From the NCBI GenBank assembly GCA_014654415.1, contig JACWDC010000008.1:1-60867 (forward strand): a stretch of 60,867 nucleotides of DNA, written 5' to 3'. Under the pieces are notes generated by a model. The model saw only the letters and a program-made list of their open reading frames with translations. It was not told the origin of the DNA and searched no databases. The first letter of the stretch is position 1. Each line of letters starts with the position of its first letter. This stretch comes from Pelagibacterales bacterium SAG-MED05. GTDB taxonomy: Bacteria; Pseudomonadota; Alphaproteobacteria; Pelagibacterales; Pelagibacteraceae. The position numbers were made by a program, and so were the translations under genes. Below, piece by piece: positions 1 to 60,867 of the stretch.

Positions 1-148
1 TAGGTTCTTCCTTTTTAGCTTCTGCTTTAGGTTCTTCCTTTTTAGCTTCTGCTTTAGGTTCTTCCTTTTTAGCTTCTGCTTTAGGTTCTTCCTTTTTAGC
101 TTCTGCTTTAGGTTCTTCCTTTTTAGCTTCTGCTTTAGGTTCTTCCTT
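1..148 (-). repeat. In-frame 27-bp tandem repeat in the rpsP tail
   Basis: Five perfect head-to-tail copies of a 27-bp unit (1-27, 28-54, 55-81, 82-108, 109-135) plus a partial copy to about 148. The array may continue to the left of the window. The unit is exactly 9 codons and encodes PKAEAKKEE, so copy-number changes would keep the frame. It lies inside rpsP and is a coding repeat, not a CRISPR. Confidence 0.95.
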
Positions 149-460
149 GCCTTCTTTTTTTCTATCTTTCTTCGGTATAGCTTTTAAAGGATTGTTGCTA
201 GGTTTGGGCATTGGCATTAATTGCATTTCACCCAATATTCGAGACACTCTTAAAGTTGGCTGAGCACCTTTACTCATCCAATACTTTACTCTCTCGAATT
301 CAATCTTAATTCTATCTTTTTTATCTTTTGGTAAAAGAGGATTGTAAGATCCTATTTTTTCTATAAATTTACCATCTCTTGGGTATCTTCCGTCGGCTAC
401 TACTATTTTATAAACAGGTCTTTTTCTTACACCGCCCATTGATAATCTTATTCTTAACAT
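1..460 (-). CDS. rpsP: 30S ribosomal protein S16, repeat-tailed, 3' end outside window
   Basis: Small-subunit ribosomal protein bS16. The N-terminus reads MLRIRLSMGGVRKRPVYKIV, a classic S16 start, and the fold continues through residue ~85 (ISYNPLLPK-like and GAQPTLRVSRIL segments). After that comes an Ala/Lys/Glu/Pro-rich tail made of 9-residue repeats (PKAEAKKEE). At least 153 codons are visible against roughly 80-100 for a typical S16, and the stop lies beyond base 1. The gene starts 10 bp after the ffh stop, so the two are probably co-transcribed, as is common for ffh-rpsP(-rimM-trmD-rplS). The S16 identity is secure. The role of the tail is unknown. Confidence 0.95.
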   Translation of the reverse strand, partial: MLRIRLSMGGVRKRPVYKIVVADGRYPRDGKFIEKIGSYNPLLPKDKKDRIKIEFERVKYWMSKGAQPTLRVSRILGEMQLMPMPKPSNNPLKAIPKKDRKKEGKEEPKAEAKKEEPKAEAKKEEPKAEAKKEEPKAEAKKEEPKAEAKKEEP

Positions 461-470
461 ATTTTACCTT

Positions 471-1823
471 TCATTTTAGTTGATTAAGCATTTCATCTGG
501 AATTACTCCTGATGGAATTTTTTTTCCTTGTGACATTTTTTTCATCATCTCTGACATCATTTTAAATTGTTTAAGTAATTTATTAATCTTAGAAACATCT
601 ACACCTGATCCTATTGATATTCTTTTTCTTCTAGATCCACTAATAATTTTTGGATTTTCTTTTTCTTTTTTAGTCATTGATAAAATTATAGATTCATTTT
701 CTATTAACATTTTTTCATCTATGTTTGCTTGATTCATTTTTGCTTTCATTTTATTCACTCCTGGTAACATTGACATAACGCCTTCCATGCCACCCATCTT
801 CTTCATCTGTCTTATCTGGGAAAGGTAAGAGTCCATTGTAAATATTCCTTTTTTAAATTCATCCTCTGTTTCCTTAATTTTTTCTTCACTTAAATCTTGT
901 TGCGCTTTTTCTACTAAAGAAACAACATCCCCCATGCCTAAAATTCTATTTGCTAGTCTATCAGGGTGAAATATTTCGAGATCTGTAATTTTTTCTCCTA
1001 CTCCAATAAATTTTATCGGTTTACCTGTAACGTGTTTCATGCTCAACGCTGCTCCACCTCTCGCATCACCATCAACTCTTGTAAGAATGATTCCTGAAAG
1101 ATTAACTGCAGTATCAAATTCTTTAGCTACATTTACAGCTATTTGTCCTGTTAAAGAGTCTGCGACTAAGATGGTTTCAGCTGGGTTTGTAATGTCTTTA
1201 ATTTGTTTTATTTCAGACATCATAGGTAGATCTATTTGAGTTCTACCTGCTGTATCAAAAATTATAATATCCGAACCATTTAGATTGGCAGCATTCAAAG
1301 CTCTTTTGGTAATATCGATTGGTTGTTGCTTTTCAACTATTGGTAAACATTGAATCTCATTTGCTTCTGCAAGTATTTTAAGCTGCTCTTGAGCCGCTGG
1401 TCTATAAACGTCCAAACTAACTAGCATTACTTTTTTTTTATTATTTCTCTCAATGTTTTTTGCTAGTTTCGCTGCTGAGGTTGTTTTTCCTGAACCTTGT
1501 AAGCCAACTAATAATAAAGATACTGGCGGAACAGCATTAAAATTTAATTTTTCATTTTTAGAACCTAAAATATTTAGTAATTCGTCATAAACAATTTTAA
1601 CTATCATCTGACCAGCAGAAGTTGATTTAATAATCTCTTGACCGATAGCTTTTGGTTTCACATTTGAAATAAATTCTTTAGTGACAGAAAGAGCTACATC
1701 TGCCTCTAATAAAGCTATTCGTATTTCTTTTAAACCAGATTCAACCTGCTCCACTGTTAAAGAGGGGGCGCTTTTAAGTTTAGAAAAAATATTTTCTAAT
1801 TTATTTGTTAAGTTTTCAAACAT
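471..1823 (-). CDS. ffh: Signal recognition particle protein Ffh
   Basis: GTPase subunit of the signal recognition particle. It binds 4.5S RNA and signal peptides and delivers nascent membrane proteins to FtsY. N domain ~1-95; G domain with P-loop GLQGSGKTT at ~107-115, DTAGRTQ and TRVDGDARGG; methionine-rich M domain from ~300 (MKKMGGMEGVMSMLPG, KMMSEMMKKM). I start at the ATG at 1821-1823 (MFENLTNKL, the usual family start) and not at the in-frame ATG six codons upstream, giving 450 aa. A structured leader RNA lies immediately upstream, and rpsP follows 10 bp downstream. Confidence 0.96.
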   Translation of the reverse strand: MFENLTNKLENIFSKLKSAPSLTVEQVESGLKEIRIALLEADVALSVTKEFISNVKPKAIGQEIIKSTSAGQMIVKIVYDELLNILGSKNEKLNFNAVPPVSLLLVGLQGSGKTTSAAKLAKNIERNNKKKVMLVSLDVYRPAAQEQLKILAEANEIQCLPIVEKQQPIDITKRALNAANLNGSDIIIFDTAGRTQIDLPMMSEIKQIKDITNPAETILVADSLTGQIAVNVAKEFDTAVNLSGIILTRVDGDARGGAALSMKHVTGKPIKFIGVGEKITDLEIFHPDRLANRILGMGDVVSLVEKAQQDLSEEKIKETEDEFKKGIFTMDSYLSQIRQMKKMGGMEGVMSMLPGVNKMKAKMNQANIDEKMLIENESIILSMTKKEKENPKIISGSRRKRISIGSGVDVSKINKLLKQFKMMSEMMKKMSQGKKIPSGVIPDEMLNQLK

Positions 1824-1827
1824 TTTA

Positions 1828-1966
1828 ATAACATCCAACACCTATCGCACTAGTGGGCGAACCTTCGCTGACTAGTGTCGACACTCTTGATTTTAAGAGC
1901 AACGCAAAAACTTAGGTATTTGCGGAAAGTTTGGAGAAACTACAATTTGGGGTTTTAAAAGTCAAT
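1828..1966 (-). ncRNA. Structured RNA leader preceding ffh (ffh motif-like)
   Basis: The 164-bp gap between ffh and dapF is clearly richer in G and C than its surroundings and can form stems. Stem 1 pairs 1848-1854 with 1871-1877 (CACTAGT/ACTAGTG) and encloses GCGA-ACCT-TCGC (1857-1860/1865-1868). Stem 2 pairs 1884-1888 with 1895-1899 (CTCTT/AAGAG). Comparative work on Pelagibacter intergenic regions is known to have described a conserved cis-regulatory RNA before the SRP protein gene, and this fits in position and character. The strand is inferred from ffh. It is not 4.5S RNA: the conserved domain-IV sequence is missing. Boundaries are approximate. Confidence 0.7.
1937..1965 (-). promoter_or_regulatory. 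Possible promoter of the ffh leader
   Basis: On the minus strand TTGACT (1965-1960) is followed after 17 bp by TAGTTT (1942-1937). The -35 is good and the -10 is weak. Transcription from here would make a leader of about 110 nt containing both hairpins. Confidence 0.35.
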
Positions 1967-1987
1967 GAATAATTATACTAATCAATT

Positions 1988-2806
1988 ATGGCAACTATTA
2001 ACGCTTACAAAATGGATGGATTAGGAAATGATTTTATCATCATCGATAGAAGGGGAAGCTCTATTAATTTAACAAAAGAAAAAATTATTGAATTGGGAGG
2101 TAGAACTAATATTGGTTTTGATCAAATAATCTTTATAGAAAAAGAAAAAGAAAATTCTTACCCTATAACAATTTTTAACTCTGACGGAGGCGAAGTAAGT
2201 GCTTGTGGAAATGGAGCTAGGTGCGTGGCCTATCTTTTGGCTAAAAATTTAAATATTAAGGAAATTAAATTACAAACAAACAATAGAATACTTAATGCTA
2301 AAATAATTAAAAATTTTTATGTCGAACTTGAAATGGGAAAACCTTTATTTGATTCTGAAGATATTCCATTATCTAAAACAATAGATTCAGGCAACATAAC
2401 TTTAAACATTGATAATAAAACATTTGCTGGTGGGTTTTGTGTAAATGTTGGGAATCCACATATAATTTTCTTTGTTAAAGATTGTTTCGATCATGATTTA
2501 AAAATTATTGGTCCTAAGATTGAAAACCATAACCTTTTTCCAGAAAAAACCAATGTTACATTTGCTCAAGTGATTGATAAAAAAAATATAAAAGTAAATG
2601 TCTGGGAAAGAGGTGCTGGACTTACTAAGGCTTGTGGAACAGCCGCTTGCGCAACAGCTGCTGCTGCTTTAAAAAACAAATTAGTAAACAATAAAGTTGA
2701 TATAAAATTTAAAGAGGGTCTTTTGAATATAGAGATAGATAAATCAAATAATATATTTATGACTGGACCTGTTTCTGAGATAAAAAATATAAAAATAAAT
2801 ATCTAA
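1988..2806 (+). CDS. dapF: Diaminopimelate epimerase
   Basis: Converts LL- to meso-diaminopimelate for lysine and peptidoglycan synthesis in the cytoplasm. The two catalytic cysteines are present: C73 in SACGNGARC and C216 in TKACGTAAC. The N-terminal KMDGLGNDF signature and GNPH motif are also there. The 272 aa length is normal. Starts at ATG 1988, divergent from ffh, and ends 1 bp before ftsY, so the two are probably one transcript. In many alphaproteobacteria a methylthiotransferase gene sits between dapF and ftsY; here it is absent. Confidence 0.97.
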   Translation: MATINAYKMDGLGNDFIIIDRRGSSINLTKEKIIELGGRTNIGFDQIIFIEKEKENSYPITIFNSDGGEVSACGNGARCVAYLLAKNLNIKEIKLQTNNRILNAKIIKNFYVELEMGKPLFDSEDIPLSKTIDSGNITLNIDNKTFAGGFCVNVGNPHIIFFVKDCFDHDLKIIGPKIENHNLFPEKTNVTFAQVIDKKNIKVNVWERGAGLTKACGTAACATAAAALKNKLVNNKVDIKFKEGLLNIEIDKSNNIFMTGPVSEIKNIKINI

Positions 2807-2807
2807 T

Positions 2808-3728
2808 ATGGGATTACTTGATAAATTTAAATTAGGACTTGGAAAAAGTTCTTCTAGTCTTTCAAAAGGTTTCAAAAATATTTTTTCAAAAAAAATTGTA
2901 GACGAAAATGTTTTAAATGAATTTGAAGAATTAATAATTTCTTCAGATGCAGGTGCAGATGTTGCTCGGGAACTTAGAAAAGATTTCGAAAATTTTAAGA
3001 TTGACAAAAAATTAGATGACCACAAAGAAATTTTAAAATTATTGGCTGATAAAATGGCAATAAAACTTTTAAAATATGAAAAAGATCTCAGTTTAATGGG
3101 CAACGCTAACTCTTCTGTAATAGTTGTTTCGGGAGTTAATGGGGTAGGAAAGACAACTACAATTGGAAAACTGGGAAAATACTTTAAAGATAATAATAGA
3201 TCAGTTGTTTTCGGAGCAGCAGATACTTTTAGGGCAGCGGCTATTGATCAATTACAAGTTTGGGCTGCAAAAGTCAAAGTGGATATAATTAAATCTGAGA
3301 TCAATAGTGATCCAGCGTCAGTAGCTTTTAAAACAGCAGAATTTGCTAAGAAAAATCAAATAGATATTGCTTTAATTGATACTGCAGGAAGATTACAAAA
3401 TAAAAAAAATTTAATGGATGAGTATAAAAAAATTATAAATGTTCTTAAAAAAATTGATGAAAAATTTCCTAATGAAGTAATCTTAGTTTTGGATGCAACT
3501 ACTGGACAAAATGCTTTAAATCAGGTTGAAGAATTTAGTAAAATACATAATATTACAGGGTTAATTGTTACTAAATTAGATAGCACTGCTAAAGGTGGAA
3601 TTATTTTAGCTATTTGTAAAAAATACAATTTGCCTATAGTAGCTGTAGGAATGGGAGAAAAAGATACTGACCTGCATCCATTTAAAGCCGAGTTTTTTGC
3701 TAAAGCACTTTTGGGATTAAACTCTTAG
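2808..3728 (+). CDS. ftsY: Signal recognition particle receptor FtsY
   Basis: SRP receptor GTPase, partner of Ffh at the inner membrane. An N-terminal helical region (1-95) is followed by the NG domain: P-loop GVNGVGKTT at ~109-117, DTFRAAA, DTAGR at 191-195, TKLDSTAKGG at ~255. The 306 aa form has only a short basic N-terminus and lacks the long acidic A domain of E. coli FtsY, as in many alphaproteobacteria. Stop codon overlaps the convergent hydrolase gene by 4 bp. Its position near ffh places both halves of the targeting pathway together. Confidence 0.97.
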   Translation: MGLLDKFKLGLGKSSSSLSKGFKNIFSKKIVDENVLNEFEELIISSDAGADVARELRKDFENFKIDKKLDDHKEILKLLADKMAIKLLKYEKDLSLMGNANSSVIVVSGVNGVGKTTTIGKLGKYFKDNNRSVVFGAADTFRAAAIDQLQVWAAKVKVDIIKSEINSDPASVAFKTAEFAKKNQIDIALIDTAGRLQNKKNLMDEYKKIINVLKKIDEKFPNEVILVLDATTGQNALNQVEEFSKIHNITGLIVTKLDSTAKGGIILAICKKYNLPIVAVGMGEKDTDLHPFKAEFFAKALLGLNS

Positions 3729-4525
3729 TATTTTTCTATAAAATCTTTAATCTTTTCCAATAAACTAGAATTGAATTCCATCATGTGATCATCATCAAGT
3801 GTAAAATATGAGTGTTTTGGGCTATTAGCTTTTTCAAATAATTCTTTACCCATTGAAAAAGGAATGACATCATCTTTTTTTCCATGCATTATTAAAATTG
3901 GAGTGTTGATCATTTGAATTTTGCTAATTGAGTCGTATTTATCTTTTAAAAGGAATCTTACAGGCAAATAAGGATAATAGATTTTTGCAGCGTTCTCTAT
4001 TGATGAAAATGGAGACTCTAATATTATGCTATTAAAATTTTTTTCTTTTCCTAATTCTACCGCTACTCCACTTCCTAAGGACTCTCCATATAAAATAATC
4101 TGATTATTATGGACGCCTTCTTCATTTAACCATTTTATTGATGCTTCTGCATCTGCATATAAATTATTTTCTGTTGGCGATCCTTTGTTGCCACTAAATC
4201 CTCTCCAAGATATCAATAAAACATTAATATCTAATTTATAAAGTTCATTTAGTTTATAAATTCTATTTGAAAGATGGCCTGCATTTCCATGAAAAATAAC
4301 AATTGTTTTAAATTTCTTAAAATCTTTTTTTATTATCCATGATTTTAATTGAATTTTTTCATCAACTTGAATAAAAATTTCATCATAATCAAATTGAATC
4401 TTATCATTTTGATAGTTGTTATCTGAAGGATGATATAATAAATTCCTTTGATAAAAATATATAAAAATTATCAATACTATATAGACAATTACTAAAGATG
4501 ATAAAGTTAAGTATAAATATTTCAT
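3725..4525 (-). CDS. Membrane-anchored alpha/beta hydrolase (BEM46/YfhR-like)
   Basis: 266 aa. One N-terminal membrane segment (~5-27) is followed by an alpha/beta-hydrolase fold: HGNAGHLSNR (oxyanion region), nucleophile elbow GESLGSG, acid-loop HGKKDDVIPF and terminal catalytic His in DDDHMM. These match the BEM46/YfhR serine hydrolases, whose substrates are largely unknown. The start overlaps the stop of the upstream EamA gene in an ATGA junction, indicating translational coupling. It is the last gene of the long minus-strand block. Confidence 0.85.
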   Translation of the reverse strand: MKYLYLTLSSLVIVYIVLIIFIYFYQRNLLYHPSDNNYQNDKIQFDYDEIFIQVDEKIQLKSWIIKKDFKKFKTIVIFHGNAGHLSNRIYKLNELYKLDINVLLISWRGFSGNKGSPTENNLYADAEASIKWLNEEGVHNNQIILYGESLGSGVAVELGKEKNFNSIILESPFSSIENAAKIYYPYLPVRFLLKDKYDSISKIQMINTPILIMHGKKDDVIPFSMGKELFEKANSPKHSYFTLDDDHMMEFNSSLLEKIKDFIEKY

Positions 4526-5427
4526 TTAAAAATCTTTCTAGCTAAATAAACACCAATAAACACGAGAGCTGCTCCATAATAATGAAAACTCAAAATAGCC
4601 TCATCAAACAAGATTATTCCATAAATAGCAGAATATATTGAAAATATGTAAAGAGTGAACCCTGCCAAGGAAGCTCCAACATATTTTTGAACTTTAGTAT
4701 ATAAAGTAAAAGCAATAATACCTGGAGAAATAGCTGCAAACAAAACCCAAAATATAAAATTATTGTTAAAAGCAGTATTAAAAAAATACCACTCTTCAAT
4801 TAGATAAAAGGGAAACAGAGAAATCACTCCAAAAAAAGCTATAAGTGTAAATCTAGCCATAAGACTAAAGCTGCTTTTCCAATTAATAAGAAAAATAGAA
4901 TAAACTGCCCAACCAAAAGCAGCTCCTAACATCCATAAGTCTCCAGAAGTAAACTTGAAATTTATTAGATAAGTTAAATCACCTTTACAAATTATTATTA
5001 GAACACCTGAAAGGCACAAAATTAAACCTATAATCCTAGATAAGTTAATTTTATCTCCAAAAAATAAAACTGACAATACAATTATAAATATTGGAGAAGA
5101 AGTGTAGATAATTCCCATATTTGCCATTGTGGTCGACATACCTGCTATAAAAGGAAATGCACCACAAATTCCACAGCCCATGAGTCCTAAAAAAAATAAC
5201 TTAAAAGACTCATTTTTAAATTGTCTTTTTTTTTTGATGATTTCATCAAAAAAGAATGGCATCAAAATTACGAATACAGTTAGCCATCTCCAAAATGCTA
5301 ATGAAACCGGCGGGACATATTCAACGCCTCCTCTTGCAACAATAATGTTAGAAGCCATAAAAATCGGCTGAATAAATAAAAGTAAATAAGGATAAAAATT
5401 ATTTTTTCTTGTCGCCGAAGGCTTCAT
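4522..5427 (-). CDS. EamA/DMT-family transporter
   Basis: 301 aa, about ten hydrophobic segments in two homologous halves, typical of the drug/metabolite transporter superfamily (EamA). Motifs such as ARGGVEYVPPVSLAFWRW at the first repeat and the second-half FGWAVYSIFL fit. Family members export amino acids or metabolites; the substrate cannot be read from sequence. The 5' end overlaps the 3' end of the 59-aa membrane protein by 29 bp. No better start is available before MASNII. Confidence 0.85.
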   Translation of the reverse strand: MKPSATRKNNFYPYLLLFIQPIFMASNIIVARGGVEYVPPVSLAFWRWLTVFVILMPFFFDEIIKKKRQFKNESFKLFFLGLMGCGICGAFPFIAGMSTTMANMGIIYTSSPIFIIVLSVLFFGDKINLSRIIGLILCLSGVLIIICKGDLTYLINFKFTSGDLWMLGAAFGWAVYSIFLINWKSSFSLMARFTLIAFFGVISLFPFYLIEEWYFFNTAFNNNFIFWVLFAAISPGIIAFTLYTKVQKYVGASLAGFTLYIFSIYSAIYGIILFDEAILSFHYYGAALVFIGVYLARKIFK

Positions 5428-5578
5428 ATAACATCATTACTATTACTAAGCCCATTAGGATATAAACTGGCAAAACATCTTTAAAACCAATCATCATTGA
5501 TCTAGTCAATGTAGTTGCCAAGCCAATCAGAAAAGCAATACAAAAAGCACAACCAATTATTGAAGTAATTTTATTCAT
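5399..5578 (-). CDS. Small two-TM membrane protein, 59 aa
   Basis: Not recognised. The ORF runs from ATG 5578 to TAA 5399. The product begins MNKITSIIGCAFCIAFLIGL, has hydrophobic helices at ~4-24 and ~36-51 separated by TTLTRSMMIGFKD, and ends in charged EAFGDKKK. The start overlaps the amidase stop by 8 bp and its end overlaps EamA by 29 bp, so it fills what would otherwise be the only real gap in this block. Overlap at both ends, helix content and polarity support a real gene, perhaps a small transporter partner. No function is assigned. Confidence 0.65.
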   Translation of the reverse strand: MNKITSIIGCAFCIAFLIGLATTLTRSMMIGFKDVLPVYILMGLVIVMMLYEAFGDKKK

Positions 5579-6902
5579 CTTTACAATTTTTTTCTATCCA
5601 GTTAGCTGTTCCTAAAAATCTTAAATCATCAAGTTTATTTCCAACTAGTTGAACACCTAATGGTAAGTTATTTTCTCCAGTTAGTAAAGGGAGTGAAATA
5701 GTTGGTAATCCTAAATATGTCCAACATTTTTGAAAATCTGCACTTCCTGTAGATTTAAGACCTTTATCAGCTACACCGCTTGAAGATGGAGTTATAATGC
5801 CATGATAGTCTTCAAAAACTTCTTTGTAGGACTCATAACTTTGTTTCATAAAATCTATTGCATCCGTGTATTCTTTTGCAGAATACTTCATCCCTCTTTC
5901 AATTGCGTCTCTCATTTCTTTAGAAAGTTTTTTTTTATCTTTTTTGTAGTAAACTTGAAAATTATTTGCCAAATCTGTTTCATGGATGACCTGATGATGT
6001 TTAGGTATTTCTGTAAAATATGAGGGCATGTCAAAAACTTCGATGTTCTTCTTAAAATTTTTAATTAAAAACTCAAATGCTTTTTGGGACTCTTTGTCAA
6101 TATTTTTCCAATTATCTGTTTTATAAAAAATGAACTTTGGCTCAAAAACTGGCCCTTCTTCACAAACTTTTATCATATCATCAGCTGCAAAATGAACTGT
6201 AGCAGGATCATATAAATCTTTTTTTATTAATGATTTTGCAAGTAAAGCTACATCTTTCACAGTTTTTCCAAATACTCCCATAGTATCAAGTTTATCTGAA
6301 GTTTTTAAAACTCCATTTCTTGAAATCAATCCATAGGAAGGTTTGTAACCAACAACTCCACAATAAGAAGCGGGTCTAATAATTGATCCACCTGTCTGAG
6401 AACCAATTGATAAATGAGCCATATGAGATGCTATGACTGCTGCAGATCCACTAGAAGATCCGCCAGGAGTTCTTGAATAATCATGAGGATTTTTTGTTTT
6501 ACTAGGGTGAATATAAGCAAGTTCACAAGTTACTGTTTTTCCCATAATAATTGCTCCTGCCGTCTTTAATAAATTAACTATTTCTGAGTCTTGAGAGCTA
6601 GACATTTTTTTTCTAAAAATAGTTCCACACTCAGTTGGCATATCATATGTTCCAATTATGTCTTTAATTGCAATGGGCAACCCGTGTAGGGCACCAAGAG
6701 GTTTACCAGACTTTCTATATTCATCAGCCTCTTCTGCTTTTTCTAAAAGAATTTTTTTATCTAAAAAAGACCAGGCTTGGACATCTTTTTCAAATTCATT
6801 TATTCTTTTTATATATAATTTACAAAGTTCAACAGAAGATAGATCACCAGATTTTAGTTTTGTAACCAGTTCATTGGCACTTAAAGAAGCTATATCTATC
6901 AT
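5571..6902 (-). CDS. Amidase-signature hydrolase
   Basis: 443 aa amidase-signature enzyme (GatA/AtzF superfamily) hydrolysing a C-N amide bond. The Ser-cisSer-Lys triad is visible: K80 in PIAIKDIIG, the cis-Ser in GGSSSGSAA (~147-155) and nucleophile S173 in QTGGSIIRPAS. No GatB or GatC lies nearby and the C-terminus is short, so a catabolic amidase is more likely than the tRNA amidotransferase. Nine bp downstream of dctM, so it may act on an imported amide or release ammonia from one. Substrate unknown. Confidence 0.88.
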   Translation of the reverse strand: MIDIASLSANELVTKLKSGDLSSVELCKLYIKRINEFEKDVQAWSFLDKKILLEKAEEADEYRKSGKPLGALHGLPIAIKDIIGTYDMPTECGTIFRKKMSSSQDSEIVNLLKTAGAIIMGKTVTCELAYIHPSKTKNPHDYSRTPGGSSSGSAAVIASHMAHLSIGSQTGGSIIRPASYCGVVGYKPSYGLISRNGVLKTSDKLDTMGVFGKTVKDVALLAKSLIKKDLYDPATVHFAADDMIKVCEEGPVFEPKFIFYKTDNWKNIDKESQKAFEFLIKNFKKNIEVFDMPSYFTEIPKHHQVIHETDLANNFQVYYKKDKKKLSKEMRDAIERGMKYSAKEYTDAIDFMKQSYESYKEVFEDYHGIITPSSSGVADKGLKSTGSADFQKCWTYLGLPTISLPLLTGENNLPLGVQLVGNKLDDLRFLGTANWIEKNCKDE

Positions 6903-6911
6903 TATAAATTT

Positions 6912-8273
6912 TTAATTAGCAAATAAAGCATCGGGCAACCAAAGCGCGATACCTGGGAATAGGTACATTAAAACCATTGCAAAAATTACTATTCCTAAGA
7001 AAGGCATTATTCCTCTGAATATTTCCATAAGTTCTACATTTTTTGATTGAACTCCTTTAAGATAATAGGCTGACATAGCCATTGGAGGTGTCAAAAATGA
7101 AGTTTGTAAATTTAAAGCAATTAACATTGCAAAGAAATAAGGGTTAACTTCAAAAAAAGCAACTAGCGGTAAAAATATTGGCACAAATATAATCAATATT
7201 TCTGTCCATTCTAGAGGCCATCCAAGTAAAAAAATAATAATTTGAGTTATTACCAAAAACTGCCAAGGAGCAAGATCCATAGATTTAAAAAAATGTTCAA
7301 ATACTTCATGGCCTCCTAGGTAAGAAAAGACTGATGCGAAAGTCCATGATCCTATAAATAACCACATTATCATTGCTGTTGTTTTAGCTGTAAGAAAGAC
7401 AGATTCTTTAAAATTTTTCCATTTCAAAGTTTTGTAAAAATAAGAGAGAATAATTGCTCCAAAAGCGCCAACACCGGCTGCTTCTGCTGGGGTTGCCAGG
7501 CCTCCTAAAATTGTTCCTAATACTAAAATAATAAGAGAAAATAATGGAAGAAAAGAAACTAAAACTTCCTTTAAAATTACTGACCTCGGGGGTATTTCCT
7601 CTGCTGGCGGTCTGGGTGCTATAGAAGGGTTTAAATAAGCTCTGGTAATGGCATAGCCAATATATAAACCAGCAAGTAATAATCCCGGAAAAATTGCTGC
7701 TGCAAATAATCTTAGAGGAGATAACTGGGCAATAACAGAATATACAATTAACATGATGCTTGGGGGAATTAATATTCCTAAACAACCTCCAGAGCATATT
7801 ACTCCCGATGCAAATTTTTTATCGTATCCAGCTTTAATCATTGCTGGCCAAGCTAATAATCCCATCAAAGTTACTACTGCTCCAATTATTCCTGTTGCAG
7901 TAGAGAATAACGCACAAGTTATTAGTGCTGCTACTGCCATTGAGGCTGGCAATCTGTGTGAAGCTAATCTTATTGCAAAAAATAATCTTGAAACTATACC
8001 CGCTCTTTCTACAAGATAACCCATAAATAAAAATAAGGGGACTGCGGTAAGGACGGTATTGTCCATCACAGTATATGTGTTTTGTACAAATAATTGAAAA
8101 ATTCTATTATCGAATAAGTGTTCCATTCGAGTTGGATCAAAATAAGCGTAATAACCAAAGCCAACTCCCATTGCCATTAAAGTAAATGCAATAGGAAACC
8201 CAAGAAGCACCGCAAATAAAAAAAGACCCATCATGAAAATTGCAACTTCTGGATTTGTTAAACTAAATAACAT
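6912..8273 (-). CDS. dctM: TRAP transporter large permease DctM
   Basis: Large membrane subunit that forms the sodium-driven transport path of TRAP systems. About 12 hydrophobic segments; GFPIAFTLMAMGVGFGYYAYF at the N-terminus and PLFLFMGYLVERAG are DctM signatures. I choose ATG 8273 (MLFSLTNPEV; 453 aa) because GAGG lies 9 nt upstream. An in-frame ATG at 8288 adds five residues but has no visible ribosome site. It overlaps dctQ by 11 bp. Ligand choice is set by DctP. Confidence 0.93.
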   Translation of the reverse strand: MLFSLTNPEVAIFMMGLFLFAVLLGFPIAFTLMAMGVGFGYYAYFDPTRMEHLFDNRIFQLFVQNTYTVMDNTVLTAVPLFLFMGYLVERAGIVSRLFFAIRLASHRLPASMAVAALITCALFSTATGIIGAVVTLMGLLAWPAMIKAGYDKKFASGVICSGGCLGILIPPSIMLIVYSVIAQLSPLRLFAAAIFPGLLLAGLYIGYAITRAYLNPSIAPRPPAEEIPPRSVILKEVLVSFLPLFSLIILVLGTILGGLATPAEAAGVGAFGAIILSYFYKTLKWKNFKESVFLTAKTTAMIMWLFIGSWTFASVFSYLGGHEVFEHFFKSMDLAPWQFLVITQIIIFLLGWPLEWTEILIIFVPIFLPLVAFFEVNPYFFAMLIALNLQTSFLTPPMAMSAYYLKGVQSKNVELMEIFRGIMPFLGIVIFAMVLMYLFPGIALWLPDALFAN

Positions 8274-8847
8274 CTTTTTGATCCTCATCTTGAGAAGTTC
8301 TCATTAACATTTTTTCTGTTTCTTCGGCCACTACCATTCTTGCTGGCCAGTGGCCAGTTTGAATACAAATAATTGATCTGAAAACTTCACTAATACCCTG
8401 AATAACTAGAAGAACTCCAGCTGAAGGTATTAATGCTTTTGCCATATAAATTTGAATTTGAGCAGGGCTATTCCAACTTGTTTCTTTAATTTTCCAAGCC
8501 AAAGCAGCATATTCATATCCATAAAATGCTAAAGCTAACACACCAGGAAAAAAAAATATAAAATATAGAACTAAATCTATGTAACCCTGTGTTCTAGGTT
8601 TAAATAGTCTGTAAATTACATCGCCTCTTACATGAGCCTCTGTTGAAAGAGTATAGGCGCCAGCCATCATAAAAATTGCTCCGTACATTTGTAAACTAAA
8701 GTCAAAGTTCCACAAAGTTGGAGCATTAAATGCATACGCCATTACCACTTCGTAACAGGTTCCACCCATTAATATTACAATGCACCAAGAAAATGCTTTT
8801 CCAACTGAAGTGCTTAGATTGTCTGCGAAACTGATAAATCCTCTCAT
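8263..8847 (-). CDS. dctQ: TRAP transporter small permease DctQ
   Basis: 194 aa with four hydrophobic segments (~15-35, 50-70, 90-112, 135-155), the usual DctQ architecture. An extended C-terminal tail (~155-194) is soluble and charged. It overlaps dctM and lies 85 bp after dctP. That gap holds a strong intrinsic terminator, so this subunit probably depends on read-through. Confidence 0.9.
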   Translation of the reverse strand: MRGFISFADNLSTSVGKAFSWCIVILMGGTCYEVVMAYAFNAPTLWNFDFSLQMYGAIFMMAGAYTLSTEAHVRGDVIYRLFKPRTQGYIDLVLYFIFFFPGVLALAFYGYEYAALAWKIKETSWNSPAQIQIYMAKALIPSAGVLLVIQGISEVFRSIICIQTGHWPARMVVAEETEKMLMRTSQDEDQKDVI

Positions 8848-8883
8848 AAAAATAAACTATTCTAAATTTTTGATTTTTTCCAT

Positions 8884-8916
8884 AAAAAAAGGGGAGAACA
8901 AATGTCTCCCCTTTTT
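8884..8916 (-). terminator. Intrinsic terminator/attenuator between dctP and dctQ
   Basis: On the minus strand a 12-bp perfect stem (8905-8916 with 8886-8897, core GGGGAGA/TCTCCCC) encloses a 7-nt loop and ends in a run of seven T. It lies 17 bp after the dctP stop and before dctQ-dctM, so it should cut most transcripts after dctP. Confidence 0.85.
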
Positions 8917-8932
8917 AAATTTTTAAAACTTA

Positions 8933-10084
8933 CTAAATTTTAACTTTAGCAATGTTTCCAAACTCATTTTCATAAGCCAATTTGTAATTTGGTTGATTCA
9001 TGAGTAAGTATTTCATAACTCTCTTAGCGTATTTCTTCTGAGAATCTACAATCTTTTTAAAGAAAGCATCTTTTTTCACAAAGTCACCTATAACTTTGTC
9101 CCAACCTTTTAATTGTTGAGCTAAGATTTCATCAGATGTTTGATACACATTAACTTTGTGTTGATTCATCAATTTAGATAAATCAGCTGAGTATCTAACT
9201 AACGCTTTAAAGTAGTTGTCTGTATTCGCAGCATAAGCAGCATTTTTTAGTATCGCTTGGTGTGCAGGCGATAAACCATTAAATGTTTTCTTATTTACTG
9301 GAATTTCAAACATCTCTTGAGATTGGTGGAAGCTTCCTAAGTGATAGTGCTTAGAAACGTCTTGCATACCAAACTGAGAGTCTGAAGTAGGGTTGTTAAA
9401 CTCAGCAGCTTCAATCAACCCTGTTTTCATTGCAGGTTGAATTTCACCACCAGGTAATTGTCTAACTACCATTCCCATTGCTGTTAATACGTTAGTCGCT
9501 AAACCAACTGTTCTGTACTTCATGCCTTTAACATCAGACACTTTAGTTACGTTCTTTTTGAACCAACCAAAAGGCTGCGCAGGCATAGGCATATGGAAGA
9601 ACCCTACATAATCGAAACCAACTTTTGAAAGTGTTTCTTCATATAGTTTTCTACCTCCACCATACTCCATCCATCCCATTACTTCTTGAGATGACATTCC
9701 GTATGACGGACCTGTACCAAATAATGAAGCGGCAGCATTTTTACCATACCAGTAAGCTGTAACCCAGTGTCCCATGTCTAGAACTCCTGAACTTACCGCT
9801 TGGCCAATCTCTCCAGTTTTAACAACTGAACCAACTGGTTGAAGATCTATCTTCAACTCGCCACCTGACATGTCGCTAACCATTTTTGCATAGTCGCCAG
9901 CCATTTCGAAGAATATATTCGCTCCTGAAGGCCAAGCTGCTTGCATCTTTAAAGTTTTCGGAGCACCGAATGCAATGTTTGGCATTGCAACTGTTGCTGC
10001 CGCTGCTGCTCCTGTTACTGCAGCTGCTTTAAAGAACTTACGTCTTGAAGGAGTTTTGACTCCTTTGATTGTTTTTTTTGACAT
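8933..10084 (-). CDS. dctP: TRAP transporter periplasmic solute-binding protein DctP (2-oxoacid/monocarboxylate type)
   Basis: 383 aa. The N-terminus has a twin-arginine signal (SRRKFFK, then an Ala-rich stretch ending AFGAP at ~41), so it is exported folded. The mature part fits the TakP/FcbT1-like branch of DctP: WPSGANIFFEMA, KGMKYRTVG with the conserved carboxylate-binding Arg, and AEFNNPTSD in the ligand pocket. Known relatives bind 2-oxoacids, lactate or aromatic acids. With hydroxyacid oxidases beside it, a 2-hydroxy or 2-oxo acid is the likely ligand (inference). Strong ribosome site AGGGGA lies 4-5 nt before ATG. Confidence 0.92.
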   Translation of the reverse strand: MSKKTIKGVKTPSRRKFFKAAAVTGAAAAATVAMPNIAFGAPKTLKMQAAWPSGANIFFEMAGDYAKMVSDMSGGELKIDLQPVGSVVKTGEIGQAVSSGVLDMGHWVTAYWYGKNAAASLFGTGPSYGMSSQEVMGWMEYGGGRKLYEETLSKVGFDYVGFFHMPMPAQPFGWFKKNVTKVSDVKGMKYRTVGLATNVLTAMGMVVRQLPGGEIQPAMKTGLIEAAEFNNPTSDSQFGMQDVSKHYHLGSFHQSQEMFEIPVNKKTFNGLSPAHQAILKNAAYAANTDNYFKALVRYSADLSKLMNQHKVNVYQTSDEILAQQLKGWDKVIGDFVKKDAFFKKIVDSQKKYAKRVMKYLLMNQPNYKLAYENEFGNIAKVKI

Positions 10085-10122
10085 ATGTCCCCTTTAATTA
10101 TTAATAATTACAAATATTTAAA

Positions 10123-10150
10123 CATATAATTTTAAGAGAGTCCCACCCAA
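10123..10150 (-). promoter_or_regulatory. Possible dctP promoter
   Basis: Minus strand TTGGGT (10150-10145), 16-bp spacer, TATATG (10128-10123), about 40 bp before the dctP ATG. The 114-bp gap between the reductase gene and dctP is the largest in this block, which fits a separate promoter. Confidence 0.4.
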
Positions 10151-10198
10151 ATTGAACAAATTTTAGTCGTACACAACCTTAGGTGGTGTTAAAAATAT

Positions 10199-11152
10199 TT
10201 AATTTACTTTGTTTTTACAATTTCCAGTTTTGAGAAATTCTTCAAGATTATCAATAGCTAGATTCGCCATTGCAGTTCTTGTTTCTTTTGTAGCGCTTCC
10301 TAAATGAGGAAGAATGAATGCACTTTTGTGCTTTAAGTAACCAGGATTTAAATTTGGCTCCCCTTTATACACATCTAAACCTACTGCATATACTTTCCTT
10401 CTATTAAGGGCGTCGATCAAGGCTTCGTCCTCAACAATATCTCCTCTAGCAACATTTGTAACAACTGCTCCCTTTGGTAGATATTCTAATGTCTCTTTAT
10501 TAATTAAGTTTATTGTTTCTTTTGAAGCTGGACAACAAACAGATAATACATCTGAAACAGATAACAAACTCTTTAATTCTTTGTGATAAATAGCACCTTC
10601 TTCTTTATCAGAGCTAAGTTTTGAACGATTATGATAATGGATTATCATTCCCAGAGATCTTGCAATTTTCGCAATTTTTTTCCCAATTCTTCCCATTCCT
10701 AAGATACCTAACCTCGTTCCTGTTAATTGTTTGCCTATTAAATAATCGGCAGACCATTTCCAGTTTGATGCTTTAGCATCTTCAATTCCTTCTGATGCTC
10801 TACGACAAGCTCCTAAGATTAAAAGAATTCCTATTTCTGCTGTGGCGTCTGTAAGAACTTCTGGAGTGTTTGTAACAATAATATTTCTTTTTTTAGCAGC
10901 ATTTAAATCTATATTTCCAAAGCCAACGGCAAAATTTGATAAAATTTTTATAGAGTCAGGTAATTTATTAATTGTTTGCTCATCTAAATTATCTGTAAGT
11001 GCTGACAATATGCCGTCACAGCCTTCGCTCATTTCAATTAATTTTTGTTGAGAGTAAAGTTCATCATTGGAATTAAGTTTTACATCGTATAGGTCTTTTA
11101 AGCGGTCCTCATTGGATTGTAAAAGTCTTCTAGTTACCAATATTTTTTTCAT
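10199..11152 (-). CDS. D-2-hydroxyacid dehydrogenase (glyoxylate/hydroxypyruvate reductase-like)
   Basis: 317 aa NAD(P)-dependent D-isomer-specific 2-hydroxyacid dehydrogenase. Rossmann motif GILGMGRIGKKIA at ~150, catalytic Arg in NVARGDIVEDEAL, Glu in VYKGEPNLNP and His in LPHLGSAT. The family reduces glyoxylate, hydroxypyruvate or related 2-oxoacids to D-hydroxyacids. It lies 12 bp after an FAD-linked 2-hydroxyacid dehydrogenase, so the pair could interconvert 2-oxo and D-2-hydroxy acids. GyaR/GhrA-type is my best guess; the substrate is not provable from sequence. Confidence 0.88.
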   Translation of the reverse strand: MKKILVTRRLLQSNEDRLKDLYDVKLNSNDELYSQQKLIEMSEGCDGILSALTDNLDEQTINKLPDSIKILSNFAVGFGNIDLNAAKKRNIIVTNTPEVLTDATAEIGILLILGACRRASEGIEDAKASNWKWSADYLIGKQLTGTRLGILGMGRIGKKIAKIARSLGMIIHYHNRSKLSSDKEEGAIYHKELKSLLSVSDVLSVCCPASKETINLINKETLEYLPKGAVVTNVARGDIVEDEALIDALNRRKVYAVGLDVYKGEPNLNPGYLKHKSAFILPHLGSATKETRTAMANLAIDNLEEFLKTGNCKNKVN

Positions 11153-11164
11153 AAAAATAGAAGA

Positions 11165-12538
11165 TTAGTTTAAATCAAAAATTTTTCCAGGATTCATGAT
11201 GTTGTTGGGATCAAGAGTTCTTTTTATAGATTTCATTACTGGAATATTATCACCGTGTTCTTTTATAAGATATTCTTTTTTATGAAGCCCGATCCCATGT
11301 TCACCTGTAATTGTACCATTTAAATCTAATGTTTTTTTAATAAGTGAATCACTAAATTCTCTTATCTTTTTATATGTTTCTTTTTTTTCAGGATCGTATG
11401 GTAAAATCACGTGAAAATTTCCATCACCTAAATGGCCTACCATAGGTGCCCTTAGACCTAGTTTTTTTGTTTCTTCCTCGGCAAAATTTACACATTCAGT
11501 TATTTTTGATATCGGAAGACAAACATCTGTAGAGTAAACTCTTCCATTCTTAATTAAGGCTTTTACAGAATAATAGACATCCCAACGGGCCTTCCACAGT
11601 TTATTTCTCTCTTCTAAATCTTTTGCCCATTTAAAAGCACTTCCTTTATTTTCATTGGATATTTCTTCAACTATTTTAATATTTTCTTTATTAGATAATT
11701 CTGAACCATGAAATTCAAAAAACAATGTAGGTAAAATTTCTAGATTTTTTAACTTTGAGTAATTAATGCTTATATCCATCTGATCTTTGTTTAACATTTC
11801 AATACGAGCTATCGGAACTCCATATTGAATTATTTGTTGTGCTGTTTGAACAGCATCTTCTAGAGAGGGAAAGTGACAAACTGCACTCATAATACTTTCT
11901 GGGATAGGTGATAATTTTAATTGTATTTCTGTTATTATTCCCAGTGTCCCTTCGGAGCCTATAAATAAATTAGTTAAGTTATAACCTGCAGAAGTTTTTT
12001 TGGTTCTGCTGCCGGTATTTATAATATCCCCATTAGGAAGAACTACTGTAAGACCAGTTATCACCGTCTTCATGGTTCCATATTTGACAGCCATCGTTCC
12101 AGAAGCTGAAGTTGATGCCATGCCTCCAATAGCGGCATTTGCTCCCGGATCAATTGGAAAGAAAACCCCATCTTCTCTTAAATAGTCATTCAGTTGCTCT
12201 TTAGTCACACAAGCTTGTACTCTACAATCAAAGTCTTCCACATTAACGCTTAGAATTTTGTTCATTTTTTCTAAAGAAATTGTTATTCCGCTTTCATTAC
12301 CCACAACGTTTCCCTCCAATGAAGTTCCAGTTCCAAATGGAACAACAGGTATCTTGTGGTCGTTACAAAGCTTTAAAATTTTTGAAACTTCCGTATTAGT
12401 TTCAGGAAAGACTACAGCTTTTGATAATACCGGGTCATAGGTATCTTCTCCTCTAGAATAATTTGTTCTGGTAGATACAGAAGTCGAAAATCTACCATTA
12501 AAAAGTTTCTTTAGTTCTGATTGAACTTGTTCATTCAT
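11165..12538 (-). CDS. FAD-linked D-2-hydroxyacid dehydrogenase (GlcD/D-lactate dehydrogenase family)
   Basis: 457 aa. N-terminal FAD-binding PCMH fold: VPFGTGTSLEGNVVG at ~73, then PGANAAIGGMASTSASG and TKKTSAGYNLTNLFIGSEGT. C-terminal oxidase domain with GHLGDGNFH and GEHGIGLHKKEYL, ending DPNNIMNPGKIFDLN. These match GlcD and cytochrome-linked D-lactate dehydrogenases. No GlcE or GlcF gene is nearby, so a single-subunit LDHD-like enzyme is more likely than glycolate oxidase. Electrons probably go to the respiratory chain. Confidence 0.88.
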   Translation of the reverse strand: MNEQVQSELKKLFNGRFSTSVSTRTNYSRGEDTYDPVLSKAVVFPETNTEVSKILKLCNDHKIPVVPFGTGTSLEGNVVGNESGITISLEKMNKILSVNVEDFDCRVQACVTKEQLNDYLREDGVFFPIDPGANAAIGGMASTSASGTMAVKYGTMKTVITGLTVVLPNGDIINTGSRTKKTSAGYNLTNLFIGSEGTLGIITEIQLKLSPIPESIMSAVCHFPSLEDAVQTAQQIIQYGVPIARIEMLNKDQMDISINYSKLKNLEILPTLFFEFHGSELSNKENIKIVEEISNENKGSAFKWAKDLEERNKLWKARWDVYYSVKALIKNGRVYSTDVCLPISKITECVNFAEEETKKLGLRAPMVGHLGDGNFHVILPYDPEKKETYKKIREFSDSLIKKTLDLNGTITGEHGIGLHKKEYLIKEHGDNIPVMKSIKRTLDPNNIMNPGKIFDLN

Positions 12539-12574
12539 TTAATTGATTTTAGTTAAAATTTAGGAAAAATACAG

Positions 12575-13741
12575 TTATTTAGCTAACATTTTTTTTATGT
12601 TTTCTAAGGCTTGAGAAATATTATCTTGGGATGCAGCAAAGCTAAACCTTACATAATCCTTACTAGTTGCTCCAAACGCAGTGCCAGGAACTATAGCAAC
12701 ACCTGCTTCATGCATACATTTTTTTGAAAATTCTGATCCATTCATTCCAGTTCCAATAACTTTTGGAAAAGCATAAAAAGCTCCGCCAGGCATACTACAT
12801 TCTACACCTGGTAACTCATTTAACAATTTGTGTATTAATTTTCTTCTTTGATCAAATTTTTTCATCATTTCATTTATTGGTTCATCGGAACCATCTAACG
12901 CAGCTATTCCAGCAAATTGTGAGGGGACATTAACACAAGAAAAACTATTAATGGCTAGTTTAGTAATATGAGGAATTAGTTTTTCTGGCCAGACGCTCCA
13001 TCCCATTCTCCATCCAGTCATTGCATAAGCTTTGCTCCAACCATCTAAGACAATTAATCTATCTTGAAGCTCTGGGTAATTAAAGAAAGTTGGCATTTCT
13101 TTGCCATCGTAAATTTGTCTGCTGTAAATTTCATCGCTTAAAATTCCAACATGAGGATGTTTTTTTAAACCCTCTGCTAAAAAATCTATCGCAGGTTTAT
13201 CGACAAAACTACCAGTGGGATTGTTTGGATTAATTAATACTAATAATCTTGTCTTTTCGGTAATCAAAGATAGAATTTCTTCTGGATCAAATTTTAAATC
13301 TTTATCTTTAGTGAGATCGTACGGAACTGCTTTCGATCCTGAGTAATTAATCATAGACTCATAAATTGGAAAACCAGGTGTAGGATGTATTATTTCTGCT
13401 CCTGCTTCTCCTAACATCGAAATAGCAAAAAACATTGTTGGCTTTCCGCCTGGCATTATCATTACTCTTTCGGGACTTATATCTTTGTTATATAATTTTT
13501 TTATTTTTCTTGTTACAGATTGCCTGCACTCTAAAGTTCCGTTAGCTAAAACATATCCATGATGACCATCATCAATTGCTTTTTTTGCAGCATCTACTAC
13601 ATGTTTTGGAGTCTTAAAATCAGGTTGACCCAAGCCTAGGTGAATCATGGGTTTTCCTTGTGCTTCGAGTTTTTTAGCTTCAGCTAAAATAGAAAACGCA
13701 GATTCTGTTCCTAGTCTTTCTAAGCTTTTTGCTAATTTCAT
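12575..13741 (-). CDS. Class I/II PLP-dependent aminotransferase
   Basis: 388 aa fold-type I aminotransferase. Motifs include NPNNPTGSFVDK, SDEIYSRQIY, the PLP lysine in DGWSKAYAMTGWRMGW and a C-terminal Arg in YVRFSFAAS. It belongs to the broad aspartate/aromatic/alanine group, so the amino donor is open. Placed between the FMN oxidases and the FAD dehydrogenase, it could convert the 2-oxoacids they make into amino acids (inference). Only 3 bp separate it from the upstream oxidase. Confidence 0.88.
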   Translation of the reverse strand: MKLAKSLERLGTESAFSILAEAKKLEAQGKPMIHLGLGQPDFKTPKHVVDAAKKAIDDGHHGYVLANGTLECRQSVTRKIKKLYNKDISPERVMIMPGGKPTMFFAISMLGEAGAEIIHPTPGFPIYESMINYSGSKAVPYDLTKDKDLKFDPEEILSLITEKTRLLVLINPNNPTGSFVDKPAIDFLAEGLKKHPHVGILSDEIYSRQIYDGKEMPTFFNYPELQDRLIVLDGWSKAYAMTGWRMGWSVWPEKLIPHITKLAINSFSCVNVPSQFAGIAALDGSDEPINEMMKKFDQRRKLIHKLLNELPGVECSMPGGAFYAFPKVIGTGMNGSEFSKKCMHEAGVAIVPGTAFGATSKDYVRFSFAASQDNISQALENIKKMLAK

Positions 13742-13744
13742 AAT

Positions 13745-14893
13745 TTATCTAAAAACTATATTACTTTTACTTAATTCTTTTATATTTTTACACCCTAATA
13801 ATATCATGTCTCGTCTTATTTCATCATGCATTATTTGCAATATAGCCTCAACCCCTTTTTGTCCACCAGCTCCTAAGGCGAAAAGAAATCCTTTGCCAAA
13901 ACTACAAGCAGTAGCCCCCAAGGAAAGTGCTTTTAAAACGTGCGTGCCTCTTCTAATTCCCCCATCTAAAATGATTTCTAATTTTCCAGCCACAGCTTCA
14001 GCAATAGCAGGAAGTTGATCAAAAGGTGCTCTGGATCCATCTAGTTGTCTTCCTCCATGATTTGAAAGTAATATTGCAGAAGCTCCAATATCTACAGCAC
14101 GCTTTGCATCTTTCACTGACATAACTCCTTTAATTGCAAAAGGGCCTCCCCATCTTTTTATACAATATTCTGCATCCCTCCAACTCATTGCTGGATCGTA
14201 TTGTTCATTAATATATTCCATTACACCCTTAGCTATACTTGATCCTTTTTTTGTAAAATGCACTACATTAGATAGCTGAAATTTTTCATGGCTTAAATAA
14301 TTAAATGTCCATTTGGGACGCTTCATAAAACTTAAAATACTTTTAAGTGTCATTTTTGGTGGTGTTGTAAATCCCCATCGATGATCTCTTTCCCGATTGC
14401 CTGCTGTTACAGTATCTACTGTTAAACACATTGCATTAAATCCAGAGCTTTTACACCTATCAATTAAGTTATCCGTCAAACCTTTAATCTTATGTATATA
14501 TATTTGAAACATTTTTGGTCCACTTGATATATTAGATATCTCTTCTATAGAAGAATTGGCCATAGTTGACATGCTATAAAAAGTACCGAATTTTTCTGCA
14601 GCTCTAGCGCTTGCTTTGTCTCCTTCATGATGAAAAAGTCTTTGCATTGCTACTGGAGATAAAAATATGGGCATATCGATTTTTTTTCCAAACACATTTG
14701 TTGATAAATCAGGTTCACCTACACTAGCTAGAATATTGGGTACAAGATCACACTTCAGAAATGATTCTGTGTTTCTTTTAAGAGTAGTTTCATCGTCTGA
14801 ACCACCATCTATATAATGAAAAATTGGTGCTGGTAAATTTTTTTTTGCTAATTTTCTAAAATCATTGTAGTTATAACAATCATTTAAATTCAT
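13745..14893 (-). CDS. FMN-dependent L-2-hydroxyacid oxidase/dehydrogenase (LldD-like), copy 1
   Basis: 382 aa TIM-barrel enzyme of the glycolate oxidase/L-lactate dehydrogenase family. Visible: HYIDGGSDDE (substrate Tyr), MFQIYIHK, IKGVMSVKDAK (Lys to FMN), and the catalytic His/Arg motif SNHGGRQLDGSRAPFDQL, then LDGGIRRGTH. Converts an L-2-hydroxyacid to the 2-oxoacid. It is a tandem paralogue of the gene upstream, joined by a 1-bp TAATG overlap. Differences around ~95-105 (YSMSTMANSS versus FGVSALATVS) suggest divergent specificity. Confidence 0.92.
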   Translation of the reverse strand: MNLNDCYNYNDFRKLAKKNLPAPIFHYIDGGSDDETTLKRNTESFLKCDLVPNILASVGEPDLSTNVFGKKIDMPIFLSPVAMQRLFHHEGDKASARAAEKFGTFYSMSTMANSSIEEISNISSGPKMFQIYIHKIKGLTDNLIDRCKSSGFNAMCLTVDTVTAGNRERDHRWGFTTPPKMTLKSILSFMKRPKWTFNYLSHEKFQLSNVVHFTKKGSSIAKGVMEYINEQYDPAMSWRDAEYCIKRWGGPFAIKGVMSVKDAKRAVDIGASAILLSNHGGRQLDGSRAPFDQLPAIAEAVAGKLEIILDGGIRRGTHVLKALSLGATACSFGKGFLFALGAGGQKGVEAILQIMHDEIRRDMILLGCKNIKELSKSNIVFR

Positions 14894-16044
14894 TAACGTC
14901 TAAATCTTAAATTATTTCTATTCAAATCTTTTATAGTTTTGCATCCCATTAGTTTCATATCTCTTTCTAGTTCTGACTTATATAAACCTAACGCTCTTTC
15001 AACGCCTGCTTGACCAGCAGCAGCTAAGGCATATAGGTATAATCTTCCACCGGAACAAGCTTTAGCTCCTAATGATAGTGCCTTTAGCATATGAGTTCCT
15101 CTATGAATTCCACCTTCACAAATTACATCAAGTTTATCCCCTACTGCATCAACGATTTCCGCAAGTTGATCAAAAGGAGATCTAGACCCATCTAACTGTC
15201 TTCCACCGTGATTTGATACCATTATTCCTGTACATCCAATATCAACTGCTTTCTTAGCATCCTCAACGCTCATCACTCCTTTAAGAGCAAAATGACCACC
15301 CCATTTAGAACAAAGTTTTTCAGCATCTTTCCAATTCATAGACTGATCCAGCATAGTAGAAAAATAGCTCCCAATAGAAGAGTTTGTGCTTGTGCCTTCT
15401 TTCACGAAGTCTTGAAGATGGGGTAATTCAAATTTGCCTTTTGTTAAATAATTTATTCCCCACATTGGTTTTGTGGCAAAACTAAACAAACTGGCTAAAG
15501 TTAATTTAGGGGGAGAAGTAAAACCTGTTCTTAAATCTCTTTCTCGATTTCCTCCAGTAATCGTGTCTACAGTTAAAGCCATTACGTCAAATTTAGCAGC
15601 TTTTGCTCGTTCTAAACATGAATCATTTAAACCTCTGTCTTTATGAAAATAAAATTGAAACATCTTTGGCGTATCAATCATTGATGATATTTCCTCTACG
15701 CTCACAGTTGCTAAAGCCGAAACCCCGAACATAGTATTAAATTTCTGAGCTGCTTTTCCTACCGCTCTTTCACCATCATAGTGAAAAAGTCTTTGTAGTG
15801 CAGTGGGTGCCAGATAAAAAGGTAGATCAAGTTTTTTTCCAAATATGGTAGTGGATAAATCAACGCTCTCTACTCCTCTTAAAACGTTTGGAACTAAATC
15901 CACATCATCAAAAGCACTTGTGTTCCTAGCATATGTAACTTCATCATCTGCTGCACCATCAATGTAATGAAATATAGGAGAAGGTAATTTCTTTTTTGCT
16001 AGTTTTCTAAAATCTTTATAGTTATGACAGTCCTTTAAATTCAT
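14893..16044 (-). CDS. FMN-dependent L-2-hydroxyacid oxidase/dehydrogenase (LldD-like), copy 2
   Basis: 383 aa, same length and domain plan as its downstream neighbour: HYIDGAADDE, MFQFYFHKDRG, LKGVMSVEDAK, SNHGGRQLDGSRSPFDQL, CEGGIHRGTH. All family catalytic residues are present, so both copies look active. Starts 5 bp after the PagL-like gene, so the two may share a transcript. Glycolate, L-lactate or longer hydroxyacids are all possible substrates. Confidence 0.92.
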   Translation of the reverse strand: MNLKDCHNYKDFRKLAKKKLPSPIFHYIDGAADDEVTYARNTSAFDDVDLVPNVLRGVESVDLSTTIFGKKLDLPFYLAPTALQRLFHYDGERAVGKAAQKFNTMFGVSALATVSVEEISSMIDTPKMFQFYFHKDRGLNDSCLERAKAAKFDVMALTVDTITGGNRERDLRTGFTSPPKLTLASLFSFATKPMWGINYLTKGKFELPHLQDFVKEGTSTNSSIGSYFSTMLDQSMNWKDAEKLCSKWGGHFALKGVMSVEDAKKAVDIGCTGIMVSNHGGRQLDGSRSPFDQLAEIVDAVGDKLDVICEGGIHRGTHMLKALSLGAKACSGGRLYLYALAAAGQAGVERALGLYKSELERDMKLMGCKTIKDLNRNNLRFRR

Positions 16045-16049
16045 TTCTA

Positions 16050-16553
16050 TTAAAAGTTTTTAGAAAATGTAATTTGTTGATTGTCTGTCCCGGGATTTGT
16101 TTCACCCCAATCATTATTTGAAATGTGGCTATAACTGTATCCAATTTTTGAATTTTCAAAGATATCAAAGCCTAGTTTAATCTCACTTTTAAATTCTAAA
16201 GTGCTTCCTAGATCTTTCCCATTTCCTTTTTCATAAACACCAGGAGTAAAACTTGGTAAAATTTTTAATCTTCCAATTCCATATTGGCCTTCAACACCTG
16301 TATACAAATAAACCGAACTATCTCCGGTCATAAAACCTCCTGAAACTGGAGAAAATTTTCCTAAAAAAGTATTCCGAAATAGATTAGGATTTTTATGCTC
16401 TATACCAAATAAACTTGTTTGATCATCCCCTTCTTTATCAATGACATCGAAAGTACCAGTGTAGACCAATATTTCTTTATTACCTTCTTCTGCTAAAGCA
16501 GGATTCAGGATAAAGCTAAACAGAGCTAAAAATATTAAATGCTTTAATTTCAT
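16050..16553 (-). CDS. PagL-like lipid A 3-O-deacylase family protein
   Basis: 167 aa secreted protein. Signal peptide 1-21 ends NPALAEE. The rest is a short beta-barrel-like sequence with Gly/aromatic alternation, ending in Phe as outer-membrane proteins do (FSKNF). SYSHISNNDWGETNPGTDN near the C-terminus matches the PagL active-site region (His-x-Ser-Asn, then Asn-x-Gly). PagL removes the 3-linked acyl chain from lipid A in the outer membrane. Assignment rests on this motif and the topology. Why it sits ahead of hydroxyacid oxidases is unclear. Confidence 0.65.
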   Translation of the reverse strand: MKLKHLIFLALFSFILNPALAEEGNKEILVYTGTFDVIDKEGDDQTSLFGIEHKNPNLFRNTFLGKFSPVSGGFMTGDSSVYLYTGVEGQYGIGRLKILPSFTPGVYEKGNGKDLGSTLEFKSEIKLGFDIFENSKIGYSYSHISNNDWGETNPGTDNQQITFSKNF

Positions 16554-16571
16554 AATTAAAAATTAAATTAA

Positions 16572-16592
16572 ATATCTCACATGTGTAGATAT
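16572..16592. promoter_or_regulatory. Imperfect palindrome upstream of the PagL-like gene
   Basis: ATATCT (16572-16577) and AGATAT (16587-16592) flank CACATGTG, itself palindromic, in the 46-bp gap between ccmH and the PagL-like gene. There is no T-run, so an operator or a 3'-end hairpin is as likely as a terminator. Confidence 0.35.
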
Positions 16593-16599
16593 CTTTCAA

Positions 16600-16965
16600 C
16601 TAGTGATTGTCTCTTTTTTTTAAAAATAAAAAAATTATCACTCCTCCAGATATTAAAGCTAAATAGGGAAATATCCATAATACAAAATTAACTTTATTTA
16701 ACGGGGGTTTATAAACAATCCATTCACCATATTTCTCAATCAAAAAGTCATAAATTTCTTTTTCTGATTTACCATCATTGATTTGATCTTTAACTACTAT
16801 TTTAATCGTTTGAGCAAATTCTGAATTTGAGTCAGCTACAGATTGACCTTGGCAAATTAAACAACGTAAATTTTTTAAAATCTTATTCGAATCTACTGAA
16901 AAAGTTATAGCATTAACAACATTAAAATTTAGTATGATAAAAAAAATTATTACTTTTGTTTTCAT
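16600..16965 (-). CDS. ccmH: Cytochrome c maturation protein CcmH
   Basis: 121 aa periplasmic thiol protein that presents reduced apocytochrome c for haem attachment. Signal peptide 1-19, CxxC motif LRCLICQGQ (C35, C38) and a C-terminal membrane anchor (~93-113). This is the short CcmH/CycL form; the TPR part (CcmI) is not present here. It overlaps ccmG by 1 bp. Confidence 0.95.
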   Translation of the reverse strand: MKTKVIIFFIILNFNVVNAITFSVDSNKILKNLRCLICQGQSVADSNSEFAQTIKIVVKDQINDGKSEKEIYDFLIEKYGEWIVYKPPLNKVNFVLWIFPYLALISGGVIIFLFLKKRDNH

Positions 16966-17486
16966 TATTGTCTTACGATATTCTTGATATAATTATAGTC
17001 ATTTTTAGAAATAGGTCCGATAAATTTTTTTATAATTACCAGGTCTTTATTTATTAATATACTTTCTGGGATGCCATAAATCCCAAAGTTTATTGAATGC
17101 TTACCCAATTCATCTCTTGCTAAATCATCATATGGATCACCAAGATCTTTTAAAAATTCTAAAGCGTTATTTTTTTTATCTTTAAAATTTACTCCTAATA
17201 ACTCAAGATTTTTTTCTTCATTTAATTTTAACAAAATAGGATGTTCAGCCCTACAAGGTCCACACCAAGATGCCCAGAAATTAATTAAAGTAAAATTATT
17301 TTTTCTTAAATCCCCTGCAGTAATTATTCTATTATCACTAAAGTGTTCTAATTCTATTTTAGTTATTTTCTGACCAACTAAATTTTTAGTATCATAGATT
17401 GAGTTTTTATTTAAACCAATAAAAAACACTCCAATAATAAATATAATTAATAAAATTATAGATAATTTAATAATTTTTTTTTGCAT
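16965..17486 (-). CDS. ccmG: Thiol:disulfide interchange protein CcmG/DsbE
   Basis: 173 aa membrane-anchored thioredoxin-fold protein, periplasmic, reducing the cysteines of apocytochrome c. Anchor ~7-25; active site WASWCGPCRAEHP (C75, C78); cis-Pro in YGIPESILI. It overlaps ccmF by 20 bp. Confidence 0.95.
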   Translation of the reverse strand: MQKKIIKLSIILLIIFIIGVFFIGLNKNSIYDTKNLVGQKITKIELEHFSDNRIITAGDLRKNNFTLINFWASWCGPCRAEHPILLKLNEEKNLELLGVNFKDKKNNALEFLKDLGDPYDDLARDELGKHSINFGIYGIPESILINKDLVIIKKFIGPISKNDYNYIKNIVRQ

Positions 17487-19353
17487 TTTGATAGAGTCTT
17501 AAAAAACCACCTAATGAAATAAAAATTACAGATATCCAAATCCATATCATAAAAGGCTTTTTTTGAAATTTAATATTATAATAATCCGATCTATCAATAT
17601 TACTCATCGTGATATAATAATCTTTTAATATCCCAGATCTAATTGAAGCTTCATAAGTTATAGTGCTTGGATTTTCATAAATTCTTATTTCTGGATAAAG
17701 AGACTGATCTAGATTTTTTTTAAAATTATTTATTTTAAATTCTCCAATAACGGCCTTGTAATTCTCAAAATCTTGCAATCTAATATCTTTAAATTCTATA
17801 GAATAATTTTCAAAACTTTTTTTCTCACCTAATTTCAAATTAAAATCTTTTTCTAAAGAGAAATTGTAGTTTAGTCCTATAAATAATATTAAAAATCCAA
17901 AAGCAAGATGTGATAATATTCTAGGGGAGTCCTTTTTTAATTTATTAAATGATTTATATAAATCTATTAAAGAAGAGATCACAAGAAACACTGCAGAAAT
18001 AACAATAAAATTTGATAACAGACTATATCCTTTAAATAGATATATTATAGAAAAGTTGATTAAAATTGACCCCATTAAAATCTTAAGTAATAAATTTATG
18101 TTATAAAACTTATTCTTAATCCATTGTGTCTGCGGACCTACAGACATAAATAATAGAAATAATATAACAATAGGTATAATTACAGTATTATAAAAAGGTG
18201 GGCCTACTGAAACTTTATGATCTGTTAGTACTTCTGTAAAAATGGGATAGACTGTTCCTAATAATACTGTGATTAAATAAAAAATCATAAACCAATTGTT
18301 GATTAAAATAAAAGTCTCTTTGCTATTAGAATTTAAATTATAATTTGTTTCTTTAAATTTATTAAAAAAAAGTAAAACTGAAGCAAAAATCATTAAACTT
18401 AAAAAAATCAAAATATATATACCTCGCGATGGATCATTGGCAAATGTATGTACTGAATTTAAAATTCCTGATCTAACCAAAAAAGTTCCGGTTACGCTTA
18501 AAATAAAAGTTAAAAGACAAAGAATAATTACCCAAAAATATAGCAAGTTTCTTTTCTCAAGTACGATTAATGAATGTAATAATGCTGACATTGCAAACCA
18601 AGGTAAAAGAGAGGCATTTTCAACAGGATCCCAAAACCAAAAACCTCCCCAACCTAATTCATAATAAGCCCACACAGAACCTGCTAAAATTCCAAGTGTT
18701 TGAAACGACCATGAAATTAAAACCCAATTTTTAATTGATCGTGCAAATAATTTTCCTGAATAATTTGTTAGTAAAGAACCTATCGCAGCAGAAAAATAGA
18801 TAGATGAACCTACAAAACCAATGTAAAGCAATGGCGGATGTATAGCTAAAGCTGGATCTTGTAAAATAGGATTTAAGCCCAAGCCTTCTTTGGGTATTGG
18901 CAAAACTTTACTAAAAGGATTTGAATTAAACAAAAGAAAAAATAAAAAACCAAGAATTAAAATATTTTGAATAATAAGACTATAAATTCTATAATTTTTT
19001 TGATGATGTTTGTTGTACAAAAGAAAAAGGAAGGAAAAAATAGTTAAAATAATTACCCATAACAATAGACTGCCTTCGTGATTGCCCCAAGTGCCAGAAA
19101 CTTTATAGAAAAAAGGCTTTAGTGAATGAGAATTTTGATACACATTAATTATTGAAAAATCTGAAACAATAAAAGCAGTTATTAGAGTTAAAAAACAAAT
19201 TATTATAAATGTACTTTGAAACAAGCAAATATGATAAATCTTTTCACTTATTAAGATCTCATTACTTTTTAAATTTTGAAAAGAAAAATATATTATTGAT
19301 ATTCCTAACAATATATTTATAATTAGTAATGTATTGCCTATATCACTTAACAT
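17467..19353 (-). CDS. ccmF: Cytochrome c haem lyase subunit CcmF
   Basis: 628 aa polytopic membrane protein that ligates haem to apocytochrome c together with CcmH. It carries the WWD signature GGFWFWDPVENASLLPW at ~240 and conserved membrane histidines (HEGSLLLW, HSLIVL, THxF-like HTFANDPSRG). About 14 hydrophobic segments and one C-terminal periplasmic loop. Length is typical. Confidence 0.96.
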   Translation of the reverse strand: MLSDIGNTLLIINILLGISIIYFSFQNLKSNEILISEKIYHICLFQSTFIIICFLTLITAFIVSDFSIINVYQNSHSLKPFFYKVSGTWGNHEGSLLLWVIILTIFSFLFLLYNKHHQKNYRIYSLIIQNILILGFLFFLLFNSNPFSKVLPIPKEGLGLNPILQDPALAIHPPLLYIGFVGSSIYFSAAIGSLLTNYSGKLFARSIKNWVLISWSFQTLGILAGSVWAYYELGWGGFWFWDPVENASLLPWFAMSALLHSLIVLEKRNLLYFWVIILCLLTFILSVTGTFLVRSGILNSVHTFANDPSRGIYILIFLSLMIFASVLLFFNKFKETNYNLNSNSKETFILINNWFMIFYLITVLLGTVYPIFTEVLTDHKVSVGPPFYNTVIIPIVILFLLFMSVGPQTQWIKNKFYNINLLLKILMGSILINFSIIYLFKGYSLLSNFIVISAVFLVISSLIDLYKSFNKLKKDSPRILSHLAFGFLILFIGLNYNFSLEKDFNLKLGEKKSFENYSIEFKDIRLQDFENYKAVIGEFKINNFKKNLDQSLYPEIRIYENPSTITYEASIRSGILKDYYITMSNIDRSDYYNIKFQKKPFMIWIWISVIFISLGGFLRLYQNAKKNY

Positions 19354-19771
19354 CTTTTTTCATTAAATCTTTTAATTCGGGTGGCATATATTTTTCATCA
19401 TGTTTAGCTAATATTCTATCTGCAATAAAAAAACTTTTGTCTTTCAAAGTGCCTTCTGCAACTACACCTTTGCCCTCAGAAAATAAGTTTGGCACAGTGC
19501 CCTTATAGCTTACAAAAATTTCATTTTTTAAATCAGTAATTATAAATTTTATTTCTTGATTATTTATATCAATAGAGTCTTTTTTTACCATACCGCCTAC
19601 TCTCATCTTTTTGTTAAAAATGATATCCTGACTTAATTGAATGTCAGTAGGAGATTTAAAATAAAGAATATTGTTAGTTAAAGATGTTAAAATAAAAAAA
19701 ACTGCTACAACTAAAGAAATAAGCAATAAGCTAAGAAAAGATACTCTCTTTTTAACTTTTTTTGTAAGCAT
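19343..19771 (-). CDS. ccmE: Periplasmic haem chaperone CcmE
   Basis: 142 aa. An N-terminal anchor (~12-32) precedes an OB fold. The covalent haem ligand is H124 in LAKHDEKYMPPE, with Y128 four residues on, as in the family. It holds haem between CcmC and CcmF. Overlaps ccmF by 11 bp. Confidence 0.95.
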   Translation of the reverse strand: MLTKKVKKRVSFLSLLLISLVVAVFFILTSLTNNILYFKSPTDIQLSQDIIFNKKMRVGGMVKKDSIDINNQEIKFIITDLKNEIFVSYKGTVPNLFSEGKGVVAEGTLKDKSFFIADRILAKHDEKYMPPELKDLMKKDVK

Positions 19772-19780
19772 TAAAATGCT

Positions 19781-20014
19781 TTAGATCGATTTGTTGTACG
19801 AAGCTAAAAACTGGGAAGCAACCTTAGATTTTTCTAAAACTAGTTTTTTTTCTGCCTCTGAAAGTTGGCTTAACTCTTTAGCAAAATCTTTTTCGTATTT
19901 TTTCAAAGTTCTATAAGTCTTGTAGTAAACTACTCCACAAGCTAAAAAAGTAATAGCAAAGGATAGCCAAACAAAAAAACCATACCCATTCATTGAAATA
20001 AAATTTTGAATCAT
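19781..20014 (-). CDS. ccmD: Haem exporter accessory protein CcmD
   Basis: 77 aa with one membrane helix (~10-30; NGYGFFVWLSFAITF) and a charged cytoplasmic tail. Size, topology and place between ccmC and ccmE identify CcmD, which releases holo-CcmE. It overlaps ccmC by 4 bp. Confidence 0.85.
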   Translation of the reverse strand: MIQNFISMNGYGFFVWLSFAITFLACGVVYYKTYRTLKKYEKDFAKELSQLSEAEKKLVLEKSKVASQFLASYNKSI

Positions 20015-20718
20015 ATTCTTTTAATATTTTTTTTCTTTATTCTAATGATTTCTGTCTTGTATTTCATTAGCAAAATTAACGCACAGTATAATAATAAAAC
20101 TAACAACATCAACATTAAAGGCATTAACATAGAGGGGTGTATTGAGGTAGTTCCGTCAATCTTAATACTTGAAGGTTGGTGAAGAGTATTCCACCAATCA
20201 ACCGAGTATCTAATAACTGGAATATTTATTAATCCTATGACTGCAATAATATTTGAAACCTTGATAGCTTTGTCTTCTTTTTCGATTAGCTTATGAGCAA
20301 GGATAAATAAAACATAAAAAATTGAAAGTACCAGCATTGAAGTTATTCTTGCGTCCCAAGCCCACCAAGTACCCCAAGTAGGTTTACCCCATATTGATCC
20401 AGTAATAATTGCTAAACAAGTAAACAATAATCCTATAGGTGCAATACTTTTTGTAATTATATTTAAATTTTTTATCTTAAAGATAAAACTTAGCATCGAT
20501 AACAAAGCTATAACAGTGAATGAGGCTAAACCTATCCATGCAGATGGCACATGAACATACATTATTCTTACACTATCACCCTGTAAATAGTCTGGTGGAG
20601 ATAATACTAAAGCAAATGTCAAAGCAATAATTAAAAGGATAAAAAAAATTGAATTAATAAAATTAATTAATTTTTCAATCCAATAAAATATTCTACTTGG
20701 ATTTATCAAGTCAAACAT
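20011..20718 (-). CDS. ccmC: Haem transporter/handling protein CcmC
   Basis: 235 aa, six membrane helices, with the tryptophan-rich WGTWWAWDARITS motif at ~115 and flanking His residues. Loads haem on CcmE. First gene of the ccmCDEFGH run. The ABC subunits CcmA and CcmB and CcmI are not in the window and must be elsewhere or missing. A possible promoter lies in the gap upstream (TTAACT, 16 bp, TATTAT on the minus strand). Confidence 0.95.
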   Translation of the reverse strand: MFDLINPSRIFYWIEKLINFINSIFFILLIIALTFALVLSPPDYLQGDSVRIMYVHVPSAWIGLASFTVIALLSMLSFIFKIKNLNIITKSIAPIGLLFTCLAIITGSIWGKPTWGTWWAWDARITSMLVLSIFYVLFILAHKLIEKEDKAIKVSNIIAVIGLINIPVIRYSVDWWNTLHQPSSIKIDGTTSIHPSMLMPLMLMLLVLLLYCALILLMKYKTEIIRIKKKNIKRI

Positions 20719-20744
20719 ATCTTCTGACTACTATAATATTATTT

Positions 20745-20890
20745 TTATGTGAAGAGTTAATATGCGCCTAACTGAGAATTGAGAGGGAGTTAAGAAGTAT
20801 GAGTTAATTCCCAATTAGGCAAGAACGCCTTAAATTAATATAAATCTGTGTCCTAGATTTGAATGAATGATGTTAAATTTGAGGCAATAT
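20745..20890 (+). ncRNA. Candidate structured RNA between hspQ and ccmC
   Basis: This 181-bp gap has several possible stems: 20785-20793 with 20804-20812 (GGGAGTTAA/TTAATTCCC, 9 bp including one G-U), 20766-20771 with 20815-20820 (GCCTAA/TTAGGC), 20842-20847 with 20855-20860 (AAATCT/AGATTT), and a closing pairing of 20760-20769 with 20882-20890. The G-U pair would be an A-C mismatch on the other strand, which favours plus. A TATAAT at 20733-20738 would start an RNA at ~20745. I cannot match it to a known family (6S RNA or tmRNA were considered). Confidence 0.4.
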
Positions 20891-20899
20891 CAAATTTAT

Positions 20900-21223
20900 C
20901 TAATTTGAAAGCTTAAAATAGTTTGAACCCTTTTTCCCAGAAAAAATTTCTTCTATCAGTGGATGTTTAACGGGCTCTTTAGATTTGTCTAACAATAAAT
21001 TTTGCTCCGAAACATAAGCCTCATAAGTCACATCATTACTTTCAGCTAAGAGATGATAGAAAGGTTGATCTTTTCGTGGTCTGACATCTTTAGGTATAGA
21101 TTGATACCATTCTTCTGAATTATTAAATTCAAAATCTACATCGTAAATAACGCCTCTAAAATTAAAGTGTCTGTGTTTAACCACTTCACCTATTGAGAAT
21201 TTTGCATTATTGCTTGAAGCCAT
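20900..21223 (-). CDS. hspQ: Heat shock protein HspQ
   Basis: 107 aa. FSIGEVVKHRHFNFRGVIYD and QPFYHLLAES with YVSEQNLL are the signature segments of HspQ (YccV-like haemimethylated-DNA-binding fold). In enterobacteria it acts as a Lon specificity factor; the role in alphaproteobacteria is less clear. Divergent from yciB. The shared 76-bp gap contains repeated ATATCTAA elements. Confidence 0.92.
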   Translation of the reverse strand: MASSNNAKFSIGEVVKHRHFNFRGVIYDVDFEFNNSEEWYQSIPKDVRPRKDQPFYHLLAESNDVTYEAYVSEQNLLLDKSKEPVKHPLIEEIFSGKKGSNYFKLSN

Positions 21224-21295
21224 ATCTAATAATTAATAACTTTTGTATTAAAATCAATATCTAATTTATTAAAAATTTATTATATGTTAGATATT
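21222..21295. promoter_or_regulatory. Repeated ATATCTAA elements between hspQ and yciB
   Basis: ATATCTAAT occurs at 21222-21230 and 21257-21265. An inverted copy, TTAGATATT, is at 21287-21295 and forms a 9-bp inverted repeat with 21256-21264. In a divergent promoter gap this could be an operator, but the DNA is AT-rich, so chance matches are possible. Confidence 0.35.
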
Positions 21296-21299
21296 AAAT

Positions 21300-21845
21300 G
21301 TGAATAAGTCATTTTTAAAATTTATTACTGATTTTGGTCCTTTATTAATTTTTTTTACTATCTATTACAAAAGTGGAAATAATCTTAGTGTTGCAATACC
21401 GCCACTAATTATTTCAACAATAATTGCAGTTACAGTGATTTATTTTGTAGAAAAAAAAATACCTTATATTCCACTCATGGGAGGTATCATTATCTCTTTG
21501 TTCGGGGGATTAACCTTATATTTTAATAATCCAGTTTTTTTGTACATGAAGCCAACAATAATTAATATCATTTTTGCAATCACATTAATTGTTGGAAAAA
21601 CTCTATTTAATAAAAATTTTCTAAAGTTTTTTTTCAAAACAGCCTTTCAGCTAGACGAATTTGGATGGAATAAATTAAACAATAGATGGGCTTATTTTTT
21701 TATTTTTTTAGCAATATTAAATGAACTTGTTTGGAGAACGCAACCAGAGACTACATGGGTAAACTTTAAAGTTTGGGGTATATTGCCTTTAACTTTTATA
21801 TTTACTGCTATGCAACTGCCAATGATAAATAAACACAAGATATGA
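21300..21845 (+). CDS. yciB: Inner membrane protein YciB/IspZ (septation protein A family)
   Basis: 181 aa, five to six membrane segments. ITDFGPLLIFF at the N-terminus and LNELVWRTQPETTWVNFKVW near the C-terminus are family signatures. YciB links to cell-envelope synthesis and septation. Starts at GTG 21300; the overlapping ATG two bases earlier runs straight into a stop. Ends in an ATGA overlap with the DUF2794 gene. Confidence 0.92.
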   Translation: MNKSFLKFITDFGPLLIFFTIYYKSGNNLSVAIPPLIISTIIAVTVIYFVEKKIPYIPLMGGIIISLFGGLTLYFNNPVFLYMKPTIINIIFAITLIVGKTLFNKNFLKFFFKTAFQLDEFGWNKLNNRWAYFFIFLAILNELVWRTQPETTWVNFKVWGILPLTFIFTAMQLPMINKHKI

Positions 21846-22186
21846 AAAATATAAAATTAGTTGTAAATAATGATTTAAAAAAAGAAAAAGAAAAATTTTT
21901 TATAAAAAAAGAACTTCAATGTATTTTAAATCTATATGCAAAAATGGTTTCGAATGGGACTTGGAAAGATTATTCTTTTTCATCTGGTCTCAAAGAGATA
22001 TCATTTGATGTTTATCAAAGAGCTTCCGATCGACCGGTTCTAAGAATATTAAAAAATCTCAAACCTAAATATTACAATGAAAAATTCTTAATAAAAGATA
22101 ATAACGGCAATATTCTTAAAAAGTCAGAAAATTTAAATCAATTGATCAATAAAACTAGCTGGAATAATTTAAGATTAGTAAAATAA
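21842..22186 (+). CDS. DUF2794 family protein
   Basis: 114 aa. FIKKELQCILNLYAKMVSNG followed by a DYSF...VYQRASDRPVLRI stretch matches DUF2794, an alphaproteobacterial family of unknown function. Translationally coupled to yciB by a 4-bp overlap. Convergent with the Bax-inhibitor gene, with no space between the stops. Confidence 0.8.
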   Translation: MKNIKLVVNNDLKKEKEKFFIKKELQCILNLYAKMVSNGTWKDYSFSSGLKEISFDVYQRASDRPVLRILKNLKPKYYNEKFLIKDNNGNILKKSENLNQLINKTSWNNLRLVK

Positions 22187-22939
22187 TTATCTTCTTTGAC
22201 CAAAAAGTCTTAAAAGCATAATAAATAGATTAATGAAATCTAAGTACAATGTTAAAGCACCCATTACTGCTTTTTTTCCGATTAGCTCACCACTATCACT
22301 TGCTAAATACATGTTTTTAATTTTTTGAGTGTCATAAGCAGTCAAGCCAACAAAAACTAAAACACCAATAATAGAAATTACAAAATACATCATAGAAGAT
22401 TTCATAAAAATGTTAACGATTGATGCAATTATTATTCCAAAAAGACCCATCATTAAAAAAGAGCCTAGTTTCGTTAAGTCTTTTTTAGTTGTGTAACCAT
22501 AAATGCTCATTGCTCCAAATGTTCCTGCGGTAATAAAGAAAACTCTAGTTATGCTTGCTCCTGTATAAATTAAAAAGATTGAAGAAAGAGAGGCTCCCAT
22601 TAAAGCTGCAAAAATCCAAAAAGTTGTCTGAGCTTTAGTGGCTGACATTTTAGCAATTCCAAAACTCATATAAAAAACTATAGCCAACGGAGCTAACATT
22701 ATTACCCATTTTAAGCCCGAAGCATAAATTGTATTTCCAAAATTAGTCAAGCCAATTATCTGCCCGCCATCTGAAGTCACTACAGCCATTTTGAAAAATA
22801 AGAGAGCAACTACACCGGTTAATAGAACTCCTGAAGCCATATAATTATAAACTTTAAGCATGTAGGCTCTCAAGCCCTGATCAATAATAGCTTCTGATGC
22901 TGAAGATCTTGCTGTAGAGGTTTGTTTATTAAATTCCAT
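22187..22939 (-). CDS. Bax inhibitor-1/YccA family membrane protein
   Basis: 250 aa with seven hydrophobic segments. The N-terminus ARSSASEAIIDQGLRAYMLKV and the C-terminal GLTAYDTQKIKNMY are typical of the BI-1 (UPF0005, YbhL/YccA) family, calcium-leak channels or FtsH modulators. A promoter-like pair lies just upstream, with the -10 so near the ATG that the mRNA may be leaderless. Confidence 0.9.
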   Translation of the reverse strand: MEFNKQTSTARSSASEAIIDQGLRAYMLKVYNYMASGVLLTGVVALLFFKMAVVTSDGGQIIGLTNFGNTIYASGLKWVIMLAPLAIVFYMSFGIAKMSATKAQTTFWIFAALMGASLSSIFLIYTGASITRVFFITAGTFGAMSIYGYTTKKDLTKLGSFLMMGLFGIIIASIVNIFMKSSMMYFVISIIGVLVFVGLTAYDTQKIKNMYLASDSGELIGKKAVMGALTLYLDFINLFIMLLRLFGQRR

Positions 22940-22945
22940 AGACTT

Positions 22946-22973
22946 AATATATGAATTTTTATTAACTTTTCAA
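22946..22973 (-). promoter_or_regulatory. Promoter of the Bax-inhibitor gene
   Basis: Minus strand TTGAAA (22973-22968), 16-bp spacer, TATATT (22951-22946). The predicted start falls at or next to the ATG at 22939, and no ribosome site is visible. Confidence 0.5.
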
Positions 22974-23015
22974 TAGACAATAATTGCTTTAAAAAACCTC
23001 TAATATTACATTTTT

Positions 23016-24053
23016 ATGAAATTCAAAAAATTAGGCAATACAAATCTAAATGTTAGTTCAATTTGTCTCGGAACTATGACTTGGGGAACTCAGAATTCTG
23101 AAAAAGATGCTTTTGAACAAATGGATTATTCACTAGATCAGGAAGTCAATTTTTTTGATACTGCCGAACTCTATTCAGTTCCTCCAACAGCAGAATCATA
23201 CGGAAAAACAGAGGTAATGATTGGAAACTGGTTTGAAAAAAGAAAAAATAGAAACAAGATTATTTTAGCATCAAAAATTGCTGGACCTGGTTTAGATTGG
23301 ATTAGAGGTGGCAAAAACTGCTTTAATGAAAAAGGGATCGGTGAAGCTATTGAAGGAAGTCTTAAAAGATTAAAAACAGATTATATAGATTTATATCAAT
23401 TACATTGGCCTGAAAGGTCAACAAATACTTTTGGTAGAAGAGAATACGTTATCAATAAAAATGAAAAAGAATGGAGTGATTTTGAAAGTGTTCTTCAAGC
23501 GCTAGATAAATTTATAAAAAGTGGAAAAATTAGATACATAGGAATCTCAAATGAAACTCCTTATGGTCTATCTAAATATTTAGAAATATCTAAAAATAAA
23601 AATCTACCTAGGATGATGTCAGTACAAAATCCTTACAGTTTAGTAAATAGAACTTATGAAATAGGTATGTCAGAAATTTCTATTAGAGAAAAATGTGGTT
23701 TATTAGTTTACTATCCTTTAGCTTCAGGGGCTTTGTCTGGAAAATATAGAGGTGGTCAAATGCCCAAAAATGCAAGGATGACTTTGTTTAAAGGTTGGGA
23801 AAGAATGATTAATCCTTTAGCCATGAAAGCATATGATGAATACTATAAATTAGCTAAGGAAAATAATATTACGATGACCCAACTTGCGCAGGCATTTGTT
23901 AATTCTAGGCCTTTTGTAACAAGCAATATTATTGGAGCAACAACAATGGATCAGCTCAAAGAAAATATTGGAAGCATGAATATCAAATTGAATGAAGAGA
24001 TGTTAGAAAAGATCAATATTATACATAATAACAATCCTAATCCTGCTCCTTAA
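23016..24053 (+). CDS. Aldo/keto reductase (Tas-like)
   Basis: 345 aa NAD(P)H-dependent oxidoreductase with a TIM barrel. N-terminal SSICLGTMTWGTQNSEKDA, catalytic FFDTAELYSVPPTAESYG (Asp, Tyr) with Lys in IILASKIAG and His in YQLHWPERSTNTFG, then the cofactor region SNIIGATTMDQL. Closest by motif to E. coli Tas. Natural substrate unknown. Confidence 0.9.
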   Translation: MKFKKLGNTNLNVSSICLGTMTWGTQNSEKDAFEQMDYSLDQEVNFFDTAELYSVPPTAESYGKTEVMIGNWFEKRKNRNKIILASKIAGPGLDWIRGGKNCFNEKGIGEAIEGSLKRLKTDYIDLYQLHWPERSTNTFGRREYVINKNEKEWSDFESVLQALDKFIKSGKIRYIGISNETPYGLSKYLEISKNKNLPRMMSVQNPYSLVNRTYEIGMSEISIREKCGLLVYYPLASGALSGKYRGGQMPKNARMTLFKGWERMINPLAMKAYDEYYKLAKENNITMTQLAQAFVNSRPFVTSNIIGATTMDQLKENIGSMNIKLNEEMLEKINIIHNNNPNPAP

Positions 24054-24097
24054 TTCAAACCATTGAAATAGCTTATTTTTAGTATAAAAATAAATTT

Positions 24098-24598
24098 ATG
24101 TTATTTAAAAAATTTTTTATTTTGATTTTACTTGTCTTATTTTCTTTTAGCGCAACTGCTAATACTCCAAAATCAACTGGAAAATACAAAAATTGGGAGA
24201 GCTTTACAGCTCAAACTGATAAGGGAAAAATTTGCTTTGCTCAAACTATACCAACGAAAAGAGCTCCTGCTTCAATTAAAAGAGAAAAATCAAAATTATT
24301 TGTAACTTTCAGACCATCAGAAAGCATAAAAGATGAAGTTAGTTTAACAAGTGGACATGATTATAAATCATCAACGGTTACTATTAGCTCTGGAAAAAAA
24401 AGATATTCTTTTTTTTCACAGAAAAATTTTGCTTGGTTGCTTGATGATCAAGAAGAAAGAAATTTTATTAAACTAATGAAAAGAGCAACCAATGTCATTG
24501 TAAAGGCAAGAACAACTAAAGGTGCCGAAACAACTGATCATTATTCAATGATGGGATTTACTAAAGCATACAACACAGCAAAAAAAACTTGCGGTTAA
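24098..24598 (+). CDS. Exported IalB-like (invasion-associated locus B family) protein
   Basis: 166 aa; signal peptide 1-21 (ends SATANT). The mature domain has W-x(n)-C (GKICFAQTIP), VTFRPSE, FAWLLDDQEE, an xIVKARTTKGAETTDHYSMMGF stretch and a terminal Cys (KKTCG), the pattern of the IalB family. Two cysteines probably form a periplasmic disulfide. Function in free-living bacteria is not known. It abuts argG with no gap. Confidence 0.75.
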   Translation: MLFKKFFILILLVLFSFSATANTPKSTGKYKNWESFTAQTDKGKICFAQTIPTKRAPASIKREKSKLFVTFRPSESIKDEVSLTSGHDYKSSTVTISSGKKRYSFFSQKNFAWLLDDQEERNFIKLMKRATNVIVKARTTKGAETTDHYSMMGFTKAYNTAKKTCG

Positions 24599-25783
24599 AT
24601 GAAAAAAATCGTTTTAGCCTATTCAGGTGGCCTTGATACTTCGATAATTCTAAAATGGCTTCAAGAAAACTATAAAGCTGAAATCATTGCTTACACATCA
24701 GATATTGGTCAAGAAATGAATAAGCAAAAAATTATTAGAAATGCAAAAAGGCTGGGCGTTAAAAAAATTATTATAGAGAATCTAAAAAATACATTTGTTA
24801 AAGACTATGTGTTTCCAATGATTAGAGCTCATGCAGTATATGAAGGAGTTTATTTGTTGGGAACATCTATAGCTAGACCGTTAATTGCAAAAAGACAGAT
24901 AGCTGTAGCAAAAAAATTTAATGCCTTTGCAGTTTCTCATGGGGCAACTGGTAAAGGAAATGATCAAGTAAGATTTGAGTTGGGATATGCTTTCTTTGGA
25001 GGAAAAAAAATTAAAGTTATAGCGCCATGGAGAGAATGGAAATTGCAGTCTAGAACTGACCTAATTAATTATGCTAAAAAAAACAACATACCTATTCCAA
25101 AAGATAAAAAGGGAGCTCCCCCTTTTTCTGTGGACGATAACATCTTTCATACTTCTACCGAGGGTAAAGTTTTAGAAAATCCAAAAAACTCTGCGCCAGA
25201 GTTTATATATCAAAGAACTATTTCTCCTGAGAGAGCACCAAATAAAAAAACAAAAGTTAAAATTACTTTTAAAAATGGTGACCCAACTGCTGTTAATGGA
25301 ATAAAATTAAGCCCAGAAAAACTTTTAGAAAAGTTAAATTTATTAGCTGGAAAAAATGGTATCGGAAGAGTTGATTTAGTAGAGAACAGATTTATTGGAA
25401 TTAAATCAAGAGGAGTGTACGAAACGCCAGGTGGGACAATTTTATATATAGCACATAGAACTATAGAGTCTGTTACTTTAAATAAAGATACAGTCCATGC
25501 AAAAGAGAGAATAATGGCTGAATATGCTGAACTAGTTTATAATGGTTACTGGTTCTCCAAAAGAAGAATTAACCTGCAAAAAATAGTTGATAAAAATAGA
25601 AATCAAGTTTCTGGTGATGTTGTTTTAAGTTTGTACAAAGGTAACGTGACAATCTTATCCAGAAGAACAAAAAATAAAGCTTATTCTATGAAAAAAGTTT
25701 CTTTCGAGGAAAATAAATCTTTTAGAAAGTCTAAAGTTGAAAAATTTATCAAATACCACTCTAAACAGTTATACAAATCTTAA
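24599..25783 (+). CDS. argG: Argininosuccinate synthase
   Basis: 394 aa. Ligates citrulline and aspartate with ATP in arginine synthesis. PP-loop AYSGGLDTSIILKWL at the N-terminus, GATGKGNDQVRFELG, and RTIESVTL at ~300 are family motifs. Length is standard. The ATG follows the IalB-like stop directly. Confidence 0.97.
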   Translation: MKKIVLAYSGGLDTSIILKWLQENYKAEIIAYTSDIGQEMNKQKIIRNAKRLGVKKIIIENLKNTFVKDYVFPMIRAHAVYEGVYLLGTSIARPLIAKRQIAVAKKFNAFAVSHGATGKGNDQVRFELGYAFFGGKKIKVIAPWREWKLQSRTDLINYAKKNNIPIPKDKKGAPPFSVDDNIFHTSTEGKVLENPKNSAPEFIYQRTISPERAPNKKTKVKITFKNGDPTAVNGIKLSPEKLLEKLNLLAGKNGIGRVDLVENRFIGIKSRGVYETPGGTILYIAHRTIESVTLNKDTVHAKERIMAEYAELVYNGYWFSKRRINLQKIVDKNRNQVSGDVVLSLYKGNVTILSRRTKNKAYSMKKVSFEENKSFRKSKVEKFIKYHSKQLYKS

Positions 25784-25804
25784 AATTCTGATAGTAATTA
25801 GATA

Positions 25805-26191
25805 ATGAATAATACGATTCGAAATATTCAATTAACTGCAGTCCTTTTTGTTTTGATATCAACCATAATTGCATTTTTGCTTGAAGTCGCTGAAATGTAT
25901 GAGAACAAAAATATTGAGTTGGCAGACTTACTTCTAATGTTCATCTATATTGAAGTTATTGGTCTGGTGAAATCATACTGGGAGACAAGATCTGTAAGAA
26001 TTACTTATCCTTTGGTAATAGCGATAACTGCTCTTGCTAGATTTATTATTTTGCAAGATAAAGAAAGTGATCCATCAAACCTGATTTATATTTCAATTGC
26101 TATATTAATAGTAGCGGTGGCTACAGTAGTAATTAGATTCAGAAATAGTAAATATTTAAAGATTGATAATTCTAAGTCAAACGAGCTTTAA
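25805..26191 (+). CDS. psiE: PsiE-like membrane protein
   Basis: 128 aa, four hydrophobic helices. LLLMFIYIEVIGLVKSYWE and YPLVIAITALARFIILQ match the phosphate-starvation-inducible PsiE family. Function is unknown. Its end overlaps folD by 20 bp on the opposite strand. Confidence 0.8.
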   Translation: MNNTIRNIQLTAVLFVLISTIIAFLLEVAEMYENKNIELADLLLMFIYIEVIGLVKSYWETRSVRITYPLVIAITALARFIILQDKESDPSNLIYISIAILIVAVATVVIRFRNSKYLKIDNSKSNEL

Positions 26192-27014
26192 AACACTCTA
26201 AAGTATTTTTTAATAAACAAGCTATAGTCATTGGCCCTACTCCTCCCGGAACTGGTGTGATCGCCTTCACTTTATTTTTAACTTCTTCAAAGCTAACATC
26301 GCCAACAATTTTATCTCCATGTTTGTTTATGCCAACATCAATAATGATGGAACCATCTTTTACCCAATCCTTTTTTACTAAATTTGCTACTCCAACTGCA
26401 GCAATTAAAATATCTGCCTTTGAACATTCCTCTTTTAAATTTTTTGTTTTTGAATGAGTAATTACAACTGTACAATTTTCTTTCAATAAAAGTTGTGCCA
26501 TTGGCTTACCATTTAAATTGGATCTACCAATAATTACAGCATGTTTACCTGATAAATTTTTTTCAATTTTTTTTAACAATAATAAACATCCCAAAGGTGT
26601 ACATGGAACAATTGCATGATATCCTGAGGCTAAATTTCCTACATTAACTGGGTGAAATCCATCTACATCTTTTGATGGATCAATTGAATGAATAATTTTC
26701 TCTTTGCTAATTTGATCCGGTAGAGGAAGTTGCACCAAGATTCCTGATACATCTTTATCGTTATTTAATTCTTCTATTTTTTTTAAAACCTCTTCCTCCG
26801 TTACATCTTTTGAATATTTAATCACATTTGAATTAATTCCAACTTCTTTTGAATTTTTTTCTTTATTTCTGACGTATATTTGGCTTGGGGCAAAATCACC
26901 AATCAAAATCACTGTTAGTCCTGGAATTTTATTAGTTTTATTTTTAATAGATATAATTTCTTTTTTAATTTCTTCTCTTAAAACTGCTGATTCTTTTTTT
27001 CCATCAATAATCAT
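26172..27014 (-). CDS. folD: Bifunctional methylenetetrahydrofolate dehydrogenase/cyclohydrolase
   Basis: 280 aa. Interconverts methylene-, methenyl- and formyl-THF, central to one-carbon oxidation in SAR11. Motifs: YVRNKEKNSKEVGI (catalytic Lys), GILVQLPLPDQI, IDPSKDVDGFHPVN, GRSNLNGKPMAQLL and PVPGGVGPMTIACLL. Two bp after yggT. Confidence 0.97.
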   Translation of the reverse strand: MIIDGKKESAVLREEIKKEIISIKNKTNKIPGLTVILIGDFAPSQIYVRNKEKNSKEVGINSNVIKYSKDVTEEEVLKKIEELNNDKDVSGILVQLPLPDQISKEKIIHSIDPSKDVDGFHPVNVGNLASGYHAIVPCTPLGCLLLLKKIEKNLSGKHAVIIGRSNLNGKPMAQLLLKENCTVVITHSKTKNLKEECSKADILIAAVGVANLVKKDWVKDGSIIIDVGINKHGDKIVGDVSFEEVKNKVKAITPVPGGVGPMTIACLLKNTLECFKARLT

Positions 27015-27016
27015 AA

Positions 27017-27307
27017 TTAAAATAACGAAGGTGCAAACATTTCAAACACTAAGTTTCTTAGAAACATTAGTCCTAAAATAAGTATAATTGGAGAGATGTC
27101 TATCGAACCCAGGTTAGGAAGATATCTTCTAATAAAATTTAAAGGAGGATCCGTTAACTTATGCGAAACATCCAAAACAGAATAAACAAATCGATTACTT
27201 GTATTTACAACATTAAATGCAACTAACCAGCTCATTATCACATTTATAATTAATATCCAGATATAAAGGTTTATAATATTATCAAATAATATAAAAATTG
27301 ATTTCAT
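27017..27307 (-). CDS. YggT family membrane protein
   Basis: 96 aa with two hydrophobic segments (~5-30, ~68-90) around the conserved DPPLNFIRRYLPNLGSIDISPI motif, typical of YggT/CCB3 proteins, involved in membrane-protein assembly or osmotic response. Overlaps the mscS stop by 1 bp (TAATG). Confidence 0.88.
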   Translation of the reverse strand: MKSIFILFDNIINLYIWILIINVIMSWLVAFNVVNTSNRFVYSVLDVSHKLTDPPLNFIRRYLPNLGSIDISPIILILGLMFLRNLVFEMFAPSLF

Positions 27308-28398
27308 TATTTCTTCTCCACATAAATAGATGTACTTGGGAAAGCAAATGAAGCGCCGTTGCTCTCTACAATTTCTTTTATTTTAACAGCTAATCTTTCT
27401 TTAACTTTAAGCCACTCTCCCCAATCATCCGTTACTGTAAAACACCTTACATACATATCTATTGAACTATCAGAAAATTTATCTATTCGAATAGCGTGTT
27501 CTGTATCTTCTCCAATTTTAAAATCTTTACTTGTAGTGATAAATTTTTCTATTTGATCTCTTATGTTTTTCAATTGATCAACTGTGGAGCTATACTGCAA
27601 AGTTATAACCCAACTAATCCTCCAATTTGTTGTCTCAGTAATGTTAACTACTGCATTCTCTGCAAATGATGCATTGGGGATGGTCGCAATTGATTTATCA
27701 AATTTTCTTATTACTGTTGATCTAAATCCTATTCTTTCAACAACTCCTTCGATAATTCCTTCTACATATACCCAGTCTCCAATTTTAAATCTTTTTTCTA
27801 CTAAAACCAAAATACCTGAAATTAAATTTTTAAATAAATCTTGCGCTCCTAAAGCAACAGCGACACCAAATAAACCAAGACCTGCAATTATAGGGGCAAT
27901 TTTTATTCCCCAAATATCTAGCGTGGCAGCAAAACCAAAAAAAATAATTAAAATTTTATTTGCTTTAATAACCCAGTTAAGCAGATCTTTAGATAATAGC
28001 TCTTCTACTCTTTTAATTAAAAAAGTTATAGGCTCAACAATTTGATGGATTAACCAGAATATCAAGATAGTAATTAGAGAACGATTTATATTATCTACAA
28101 AGACAGACATTTTCCCATCGAAATCCATATAGGATGTCGCCATAAATATACCGAGTACTATTGGGATAAATTTTATTGGGCCTGCCGATGCTTCCACTAA
28201 AGCATCATCAAATTTATTGGAAGTCTTAGCAACATAATTTTTTAATCTTTGAAGAATAAATTTTGCAATTAAACCACGTAAAAGTAAAAAAAATAAGAAT
28301 ATTGCAATTGCCAATGCAATTTGAGTAAAATTCACTCCAGCAATACCTTGTTGCCAAATTTCTAAAAATAAATCTTTAAAGTTTTCTAATATATTCAT
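27307..28398 (-). CDS. MscS-family mechanosensitive channel
   Basis: 363 aa. Four N-terminal hydrophobic segments, then the pore helix region IIAGLGLFGVAVALGAQDLF and the beta domain with KRFKIGDWVYVEGIIEGVVE and TVIRKFDKSIATIPN. Gates on membrane tension during hypo-osmotic shock. Longer at the N-terminus than E. coli MscS (286 aa). Confidence 0.92.
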   Translation of the reverse strand: MNILENFKDLFLEIWQQGIAGVNFTQIALAIAIFLFFLLLRGLIAKFILQRLKNYVAKTSNKFDDALVEASAGPIKFIPIVLGIFMATSYMDFDGKMSVFVDNINRSLITILIFWLIHQIVEPITFLIKRVEELLSKDLLNWVIKANKILIIFFGFAATLDIWGIKIAPIIAGLGLFGVAVALGAQDLFKNLISGILVLVEKRFKIGDWVYVEGIIEGVVERIGFRSTVIRKFDKSIATIPNASFAENAVVNITETTNWRISWVITLQYSSTVDQLKNIRDQIEKFITTSKDFKIGEDTEHAIRIDKFSDSSIDMYVRCFTVTDDWGEWLKVKERLAVKIKEIVESNGASFAFPSTSIYVEKK

Positions 28399-28409
28399 TT
28401 TTTAAATTC

Positions 28410-29102
28410 CTATAACTTAAATATCTCTTCTCCAGGATTAAAAACTTCTACTTTTTTCCATCCATCAGATTTAAATAAACTAGCTATCTTGTCGCTTATA
28501 CACATAACTTTGGACCCTGTCATTAATGGATAAAGAGAATGATTTCTTGTTATTTCTATAAAGCTCTCTCCACTACGCAGGGAATAAACGAATATTATGT
28601 CAGGAGAATGATTGGCAATTATTTTTTTATTTTGATCATTTAAATCAGTAATTTTTTCAGATGTATAATTAATAATCTTGCTGATTTTTAAGCCTTCTTT
28701 TTTAAGCTCTAAATCTAGATCGTAGGCTAAGTTATCTCCGCAAAAATAGGCTATCTTAGATTTTTCATTAATTTGATTAGAATTGATAATTAAATTTTTT
28801 AATGCGTTTACTGTGCCACCAGCTGAAAGAGTATTGTGATAACCTGATTGTCTTGCTATTTTTTCTGTAATAGAACCAACGCAAAAACATAATTTACTTT
28901 TTACTTCACTTACAACTTGCAGATTCCTAATTGCATTTGCGCTAGTAAAAATAAGAGCATCATATTGATTTATATCTACTGGCTCTAGTTTAACGGCTGA
29001 TATCTTTAAAGTTGGGATATGGATTATTTTGTGACCCAAAGAAAAAAGTTTTCCCATTAAGTCCTCCGAGTCAATTAATGGCCTTGTTATTAAAATATTC
29101 AT
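28410..29102 (-). CDS. hemD: Uroporphyrinogen-III synthase
   Basis: 230 aa. Closes and isomerises hydroxymethylbilane. The family is poorly conserved; support comes from NILITRPLIDSEDL at the N-terminus, DALIFTSANAIRNL, YFCGDNLAYDL, and the ATGA overlap with hemC. Confidence 0.88.
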   Translation of the reverse strand: MNILITRPLIDSEDLMGKLFSLGHKIIHIPTLKISAVKLEPVDINQYDALIFTSANAIRNLQVVSEVKSKLCFCVGSITEKIARQSGYHNTLSAGGTVNALKNLIINSNQINEKSKIAYFCGDNLAYDLDLELKKEGLKISKIINYTSEKITDLNDQNKKIIANHSPDIIFVYSLRSGESFIEITRNHSLYPLMTGSKVMCISDKIASLFKSDGWKKVEVFNPGEEIFKL

Positions 29103-30019
29103 CTTCTTTTAAATTTCTTACCAGCTAAGTTTAACAATTTTTCACCAACAGCTTTACCGATATTAACAGCATCTACGTCACGACCAGTAAACCTATAATC
29201 AAAACTTTCATCACCTTCATCTGAAAATAGCTGTGCTTTTAGTATAAGATTATTATTGGTAATTTCTGCTAAACCACCAACCGCTGTTTCGCAATCACCA
29301 CCTATTGTTTCAAGCATTTTTCTCTCTGCTATGGCACAAAGATTAGTTTCTGTGTCATTAATTTTTTTTAATAAATCTTTAATTTTTCTGTCATCTTTTC
29401 TGCATTGAGCAGCAATAATACCTTGTCCAACTGCGGGGATAATTTCATTTGTATCAAAGACTAAACCAATTTTACTTTCTAAGTTTAAACTTTTTACTCC
29501 TGCAGCAGCTAAAACAATTGCATCAAATTTTTGATTTTTAAGTTTTTGAATCCTGGTGTCAATATTTCCTCTGATATTTAATACTGAAATATTTTTATTA
29601 ATTTTTTTTAATTGAAGTTCTCTTCTTCTTGAACTTGATCCAATTTTTGCTCCATCAACCAGTTCTTTAAAATTTCTAATTCTATTGCAAATAAGGACAT
29701 CAGATGGATCATTTCTTTCTATGTATGCCCCAATAATTAATCTTTCGTTTTGTTCGGTTTCCATGTCTTTTAAAGAGTGAACAGCAATATCAATATTATT
29801 TTCTAATAAGTTTTCTTCGATCTCTTTACAAAATAAGTTTTTTCCACCTATCTCTGACAATTTTACATCTGAATGTATATCACCAGAAGTTTTAATAGTT
29901 TTTATAACAAAATCAGCATCATTAAGATCTTTTGATTTTTCTAAAATGATATTCTTAACTTTTTCTACGTAAGCTAAGGATAATTTGCTCCCTCTGGCAC
30001 CGATTGTAATTTTTTTCAT
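29099..30019 (-). CDS. hemC: Porphobilinogen deaminase
   Basis: 306 aa. Builds hydroxymethylbilane from four porphobilinogens. IGARGSKLSLAYVEKV, HSLKDMETE, SSSRRRELQL, NIRGNIDTRIQKL and the dipyrromethane Cys in GGDCETAVGG are all visible. Divergent from tsaD across a 60-bp gap. Confidence 0.96.
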   Translation of the reverse strand: MKKITIGARGSKLSLAYVEKVKNIILEKSKDLNDADFVIKTIKTSGDIHSDVKLSEIGGKNLFCKEIEENLLENNIDIAVHSLKDMETEQNERLIIGAYIERNDPSDVLICNRIRNFKELVDGAKIGSSSRRRELQLKKINKNISVLNIRGNIDTRIQKLKNQKFDAIVLAAAGVKSLNLESKIGLVFDTNEIIPAVGQGIIAAQCRKDDRKIKDLLKKINDTETNLCAIAERKMLETIGGDCETAVGGLAEITNNNLILKAQLFSDEGDESFDYRFTGRDVDAVNIGKAVGEKLLNLAGKKFKRR

Positions 30020-30079
30020 TATTAGTTTATATATTTGATGAATGTATTTTATACTATTTTAAATTTTAACGTATAAATA

Positions 30080-31156
30080 ATGAATAAAAAAATTACTTTT
30101 TTAGGAATTGAAACAAGTTGTGATGAAACAGCCGCCGCAGTAATTAGAGAAAATGAAAAAGGCACCGCAGACATATTATCAAATGTGGTGTCTAGTCAAA
30201 TAGAGGAACATAAAGAATTTGGTGGAGTTGTTCCTGAATTGGCTGCAAGAGCTCATCTAGAAAATATAGAATTCATTATTGATAAGGCTTTAAAAGATAG
30301 CAAGATTTCCTTAAAAGAAATTGATGGAGTTGCAGCAACTGCTGGGCCAGGGTTAATTGTTTGTCTTACAGTTGGACTCAATATTGGAAAATCAATAGCA
30401 GCATTTTCTAACAAACCATTTGTCGGTGTAAATCATTTAGAAGGTCATGCGCTCAGTCCTGGGTTAGAAAATAAAATTAAGTTTCCTTATTTACTTCTTC
30501 TAATATCAGGCGGTCATACACAATATCTAATTGTTAGAGATGTAAATCATTATGAACAATTAGGCACAACAATAGATGACGCGCTTGGAGAAGCTTTTGA
30601 TAAAACAGCAAAGATGTTAGATTTAGGATATCCAGGTGGGCCTGCTGTAGAAAAATTTTCTAAGTTAGGTGAAAAAGATTATTTTAAATTGCCTGAGCCG
30701 ATAATTAATAAAGCTGGATGTAATCTATCTTTTGCTGGCTTAAAAACAGCAGTCTTAAGAGAGTCCAAAAAAATAAATAATGATGAAAAATTAAAATATA
30801 ATCTAGCCGCATCTTTTCAAAATACGATTAATAAAATTTTATATAAAAAAACCAAAATAGCAATTCAAGAATTTAAAAACAAAACTAAAGAAAAAAAAGT
30901 GCAATTGATTGTGGCTGGAGGTGTAGCGGCAAACAAGTCAATTAGAGAAAATTTAACAGCACTATCAAAAGAGATAAATTGTAAAACTATTTATCCTGAT
31001 TTAAAATTCTGCGGTGATAACGCAGCGATGATAGCTTGGGCAGGAATAAAAAGGTTTAAAAAAAATTTAATTGATAATATTGATATTTCAGCAAAATCTA
31101 GATGGCCGCTTGATAGTAATGCTCCATACATGAAAGGCCCTGGTTTAAAACTTTAA
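30080..31156 (+). CDS. tsaD: tRNA N6-adenosine threonylcarbamoyltransferase TsaD
   Basis: 358 aa. Attaches threonylcarbamoyl to A37 of ANN-decoding tRNAs. GIETSCDETAAAV, metal ligands in VNHLEGHALSP, LLLISGGHTQ, GEAFDKTAKML, VAGGVAANKSIR and CGDNAAMIAWAG match the family. Overlaps the EVE gene by 1 bp. Confidence 0.97.
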   Translation: MNKKITFLGIETSCDETAAAVIRENEKGTADILSNVVSSQIEEHKEFGGVVPELAARAHLENIEFIIDKALKDSKISLKEIDGVAATAGPGLIVCLTVGLNIGKSIAAFSNKPFVGVNHLEGHALSPGLENKIKFPYLLLLISGGHTQYLIVRDVNHYEQLGTTIDDALGEAFDKTAKMLDLGYPGGPAVEKFSKLGEKDYFKLPEPIINKAGCNLSFAGLKTAVLRESKKINNDEKLKYNLAASFQNTINKILYKKTKIAIQEFKNKTKEKKVQLIVAGGVAANKSIRENLTALSKEINCKTIYPDLKFCGDNAAMIAWAGIKRFKKNLIDNIDISAKSRWPLDSNAPYMKGPGLKL

Positions 31157-31578
31157 TGCAGTGCTGGTTAATGAAATCTGAGCCTGATGTCTGGTCAATA
31201 TCACAACAAAAAAAAGCAGGTTCAAAAGGAACTACGTGGGATGGGGTTAGAAATTATCAAGCTAGAAATAATTTAAAGAAAATGAAAGTAGGAGATCTTT
31301 GTTTTTTTTATCATTCAAACATTGGTAAAGAAATTGTTGGTGTTGTTAAGGTAATAAAAAAAGCTTTTCCTGATAAAACTGACAAAAAAAAGAGGTTTGT
31401 AGCTGTTCAGGTTAGGTTTGTGGAAGAATTTAATTCACCAATTTCCTTAGAAAAAATTAAAAAAACCAAGACTATTTCCCATCTACCTCTTATTAAGCAA
31501 AGTAGACTGTCAGTCATGCCTATAGACTATAAAAGCTGGAAAATTTTATATAAGATGGGTAAGATCAAAGAAATTTAA
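31156..31578 (+). CDS. EVE domain protein
   Basis: 140 aa. [28 protein letters not shown] and [11 protein letters not shown] are the EVE (thymocyte nuclear protein 1-like) signature. EVE domains are related to PUA/YTH folds and bind modified bases. Small stand-alone copies like this are common in proteobacteria and their role is unsettled. Confidence 0.92.
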
Positions 31579-31591
31579 TCAGGGGAATTCC

Positions 31592-33754
31592 GTGGCTAAG
31601 AAGAAGAAAAAGAGAAGAGTAAAAAAATCTAGAAAAAAAACTAGAAGAGTAAAAAAATCTAGAAAAAAAACTAGAAGAGTAAAAAAATCTAGAAAAAAAA
31701 CTAGAAGAGTAAAAAAATCTAGAAAAAAAACTAGAAGAGTAAAAAAATCTAGAAAAAGAAAAGTTTCAAAAAAACGACAAACTTTTAAAGCACCATATCA
31801 ATCCAAAGATAGTGAAGGTAATACCTTAATTAAAGTCTCTGATAGTTGGGCTCACCACGCATACGTTAATGAGTCTAAGTATAAAAAAAAATATAAGCTT
31901 TCTATTAAAGAAAATGAAAAATTCTGGGGCAAAGAGGGAAAAAGAATTTCCTGGATAAAAAAATATACTAAAATTAAAGACGTTAAATATAGTAAAGAGG
32001 AAGTTAAAATTAAATGGTACTATGATGGCACATTAAATGCTTCTGCAAATTGCATTGATCGTCATTTAAAGAAAAACCCAAAAAAAACAGCTATCATTTG
32101 GGTAGGTGATGATCCTTCTGACTCGAAAAAGATTTCATATAAGGAATTACACCAAAATGTTTGTAAAGCTGCAAATGGATTAAAAAGTATTGGCGTTCAA
32201 AAAGGTGACAGAGTGACAATTTATCTTACAATGATACCTGAGTTAGCTTATGTGATGTTGGCTTGTGCAAGAATTGGAGCTGTACATTCAATTATATTTG
32301 GTGGTTTTTCTCCTGACTCAATAGCAACAAGAATAAATGATTGTGAATCTGATTATTTAATAACTGCAGATGAAGGTGTTAGAGGGGGTAAAATTGTTCC
32401 ACTAAAAAAGATAGCTGATGATGCTTTATCACAATGTCCAGACGTTAAAAAATGTGTGGTAATTCAGAGAACAGGTAATCAAGTAGACTGGAATAATGAA
32501 AGAGATATTTCTTATAAAGAAATGATTTCTTCTGCATCAAATAAATGTGATCCTGAAGAGATGAGCGCTGAAGATCCATTGTTTATACTTTATACTTCTG
32601 GCTCTACTGGAAAACCTAAAGGAGTTCTACATACAACAGGTGGTTATATGGTTTATGCATCAATGACTCATCAATATATTTTTGATTATAAAAGTAATGA
32701 TGTTTATTGGTGTACTGCGGACATTGGTTGGGTAACAGGGCACAGTTATATTATTTATGGTCCTCTAGCTAATGGAGCAACTACTATTATGTTTGAAGGA
32801 ATTCCAAATTACCCTGATAGTTCGCGTTGGTGGCAGATCGTAGATAAATATAAGGTTAACATTTTTTATACAGCTCCAACCGCAATTAGAGCTTTGATGA
32901 GAGAAGGAGACAAACCAGTTAAAAAAACAAGCAGGAAGTCATTAAAATTATTAGGTACTGTGGGAGAGCCCATCAATCCAGAGGCTTGGATGTGGTATTA
33001 CAAAACAGTTGGGGATTCTAGATGTCCAATAGTTGATACTTGGTGGCAAACTGAAACGGGAGGAATATTAATTTCTCCTCAACCCGGAGCTATAGATTTA
33101 AAACCTGGTTCAGCAACTAAACCATTTTATGGGATTAAGCCTGTAATAGTGGACAAAGATGGTAAAGTTATAAAAGGTGAGGGAAAAGGAAGATTGTGTA
33201 TGGCCCAATCTTGGCCTGGTCAAATGCGAACAGTATATGGTGACCATCAAAGATTTATTGATACTTATTTTTCTCAAGTTGACGGAAAATATTTTACAGG
33301 AGATGGATGTAGAAGAGATAAAGATGGATATTACTGGATTACAGGAAGAGTAGATGATGTAATTATTGTATCAGGTCATAATCTTGGAACAGCAGAAATT
33401 GAAAGTGCTTTTGTTGCGCATCCAAAAGTTGCTGAAGCGGCTGTAGTTGGTTTTCCACATAGTATTAAAGGAAATGGTTTATATTGTTATGTTACTCTAA
33501 ACGTAGGTGAACAAGCCACGGGTGACTTAGAAAGAGATCTTAAGCTCTGGGTAAGAAAACAAATCGGACCAATAGCAACACCGGATGTAGTTCAATTTGC
33601 TCCTGGTTTGCCTAAGACACGATCTGGAAAAATTATGAGAAGAATTTTAAGAAAGATTGCAGCTAACGACCCTGATAATTTAGGAGATACGACTACATTA
33701 GCTGATCCAAGTGTTGTCGAGTCTTTAGTCCAGAATAGACAAAATAAAGGTTAA
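31592..33754 (+). CDS. acsA: Acetyl-CoA synthetase with Lys/Arg repeat tail
   Basis: 720 aa AMP-forming acetate-CoA ligase. Start GTG 31592 with AGGGG 6 nt upstream. Residues ~1-62 are an extreme basic tail built of 10-residue repeats ([10 protein letters not shown]). The Acs fold follows: [31 protein letters not shown] (ATP), [24 protein letters not shown] and the catalytic Lys in [13 protein letters not shown]. Normal Acs is ~650 aa. No ATG, GTG or TTG start is apparent between tail and Acs fold, so the tail is probably translated. Near an acetate-type symporter. Confidence 0.95.
31621..31756 (+). repeat. In-frame 30-bp tandem repeat at the acsA 5' end
   Basis: Four identical 30-bp units at 31621-31650, 31651-31680, 31681-31710 and 31711-31740, with a partial fifth to 31756. 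Each encodes ten residues rich in Lys and Arg. Copy changes keep frame. No spacers, so not a CRISPR. Confidence 0.95.
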
Positions 33755-34383
33755 CTATTAAATTTAAGATTTTTGATTAAATCTTGAAATTCATTTTCTA
33801 CAAGATTCCATTTAAGTTTAATTGAATTTAAAACTATTTCTTTATCTAGAACTTTCAATTCATCTGCAATGGGGGACCAATTGTAAAGAGCCAATCCACT
33901 TTCTTGAAATGGACTTTCCTCATGAAATTTTTTCCAATCTACAACTTTTACTTTTGAAATAAATTCTCTTTTTGCTTTTTCATGAATTTTTTTATCTAAT
34001 CCATTTTTGAGTTCGTTATTAATTATATTGATAAATATTTTTTCAGCATCAATTTGCTTTAGATTTTTCTTATCAATTAAATAAGAAAATACATAAAGTG
34101 TTAGATCTGATATTGCGGCAACATATATATTCCATTTTGCAATATTTATTGACTCTACAAACTTTTCATCCTGAAGCATAAGTGCGTATCTTGTTCCAAT
34201 CCTGGTTTTTAAATAACCATAAAGAGTGGTTTGTGTTACATGAGCAGATCTTTCTTGAACAAAGTTTTGTAAATCCTCCTCTGAATTAATTGATCTAAAT
34301 TTATTGGTAAATTTTTTCACAGGAAAAAGATATTCTCCCATGGCTTTTAAGGTATTTACTATATTTTCTAAATTCAATTTCAC
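33751..34383 (-). CDS. Conserved hypothetical protein, 210 aa
   Basis: I recognise only a general resemblance to an uncharacterised alphaproteobacterial family: [29 protein letters not shown] followed by [19 protein letters not shown]. Mostly helical and soluble, no signal peptide. Starts at GTG 34383. Convergent with acsA (4-bp overlap) and divergent from the symporter genes, so it interrupts the acetate module on the opposite strand. Function unknown. Confidence 0.7.
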
Positions 34384-34406
34384 GTTGTATTATAAAAACC
34401 CTTGTA

Positions 34407-34435
34407 TTTACTATCTTGTAGCATTTCATTATAGA
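34407..34435 (+). promoter_or_regulatory. Candidate promoter of the symporter operon
   Basis: TTTACT (34407-34412), 17-bp spacer, TATAGA (34430-34435). It would give a ~90-nt leader before the ATG at 34534, carrying a perfect palindrome. Confidence 0.45.
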
Positions 34436-34499
34436 TTTAGGAGGGCTTTTTTCGCTTTTAATTAGACTCCATATGAGTATGATCCTTTCATTAATTAAT

Positions 34500-34517
34500 A
34501 CTTTTTACGTAAAAAGT
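34500..34517. promoter_or_regulatory. Perfect 18-bp palindrome before the symporter start
   Basis: ACTTTTTACGTAAAAAGT is its own reverse complement and ends 16 bp before the ATG, just before the AGGGGG ribosome site (34523-34529). Candidate operator or translation-control element. Confidence 0.5.
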
Positions 34518-34533
34518 TACAAAAGGGGGAAAA

Positions 34534-34791
34534 ATGTCAAACAAAGACGCATATTGGGCGAAAACCAAAAACCATATGATCGTAACATTGGTTCTTTGGG
34601 CTTTCTTCTCATTAGTTATTTTCATGTTTGGTTCTGAACTAAACACGATGTCTTTTCTTGGGTACCCATTAGCATATTATATGACAGCACAAGGATCACT
34701 TCTTGCGTTTGTTGTAATGTTATTCTGGACTGCCAATAAACAGGAAAAGATTGACGAAGAACATGGTTACTCTGAAAGAGAGGAGGACTAA
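34534..34791 (+). CDS. Sodium:solute symporter small subunit (DUF4212)
   Basis: 85 aa with two membrane helices (~16-36, ~48-68) and a charged C-terminus. YWAKTKNHMIVTLVLWAFFS and PLAYYMTAQGSLLAFVV match DUF4212, the small partner of VC_2705-type symporters. Very strong ribosome site AGGGGG. Its stop directly precedes the large subunit start. Confidence 0.9.
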   Translation: MSNKDAYWAKTKNHMIVTLVLWAFFSLVIFMFGSELNTMSFLGYPLAYYMTAQGSLLAFVVMLFWTANKQEKIDEEHGYSEREED

Positions 34792-36654
34792 ATGATGGAC
34801 ATGAAAGGTGGATTTATAAAGAATCTTCCAAAAGTATATGGTCTCTACACTGGAGGTTTCGCAGTATTCATTTTGATAATGGCTATTGCTGAACAAGCGG
34901 GTGTATCTGCAAAAAACATCGGAGTGATGTTCGTTGCTTTTACCGTTTTGATTTATGCCTTTATTGGTTATTTATCAAGAACAGTTCAAGTAGATGCTTA
35001 TTATGTTGCTGGAAGACAAGTGCCAACCGTATTTAACGGAATGGCAACTGCAGCTGACTGGATGTCAGGTGCATCATTCGTAGCCTTAGCGGGTGGAGTT
35101 TACTTTGGGGGCTATACGTATATGGCTTTCTTAGTTGGTTGGACAGGTGGTTATGTGCTTGTCGCAACTCTATTAGCTCCGTACCTAAGAAAATTTGGAT
35201 GTTACACAGTTCCTGATTTTATAGGAACACGATACGGTGGTAATCTTGTAAGAGCTTGCTCTGTATTTGTGCTTTTTATAGCTTCATTTACTTACGTGAC
35301 TGCTCAAATTAACGCTACGGGAACAATTGCTTCAAGAGCGCTAGGTATTCCATTCGAACTAGGTGTTTGGGTAGGACTAATTAGTATCTTAATCTGTTCT
35401 ATGTTAGGTGGAATGAGAGCCGTAACATGGACGCAGGTAGCTCAATACATCGTATTAATCATTGCTTACTTACTGCCAGTTTTCTGGATTAGTAATAAAA
35501 TTGGTGGCGGAGTATTCCCTCACTTAATGCTAGGTGATGAAGTTGCGAGATTGGGTGAACTTGAACAACAATTTGGACTAGTTAAAAACAGTGCCGCAGA
35601 TATGAAAGCAGCGGGAGTACCAGGAGGATTGAAATATATCTCTGGACCTCACTCTGGAGTACCTGATGGTGGAATGGCTGTATGGAAATACTTATCATTA
35701 GCGATTTGTATGATGGTAGGAACTGCATCGTTACCTCATATTCTTATGAGATACTTTACAACTCCTTCTGTTAAGGCAGCGAGAAAATCGGTAGCTTGGT
35801 CGCTATTCTTTATCTTCTTGCTTTATTCTTCAGCACCAATGTTAGCAACTCTGTCTAAACTTGCTTTAATGGACCCTAATTTACCTACTGGAATTATCGG
35901 AAAATCTATTTCTGATGTTCAGAGTATAGCGTGGGTACAAAACTGGTCAGCAGTTAAACAAGTGTTCATCGCAGACTTTAATGGTGACGGTATACTTCAG
36001 TTAAACGAATGGTTTATGAGAGGTGACGTTGTAGTATTAGCTACTCCAGAAGTAGCGGGACTACCGTTCGTAATCTCAGGACTTGTGTTTGCTGGTGGTA
36101 TGGCTGCTGCCATGTCAACTGCAGATGGATTAGTTCTTGCGATATCAAATGCTTTATCACACGACATTTACTACAAAATAGTAAATCCAAAAGCAGATAC
36201 AGCAAAAAGACTAATCGTTGCTCGTGTACTTCTAGTAATAATCGGTGCTGCAGGTGCTTACATAGCTTCATTTAGGCTAACAAGTATCTTAGGTTCTGTT
36301 GCTTGGGCGTTTGACTTTGCAATGTCAGGCCTATTCTTCCCACTTGTACTTGGTGTATGGTGGAAGAGAGCTACTAGACAAGGTGCAATTGCCGGAATAT
36401 TAGCAGGAATACTTTCTGGATGGGCATACTTATTGTATGTGTATCCTAAATTCTCTGTTGCTATTTGGGGTGTTGCTCATGAACCTTGGTTGGGTATAGA
36501 TCATTTAAGATTTGGAATGATCGGTGCTCCAGTTTGTTTAGTTACAATGGTTGTAGTTAGTTTAATGACTAAAGAACCAGATGCAGCTACACAAAAAATG
36601 GTTGACGACACTAGAATACCAACAGGTAAAGCTGTTCTAGGTAAACAACACTAG
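34792..36654 (+). CDS. Sodium:solute symporter, VC_2705 subfamily (acetate-type)
   Basis: 620 aa, about 13 hydrophobic segments. YYVAGRQVPTVFNGMATAADWMSGASF, AGGVYFGGYTYMA-type and GGMAAAMSTADGLVLAISNALSHD are SSS-family signatures, closest to ActP-like acetate/cation symporters. A hydrophilic insert at ~250-300 and an EF-hand-like loop at 395-406 (DFNGDGILQLNE) stand out. Ribosome site GAGGAGG upstream. With acsA nearby, sodium-driven acetate uptake is likely (inference). Codon usage looks richer in G and C than neighbours, as in highly expressed genes. Confidence 0.92.
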   Translation: MMDMKGGFIKNLPKVYGLYTGGFAVFILIMAIAEQAGVSAKNIGVMFVAFTVLIYAFIGYLSRTVQVDAYYVAGRQVPTVFNGMATAADWMSGASFVALAGGVYFGGYTYMAFLVGWTGGYVLVATLLAPYLRKFGCYTVPDFIGTRYGGNLVRACSVFVLFIASFTYVTAQINATGTIASRALGIPFELGVWVGLISILICSMLGGMRAVTWTQVAQYIVLIIAYLLPVFWISNKIGGGVFPHLMLGDEVARLGELEQQFGLVKNSAADMKAAGVPGGLKYISGPHSGVPDGGMAVWKYLSLAICMMVGTASLPHILMRYFTTPSVKAARKSVAWSLFFIFLLYSSAPMLATLSKLALMDPNLPTGIIGKSISDVQSIAWVQNWSAVKQVFIADFNGDGILQLNEWFMRGDVVVLATPEVAGLPFVISGLVFAGGMAAAMSTADGLVLAISNALSHDIYYKIVNPKADTAKRLIVARVLLVIIGAAGAYIASFRLTSILGSVAWAFDFAMSGLFFPLVLGVWWKRATRQGAIAGILAGILSGWAYLLYVYPKFSVAIWGVAHEPWLGIDHLRFGMIGAPVCLVTMVVVSLMTKEPDAATQKMVDDTRIPTGKAVLGKQH

Positions 36655-36679
36655 TTAAATAAACTTTTAAAAATTAAAA

Positions 36680-36707
36680 GGGGCGAGTTTATCGCCCCTT
36701 TTTTTTT
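36680..36707 (+). terminator. Intrinsic terminator after the symporter operon
   Basis: Stem GGGGCGA (36680-36686), 5-nt loop, TCGCCCC (36692-36698), then nine T (36699-36707). It lies 25 bp after the symporter stop. Confidence 0.92.
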
Positions 36708-36726
36708 ACCTAAATCATGATATCTT

Positions 36727-37068
36727 ATGAATATGATACCTACTTGGATAATTGTTATAGATTATATACTTGGAATGATTATGTGGACTTTAATTGGAAG
36801 AGCAGCGATGAACATTTTTCAAAGAGAGGACTCTACCTTTTTTTTTATGAGAGTTTTTGTGAAATATACTAATCCTGTAATTAAATTATTTAAACCTATT
36901 ACTCCCAGTTTTTTATTTGGTGGATTTATTGCACTTTACGTTGCTTGGTTCTTTTATCTATTTAGATTTTATGCTATGCCCTACTTACTTGGCTACGATG
37001 TGTGGGGAATGTTAGCTTTTCCATTAGAAAGTGATTTTTCAAAACAACTTTACCAACTTTTTAATTAA
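36727..37068 (+). CDS. Small membrane protein, YggT-like
   Basis: 113 aa, two or three hydrophobic segments. VKYTNPVIKLFKPITPSFLF recalls the YggT core (P-x-hydrophobic-hydrophobic-P). I do not recognise it with certainty. It stands alone between the terminator and the rpe promoter. Confidence 0.65.
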   Translation: MNMIPTWIIVIDYILGMIMWTLIGRAAMNIFQREDSTFFFMRVFVKYTNPVIKLFKPITPSFLFGGFIALYVAWFFYLFRFYAMPYLLGYDVWGMLAFPLESDFSKQLYQLFN

Positions 37069-37080
37069 CAGTTTATTTTT

Positions 37081-37108
37081 TTGACAAATTCATTGATTAA
37101 AATATAAA
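37081..37108 (+). promoter_or_regulatory. rpe promoter
   Basis: TTGACA (37081-37086), 16-bp spacer, TATAAA (37103-37108). The -35 is consensus. The predicted start is at or next to the rpe ATG (37115), which suggests a leaderless message. Confidence 0.6.
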
Positions 37109-37114
37109 CAAAGA

Positions 37115-37777
37115 ATGAGCAATCTAATCAAAATATCACCTTCAATACTTTCAGCAGATTTTAGTAAATTAGGTGAAGAAGTTGTAGCGTTAGAAAAAGC
37201 TGGTGCTGATTATATACATATTGATGTTATGGATGGCCATTTCGTTCCAAACTTAACAATTGGACCAGAAGTAATTAAAAAATTAAGACCGCTAACAAAA
37301 AAAGTTTTTGACGTTCACTTGATGATAGCTCCAGTAGATAATTTTATTAAAGATTTTTCAAATGCTGGTGCTGATATTATCACTTTTCATCCAGAAGCTA
37401 CTCCAAATATATCAAATACAATTAATTTAATTAAAAAAGAGGGAAAAAAAGTTGGCATATCTTTAAAACCTAAATCAAAGATAGAATTAATTGAAAAATA
37501 TATAGAACAGGTTGATCTAATTCTGATTATGAGTGTTGAACCAGGTTTTGGGGGTCAAAAATTTATGCCAGAAGTTTTAAATAAAACAAAAAAAATTAAA
37601 GAATTAGTGAATAGAAAAAAATTAAAAACTGAAATAGAAATAGATGGCGGAATTAATTTTGAAAATTGTACTGAAGCAAAAAAAGCTGGAGCAAATGTAA
37701 TTGTTTCTGGCTCTACTATCTTTAGAGAAAATCAAGGTGATCTAAAAAAGAATATAGGAATTCTTAGAACAAACTAA
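37115..37777 (+). CDS. rpe: Ribulose-phosphate 3-epimerase
   Basis: 220 aa TIM barrel. ISPSILSADFSKLGEE, HIDVMDGHFVPNLTIG (metal Asp/His), DVHLMI, SVEPGFGGQKFMP and EIDGGI are complete. Pentose phosphate pathway. Heads a tight rpe-heparinase-purH group seen in other alphaproteobacteria. Confidence 0.97.
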   Translation: MSNLIKISPSILSADFSKLGEEVVALEKAGADYIHIDVMDGHFVPNLTIGPEVIKKLRPLTKKVFDVHLMIAPVDNFIKDFSNAGADIITFHPEATPNISNTINLIKKEGKKVGISLKPKSKIELIEKYIEQVDLILIMSVEPGFGGQKFMPEVLNKTKKIKELVNRKKLKTEIEIDGGINFENCTEAKKAGANVIVSGSTIFRENQGDLKKNIGILRTN

Positions 37778-37780
37778 TAG

Positions 37781-39427
37781 ATGTTTAATTTAAAAAGTAT
37801 TTTTTTTTACTTTTTAGCTCTTCAAATAAGTTTAATAAAATTTATAAAAAAGATTTATTTCTCAACAAATTATTATAATAAATCATTAAAATCTAAAACA
37901 CCTCAACAATTTTATTTCCATCCAAATCCATTTTTACTTTCTTCTATAACAAACTATAAAAAATATTCATTTAAAATTAGTGAAATTGATCCGAATATTT
38001 TCTGGGTAGATCAAAAAAATCTTAAAGGAGAAAAAGAACGAAATAGTTTTTTATGGCTTAATCTATTGGATAGAAAAAATGATGGAAAGTCTTTACAAAA
38101 AATAATCAATATTTGGATGACAAAACATTCAAAATACAAAAAAAACATATGGGATAGTTCCGTTCTTAGTAAAAGAATTATTAGTTGGTTATTAAATGTA
38201 GATATTATTCTTAATAATGGATTGTTTGAATTTAAAAAAAAGTTTCTAGATAGTATAATTTCACAATCTAATCATTTAAAAAAAAATATTAAATTTGAAA
38301 AAAATTATTCTAAGAGAATAGAAATTTTAACTGCACTACTTTTATCTGGGTTAGTCTTCAAGGAATATAAAGAAAATTATGATATTGCAATAAAAGAATT
38401 AGAAAAACTAGTTAAAGATTATTTTGACGAAGCTGGTTTTCCATTAACTAGAAATCCTAGTGATTTAGTATTTTTTTCAAAATACCTTATTCTTTGTAAA
38501 GAATGTATTCAAGATGCTCAACAATACCTTCCGGAATTTTTAGAAATTATAATTGATAAAAATCTTGTCTCTATAAAAAATATTATAACTCCTGATGAAC
38601 AAGTTCCTCTTTTTAACGGTGGTACAGAAGATGATTTACAACAATTCAATAAGTTTATTAATGATTTAGATTATAAATCAAAATATAGAAAAAATATAAT
38701 AGGTGGTATTCAAATATTTAAATTTAAAAATAGTTCTGTCTTTTTTGATGTGGGGAGCCCTCCTAGCAAAAGTTTTTCAAGAAGTTATCAGTCTGGACCT
38801 TTATCCTTTGAGTATTATTTTGAAGGAAAGAAAATTATTACTAATTGTGGTTTTGGTTCTAATATATCTTCCAAGGCTGAGCTTTTGAGTCGTCTAACTT
38901 CGGCACAATCCACTCTAACTTTAAATGATACTTCTGTAACAAGGTTTGAAAGAAGTAAATTAATAAATAAAATTTATGGAAACTCTATAAAAAACACTTT
39001 TAAAATTTCTAAACTAGAATTTATTGAAAATACAAAGCTGATACGATCTGTTGCATCACATAATGGCTATGAAAAAAATTTTGGCTGTATTTTTAAAAGA
39101 GAGATTTCTATAAATAAGAATACAAGCAATCTGTCAGGCTGTGATGAGTTAATAAAGAGAAAAAATGGAAAACCAATTAACTATAGCTTTAGATTTCATC
39201 TATATCCTGGGCTTACGGCTGTAAAAACAATGGGAGGTAACAGTGTGTTAATTCAGTTGTCTAAAAATAGATCGTTGATATTCACCATAGAAGATGAGTC
39301 TATATTAGTAGAAAAAAGTATATTTCTTGGAGGGAATAAAATATTAGATAGTGCTTGTATAACAATATCTGGTAATTTAGTTAACAAAAGCAAAACTATC
39401 CATTGGAAAATTAAAAAGAATATTTAG
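37781..39427 (+). CDS. Heparinase II/III-like protein
   Basis: 548 aa. The N-terminal half is helical (alginate-lyase-like toroid, e.g. FWVDQKNLKGEKERNSFLWL) and the C-terminal half is a beta-rich heparinase II/III domain (GPLSFEYYFEGKKIITNCGF, VRSVASHNGYEKNFG-type). No signal peptide is clear. Conserved beside rpe and purH in alphaproteobacteria, where its substrate is unknown; polysaccharide lyase activity is not proven. Confidence 0.82.
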   Translation: MFNLKSIFFYFLALQISLIKFIKKIYFSTNYYNKSLKSKTPQQFYFHPNPFLLSSITNYKKYSFKISEIDPNIFWVDQKNLKGEKERNSFLWLNLLDRKNDGKSLQKIINIWMTKHSKYKKNIWDSSVLSKRIISWLLNVDIILNNGLFEFKKKFLDSIISQSNHLKKNIKFEKNYSKRIEILTALLLSGLVFKEYKENYDIAIKELEKLVKDYFDEAGFPLTRNPSDLVFFSKYLILCKECIQDAQQYLPEFLEIIIDKNLVSIKNIITPDEQVPLFNGGTEDDLQQFNKFINDLDYKSKYRKNIIGGIQIFKFKNSSVFFDVGSPPSKSFSRSYQSGPLSFEYYFEGKKIITNCGFGSNISSKAELLSRLTSAQSTLTLNDTSVTRFERSKLINKIYGNSIKNTFKISKLEFIENTKLIRSVASHNGYEKNFGCIFKREISINKNTSNLSGCDELIKRKNGKPINYSFRFHLYPGLTAVKTMGGNSVLIQLSKNRSLIFTIEDESILVEKSIFLGGNKILDSACITISGNLVNKSKTIHWKIKKNI

Positions 39428-39429
39428 CT

Positions 39430-40980
39430 ATGAGCCAAAAAATTAAAAACGCACTTATATCTGTTTCGAATAAAGAAAACTTAAATAATCTCTTAAAAAC
39501 TCTTAGAAAATATAAGATTAACATCATTAGTTCTGGAGGAACCTATCGTTCAATTAAAAAAATGGGTTTTAAATGTAAGGAAATTTCTGAATACACTGGC
39601 TTTGATGAAATGTTAGATGGAAGAGTAAAAACTTTACATCCCAAAATTCATTCTGGGATTCTCTTTAATAGAAAAAAAGGTGCCCACAAAAAACAAATGA
39701 AAAAAAATAAATTTGAAGCAATTGATTTGGTTGTGGTTAACTTTTATCCTTTTAAAGAAATTCTGAAAAAAACCACTAAGAGTAATAAAATAGTAGAAAA
39801 TATTGATGTTGGCGGCCCAAGTATGGTAAGAGCAGCTGCAAAAAATTGCAACGATGTAGTCATAATAACAGACAAAGAAGACTATTTAGATTTTATTAAA
39901 GAAATAAAAAAACATAAAGGTAAAACCAGTCTTAACTTTAGAGAAAGATTGGCAGGTAAAGCCTTTGGATTAACTGCATTTTACGACTCGATTATTGCTG
40001 AATGGTACAACCAAAAACTTGGGATTAAATTTCCAGAAAGAAAAACTTTTTTTGGAAAAAAAATTAATCAATTACGTTATGGGGAAAATCCTCATCAAAA
40101 AAGTTCAATTTATTTAAGTGATTTAAATTATGACAAAAATAATCTAGAACAATTAAGTGGTAAAGATTTAAGTTATAACAATTACAATGACATTTTTGCT
40201 GGCCTAGATATACTTTTTTCTGAAAAAAAATTATCATCAACTGTTATAGTTAAACACGCAAATCCATGTGGAGTTTCTTCAAATAAATCTTCATTTAAAT
40301 CTTTTATAAATGCTCAGGCTAGTGATCCAATAAGTGCTTTTGGAGGAGTAGTTGCGTGTAATTATAAAATTAACAGTGGAATTGCTTTAGAAATTAATAA
40401 AACTTTTTTTGAAGTAATATTAGCAAAAGGGTTTGATACAAAAGCCTTAAAGATATTGAAAAAGAAGAAAAATATGAGAATTATTGATATAACTAAAATA
40501 AACTATAAATCTGATACCACAACTAAAATTTTTGATAATTCATTTCTTCTGCAAGAGAAAGACAAAACAGTTTTTGACAAGAAAAAATTAAAGTTTGTCA
40601 CAAAAATTAAACCAACAAAGAGTGAGATAAAAGATATGGAGTTTGCATTTAGAATTTGCAAATATGTAAAATCTAATGCAATTGTTATTACAAAAGATAA
40701 TGCAACTATAGGCATTGGAGCGGGGCAACAAAACAGGCTCGATAGCTGTAAAATAGCAGCGCAAAAAGCACGAAAGTTTCAACCAAATAAACTTTATAAT
40801 TCAATCGCAGCTTCAGATGCTTTTTTTCCTTTTGCGGATGGAATAAAAACATTAATAAGTGCCGGTGTAAAAATTATTATTCAACCTGGTGGTTCAATTA
40901 GAGATAAAGAAGTAATCACAGCAGCTGATAAAGCTAATATTAAAATGGTTTTTACTAGTACTAGGCATTTTAATCATTAA
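39430..40980 (+). CDS. purH: Bifunctional AICAR transformylase/IMP cyclohydrolase
   Basis: 516 aa; last two steps of IMP synthesis. N-terminal MGS-like cyclohydrolase (ISSGGTYRSIKKMG, GFDEMLDGRVKTLHPKIHSG), C-terminal transformylase (LRYGENPHQKSS, VKHANPCGVSS, ASDAFFPFADGI). Ends directly before the convergent phhB stop. Confidence 0.97.
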   Translation: MSQKIKNALISVSNKENLNNLLKTLRKYKINIISSGGTYRSIKKMGFKCKEISEYTGFDEMLDGRVKTLHPKIHSGILFNRKKGAHKKQMKKNKFEAIDLVVVNFYPFKEILKKTTKSNKIVENIDVGGPSMVRAAAKNCNDVVIITDKEDYLDFIKEIKKHKGKTSLNFRERLAGKAFGLTAFYDSIIAEWYNQKLGIKFPERKTFFGKKINQLRYGENPHQKSSIYLSDLNYDKNNLEQLSGKDLSYNNYNDIFAGLDILFSEKKLSSTVIVKHANPCGVSSNKSSFKSFINAQASDPISAFGGVVACNYKINSGIALEINKTFFEVILAKGFDTKALKILKKKKNMRIIDITKINYKSDTTTKIFDNSFLLQEKDKTVFDKKKLKFVTKIKPTKSEIKDMEFAFRICKYVKSNAIVITKDNATIGIGAGQQNRLDSCKIAAQKARKFQPNKLYNSIAASDAFFPFADGIKTLISAGVKIIIQPGGSIRDKEVITAADKANIKMVFTSTRHFNH

Positions 40981-41316
40981 CTAAATTTTATCAATTTTAG
41001 CAGCTAAAACAAAGTCACTCTCTGCCAAACCTTTAATTGCATGTGTTGAGATTTTAATATTTGCATATCCCCAACCAAAAGTAATATCTGGATGGTGACC
41101 TTCGGTTTCAGCAATTTTACCTACACTCATAATGAATTTTTCGCTATCGATATAATTGCCAAACTTAAATTGTTTTTCTATATAATAATTTTTTTCTTTA
41201 TCTTGAAGCACGTCCCATCCATCAACTTTTTTCAGATATTTGTGTATTTCTTCAACTTCAAAAGCTGGTATTGAACCATCACATGCCACACATTTTTTGT
41301 TATGTAATTCACTCAT
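40981..41316 (-). CDS. phhB: Pterin-4a-carbinolamine dehydratase
   Basis: 111 aa. ETEGHHPDITFGWGYANIKI with His at +12 (STHAIKGLAESD) is the PCD active-site pattern. It recycles tetrahydrobiopterin in hydroxylation; no phenylalanine hydroxylase gene is in the window. The N-terminus has a Cys pair (KKCVACDG). Confidence 0.93.
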   Translation of the reverse strand: MSELHNKKCVACDGSIPAFEVEEIHKYLKKVDGWDVLQDKEKNYYIEKQFKFGNYIDSEKFIMSVGKIAETEGHHPDITFGWGYANIKISTHAIKGLAESDFVLAAKIDKI

Positions 41317-41372
41317 ATTTAAATATAAAGTTTAATTTTAATTTATATTAATATAAACTAACAATTAAATTA

Positions 41373-42164
41373 ATGTTTATAAACAAAAATTATTTAAATT
41401 TAAAAAAAGTCGCAGACGAATATAGCTCTACTTATTTGCATGCAAAACCCTTTCCCAACATAGTTTTTGATAACTTTTTTGATGAGGAAGTTTTAAACAA
41501 AATTTTAAACGAGTTTCCTAATAATATTAAGGATATAGGAAATGAATTTAATAACAAGGCAGAAAAAAAACTAAGCTTAAATTCAGCAGAAAAACTATCA
41601 GCTTCAACAAACAATTTTATTAATTTTTTAAATTCAGAACCATTTGTAAAGTTTCTTAATAAACTTACTGGAATAAAAGAAACTTTAATTACTGACCCCT
41701 ATTTAATTGGTGGAGGTCTCCATGAATTGAAGAATGGTGGATATCTAAATATCCATGCAGATTTCAATCAACATCCCAAAATGAAATTAGATAGAAGGTT
41801 AAATATACTCATCTACCTTAATCATAAGTGGGAAGAGAATAATGGGGGTCATTTAGAACTGTGGGATAAAGAAATGAAAAAATGTGAAAAAAAAATATTG
41901 CCCATCTTTAATAGAATGGTAGTTTTTAGCACTACTGACTTTTCCTATCATGGAAACCCAAATGAAGTCATAGTTAATGAGGATAATTCTAGAAAATCTA
42001 TAGCATTATATTATTATTCAAATGGTCGACCAAGCTCAGAAAGAAAACTAGGTTTACATTCAACTATTTTTAGAAAGAGACCTTCCTCAGACGATGTTGA
42101 TGGAAATCTTGAGTACAAAAAAATAATTGGAAAAATTTATATAAAAACAAAGAAGAAAATATAA
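41373..42164 (+). CDS. 2-oxoglutarate/Fe(II) oxygenase
   Basis: 263 aa. Iron ligands HxD in LNIHADFNQHP and a distal His in DFSYHGNPNE, with the 2OG-binding Arg in SRKSIALYYY, as in prolyl-4-hydroxylase-type dioxygenases. NGGHLELWDKEM is also typical. Protein or sugar substrate unknown. It sits beside a GT17 gene with tRNA-Gly between them, perhaps a surface-glycan modification pair (weak inference). Confidence 0.85.
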   Translation: MFINKNYLNLKKVADEYSSTYLHAKPFPNIVFDNFFDEEVLNKILNEFPNNIKDIGNEFNNKAEKKLSLNSAEKLSASTNNFINFLNSEPFVKFLNKLTGIKETLITDPYLIGGGLHELKNGGYLNIHADFNQHPKMKLDRRLNILIYLNHKWEENNGGHLELWDKEMKKCEKKILPIFNRMVVFSTTDFSYHGNPNEVIVNEDNSRKSIALYYYSNGRPSSERKLGLHSTIFRKRPSSDDVDGNLEYKKIIGKIYIKTKKKI

Positions 42165-42172
42165 ACATATTT

Positions 42173-42247
42173 TGGAGCGGGCAAAGGGACTTGAACCCTC
42201 GACCTTCTCGTTGGCAACGAGACGCTCTACCACTGAGCTATGCCCGC
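42173..42247 (-). tRNA. tRNA-Gly(GCC), CCA encoded
   Basis: On the minus strand the acceptor GCGGGCA (42247-42241) pairs with TGCCCGC (42183-42177). The anticodon loop TTGCCAA gives GCC, flanked by the CTCG/CGAG stem. The T arm is GTCGAGGGTTCAAGTCCC-like. The discriminator T and CCA (42176-42173) are encoded in the DNA. Confidence 0.97.
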
Positions 42248-42257
42248 AAATTAAAAG

Positions 42258-42286
42258 ATTATAACTAGACAATTTTTTAAAAACAA
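42258..42286 (-). promoter_or_regulatory. tRNA-Gly promoter
   Basis: Minus strand TTGTTT (42286-42281), 17-bp spacer, TATAAT (42263-42258). The predicted start is about 4 nt before the tRNA 5' end. Confidence 0.7.
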
Positions 42287-42299
42287 GCAATATCAAATT

Positions 42300-43121
42300 A
42301 TGAAAATTATTGATTGTTTTAACTATTTTGATGAAGATCTAATTTTAGAAATTAGACTAGCTACTTTATTTGATTATGTAGATAAATTTATAATTTGTGA
42401 AGCAACATTAGACCATGCTGGTAACGAAAAAAAATTAAATTTCAATATCAAAAAATTTAAGAAATATGAAGAGAAAATAAAATACATTGTCGTAGATGAT
42501 TTACCTAAAGTAGTAAAAAAATTTAAAAAACATTGGCATACTGCTCATGCTAGAGATCAATTTCAGAGGAATTCATTGACTAGAGGACTATCAAATTGCG
42601 ACCCGGATGATCTGATTATGATATCTGATGTTGATGAAATTCCTAATCCAGAAAAAATTTCTGATTTTAGAAAGGAAGATAAATATGTTTGTTTTGTGCA
42701 AGATAATTTTTTACTTAAATTTAACTTATTAAACATAACCGAGCCCAAATGGTATGGAACAAGAATGTGTAGAAAAAAAGATCTAAAATCACCTCAGTGG
42801 CTTAGAGAAATAAAAACAAAAAAAATCCCATTTTATAAATTTTATAAACCCAAGTTCGATAAATTTATTGAAGATGGTGGATGGCACTTTAGTTCGGTAA
42901 AAAATGCTGAAGGAATATACAGAAAACTCAATTCTTACTCTGAACAACAGTGGAATAATGAAAAATTTAAAAATATGGAAATAATTAAAAGAAAAATAGA
43001 CCAAAAAAAAGATTTGTTTGACAGAAATTATAATTATAAAGTATTAAAAGTTGATAATTCTTTTCCGAAATATATTTATGATAATAAAGAAAAATTAAAA
43101 GAGCTTTTATATGATAATTAA
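42300..43121 (+). CDS. Glycosyltransferase family 17 protein
   Basis: 273 aa. MKIIDCFNYFDEDLILEIRL, ICEATLDHAGNEK, HARDQFQRNSLTRGL and the DxD-like MISDVDEIPNP match GT17 (beta-1,4-N-acetylglucosaminyltransferase-like). GGWHFSSVKNAEGI is also conserved. Probably decorates surface glycans. No membrane segment. Confidence 0.88.
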   Translation: MKIIDCFNYFDEDLILEIRLATLFDYVDKFIICEATLDHAGNEKKLNFNIKKFKKYEEKIKYIVVDDLPKVVKKFKKHWHTAHARDQFQRNSLTRGLSNCDPDDLIMISDVDEIPNPEKISDFRKEDKYVCFVQDNFLLKFNLLNITEPKWYGTRMCRKKDLKSPQWLREIKTKKIPFYKFYKPKFDKFIEDGGWHFSSVKNAEGIYRKLNSYSEQQWNNEKFKNMEIIKRKIDQKKDLFDRNYNYKVLKVDNSFPKYIYDNKEKLKELLYDN

Positions 43122-43138
43122 AATAGAATATTTTTAAA

Positions 43139-43759
43139 ATGAACGAAAAATTTCCAGATCAAATACCTATATTTCCTCTTTCAGGTGTTATTTATTTTCC
43201 TAAAACAAATTTACCTTTAAACATTTTTGAAAAAAGATATCTAGATTTAGTAAATGATGCGATTAAAAAAGATAAATTGATGGGAATGATCCAATCGAGA
43301 AAAAGTAATAATGAAGTTTATAAAATAGGATGTTTAGGAAAAATAAGTGACTTTCAAAAAAATAAAGATGGAAGAGTTTTAATTAATCTTACTGGTCTTA
43401 CTAGATTTGAAGTTTTAGAAGAGAAAAAGAATTCTAAATTATACCGAGAGTTTAAAGTTAATTACAAAAAATTTATTATGGATCTAAAACCTATAAAAGA
43501 AGAAATTAATATCGAGCCGCTCATGGATAAAGTAAAAATTTTTTTTAAAAAAAGTGGTCTTTTACTTAATTGGAAAGAATTTTCAAAATTAGATGAAGTA
43601 CAAAAAATAAATACTTTAGCTATGATCGCTCCTATAACAAATGAAGAAAAGCAAAAGCTTTTAGAATCAATTTCTTTGGAGGAAAAAGTTAAAGTTTTGA
43701 TAAATATAGTAAACTTTTATCTGCACGAAGTAGATTTTAACAATCAAACATTACAGTAA
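43139..43759 (+). CDS. Lon N-terminal-domain (LON substrate-binding) protein
   Basis: 206 aa. QIPIFPLSGVIYFPKTNLPLNIFEKRYLDLV is the Lon N-terminal PUA-like fold. No AAA+ or protease domain follows, so it is a stand-alone domain, common in alphaproteobacteria and of unclear role. Convergent with rho. Confidence 0.9.
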   Translation: MNEKFPDQIPIFPLSGVIYFPKTNLPLNIFEKRYLDLVNDAIKKDKLMGMIQSRKSNNEVYKIGCLGKISDFQKNKDGRVLINLTGLTRFEVLEEKKNSKLYREFKVNYKKFIMDLKPIKEEINIEPLMDKVKIFFKKSGLLLNWKEFSKLDEVQKINTLAMIAPITNEEKQKLLESISLEEKVKVLINIVNFYLHEVDFNNQTLQ

Positions 43760-43763
43760 ATTA

Positions 43764-45038
43764 TTAGTTAGAAGACTTGTTCATTGAGTCGAAAAAATCG
43801 GAATTATTTTTGGTATTTTTTAATTTTGAAATTAAAAATTCTATTCCATCCATTGTTCCCATTGGACTGATAATTCTTCTAAGAACATTCATTTTTGACA
43901 AATCATCTTTTTCAAAAAGCAATTCTTCTCTTCTTGTTCCAGATCTTGTTATGTCTAAAGCTGGGTAGATTCTTTTGTCAGCAACCTTTCTATCAAGTAT
44001 AAGCTCTGAATTACCGGTACCTTTGAATTCTTCAAAAATAACTTCGTCCATTCGACTTCCAGTATCTATTAATGCGGTTGAAATAATTGTTAACGACCCA
44101 CCTTCTTCAACGTTTCTCGCTGCACCAAAAAATCTTTTAGGCCTTTGTAGTGCATTAGCATCAACCCCTCCAGTTAGAACTTTACCTGAACTAGGTATCA
44201 CTGCGTTGTAAGCTCGTCCCAATCTTGTGATTGAGTCTAGTAAAATGACAACATCCTTTTTATGTTCTACTAATCTTTTTGCTTTCTCGATAACCATTTC
44301 AGCAACCGCAACGTGTCTTGATGCTGGTTCATCAAATGTAGATGCAACAACTTCTCCTTTAACTGATCGCTGCATGTCTGTTACTTCTTCGGGTCTTTCG
44401 TCGATTAACAAAACCATCAAATAACATTCTGGATGATTAGCAGTTATAGATTGAGCTATATTTTGTAGAATAATTGTTTTACCTGCTCTAGGCGGAGAAA
44501 CAATCAATGATCTTTGTCCCTTTCCAATTGGGCTTACTAAATCAATTAGACGAGCTGTATTATCTGGTTTTTTTTCAACTTTTGTAGACTCAACTTCTAG
44601 CTTAATTCTTTCATTTGGATACAAAGGGGTTAAATTGTCAAAAGCAATTTTGTTTTTTCCTTTGTCTGGTTCGTCAAAATTAATCTTATTTACTTTTAAC
44701 AAAGCAAAATATCTTTCAGCGTCTTTGGGGCCTCTAATTTCACCTTCTACTGAATCGCCTGTTCTCAAACCAAACTTTCTTATTTGACTAGGACTAACAT
44801 ATATATCATCTGGGCCAGGTAAATAATTTGACTCGATAGCTCTTAAGAATCCAAATCCATCTTGTAAAACCTCCAAAACACCTGTTGCTGTTATTTGTTC
44901 ATTTTTTTCTGCAAGTTTTTTTAATATTGCAAATAATATCTCTTGTTTTCTAAGAGTGCTTGGATTTTCAATACCAAGTTTTTCGGCCTCGCTAATAAGC
45001 TCTGCAGGGTTTTTTTGCTTTAGTTCTTGTAAATTCAT
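43764..45038 (-). CDS. rho: Transcription termination factor Rho
   Basis: 424 aa hexameric RNA helicase. N-terminal helical and OB fold ([21 protein letters not shown]), Walker [12 protein letters not shown], Walker [17 protein letters not shown]-loop and R-loop regions ([22 protein letters not shown]). Normal length, with no insertion. Own promoter upstream; order hemE-hemH-hemJ-rho is shared with other alphaproteobacteria. Confidence 0.97.
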
Positions 45039-45068
45039 GTGATTTTTGTTGATAAGGAATGTGACTAA

Positions 45069-45096
45069 AATATAGGGATTTTTATAAAAAATTCAA
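45069..45096 (-). promoter_or_regulatory. rho promoter
   Basis: Minus strand TTGAAT (45096-45091), 16-bp spacer, TATATT (45074-45069), giving a leader of ~25 nt. Confidence 0.6.
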
Positions 45097-45103
45097 CCCT
45101 TAA

Positions 45104-45535
45104 TTATAAGGGTTTAAATATTACGACAAATATTACTACAATTAGTATAAGCGTGGGTATTTCATTGTATATTCTAAAGAATTTTGAGGTTTTTTGGTTA
45201 TTATCTATTGCAAAATCATTAAGATACTTACCACAAGTGAAGTGATAATAAGTCAAAATAATAACTGCTATAATTTTTATCTGCATCCATAATTCAGAAA
45301 AAACTGAAAAGCCAAGACTGTGTATTAATAAAATTCCAAAAAGCCATGAAAGTATCATGGCGGGCATCATTATGTAATTATAAAGTTTTCTTTCCATGGT
45401 TTTAAAGACTTTTTTTTGCGACATGTCATCTGACTCGGAGTGATAAACAAATATTCTTGGTAAATATAAAAGGCCTGCCATCCAAGAGATAACAGCAATT
45501 AAATGCAATGATTTAAATAATAAGTATAAATTCAT
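45104..45535 (-). CDS. hemJ: Protoporphyrinogen IX oxidase HemJ
   Basis: 143 aa, four membrane helices, with HLIAVISWMAGLLYLPRIFVYH at the N-terminus (conserved His) and WMQIKIIAVIILTYYHF. HemJ is the oxygen-independent penultimate haem enzyme of many alphaproteobacteria. One bp from hemH. Confidence 0.93.
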   Translation of the reverse strand: MNLYLLFKSLHLIAVISWMAGLLYLPRIFVYHSESDDMSQKKVFKTMERKLYNYIMMPAMILSWLFGILLIHSLGFSVFSELWMQIKIIAVIILTYYHFTCGKYLNDFAIDNNQKTSKFFRIYNEIPTLILIVVIFVVIFKPL

Positions 45536-45536
45536 T

Positions 45537-46529
45537 TTAAATATATTTCCTAACTAATTTCTCAAATAATTCAATATGATCTGAGCTGTCATTTAAGCAA
45601 GGAATTAAATCAAAATTTATTCCACCATTTTTTAAAAAACTTTCTCTTCCTTGAATATTTATTTCCTCTAAAGTTTCAACGCAATCTGATGCAAAACCAG
45701 GGCATATAACTAGTAAATTTTTAACTCCTTTGCTGGGTAAACTTTCTAATGTTTTATCGGTATATGGGGTTAACCATTCTTGTGGTCCAAATCTTGATTG
45801 AAATGTTGTTTGAATTTCAACTTTACTAAATTTCTCTTTCATAAGCCTAGTCGTTTTCTGACAATAACAATGATAGGGGTCACCTTTATCAAAATAAGAT
45901 TTAGGAATTCCGTGATATGAAGATATTATTAAGTCGGGTTTCCAATTTATTTCTTTAATTTTTTTTTCAATACTATTTATTAATGCACTGATATACTGGG
46001 GTTCACTTTCATAGTGTGGAATAATTTGTAGACTAGGTTGCCACCTCATCTTCATCAAAGATCTATAAACTTCATCGCAAACTGTAGCTGTCGTAGCAGC
46101 GGCGTATTGAGGGTATAAAGGTAAAATAACGATGTTTTCACAACCTTCTTCTTTAAGATTATTTAATTTAGATTTTATACTTGGGTTCCCATATCTCATA
46201 GCAAAATCAATAATTATTTTTTTATTTTCAATCTTATTTCTAAATTTATCTGCCTGATTTCTTGTAAAAAATAATAAGGGGGATTCATTGCTTTCTCTTC
46301 TCCAAATCTTTTTATAAGCATGAGCCGTCTTGGAAGGTCTAAAAGTTAAAATAAATAAGTTTAAGATTATTTGCCAAATAAAAGGGTTTAATTCTATTAC
46401 TCTTCTATCAGAAAGAAATTCTTTTAAATATTTTCTTATATCCCACCAGCTTGTGGAGTCCGGTGTACCTAGGTTGATTAATAAAATTCCAGTTTTACCA
46501 AATTTTACTTCTGGGTGATCTTTGTTCAT
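45537..46529 (-). CDS. hemH: Ferrochelatase
   Basis: 330 aa. Inserts Fe(II) into protoporphyrin. GILLINLGTPDS, catalytic His in ISSYHGIPKSYFDKGDPY and CPGFASDCVETLEEI are present. Overlaps hemE by 1 bp. Confidence 0.96.
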   Translation of the reverse strand: MNKDHPEVKFGKTGILLINLGTPDSTSWWDIRKYLKEFLSDRRVIELNPFIWQIILNLFILTFRPSKTAHAYKKIWRRESNESPLLFFTRNQADKFRNKIENKKIIIDFAMRYGNPSIKSKLNNLKEEGCENIVILPLYPQYAAATTATVCDEVYRSLMKMRWQPSLQIIPHYESEPQYISALINSIEKKIKEINWKPDLIISSYHGIPKSYFDKGDPYHCYCQKTTRLMKEKFSKVEIQTTFQSRFGPQEWLTPYTDKTLESLPSKGVKNLLVICPGFASDCVETLEEINIQGRESFLKNGGINFDLIPCLNDSSDHIELFEKLVRKYI

Positions 46530-47536
46530 TAGTAATTCCTATAAAACTCTATTAATTTTCTTACTCTATCAGGATCTGTTTCTGGAAGTAAACCATGACC
46601 CAGATTAAAGATATAAGGAATATCTTTAAACGCCTCTATGTATTTCGTCGCCCCTTTAAACATTTCTTTCTCAGACTTTAATAAAACTTTAGGATCTAGC
46701 CCTCCTTGTATCACTACATTTTTTAAATTGTTTTTTGCCCAAGTGGGATCGATCTCATAATCTAAATTTATTCCGTCTGATTTTACTATTCTATTAAATT
46801 CTTGATATTTTTTTTTGATGCCTTTGGGAAAACAAATATTTGGAATTTTTTCTTTTTTACAAAGCTCAATTAATTTTGCATTTGGTATAAAACAATAATC
46901 TTTAATGTTTTTATGTGGTATGAGGCCAGCCCAAGAATCGAAAATTTGAACAACGTCTGCGCCTGCACTTATCTGATTTTTGATGTGTATATATAAAAAT
47001 TTAATTAATTTATCTAAAATTTTTTTTATATGAATATTGTTTTTATATAATTTATTTAAATCTAAATCATTTTTATTTTTTTTAAAATTAAGCATATAAA
47101 CTAATAATGTCCAAGGAGCTCCTACAAAAGCTATTAAAGATTTATCTCTGCTTAAGTTTTTTCTTGTTACTTCTATTGATTTATAAACTGGATTTAATTT
47201 TTCAGAAAATCTTCTTTCGTTATTATCTAAAAATTTTTCTAAATTAAACTTGCTAAGCTCTGGCCCTTGATTTTTAATAAATTTTACTTCTTGCCCCAAT
47301 GCGTAGGGAGTCATTAGAATGTCCGAAAAAATAATTGCAGAATCTAAATTAAATCTTTTTATAGGTTGTAGGGTTATTTCTGAACTTAATTTACTATCTA
47401 GGCAGAGTTTAATGAAATTTTGATTTTCAGATCTAATTTTTTTAAATTCAGGTAAATATCTACCGGCTTGTCTCATAAACCATATTGACTTACAAGATTT
47501 ATTTTTATCAACTAAAACTTTTTTAAGAGTGCTCAT
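46529..47536 (-). CDS. hemE: Uroporphyrinogen decarboxylase
   Basis: 335 aa. WFMRQAGRYLPEFKKIR, catalytic Asp in IFSDILMTPYALG, QIFDSWAGLI, QGGLDPKVLL and FNLGHGLLPETDP are complete. First gene left of the putative origin, pointing away from it. In Caulobacter and Rickettsia oriC is also adjacent to hemE. Confidence 0.96.
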   Translation of the reverse strand: MSTLKKVLVDKNKSCKSIWFMRQAGRYLPEFKKIRSENQNFIKLCLDSKLSSEITLQPIKRFNLDSAIIFSDILMTPYALGQEVKFIKNQGPELSKFNLEKFLDNNERRFSEKLNPVYKSIEVTRKNLSRDKSLIAFVGAPWTLLVYMLNFKKNKNDLDLNKLYKNNIHIKKILDKLIKFLYIHIKNQISAGADVVQIFDSWAGLIPHKNIKDYCFIPNAKLIELCKKEKIPNICFPKGIKKKYQEFNRIVKSDGINLDYEIDPTWAKNNLKNVVIQGGLDPKVLLKSEKEMFKGATKYIEAFKDIPYIFNLGHGLLPETDPDRVRKLIEFYRNY

Positions 47537-47810
47537 ATATATATAATTAAGGTTTATAAATATAGGTTTTGTAGTAGGTATTGTGAGTTATTAATATAAC
47601 TTTTTATACATATTTTATACAATCCATTTTTAATAAATTGTTTAATTAATGCTATAAATTTCATATTTTACTAAAATTATAAACAGTTATGAATTAAGAA
47701 TATCAACATCTAACAAAATGTTAAAATAATGTTAATTATTGTTAATAAATTTTTTAAAAATTTTTAAAATATGAAAAAAATTAACTTATTAAATAATTGT
47801 TAACAGGGAT
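47537..47810. other. Candidate chromosomal replication origin (oriC)
   Basis: The largest intergenic gap here, 274 bp, extremely AT-rich, between divergent hemE and the DUF299 gene (Rickettsia RP001-type), the classic alphaproteobacterial oriC setting. DnaA-box-like sequences: TTATACATA (47604-47612), TTATACAAT (47615-47623), TTATAAACA (47677-47685) and ATATCAACA (47700-47708), each within one to three mismatches of TTATNCACA. A TTAA-N7-TTAA CtrA-type site is at 47721-47735 and a poly(A/T) tract at 47749-47768 could be the unwinding element. No experiment supports it here. Confidence 0.75.
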
Positions 47811-48632
47811 ATGAACGAAAAATACAATGTATATCTTATATCTGACTCAACTGGAGAGACATTAAATAGAATTTTTTTATCTTTAAAATCTCAATTTTCC
47901 AATTTTGAATATGAAAAAAAAGAATTTGTTTTTGTAAGAACCGAGCAGCAGATTGACAAGATACTTAACGAATGTTCCAAATTAGAAAATTCAATAATTC
48001 TATTTACAATCGTCGAAGTAAAGCTAGCAAAGTATCTCTCAGAGTCTGGTGAAAAAAATAAAGTTCCCTGTTTTGGGATTTTAGGAAATCTAATTTTAAC
48101 TTTTTCAAAGCTTTTAAACCAAAAAGCAATTCACAAACCTAGTGCACAACACGTTTTAGACGAGGAATATTATAAAAGAATTGAAGCTATTCAGTTTACT
48201 ATGTCACATGATGATGGAAAAAAGCTAGAAGACATTAAAAAGGCTGATATTGTTTTATTGGGTGTGAGCAGAACTAGCAAAACTCCAACCTCAATGTATT
48301 TAGCCAACAGGGGATTCAAAACTGCCAACATTCCTCTCGTTATGGATCAAAACATTCCGGAAGAATTAAAATCTAAAAGCAACAAAATATGTGTTGTTGG
48401 TCTTGTAACTGATCCAGAAAGACTAGCTGATGTCAGAAGAAACAGGGTTACAATGATGAAAGAAAACAATATTAAAGAATATACTGATCTTAATTTTATA
48501 AAAGAAGAAATCAAAAAATCGAAAAATCTTTTTAAAAAGAACAATTGGCCAATTATTGATGTGACTAGAAAATCAGTTGAAGAAAGCGCTGCCTCAATTC
48601 TAAAAATCTATGAGATACAAAAAAGTAAATGA
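47811..48632 (+). CDS. ppsR: Kinase/pyrophosphorylase, pyruvate (phosphate/water) dikinase regulator (DUF299)
   Basis: 273 aa. YLISDSTGETLNRIF at the N-terminus, P-loop-like GVSRTSKTPTSMYLANRG, and VTDPERLADVRRNR mark the DUF299 family, which phosphorylates and reactivates PEP synthase or PPDK. AGGG precedes ATG. First gene right of the origin; overlaps maf by 4 bp. Confidence 0.94.
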   Translation: MNEKYNVYLISDSTGETLNRIFLSLKSQFSNFEYEKKEFVFVRTEQQIDKILNECSKLENSIILFTIVEVKLAKYLSESGEKNKVPCFGILGNLILTFSKLLNQKAIHKPSAQHVLDEEYYKRIEAIQFTMSHDDGKKLEDIKKADIVLLGVSRTSKTPTSMYLANRGFKTANIPLVMDQNIPEELKSKSNKICVVGLVTDPERLADVRRNRVTMMKENNIKEYTDLNFIKEEIKKSKNLFKKNNWPIIDVTRKSVEESAASILKIYEIQKSK

Positions 48633-49213
48633 AAATTATCTTAGCTTCTAAAAGCAACGTAAGAAAAGATATATTGGAAAAAAATAATATTAATCTAGAG
48701 GTCATTGTTTCGAACGTTGACGAAGATGAAGTTAAAAAATCTTTATTAGCTGAAGGAGCTAGCCCACTACTTATATCTAAGAATTTAGCTGAACTTAAAT
48801 CTATAAAAGTAAGCAGTAAAAATCCAGATCGCCTTGTGTTAGGCGCCGATAGCGTAGTTTCATTAAATGACCAATTAATTAATAAACCTAAATCTAGAGA
48901 AGAAGCTTTAACAATTTTAAAAAAACTGAATAATTCAAAACACTATCTTATCAGTTCTGCTTGCATTTCCAAAAATGGTTCTATGATTTGGAATCACTCA
49001 GACCAATCAGAACTAAAAATGAAAAATTTTAAAAACGAAGAATTAGTAAAATATCTTGAAAAAATTAAAACTGAAATTTTACTTGCTTATGGAGTATATC
49101 AAGTAGAGGCAGAAGGGCAGGATCTTTTTGAATATATTAAAGGAGACCGGGACTCGATTATGGGTTTGCCTATCAAACAAATAATGAATTATATTAAAAA
49201 TTATAATAAATGA
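48629..49213 (+). CDS. maf: Maf family nucleotide pyrophosphatase
   Basis: 194 aa. IILASKSNVRKDILEK (Maf P-loop-like start), VLGADSVV (catalytic Asp) and NKPKSREEAL match. House-cleaning NTPase acting on non-canonical nucleotides. The usual SPRR arginines are altered to NVRK. Confidence 0.92.
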   Translation: MKIILASKSNVRKDILEKNNINLEVIVSNVDEDEVKKSLLAEGASPLLISKNLAELKSIKVSSKNPDRLVLGADSVVSLNDQLINKPKSREEALTILKKLNNSKHYLISSACISKNGSMIWNHSDQSELKMKNFKNEELVKYLEKIKTEILLAYGVYQVEAEGQDLFEYIKGDRDSIMGLPIKQIMNYIKNYNK

Positions 49214-50034
49214 AAAAAAAATCATTCGGAATTATTGGAAATCCTATTGCTCATTCACTTTCACCAATTTTACATAATTATTGGTTTAAAAAATATAATA
49301 TTGAAGCAAATTATTCTTTATTAAATGTTACTGAAGAAAATTTAAAAAGCGTAATTAATAAAATTAAAGACAAAGAGTTGAACGGAATAAATGTAACTTT
49401 GCCGTATAAACAAAAAATAATTCCATTAATTGGCAAGTTAGTCAATGATGCTCAACACACAAATTCAGTTAATACAATTTTCTTGAATAATGACAATGTT
49501 GTTATAGGAGAAAATACTGATGTTTTTGGACTACAAGCAGCTTATTTAAAAGGGATTATTAATGCTGAAAATAAAAAAGCCTTAGTGATAGGAGCTGGAG
49601 GAGTTTCTTCGTCTGTTATTTTTTCTTTAGAAAAGTCAAAGATTAAAAATATATCAATTATAAATCGAACTTATGAAAAATCTCTTTTTTTAAAGAAAAA
49701 ATTTAATTTTCTGAATGTTTTAGAATGGAAGTTTTTAAAGGAAGAAATTAGTAAATTTGATATAATAATTAATGCAACAAGTCTGGGATTAAAAGAAGGT
49801 AATGATTTTGATTTTAATTTTGAAAATGTAAAGGATAATTTAATTTATATAGATACAATTTATAATCCACTTGAAACAAAAACTTTAAAATATTTAAAAG
49901 AAAATAAAATTAAAACATTTAATGGTTTAGAGATGTTTATTCATCAAGGGCAAAAATCTTTTTATTTATGGAATAAAATTAATCCTGAAATAGATGATGA
50001 ATTAATTGCTTTATTAATTTCAAAACTACAATGA
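49210..50034 (+). CDS. aroE: Shikimate dehydrogenase
   Basis: 274 aa. GNPIAHSLSPILHN, catalytic Lys in NVTLPYKQKI and Asp in GENTDVFG, NADP motif GAGGVSSSVIFSL, and GLEMFIHQGQKSFYLW. Overlaps maf and coaE by 4 bp each. Confidence 0.96.
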   Translation: MKKKSFGIIGNPIAHSLSPILHNYWFKKYNIEANYSLLNVTEENLKSVINKIKDKELNGINVTLPYKQKIIPLIGKLVNDAQHTNSVNTIFLNNDNVVIGENTDVFGLQAAYLKGIINAENKKALVIGAGGVSSSVIFSLEKSKIKNISIINRTYEKSLFLKKKFNFLNVLEWKFLKEEISKFDIIINATSLGLKEGNDFDFNFENVKDNLIYIDTIYNPLETKTLKYLKENKIKTFNGLEMFIHQGQKSFYLWNKINPEIDDELIALLISKLQ

Positions 50035-50597
50035 TCAAAATAGGTCTGACAGGCTCTATAGCGTCAGGGAAAACGACAGCTGGAAAAATTATTTCTCGCA
50101 AAAGAGGCCCTCTTTTTAGTGCGGATAAGGTTGTAGACAAATTATATAGAAAAAAAAGTTTTAAGAAATTTGTTGCTAGAAAACTTAAATTTAAATTTAA
50201 TTCAGAATTTAAAAAGATAATAAAAAATAAGATTTTAAAAAGTAAAGAAACTTTAAAGAAATTAGAAAAAATAATACATCCGATAGTCAGGAGAGAGATG
50301 TTTATTTTTTTAAGAAAAAACAAAAATAAAAAATTATTATTCTTCGAAATTCCTTTATTGGTTGAGAGTAAACTTATGAATTTTTTCGATGTTATAATTT
50401 TTATAAAATCAAAAAAAAATCTAAGATTAAAAAGATATAAATTAAGGAAAGGTAATGTTAAATTATTTTCTTTATTAGATAAACATCAGCTTAAAGACAC
50501 CAAAAAAATGAAATTGTGTAATCACATAGTTGTTAATAATAAATCTTTAACTGTTTTAAAAAAAAATCTTTTAAATATAATAAAACTACATGAGTGA
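50031..50597 (+). CDS. coaE: Dephospho-CoA kinase
   Basis: 188 aa. P-loop GLTGSIASGKTTAGK, DKVVDKLY, EIPLLVESKLMNFFD. Last step of CoA synthesis. The Lys-rich middle part is typical of low-GC codon bias. Overlaps dnaQ by 8 bp. Confidence 0.95.
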   Translation: MIKIGLTGSIASGKTTAGKIISRKRGPLFSADKVVDKLYRKKSFKKFVARKLKFKFNSEFKKIIKNKILKSKETLKKLEKIIHPIVRREMFIFLRKNKNKKLLFFEIPLLVESKLMNFFDVIIFIKSKKNLRLKRYKLRKGNVKLFSLLDKHQLKDTKKMKLCNHIVVNNKSLTVLKKNLLNIIKLHE

Positions 50598-51255
50598 AAT
50601 ATTTTTAGATACAGAGACAACAGGACTTTCATTTCAAGATGGTCACAAAATTGTTGAAATAGCATGTATCGAAACTAAAGATTTAATTCCTACGAATAAA
50701 ATATTTCATGAATTAATTAATCCTGAGAGAGATATGCCACAAGAGGCATTTAAAATTCATGGTTTTTCAAAAGAGTTTTTAAGTACAAAAAAAACTTTTA
50801 ATCAAATTGTCGATGATTTTCTTAATTTTATTAAAGGAAAAAAAATTATAATTCATAATGCAAATTTTGATTTAGGTTTTTTAAATAATGAGTTAAGAAA
50901 AATTAAAAAAGAAACAATCAATAAAGTAGATGTTATCGACTCCCTTGAAGTTGCAAGAAATAAGTTCCCAGGAATTTCAAACTCTTTAGACGCATTATGT
51001 AGAAGATTTAATATTGATTTATCAAAAAGGATCAAACATAATGCTTTATTAGATTGTGAGCTATTAAGAGAAGTTTATATTAATCTTTTAGATGTAAAAG
51101 AACCTAAATTTAATCTTTCTTCTGCTGGTTATAATGAAGAAAAATCTTTTACTAGAGAGAAATCGTATAACAAGAGAATAGTAAAAATATCTGAAGAAGA
51201 ATTAAATAATCATAAACAATTTTTAAAATCAGAGATAAAAAAAAATTTTTATTGA
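50590..51255 (+). CDS. dnaQ: DNA polymerase III epsilon subunit (3'-5' exonuclease)
   Basis: 221 aa proofreading exonuclease. ExoI IFLDTETTGLSFQ, ExoII HNANFDLGFLNNE and ExoIII HNALLDCELLREVY are complete. Last gene of the rightward origin-proximal run. Overlaps secB by 7 bp. Confidence 0.95.
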   Translation: MSEIFLDTETTGLSFQDGHKIVEIACIETKDLIPTNKIFHELINPERDMPQEAFKIHGFSKEFLSTKKTFNQIVDDFLNFIKGKKIIIHNANFDLGFLNNELRKIKKETINKVDVIDSLEVARNKFPGISNSLDALCRRFNIDLSKRIKHNALLDCELLREVYINLLDVKEPKFNLSSAGYNEEKSFTREKSYNKRIVKISEEELNNHKQFLKSEIKKNFY

Positions 51256-51668
51256 GTTTTTTTAATATTATAAAGCTTCTGAAAATTAACGTTATCACTA
51301 ATTTTAATATCTTTAAATCCTGAACTTTCAAATACAAAGATAAATATTTTTCTTAGTTCAGGATAAATTTCAGATGGAACATTAATTAAGATTATTTTCT
51401 CTATCTCTTTTTTATCTGTTATTTCATCGTTTAATTCAATAATCGAAGCATATACTATTTCTGTAATAATTTTTTCTATATCATCTTTTATAGGCGTGAG
51501 ATTTAAAGTCGTTTCAACTTGAATAATTCTTTCTCTTATTTGATTACTTCTTATATCAATGTTTATTTTATAATTTGAAATATTTTTAGATAATGTGGAA
51601 AAAAGTTTTGGATTAGGTATTTTAAATTTTAAATCTTTAATATATTTACTAATTATTTTATAGCTCAT
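51249..51668 (-). CDS. secB: Protein-export chaperone SecB
   Basis: 139 aa. YIKDLKFKIPNPKLFSTL at the N-terminus, ERIIQVETTLNL strand and NVPSEIYPELRKIFIFVFESSGF, DNVNFQKLYNIK near the end are SecB-like. Sequence is divergent and lacks the long acidic C-terminal tail. Order dnaQ-secB-fxsA supports it. Overlaps fxsA by 11 bp. Confidence 0.85.
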   Translation of the reverse strand: MSYKIISKYIKDLKFKIPNPKLFSTLSKNISNYKINIDIRSNQIRERIIQVETTLNLTPIKDDIEKIITEIVYASIIELNDEITDKKEIEKIILINVPSEIYPELRKIFIFVFESSGFKDIKISDNVNFQKLYNIKKTQ

Positions 51669-52083
51669 CTTTTTTATTTTTATCTTCTATAATTTCACCA
51701 TCTAAAGTATTTATATCTTTTTCATTTTTTGAGGTGGCATCTTTTTTTATAAAAGAACTAATTAAAATTTTTCTTGTAAAAGGTATTAATAGTAAGAAAC
51801 CTATTGTATCTGTAAAAAAACCAGGAATAATTAGAAATAAAGCCGCTAAGGCAATAGAGGCTCCAGTAATCATTTCATAAATTGGTACTTTATTTTGGTA
51901 TATATTCATTACACCTGACCTCATGGTTTTAATTCCCTCTAATTTTGCAAAATAAAGCCCTATAACAGCTGTCAAAAAAATTAATGATACTGTGTTTAAA
52001 GCTCCTATTTTTCCTCCGATCTTAATCATTAGAAAAATTTCTAATGCAGGCACGCCAATAAATAGTAGAAAAAATGAGTTCAT
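51658..52083 (-). CDS. FxsA family membrane protein
   Basis: 141 aa. GVPALEIFLMIKIGGKIGA, GLYFAKLEGIKTM and LIIPGFFTDTIGFLLLIPF match FxsA (phage exclusion/suppressor of F exclusion). Three hydrophobic segments and a charged tail. Function in the cell unknown. Confidence 0.92.
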   Translation of the reverse strand: MNSFFLLFIGVPALEIFLMIKIGGKIGALNTVSLIFLTAVIGLYFAKLEGIKTMRSGVMNIYQNKVPIYEMITGASIALAALFLIIPGFFTDTIGFLLLIPFTRKILISSFIKKDATSKNEKDINTLDGEIIEDKNKKDEL

Positions 52084-52127
52084 TTGTCTGATACAAAATT
52101 ATATTATTAATGTATATTTATCAAATT

Positions 52128-52730
52128 ATGAGTAACAATTTCGGGTATATAGACATTATTTTGCTAGGAATGATCGCTGGGTTTATAATTCTGCGGTTGA
52201 GAAATATATTAGGAAGAAAGACTGGTCATGAACCTAAAATCCATCAAGGTTTTGCAGAGAAAAAATTTAATGTACCAAATAATAATATTAAAGATTTTAA
52301 AAAAAATCATGATGTTCTAGAAGGACAGGAAAAAAAAGAATTTCTAAAAGGTGCAGAAATTGCTTATGAAACAATCCTTACATCTTTTGCAAATGGTGAT
52401 ACTAAAAAATTAAAAAGCTTACTAACTTCTGATATGGCTACAAATTTTGAACATGCTATACAGCAAAGAAATAAAGAAAATATAAAATCTGAGTTTACAT
52501 TTATTGGAGTGAAAGAGTCTAGTGTTGAGAAATATGAAAAAATTAAAAACGAACTTTTTGCTTCGGTAAAATTTGTTTCAGAAGTTATCTCAGTAAAAAA
52601 AGACAAAGACGATAAAATCATCGAAGGAAATCCAAATAAGATAAAACAGGTCATAGATTATTGGAAGTTTTCAAGAAACATATTAAAAAAAGGTCCTAAT
52701 TGGTATTTATCTGAAATTGTCAGTAAGTGA
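52128..52730 (+). CDS. Tim44-like domain protein (TimA)
   Basis: 200 aa. One N-terminal membrane segment (GYIDIILLGMIAGFIILRLRN), RKTGHE, and a C-terminal Tim44-fold domain with FANGDTKKLKSLLTSDMATNFEHAI. I use ATG 52128 (MSNNFGY), which fits the family start; an ATG at 52110 adds six residues. Role in inner-membrane protein assembly is inferred from mitochondrial Tim44. GTGA overlap with the Smr gene. Confidence 0.85.
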   Translation: MSNNFGYIDIILLGMIAGFIILRLRNILGRKTGHEPKIHQGFAEKKFNVPNNNIKDFKKNHDVLEGQEKKEFLKGAEIAYETILTSFANGDTKKLKSLLTSDMATNFEHAIQQRNKENIKSEFTFIGVKESSVEKYEKIKNELFASVKFVSEVISVKKDKDDKIIEGNPNKIKQVIDYWKFSRNILKKGPNWYLSEIVSK

Positions 52731-53146
52731 TAAAAAAAAAAAATATTTCTCAAGAAGACATTAATACCTGGAAAAATTATACAAATAGTCCAACCGATAT
52801 TATTGATAAAGATAATATTGAAAACAAAAATAGATTCAATCACAATAGGTTTAAGTTTGATTTACATGGTTTTACTTTGCTTGAAGCACAAGAGAAGGTA
52901 AAAGAAATAATTTTATTATGTGTAAAAAAAAATTATAAAGAAATTTTATTAATAACAGGCAAAGGTATTCATTCGAACATTGAAAAAAATGTTTATGCCT
53001 CTAAAGATTTAAGTAAGTTAAGATATTCTGTACCAGAGTATATCAAATCACATTCAGACTTATCAAAAAATATAGTATCAATTTCAAATGCGTCTGAAAT
53101 AGATGGCGGTGATGGGGCTATTATAATTAAGCTTAAAAAATTATAG
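52727..53146 (+). CDS. Smr domain protein
   Basis: 139 aa. [27 protein letters not shown] and [12 protein letters not shown] are the Smr (MutS2 C-terminal) nuclease-domain signature. Starts at GTG 52727 overlapping the Tim44-like stop. An mltA gene often lies between these two in alphaproteobacteria but not here. Overlaps hslU by 6 bp. Confidence 0.9.
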
Positions 53147-54517
53147 AATAAATTTTGATAAATCGGTATCTTTAACTAGATTACCTAAATTTTCATTAAC
53201 ATATTTTTTGTCTATAGTGACAGTTTCCCCTGCTCGATCTGTAGCATTGAAACTTATATCATCTAATACTTTTTCTATTATCGTATGAAGTCTTCTAGCT
53301 CCAATATTTTCAACTGATGAGTTAACTTCTGCAGAAATTTTTGCTAACATATCTATCCCATCATCTGTAAATACAAGATTTACATTTTCTGTTTTTAATA
53401 ATTCTTTGTATTGTTTAATTAAACTATTATCAGGTTCTTTTAATATTCTTTTAAAATCATCTTCATTCAAAGCATTTAATTCTACTCTAATAGGCAATCT
53501 ACCTTGTAATTCTGGAAGAAGATCAGATGGCTTTGCTAATTGAAAAGCGCCTGATGCAATAAAAAGTATGTGATCTGTTTTAATTGGTCCATGCTTTGTA
53601 CTCACAGTTGTACCTTCAATTAAAGGCAATAGATCTCTTTGTACTCCTTCTCTAGATACATCGCCGCCTACCCGGTCACTTCTTGCTGAAACTTTATCTA
53701 TTTCATCTAAAAATACTATTCCATTTTCTTCAGTAGTTTTTTTTGCCTCTTTAATAATCTTGTCTTCTTCAATCATTTTGTCAGACTCTTGAGCAACTAA
53801 AATGTCATGAGACTCTTTTACAAACATTTTTTTCTTTTTACCTTTTTTATTTCCCATTGATTTACCAAGAATATCTCCAAGATTTACCATTCCAACATTT
53901 CCCCCTGGCATACCAGGTATTTCAAAGCTTTGTAAACCTGACGCTGTATCTTGAACTTCAATCTCTATTTCATTGTTATCAAGGTCACCATTTCTTAATC
54001 TCTTTCTAAAGCTTTCTCTTGTTGCAACACTAGCTTTATTGCCTACCAAAGCATCTAAGACTTTTTCTTCAGCTTTAAGTTCAGCTTTTGCTTTAACTTC
54101 TTTTCTTTTCTTTACTCTTTCCATAGCTATAGCTATCTCAATTAAATCTCTAACTATTTGTTCTACGTCTCTACCCACATAACCTACTTCAGTAAATCTC
54201 GTAGCTTCAACTTTAATAAATGGAGCTTCAGCTAATTTTGACAATCTTCTTGAAATCTCAGTTTTACCAACACCAGTTGGTCCAATCATTAAAATATTTT
54301 TTGGGAGCACTTCGTCTCTCATTTCTTCAGACAGAGCCTGTCTTCTCCATCTATTCCTTAATGCAACTGCAACAGCTTTTTTAGCTTCTTTTTGTCCAAT
54401 TACATATCTATCTAATTCTGAAACTATTTCTCTTGGGGATAGTGCACTAACTTTAGAACTTTCCTTTTTAGTTTTTTTCACTAAATTTAAATTTGTGACA
54501 TTTTTAGAACCAACCAT
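53141..54517 (-). CDS. hslU: ATP-dependent protease ATPase subunit HslU
   Basis: 458 aa AAA+ unfoldase. [17 protein letters not shown], Walker [17 protein letters not shown], Walker [13 protein letters not shown]-domain (~100-240), sensor and pore motif GYVGRD; C-terminus ends KFIL as expected for docking in HslV. Two bp after hslV. Confidence 0.97.
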
Positions 54518-54519
54518 TA

Positions 54520-55059
54520 CTAAACTTTCTCCACTGTAACATTATTATTAGTAAAGACACAGATATCAGAAGCAACTTTGATAGATTTTCTTGCAATTTC
54601 TTCAGCTTTTAAATCTGTTTCTATTAAAACTTTTGCAGCAGCGAGCGCATAGTTCCCACCAGATCCAATACCTATAATACCATCCTCTGGTTCCAATACA
54701 TCTCCGGTACCAGAAATAATAAAACTATGTTTTTTGTCTGCTACAGCCATTAAAGCTTCTAATCTTCTTAAAAATTTATCGCTTCTCCAATCTTTAGCTA
54801 ATTCAACTGCTGCTCTTTGTAAATTTCCTGCATGCTTTTCAAGTTTTGCTTCTAGTCTTTCGAATAAGGTTAATGCATCGGCAGTAGATCCAGCGAAACC
54901 AGCTATCACACCTCTGCTTTCTATCTTTCTAACTTTTTTGGCTTTACTTTTTAAAACAGTATTACCAAGACTAACCTGCCCATCTCCAGCAACGACTGTT
55001 TCATTATTTTTTCTCAACAAGACAATTGTAGTGCCATGCCACTTTTCAGCTGTATTCAT
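54520..55059 (-). CDS. hslV: ATP-dependent protease subunit HslV
   Basis: 179 aa proteasome-type peptidase. The N-terminus [17 protein letters not shown] contains a 9-residue propeptide; Thr10 becomes the catalytic Thr1. [25 protein letters not shown] and [12 protein letters not shown] are conserved. No ribosome site is visible; see the heat-shock promoter candidate upstream. Confidence 0.97.
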
Positions 55060-55065
55060 GATGTT

Positions 55066-55095
55066 ATATGTGGAGATTAATTCTAGATCTTCAAT
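55066..55095 (-). promoter_or_regulatory. Possible RpoH (heat-shock) promoter of hslVU
   Basis: Minus strand ATTGAA (55095-55090), 16-bp spacer, CCACATAT (55073-55066). These match sigma-32 elements CTTGAA (5/6) and CCCCATNT (7/8). HslVU is a known heat-shock target. The start point would fall at the ATG, implying a leaderless message. Confidence 0.35.
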
Positions 55096-55111
55096 AGCGA
55101 AATCTGATTTA

Positions 55112-55140
55112 TTGATAAAATGGTCATTTGTATATATATC
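55112..55140 (+). promoter_or_regulatory. hisB operon promoter
   Basis: TTGATA (55112-55117), 17-bp spacer, TATATC (55135-55140), about 22 bp before the hisB ATG. The divergent hslV promoter is on the other strand in the same 102-bp gap. Confidence 0.5.
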
Positions 55141-55161
55141 AAAGATAAATTGTCTTAGATT

Positions 55162-55752
55162 ATGAAAAGAAAAGCTAAAATAAACAGAAAAACCAAAGAA
55201 ACTAATATTTCTGTCGTAGTTAATTTAGACGGAAAAGGAAAATATAAAATTAAAACCGGGATCGGTTTTCTTGATCACATGCTTGAGCAAGTAGCTAAGC
55301 ACTCATTAATTGATTTAGAAGTTAAAGCTAAAGGTGACACGCATATTGATTTACATCACACAACGGAGGATACAGGTATAGCTATCGGCGAAGCTATTAA
55401 AAAAGCTGCAGGCAATCGAAAAGGTATTACAAGATATGCCTCTACAATGATACCAATGGATGAAACATTAAGTAGAGTTTCAGTTGATGTATCTAACAGA
55501 CCTTATTTAATCTGGAAAGTAGATTTAAAAGTAGAGAAGTTAGGTGAGATGGACACAGAACTTTTTAAGGAATGGTTTCAGGCATTTTCCCAATCTGCAG
55601 GAATTACTTTACACGTAGAAAATATTTATGGTGAGAACAGCCATCACAAAGTTGAGTCTTGTTATAAAGGATTAGCCAGATCTTTAAAAGATGCCTTGGC
55701 AATTGACGCAAGAATTAAGAATTCAATACCGTCTACAAAAGGTAAACTTTAA
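55162..55752 (+). CDS. hisB: Imidazoleglycerol-phosphate dehydratase
   Basis: 196 aa single-function His[33 protein letters not shown] and [18 protein letters not shown] give the metal-binding histidines. First gene of the his operon; no phosphatase domain, as in alphaproteobacteria. Confidence 0.97.
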
Positions 55753-55758
55753 TTATAA

Positions 55759-56394
55759 ATGTTATTAACCGTTGTTGATTATGGAGTTGGCAATTTAAGG
55801 TCAATTGCTAAATCTATTGAAAAAGCAAACTCTGATAATAATTTGAATTACTCGGTTAAAGTTAGTTCAGACGTTAACGATGTAAAGAAATCAGATAAAA
55901 TAGTTTTACCTGGACAAGGTTCTTTCAAAGCATGCAGAGAAGGAATTGATAATGTTAGTGGATTAAATAATGAATTAAACGAAAGTGTATTGAATAAAAA
56001 TAAACCAATATTTGGTATTTGTGCCGGAATGCAGTTATTTGCAACAACAGGTTACGAAGAAAAGAAAACAGAGGGATTAAATTGGATACCAGGAGAAGTT
56101 GTTAAATTAGATCTTGGCGAGTCAGATTTGAAGGTTCCTCACATGGGATGGAATGAGATAAAAATAGAAAATTCCTCATCAGTATTTAAAAATTTAGCTG
56201 ATAATAATCATGCTTATTTTATTCATAGTTATGAATTTATACCTAAAGATAAGAAGATAGTATCATTAACAACAAATTATGGAAAAGATGTAGTTGCTGC
56301 AGTTTCTTTTAAAAATATTTATGGAGCACAATTCCATCCAGAAAAAAGTCAAAATACTGGAATTAAAATTTTAACTAACTTCTTAAATTTATAA
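55759..56394 (+). CDS. hisH: Imidazole glycerol phosphate synthase, glutaminase subunit HisH
   Basis: 211 aa class I glutamine amidotransferase. VVDYGVGNLRSIAKSI, nucleophile Cys in FGICAGMQLF, His/Glu in QFHPEKSQ. Supplies ammonia to HisF. Confidence 0.96.
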   Translation: MLLTVVDYGVGNLRSIAKSIEKANSDNNLNYSVKVSSDVNDVKKSDKIVLPGQGSFKACREGIDNVSGLNNELNESVLNKNKPIFGICAGMQLFATTGYEEKKTEGLNWIPGEVVKLDLGESDLKVPHMGWNEIKIENSSSVFKNLADNNHAYFIHSYEFIPKDKKIVSLTTNYGKDVVAAVSFKNIYGAQFHPEKSQNTGIKILTNFLNL

Positions 56395-56395
56395 A

Positions 56396-56614
56396 ATGTT
56401 TGAGACAATTATTACAGATTTTTTCATGTGGTGTGTTTATATACTCCAAGTAGTTGGAAGCTCACCAGGTGAATATGGATTTGGATATTATTTAGCTAAT
56501 ATATTTATATTTGTAATTCTTCAACCTGCTTTAATTATATTATTTTTCATTCTTTGGAGAATTGAAAAAAGGAAAAATAAAAAACATGAAAATATTCCCA
56601 GCAATAGATATTAA
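56396..56614 (+). CDS. Small membrane protein within the his operon, 72 aa
   Basis: Not recognised. Starts 1 bp after hisH and overlaps the hisA start by 29 bp. One or two hydrophobic helices (~8-22 and ~33-53; LANIFIFVILQPALIILFFI) and a basic C-terminus ([12 protein letters not shown]). No link to histidine synthesis is apparent. Its position and strand make it likely to be translated. Confidence 0.6.
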   Translation: MFETIITDFFMWCVYILQVVGSSPGEYGFGYYLANIFIFVILQPALIILFFILWRIEKRKNKKHENIPSNRY

Positions 56615-57311
56615 AGATAAAAAGTGCGTGAGGTTGGTTAAAGGAGACTTTAATAATAAAACTGAATATGAAACTTCACCAAGCGATCAAGCTGGAAAAT
56701 ATAAAGATCACGGCTTTAAAAATCTACACATTGTTGATTTGGATGGTGCTTTAACTGGCAGTACAGTTAATCTAAATATTATCCAAGAAATAGTTAGTAA
56801 ATATGATTTAAAGATTGAAGTTGGAGGAGGCGTTCGATCTATAGATAGTATTAAGAAGTATGTTGATTCAGGTGTAGAAAAAGTAATTTTAGGAAGTGCT
56901 GCAATAAAAAAGAAAGAATTTTTAAAAGAAGCATGCACTAAATTTAAAAACAAAATTGCTTTAGGATTAGACGCCAAAGATGGAAATCTCTTTGCTTCAG
57001 GTTGGAAAGAGAATTTAAATATTAAAACTTCAGATTTTTTAAAAGAAGTAAACGATTTCGGTGTAAGTAGATTAATCTATACCGATATTAATAAAGATGG
57101 AACTAAAGCAAGTCCTAACTTCAATGAAACAGTTAAAATTGCAAGGATGTCTAAATGTCCTGTAATTATTTCTGGAGGTGTTTCTTCGATTAACGATATT
57201 AAAAAAGCAAAAGAGTTAAATAATAAAAATATTGAAGGTATAATAGTTGGTAAAGCTATATACGATGGTGATATAAAATTAGAAGAACTTGCAAAGGAAT
57301 TAGATGCTTAA
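56586..57311 (+). CDS. hisA: Phosphoribosyl-formimino-AICAR-phosphate isomerase
   Basis: 241 aa TIM barrel. [52 protein letters not shown]. Start placed at ATG 56586 ([10 protein letters not shown]), because the upstream in-frame ATG at 56562 adds eight basic residues not seen in the family. Overlaps hisF by 8 bp. Confidence 0.97.
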
Positions 57312-58062
57312 AAATAGGATAATACCTTGTTTAGATGTAAAAAATGGAAGAGTTGTTAAGGGTATAAATTTTGTAGATTTAAAAGATGCTGGTGATCCAG
57401 TCGAGCAAGCAAGTATTTACGATAAAGGCGGAGCAGATGAAATATGTTTTCTTGATATCACTGCAAGCAATGAAAATAGAAATACAATTATAGATGTAGT
57501 CAACAAAACAGCTGAAAAATGTTTCGTTCCTTTAACTGTAGGAGGAGGAATTAGAACAATAGATAACATAAGAGATTTATTGTTAGCAGGAGCAGATAAG
57601 GTTTCTATTAATACTGCTGCTGTTAAAGATATTAATTTTGTTAAAGAGGCATCAAAGAAATTCGGAACTCAATGTATGGTAGTGGCTGTTGATGCTAAGA
57701 AAGTTTCAGATGGAAAATGGGAAATATTTACTCATGGAGGAAGAGAAAAAACTGGAATTGATGCAATTGAGTTTTCTAAAAAGGCAGAAGCCAATGGAGC
57801 TGGCGAAATTCTTCTTACTTCCATGGATAAAGATGGAACTAAAACTGGTTATGATTTAGAATTACTCAATATAATTACTAAGTCTGTTAGTATTCCAGTA
57901 ATAGCCTCAGGGGGAGCAGGTAATTTAGAACATTTATATGAGGCAATAAAAACTGGAGGAGCAAGCGCAGTTTTGGCAGCATCTATCTTTCACTATGGTG
58001 AATTTACAATCAAAGAAACAAAAGAATATTTAAAATCGAAGAATGTTCCAGTAAGATTATAA
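57304..58062 (+). CDS. hisF: Imidazole glycerol phosphate synthase, cyclase subunit HisF
   Basis: 252 aa TIM barrel. [15 protein letters not shown] (D11), VAVDAKK (D130), [23 protein letters not shown] and [14 protein letters not shown] are complete. Pairs with HisH. Confidence 0.97.
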
Positions 58063-58063
58063 T

Positions 58064-58336
58064 ATGTTTGAAAATTTAGAACAGCTAATCAAAACGATCA
58101 GAGAAAGAAAGAATTCTTCACCAGATAAGTCATACACGAATAAATTGTTAAATGACAAAAATCTAAGTGTTTCCAAAGTAAAAGAAGAAATTGCAGAATT
58201 GATAGAATCTGTTGATAAAAATTCAAATAAAATTCACGAGGCTGCCGATGTAATTTATCATTTGATGGTTTACTTGGAGGCTAATGATATAAAGATCGAA
58301 GATGTAATGAGCGAGTTAAAGAAAAGACAAAAATGA
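58064..58336 (+). CDS. hisE: Phosphoribosyl-ATP pyrophosphohydrolase
   Basis: 90 aa, single-domain HisE. SYTNKLLNDKNL, KVKEEIAELIES and EAADVIYHLMVYLE carry the Glu/Asp metal ligands. Overlaps the HIT gene by 4 bp. Confidence 0.94.
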   Translation: MFENLEQLIKTIRERKNSSPDKSYTNKLLNDKNLSVSKVKEEIAELIESVDKNSNKIHEAADVIYHLMVYLEANDIKIEDVMSELKKRQK

Positions 58337-58689
58337 GTTACGACAAGAACAATATATTTGCTAAAATTCTTAGAGGAGAAATACCTTGTAAAAAAATTTA
58401 TGAGAATGATCACGTGTTAGCATTTCACGATATTAGTCCCCAAAAGAAAGTTCATGTTTTAGTTATTCCAAAAGGTGAATATGTAGACTTAGATGATTTT
58501 AACCACAAAGCATCTGATAAAGAAATAGTTGAGCTTAATAAAGCTATCACGCATGTTTCAAATTTATTAGGAGCAAAAGATAAAGGTTATCGAGCTTTAA
58601 CAAATATTGGAAGCGATGGAGGGCAAGAGGTTCCTCATTTACATTTTCATATATTTGCAGGCGAAAAGATAGGCAAAATGGTTAGCTAA
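58333..58689 (+). CDS. HIT family nucleotide hydrolase
   Basis: 118 aa. NIFAKILRGEIPCKKIYEND, FHDISPQKKVHVLVIPK and the HxHxH triad in EVPHLHFHIFAGE define HinT-like purine nucleoside phosphoramidases. Commonly follows hisE. Confidence 0.95.
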   Translation: MSYDKNNIFAKILRGEIPCKKIYENDHVLAFHDISPQKKVHVLVIPKGEYVDLDDFNHKASDKEIVELNKAITHVSNLLGAKDKGYRALTNIGSDGGQEVPHLHFHIFAGEKIGKMVS

Positions 58690-59195
58690 TGATTTCTAGA
58701 GTAAAAAGATATTTTTTAGAGATAAAAGATTTTTCAAACCCCATTGAATTAAATATACCAGAAAATTATCAAATTATCCTAGATGATAAAAGAAATTTTG
58801 AACTAAATAAATTTTTCTACAAACAAATTGGAGTCGATCACTATTGGAGAGATAGATTGATTTGGTCTGATAAAGAGTGGCTAAAGTACGCTGAAAATAA
58901 AAATCTTGAAACACATATTTTAAAAAAAGGAGAGGATTTAGTTGGATTTTATGAACAAGAATATCATTCGACACCCAACGAAGTAGAATTGATAAATATG
59001 GGAATTTTAAAAGAGTTTAGAGGTTTAAAACTAGGATCCATACTTTTAAATCACGCTATAGCTAGTGCATCTAGAAAAAATCCAGATAGAATGTGGGTAC
59101 ATACTTGTAGCTTAGACCATAAGCATGCATTGCAAAACTATAAGTCAAAAGGTTTTGAAATATTTAAAGAGGAAGAAATAGATTTTGTTGCCTAA
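58689..59195 (+). CDS. GNAT family N-acetyltransferase
   Basis: 168 aa. Acetyl-CoA loop LKEFRGLKLGSILLNHAIA, then MWVHTCSLDHKHALQNYKSKGF. Substrate unknown. Overlaps the HIT gene by 1 bp and lolA by 4 bp at the 3' end. Confidence 0.9.
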   Translation: MISRVKRYFLEIKDFSNPIELNIPENYQIILDDKRNFELNKFFYKQIGVDHYWRDRLIWSDKEWLKYAENKNLETHILKKGEDLVGFYEQEYHSTPNEVELINMGILKEFRGLKLGSILLNHAIASASRKNPDRMWVHTCSLDHKHALQNYKSKGFEIFKEEEIDFVA

Positions 59196-59773
59196 TTTAT
59201 ATCTGGAATTTTAAAAGTACCTTTCTTGTACACATCATTTTTTGAGATAATATTCAAAGAAAAACTTATCTTATTGTTGTATTGATCTACTATTTTCCAA
59301 CCTTTTAAATTTAATGTTTGTTTATCAAAAAAAATAGTTATTTCATTCTCACTTAAATAAATAAGTTTTATAAGTTGTTCATTTGATCCTAATTTTCCAG
59401 ATCTTACTATTTTTAAAAGTTTATCTTTGTACAAAATATTTAAAAAAGGAGATTTTGATATAGGGTAGTGATAAGTTTTATTATATTTTTTCTGTGTTAT
59501 CGCTAGTCTTTTATTATTGATAACAAGTTTTTTTTGTTTATTATCGAAATATTCGCATTTTAATTTTCCGGGAAACTCTAAAAGACAACTACCCTTTTCT
59601 AATTTTTCATTAACAAGTTGATCAAAAGTAAACTCTAGAGAATTTAAGTTTTTTAATTGAGTTAAGATTTGATCTTTTTCACTTGCAGATAAATTAAAAG
59701 AAAATAAAATGAATAGTAGAGTTAAAAAAACTTTCCTTAAAAAAAAATTAAAGAACCTCACGTTTTCCAACAT
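59192..59773 (-). CDS. lolA: Outer-membrane lipoprotein carrier LolA
   Basis: 193 aa periplasmic chaperone. Signal peptide ~1-32 (ends LSASEKD), followed by [31 protein letters not shown] and the [11 protein letters not shown] region. Overlaps ftsK by 26 bp. Alphaproteobacterial ftsK-lolA order supports it. Confidence 0.85.
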
Positions 59774-60867
59774 GATTTGCTTTACTTACGATGCCTTTTT
59801 CTTCCATCATATCAATGATTCTGGCAGCTCTATTATAGCCAATTTGTAGTTTTCTTTGTAGAAAACTAGTTGATGCTTTTCCTTCTGATTTAATAATTTC
59901 TAAAGCTTGATTGTAAAGCTCGTCTTCATCACCATCTTCGCTTGACATTGTTGCGTTTTCTTTATTTTCTTGAGTTGTGATTTCTTCTATGTAGTCAGGC
60001 TCGCCCTGAGCTCTTAATGTATTGGCGATTTTTTCAATTTCTTGTTCTGAAACATAAGGGCCGTGTATTCTAATAATACGATTTGCGGATGACATAAAAA
60101 GCATATCACCTTTACCAAGCAATTGTTCCGCACCCTGCTCTCCTAATATAGTTCTGCTGTCTATTTTAGAACTTACTTGAAAAGATATACGTGTTGGAAA
60201 ATTAGCCTTAATAGTACCAGTAATCACATCCACACTTGGTCTTTGGGTTGCCATAATAATATGAATACCTGCCGCTCTAGCCATTTGAGATAGTTTTTGA
60301 ATATAATTTTCAATTTCTTTGCCAGCAACTAACATCAAATCTGACATTTCATCAACGACAACAACAATATAAGGCATTTTAAGTTTATGTTTAGCGTTGT
60401 AGCCATCGATGTTTCTCACACCAACTTTACTCATTAGTTTGTATCGATTATTCATTTCCTTAACCGTCCAGGCCAATGCCGAGGTTGCTTTTTTCGCATC
60501 TGTAATTACTGGCGTAAGCAAGTGAGGTATACCTTCGTAAGTAGAGAGCTCAAGCATTTTAGGATCGATTAAAATAAACTTACACAAATTCGGATTTAAT
60601 TTATAAAGCAAAGATACAATAATTGTATTTATACATACAGATTTTCCAGATCCCGTTGTTCCAGCAATAAGTAAATGAGGCATGTTGGTTAGATCGCCCA
60701 CTATTGACGCTCCAGATATGCTTTTTCCAAGTGCGATTGGAAGTTTTATTTCCTTTTTCTGAAATTTATCATTGGATATTATTTCTCTTAAAGAAACACC
60801 ATCTCTAACTTCATTTGGAATTTCAATACCTACGGTATTTTTTCCCGGGATTACTGAGACCCTTGTA
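59748..60867 (-). CDS. ftsK: DNA translocase FtsK, 3' part
   Basis: The gene continues past the right edge: the reading frame is open to base 60867 upstream of the first internal ATG at 60701. Present: [15 protein letters not shown], Walker [13 protein letters not shown], Walker [22 protein letters not shown] and the C-terminal winged-helix gamma domain (~last 60 residues, [17 protein letters not shown]). It pumps DNA at the septum and activates XerCD at dif. The N-terminal membrane part is outside the window. Confidence 0.95.

Follow-up and report, generated by a model that had tools for sequence, protein, structure and literature searches.

The structured RNA that precedes ffh in Pelagibacterales bacterium SAG-MED05 is a member of Rfam family RF01793 ("ffh motif"), and related leaders persist in genomes of the PS1 clade in which no SRP component was detected. 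The identity and the architecture of the element are firm. The Rfam scan of the whole window (the complete stretch of 60,867 nt analysed here) returned two matches only, one tRNA and RF01793, the latter at positions 1892-1840 of the minus strand, covering the model end to end with a score of 43.4 bits against a gathering cut-off of 35; RF00169 (small SRP RNA) gave no match in the window. A single copy of the leader was found in the source genome, which is 87% complete. The motif was described in Pelagibacter in 2009 (Meyer et al., PMC2704228, available text), so that the family is already catalogued and the window copy is another member of it, while its function, left open in 2009, is still unexplained in the literature searched. 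A preliminary description of this DNA, made from the sequence, had proposed a structured leader RNA adjoining ffh of a kind known from Pelagibacter, to be checked with a covariance model of the ffh motif and by pairing covariation; the Rfam match and the 2009 report agree with this proposal, and the fold and the compensatory changes given below bear it out.

The span 1828-1966 singled out in that description is promoter plus leader. On the minus strand, a promoter at 1937-1965 comprises a -35 box TTGACT (1965-1960), a 17-nt spacer and a -10 box TAGTTT (1942-1937), from which the 5' leader RNA would run from about 1930 to 1824, a predicted length that fits the ~110 nt given earlier. The leader contains three helices, a layout kept in 51 SAR11 leaders: the structure announced as "two stems" is thus present, and the number of stems has to be corrected. 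Helix P1 (1902-1925, CCGCAAA ... UUUGCGU, strands 1925-1919 and 1908-1902) is followed by helix P2 (1879-1904, strands 1904-1894 and 1889-1879), the base of which has three letters in common with the 3' strand of P1. Hairpin P3 (1848-1877) is the paired part of RF01793 and carries a C.C mismatch with an adjacent A.C. The tail after P3 (1835-1847, CGAUAGGUGUUGG) contains few U in the window, and in SAR11 it extends into the probable ribosome-binding region of ffh. The region is GC-rich as had been noticed: the window as a whole has a G+C content of 30%, whereas 1828-1966 has 40%, 1824-1930 has 42% and P3 has 57%, parts of ffh also reaching 40%.

The first gene 3' of the leader is ffh (471-1823, minus strand), whose translation is the SRP protein Ffh; TIGR00959 detects Ffh in this genome with a best E value of 4.8e-169. 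The GTG at 1841 proposed as its start in the list of open reading frames was rejected and the ATG at 1823-1821 was used, because Ffh begins with MFENL at 1823; 24 nt separate P3 from this ATG, which places the leader directly before ffh. The next gene is rpsP (ribosomal protein S16, 1-460, minus strand), cut by the contig end and named by reading its translation (MLRIRLSMGGVRKRPVYK...). Its 3' part harbours a perfect 27-bp tandem repeat (window 1-148, 5.5 copies) coding for a Lys/Ala/Glu/Pro-rich tail of S16; another tandem repeat, of 30 bp (31602-31757, 5.2 copies, 97% match), lies at the start of a 720-residue open reading frame (31592-33754). On the other side, the divergent neighbour dapF (1988-2806, plus strand) was likewise named by reading the open reading frame. 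A -10-like TACAAT directed towards dapF (1941-1946, plus strand) overlaps the ffh promoter on the opposite strand, so that the divergent promoters may overlap.

The region 1936-1824 of the minus strand (113 nt) folds at -36.6 kcal/mol (z = -4.9), and none of 200 shuffled sequences folded as well. Covariation was assessed on two alignments. A1 comprises 51 SAR11 leaders, obtained from 55 by removing repeated rows and those containing N; A2 comprises 87 sequences, obtained from 120 by removing such rows and also near-identical ones from SAR11. Seven of the 75 genomes matched by RF01793 are not represented in these alignments (G073, G177, G230, G243, G251, G336 and G344). In A1, 95.7% of the cells of P1, P2 and P3 are paired, against 38-48% in controls obtained by sliding, and double changes, affecting both sides of a pair, number 105 cells against 31 in shuffled alignments, none of 500 shuffles attaining the observed count. 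The count of pair types did not exceed shuffles for the three SAR11 helices together, for SAR11 P2, or in the test of PS1 P3 described below. All three helices contain compensatory changes among the relatives' sequences. In the 51 SAR11 leaders, P1 has seven pairs with 97.5% of cells paired, two of them changed on both sides; its outer pair is broken in the window by a one-letter difference from near relatives, the sole such row. Seven of the 11 pairs of P2 are changed on both sides in SAR11, the RF01793 model including only the 3' strand of this helix, as unpaired positions. P3 has 11 of 12 pairs changed on both sides in A2, with 147 double-changed cells against 43 in shuffles (0/500). Its C.C mismatch is present in all but one of the 87 sequences, and the adjacent site is A.C in 56, A.A in eight, U.U in one and a standard pair in 22. 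When eight P2 and P3 pairs were mapped on a tree of Ffh N-termini, each had changed one to 10 times, hence the covariation counts do not all reflect one inherited event. Two further pairings seen in the window fold were set aside: that of the leader 5' end with GUUGG, whose letters are not kept among relatives (by eye), and a UCG/CGA extension of P3, since relatives mix both linker forms with both tail forms (by eye).

One letter common to P1 and to the base of P2, here named y, has two possible partners, x within P1 and z within P2. The combination x-y-z is G-C-G in 33 and A-U-A in 16 of the 51 SAR11 leaders, with two exceptions, and the concerted switch occurred twice, independently, on the SAR11 tree. 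This pattern is suggestive of two mutually exclusive pairings, two switches in sequence data being too few for proof. Outside SAR11, the P1/P2 pattern matched 21 of 65 leaders, a mixed and partly spurious set.

The inverted repeats of P3 could also serve as a palindrome in DNA, bound by a protein, or as structure in an RNA of the dapF strand, a reading to which the plus strand lends some weight as it folds at least as well (-38.6 kcal/mol, z = -6.3) and as the A.C cells found in 56 of 87 sequences at one P3 site, which taken alone favours the opposite strand, would be G-U there. The remaining pairs point the other way: P3 outside the mismatch site contains 26 G-U against two A-C cells in A2, P1 and P2 contain 24 G-U against seven A-C cells in SAR11, and one P2 pair is G-U in 50 of 51 SAR11 leaders. 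This excess of G-U over A-C favours the ffh strand, towards which a promoter-like motif is also directed at a similar distance in each locus, and we regard a DNA palindrome or dapF-strand RNA as very improbable.

The position of the leader is conserved well beyond the window. Among 103 copies with a placeable ffh, 100 lie just before ffh on the same strand, with 7-282 nt left between their end and the match to the Ffh profile, distances being taken from the end of the match to R1, a wider model built from A2, to the start of the profile match and not to the start codon; the count rests on the 150 R1 matches and 150 ffh matches listed, 47 R1 matches with no listed ffh partner being uncounted. 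As for the three exceptions, the copies in G066 and G258 also precede an ffh, the second ffh copy in these two genomes being probably contamination, and that in G230 fits a contig break. A locus with 284 nt between motif and ffh (L033, genome G340) shows what looks by eye like a small reading frame in between, so that ffh does not follow the leader directly in every case. Downstream, rpsP was recognised by a simple pattern in 17 of 20 fetched regions, and the operon extends to trmD and rplS in several loci. The leader likely acts in cis on the ffh-rpsP operon, and since this operon reaches rpsP and beyond, ffh need not be the target of the leader.

RF01793 matched 55 of 60 genomes sampled from the family of the window and 75 of 289 alphaproteobacterial genomes at E≤0.001. 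With R1, 186 of the 289 were matched at E≤0.01, a different limit that has to be kept in mind when the two counts are compared, only one of the 186 lying above 0.001; the other 103 gave no R1 match at this threshold. In a sample of 200 genomes from the phylum, 48 matched R1, namely 47 from the same class, including that of the window, and one weak match (24.5 bits) from another class. A direct search of 16 regions upstream of ffh, taken from genomes negative for R1 in the genome scan, recovered two relatives, scoring 32.8 and 18.3 bits, and a third, doubtful match (8.8 bits, E = 0.35). The 2009 survey, in its available text, reports the motif in every completely sequenced member of the Rhodobacterales, Sphingomonadales and Rhizobiales as well as in Pelagibacter, and its absence from Rhodospirillales and Caulobacterales (PMC2704228). 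In Mesorhizobium huakuii, one plasmid intergenic region is labelled RF01793 in the part of PMC5596092 seen here.

In all 120 loci (55 SAR11 and 65 others), the 100 nt preceding the motif contain a TTGAC, at distances of 29 to 99 nt, where base composition would predict about 10 such loci. A TA at the -10 place, 17 nt further on, is found in the consensus of SAR11 and in that of the other Alphaproteobacteria; the two boxes form a conserved sigma-70-like promoter, TTGAC-N17-TAnntt. A generic promoter scan did not list the TTGACT/TAGTTT pair of the window and listed another site, with a TATAAT ending at 1972. At the other end of the leader, conservation of the tail outside SAR11 extends to position 13 and is gone by position 15. 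The nine positions after P3 are enriched in U both outside SAR11 (4.43 against 3.05 expected, z = 7.8, 63 tails) and in SAR11 (4.04 against 3.08, z = 5.0). The classical terminator tail score is hardly raised over shuffles in the former (2.47 against 2.34) and lies below them in the latter (2.02 against 2.34), the U run of SAR11 tails, that of the window included, being broken by G; a simple terminator scan of window positions 1700-2100 found none. P3 would therefore be no more than a weak or assisted terminator, and may not be a terminator at all in SAR11. The distance from the end of P3 to the ffh start is 20-31 nt in SAR11 (n = 55), and that to the downstream start is 16-292 nt elsewhere (median 52, 57 of 65 loci measured).

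The marine PS1 clade supplied new evidence as to function. In three genomes of family f50 (G108, G232 and G327), the leader was found before rpsP even though TIGR00959 and 4.5S RNA gave no match. A pattern scan of named genomes then identified the clade through 12 loci (titled PS1 clade, OCS116 cluster, MED-G09, Rhodobiaceae, Hyphomicrobiales or Alphaproteobacteria bacterium), at least three of which are the same contigs as those of these three genomes, and in all 12 the leader lies directly before rpsP with no ffh between. These loci have a dapF-like open reading frame divergent to the leader and, where the contig is long enough, trmD, rplS and leu-like genes after rpsP, all named by reading. 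The family set was defined as 18 genomes (G108, G232, G327 and G346-G360), six of them at least 90% complete, and a search at the level of the order gave the same 18. In these draft genomes, the Ffh/FtsY GTPase domain (PF00448) was matched in none of 18 at E≤1e-5, against 14 of 14 controls, the best fragments in three of the PS1 genomes having E values of 0.007-0.03, and 4.5S RNA (RF00169) was matched in none of 18 at E≤10, against 13 of 14 controls. The leader was detected with R1 in 14 of the 18; the four with no R1 match include G346, which is 96% complete.

Within PS1, rpsP starts 34-41 nt after P3 in 25 of 25 locus entries, some genomes being entered twice. Identity between two locus groups is 81% in P3, against 49% in the tail, 50% in the spacer and 40% in the upstream stretch. 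P3 contains eight double-changed cells against 3.2 in shuffles (10 rows), carried by two pairs only. For P2, five or six of six positions can pair in 10 of 10 rows when the best complement in the vicinity is taken as partner. The identity of P3 and its compensatory pairs make the RNA appear to be under selection in the absence of the SRP. Judging from missing matches in draft genomes, this free-living marine clade has apparently lost the whole SRP pathway; no work linking PS1 with the loss of SRP or ffh was found among the literature matches listed, and an earlier report may exist. As the leader is kept where no SRP was detected, it does not seem to need it. A new role gained by the leader in PS1 is possible and is a less simple explanation. 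The clade can be regarded as a natural experiment that argues against SRP sensing and directs attention to the ribosomal genes of the operon, and the loss, if real, bears on how dispensable the SRP is. Apart from PS1, eight more alphaproteobacterial genomes gave no TIGR00959 or RF00169 match (G076, G207, G113, G188, G289, G280, G311 and G343), with only weak partial PF00448 matches, two of them, in G289, near the cut-off; some of these genomes being small or incomplete, loss, divergence or missing sequence may all explain this.

We tentatively favour a cis-acting attenuator leader of the ffh-rpsP(-rimM-trmD-rplS) operon whose signal is linked to ribosome supply and not to the SRP, a proposal that we place somewhat short of probable. 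The leader would be transcribed from its own sigma-70-like promoter and fold into P1, P2 and P3; P3 and the U/G-rich tail would stop or stall part of transcription, stopping leaving an RNA of about 110 nt, and some factor binding or reshaping the leader would set the flow into the operon. The signal is probably connected with ribosome supply, through S16, L19 or a further factor that the operon encodes, and the P1/P2 overlap might take part. Attenuation is preferred because, outside SAR11, promoter and tail are conserved and the distance to the gene is not. Several observations speak against an attenuator: the poor terminator features of the SAR11 tails, a PS1 tail whose conservation (49%) does not surpass that of the spacer (50%), and the lack of an R1 match in 103 of 289 Alphaproteobacteria and in four of 18 PS1 genomes. 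S16 is a candidate ligand on account of the operon content and of an S16 leader proposed in Flavobacteria (PMC7247131, available text), and the S16 gene indeed follows the leader in 25 of 25 PS1 locus entries and, by the simple pattern, in 17 of the 20 regions fetched. A bolder version, which we consider doubtful, is that RF01793 has no connection with the SRP and is instead a leader, present in much of the Alphaproteobacteria, that governs expression of the ffh-rpsP-rimM-trmD-rplS operon in response to a ribosomal protein, S16 as first choice, via the P1/P2 overlap and the attenuator hairpin marked by C.C, and that it outlived the loss of the SRP in PS1.

The main rival in SAR11 is control of translation, in which P3 and the tail would gate ribosome loading on ffh with no termination of the transcript. 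The SAR11 spacing, short and narrow with P3 only 20-31 nt before the ffh start (n = 55), means that translation could be the level of control; the tail GUUGGA sits where a ribosome-binding site would, and in the window fold it pairs with the leader 5' end. This pairing is not kept in relatives (by eye), and P3 and the tail are conserved in 57 other loci despite a spacing of 16-292 nt (median 52); we consider translational control rather unlikely. A stand-alone RNA acting in trans that lies before ffh by chance, or an RNA cut from the 5' UTR by RNase E, would agree with the presence of its own promoter in 120 of 120 loci and with the expression listed in Bartonella (PMC7717549), the array signal in S. 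meliloti (PMC2573895) and the metatranscriptomes (PMC2704228), as given in the available parts of these papers. It is, however, unlikely given a position before the operon that is kept across the class, even where ffh is missing, and the single copy found in the genome; moreover most of the conserved letters sit in helices and the loops are variable (by eye), so that there is no obvious conserved seed. Finally, Ffh, alone or with 4.5S RNA, could bind the leader and repress its own synthesis, as suggested by the 100 of 103 copies just before ffh and by the precedent of autoregulation by RNA-binding proteins raised in the available text of PMC2704228. Autoregulation of this kind would require a cell that also contains Ffh or 4.5S RNA, and PS1 keeps the leader and its pairing with no detected Ffh, FtsY or 4.5S RNA, a change of ligand in that clade being possible. 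A loose pattern built on the letters of the Ffh-binding 4.5S RNA helix gave no sign that the leader mimics it, one of 120 leaders matching, and the 2009 authors saw no likeness either in the part of their paper available (PMC2704228). SRP sensing by the leader is therefore unlikely, and an Ffh-bound, self-repressing leader distinctly so.

Compared with known systems, the window copy shares with RF01793 the gene, the strand and the hairpin with two conserved cytosines. The Rfam model contains only P3 and short flanks, beginning within the 3' strand of P2, and the P1 and P2 pairing, the promoter and the full tail lie outside it; the window copy and the five genus mates listed score near 42 bits, whereas most of the family score some 10 bits higher. 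As to expression, the 'ffH leader RNA' is listed as expressed in Bartonella bacilliformis (PMC7717549, available text), and a transcript of the motif is said to have been seen in metatranscriptomes (PMC2704228, available text). With the small SRP RNA (RF00169), only the SRP context of the neighbourhood is common, the Ffh-binding letters being absent from the leaders apart from one loose match in 120. In S. meliloti, the independently predicted sRNA candidate sm5 lies between dapF and ffh. Its predicted length is 108-258 nt, a sigma-70 promoter and a Rho-independent terminator were predicted for it, and arrays showed signal from the ffh strand, with no northern blot in the available text of PMC2573895. 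It resembles the leader in gene pair (dapF and ffh, divergent), strand and length, a likeness by description, and differs in being treated as an sRNA gene in that text. The flavobacterial rpsP leader, for which S16 was proposed as ligand, is like the ffh leader in being structured and in preceding an operon with rpsP (S16) and rimM (PMC7247131, available text). It belongs to another phylum, and 'ffh' is absent from the main text available; the likeness is one of operon content.
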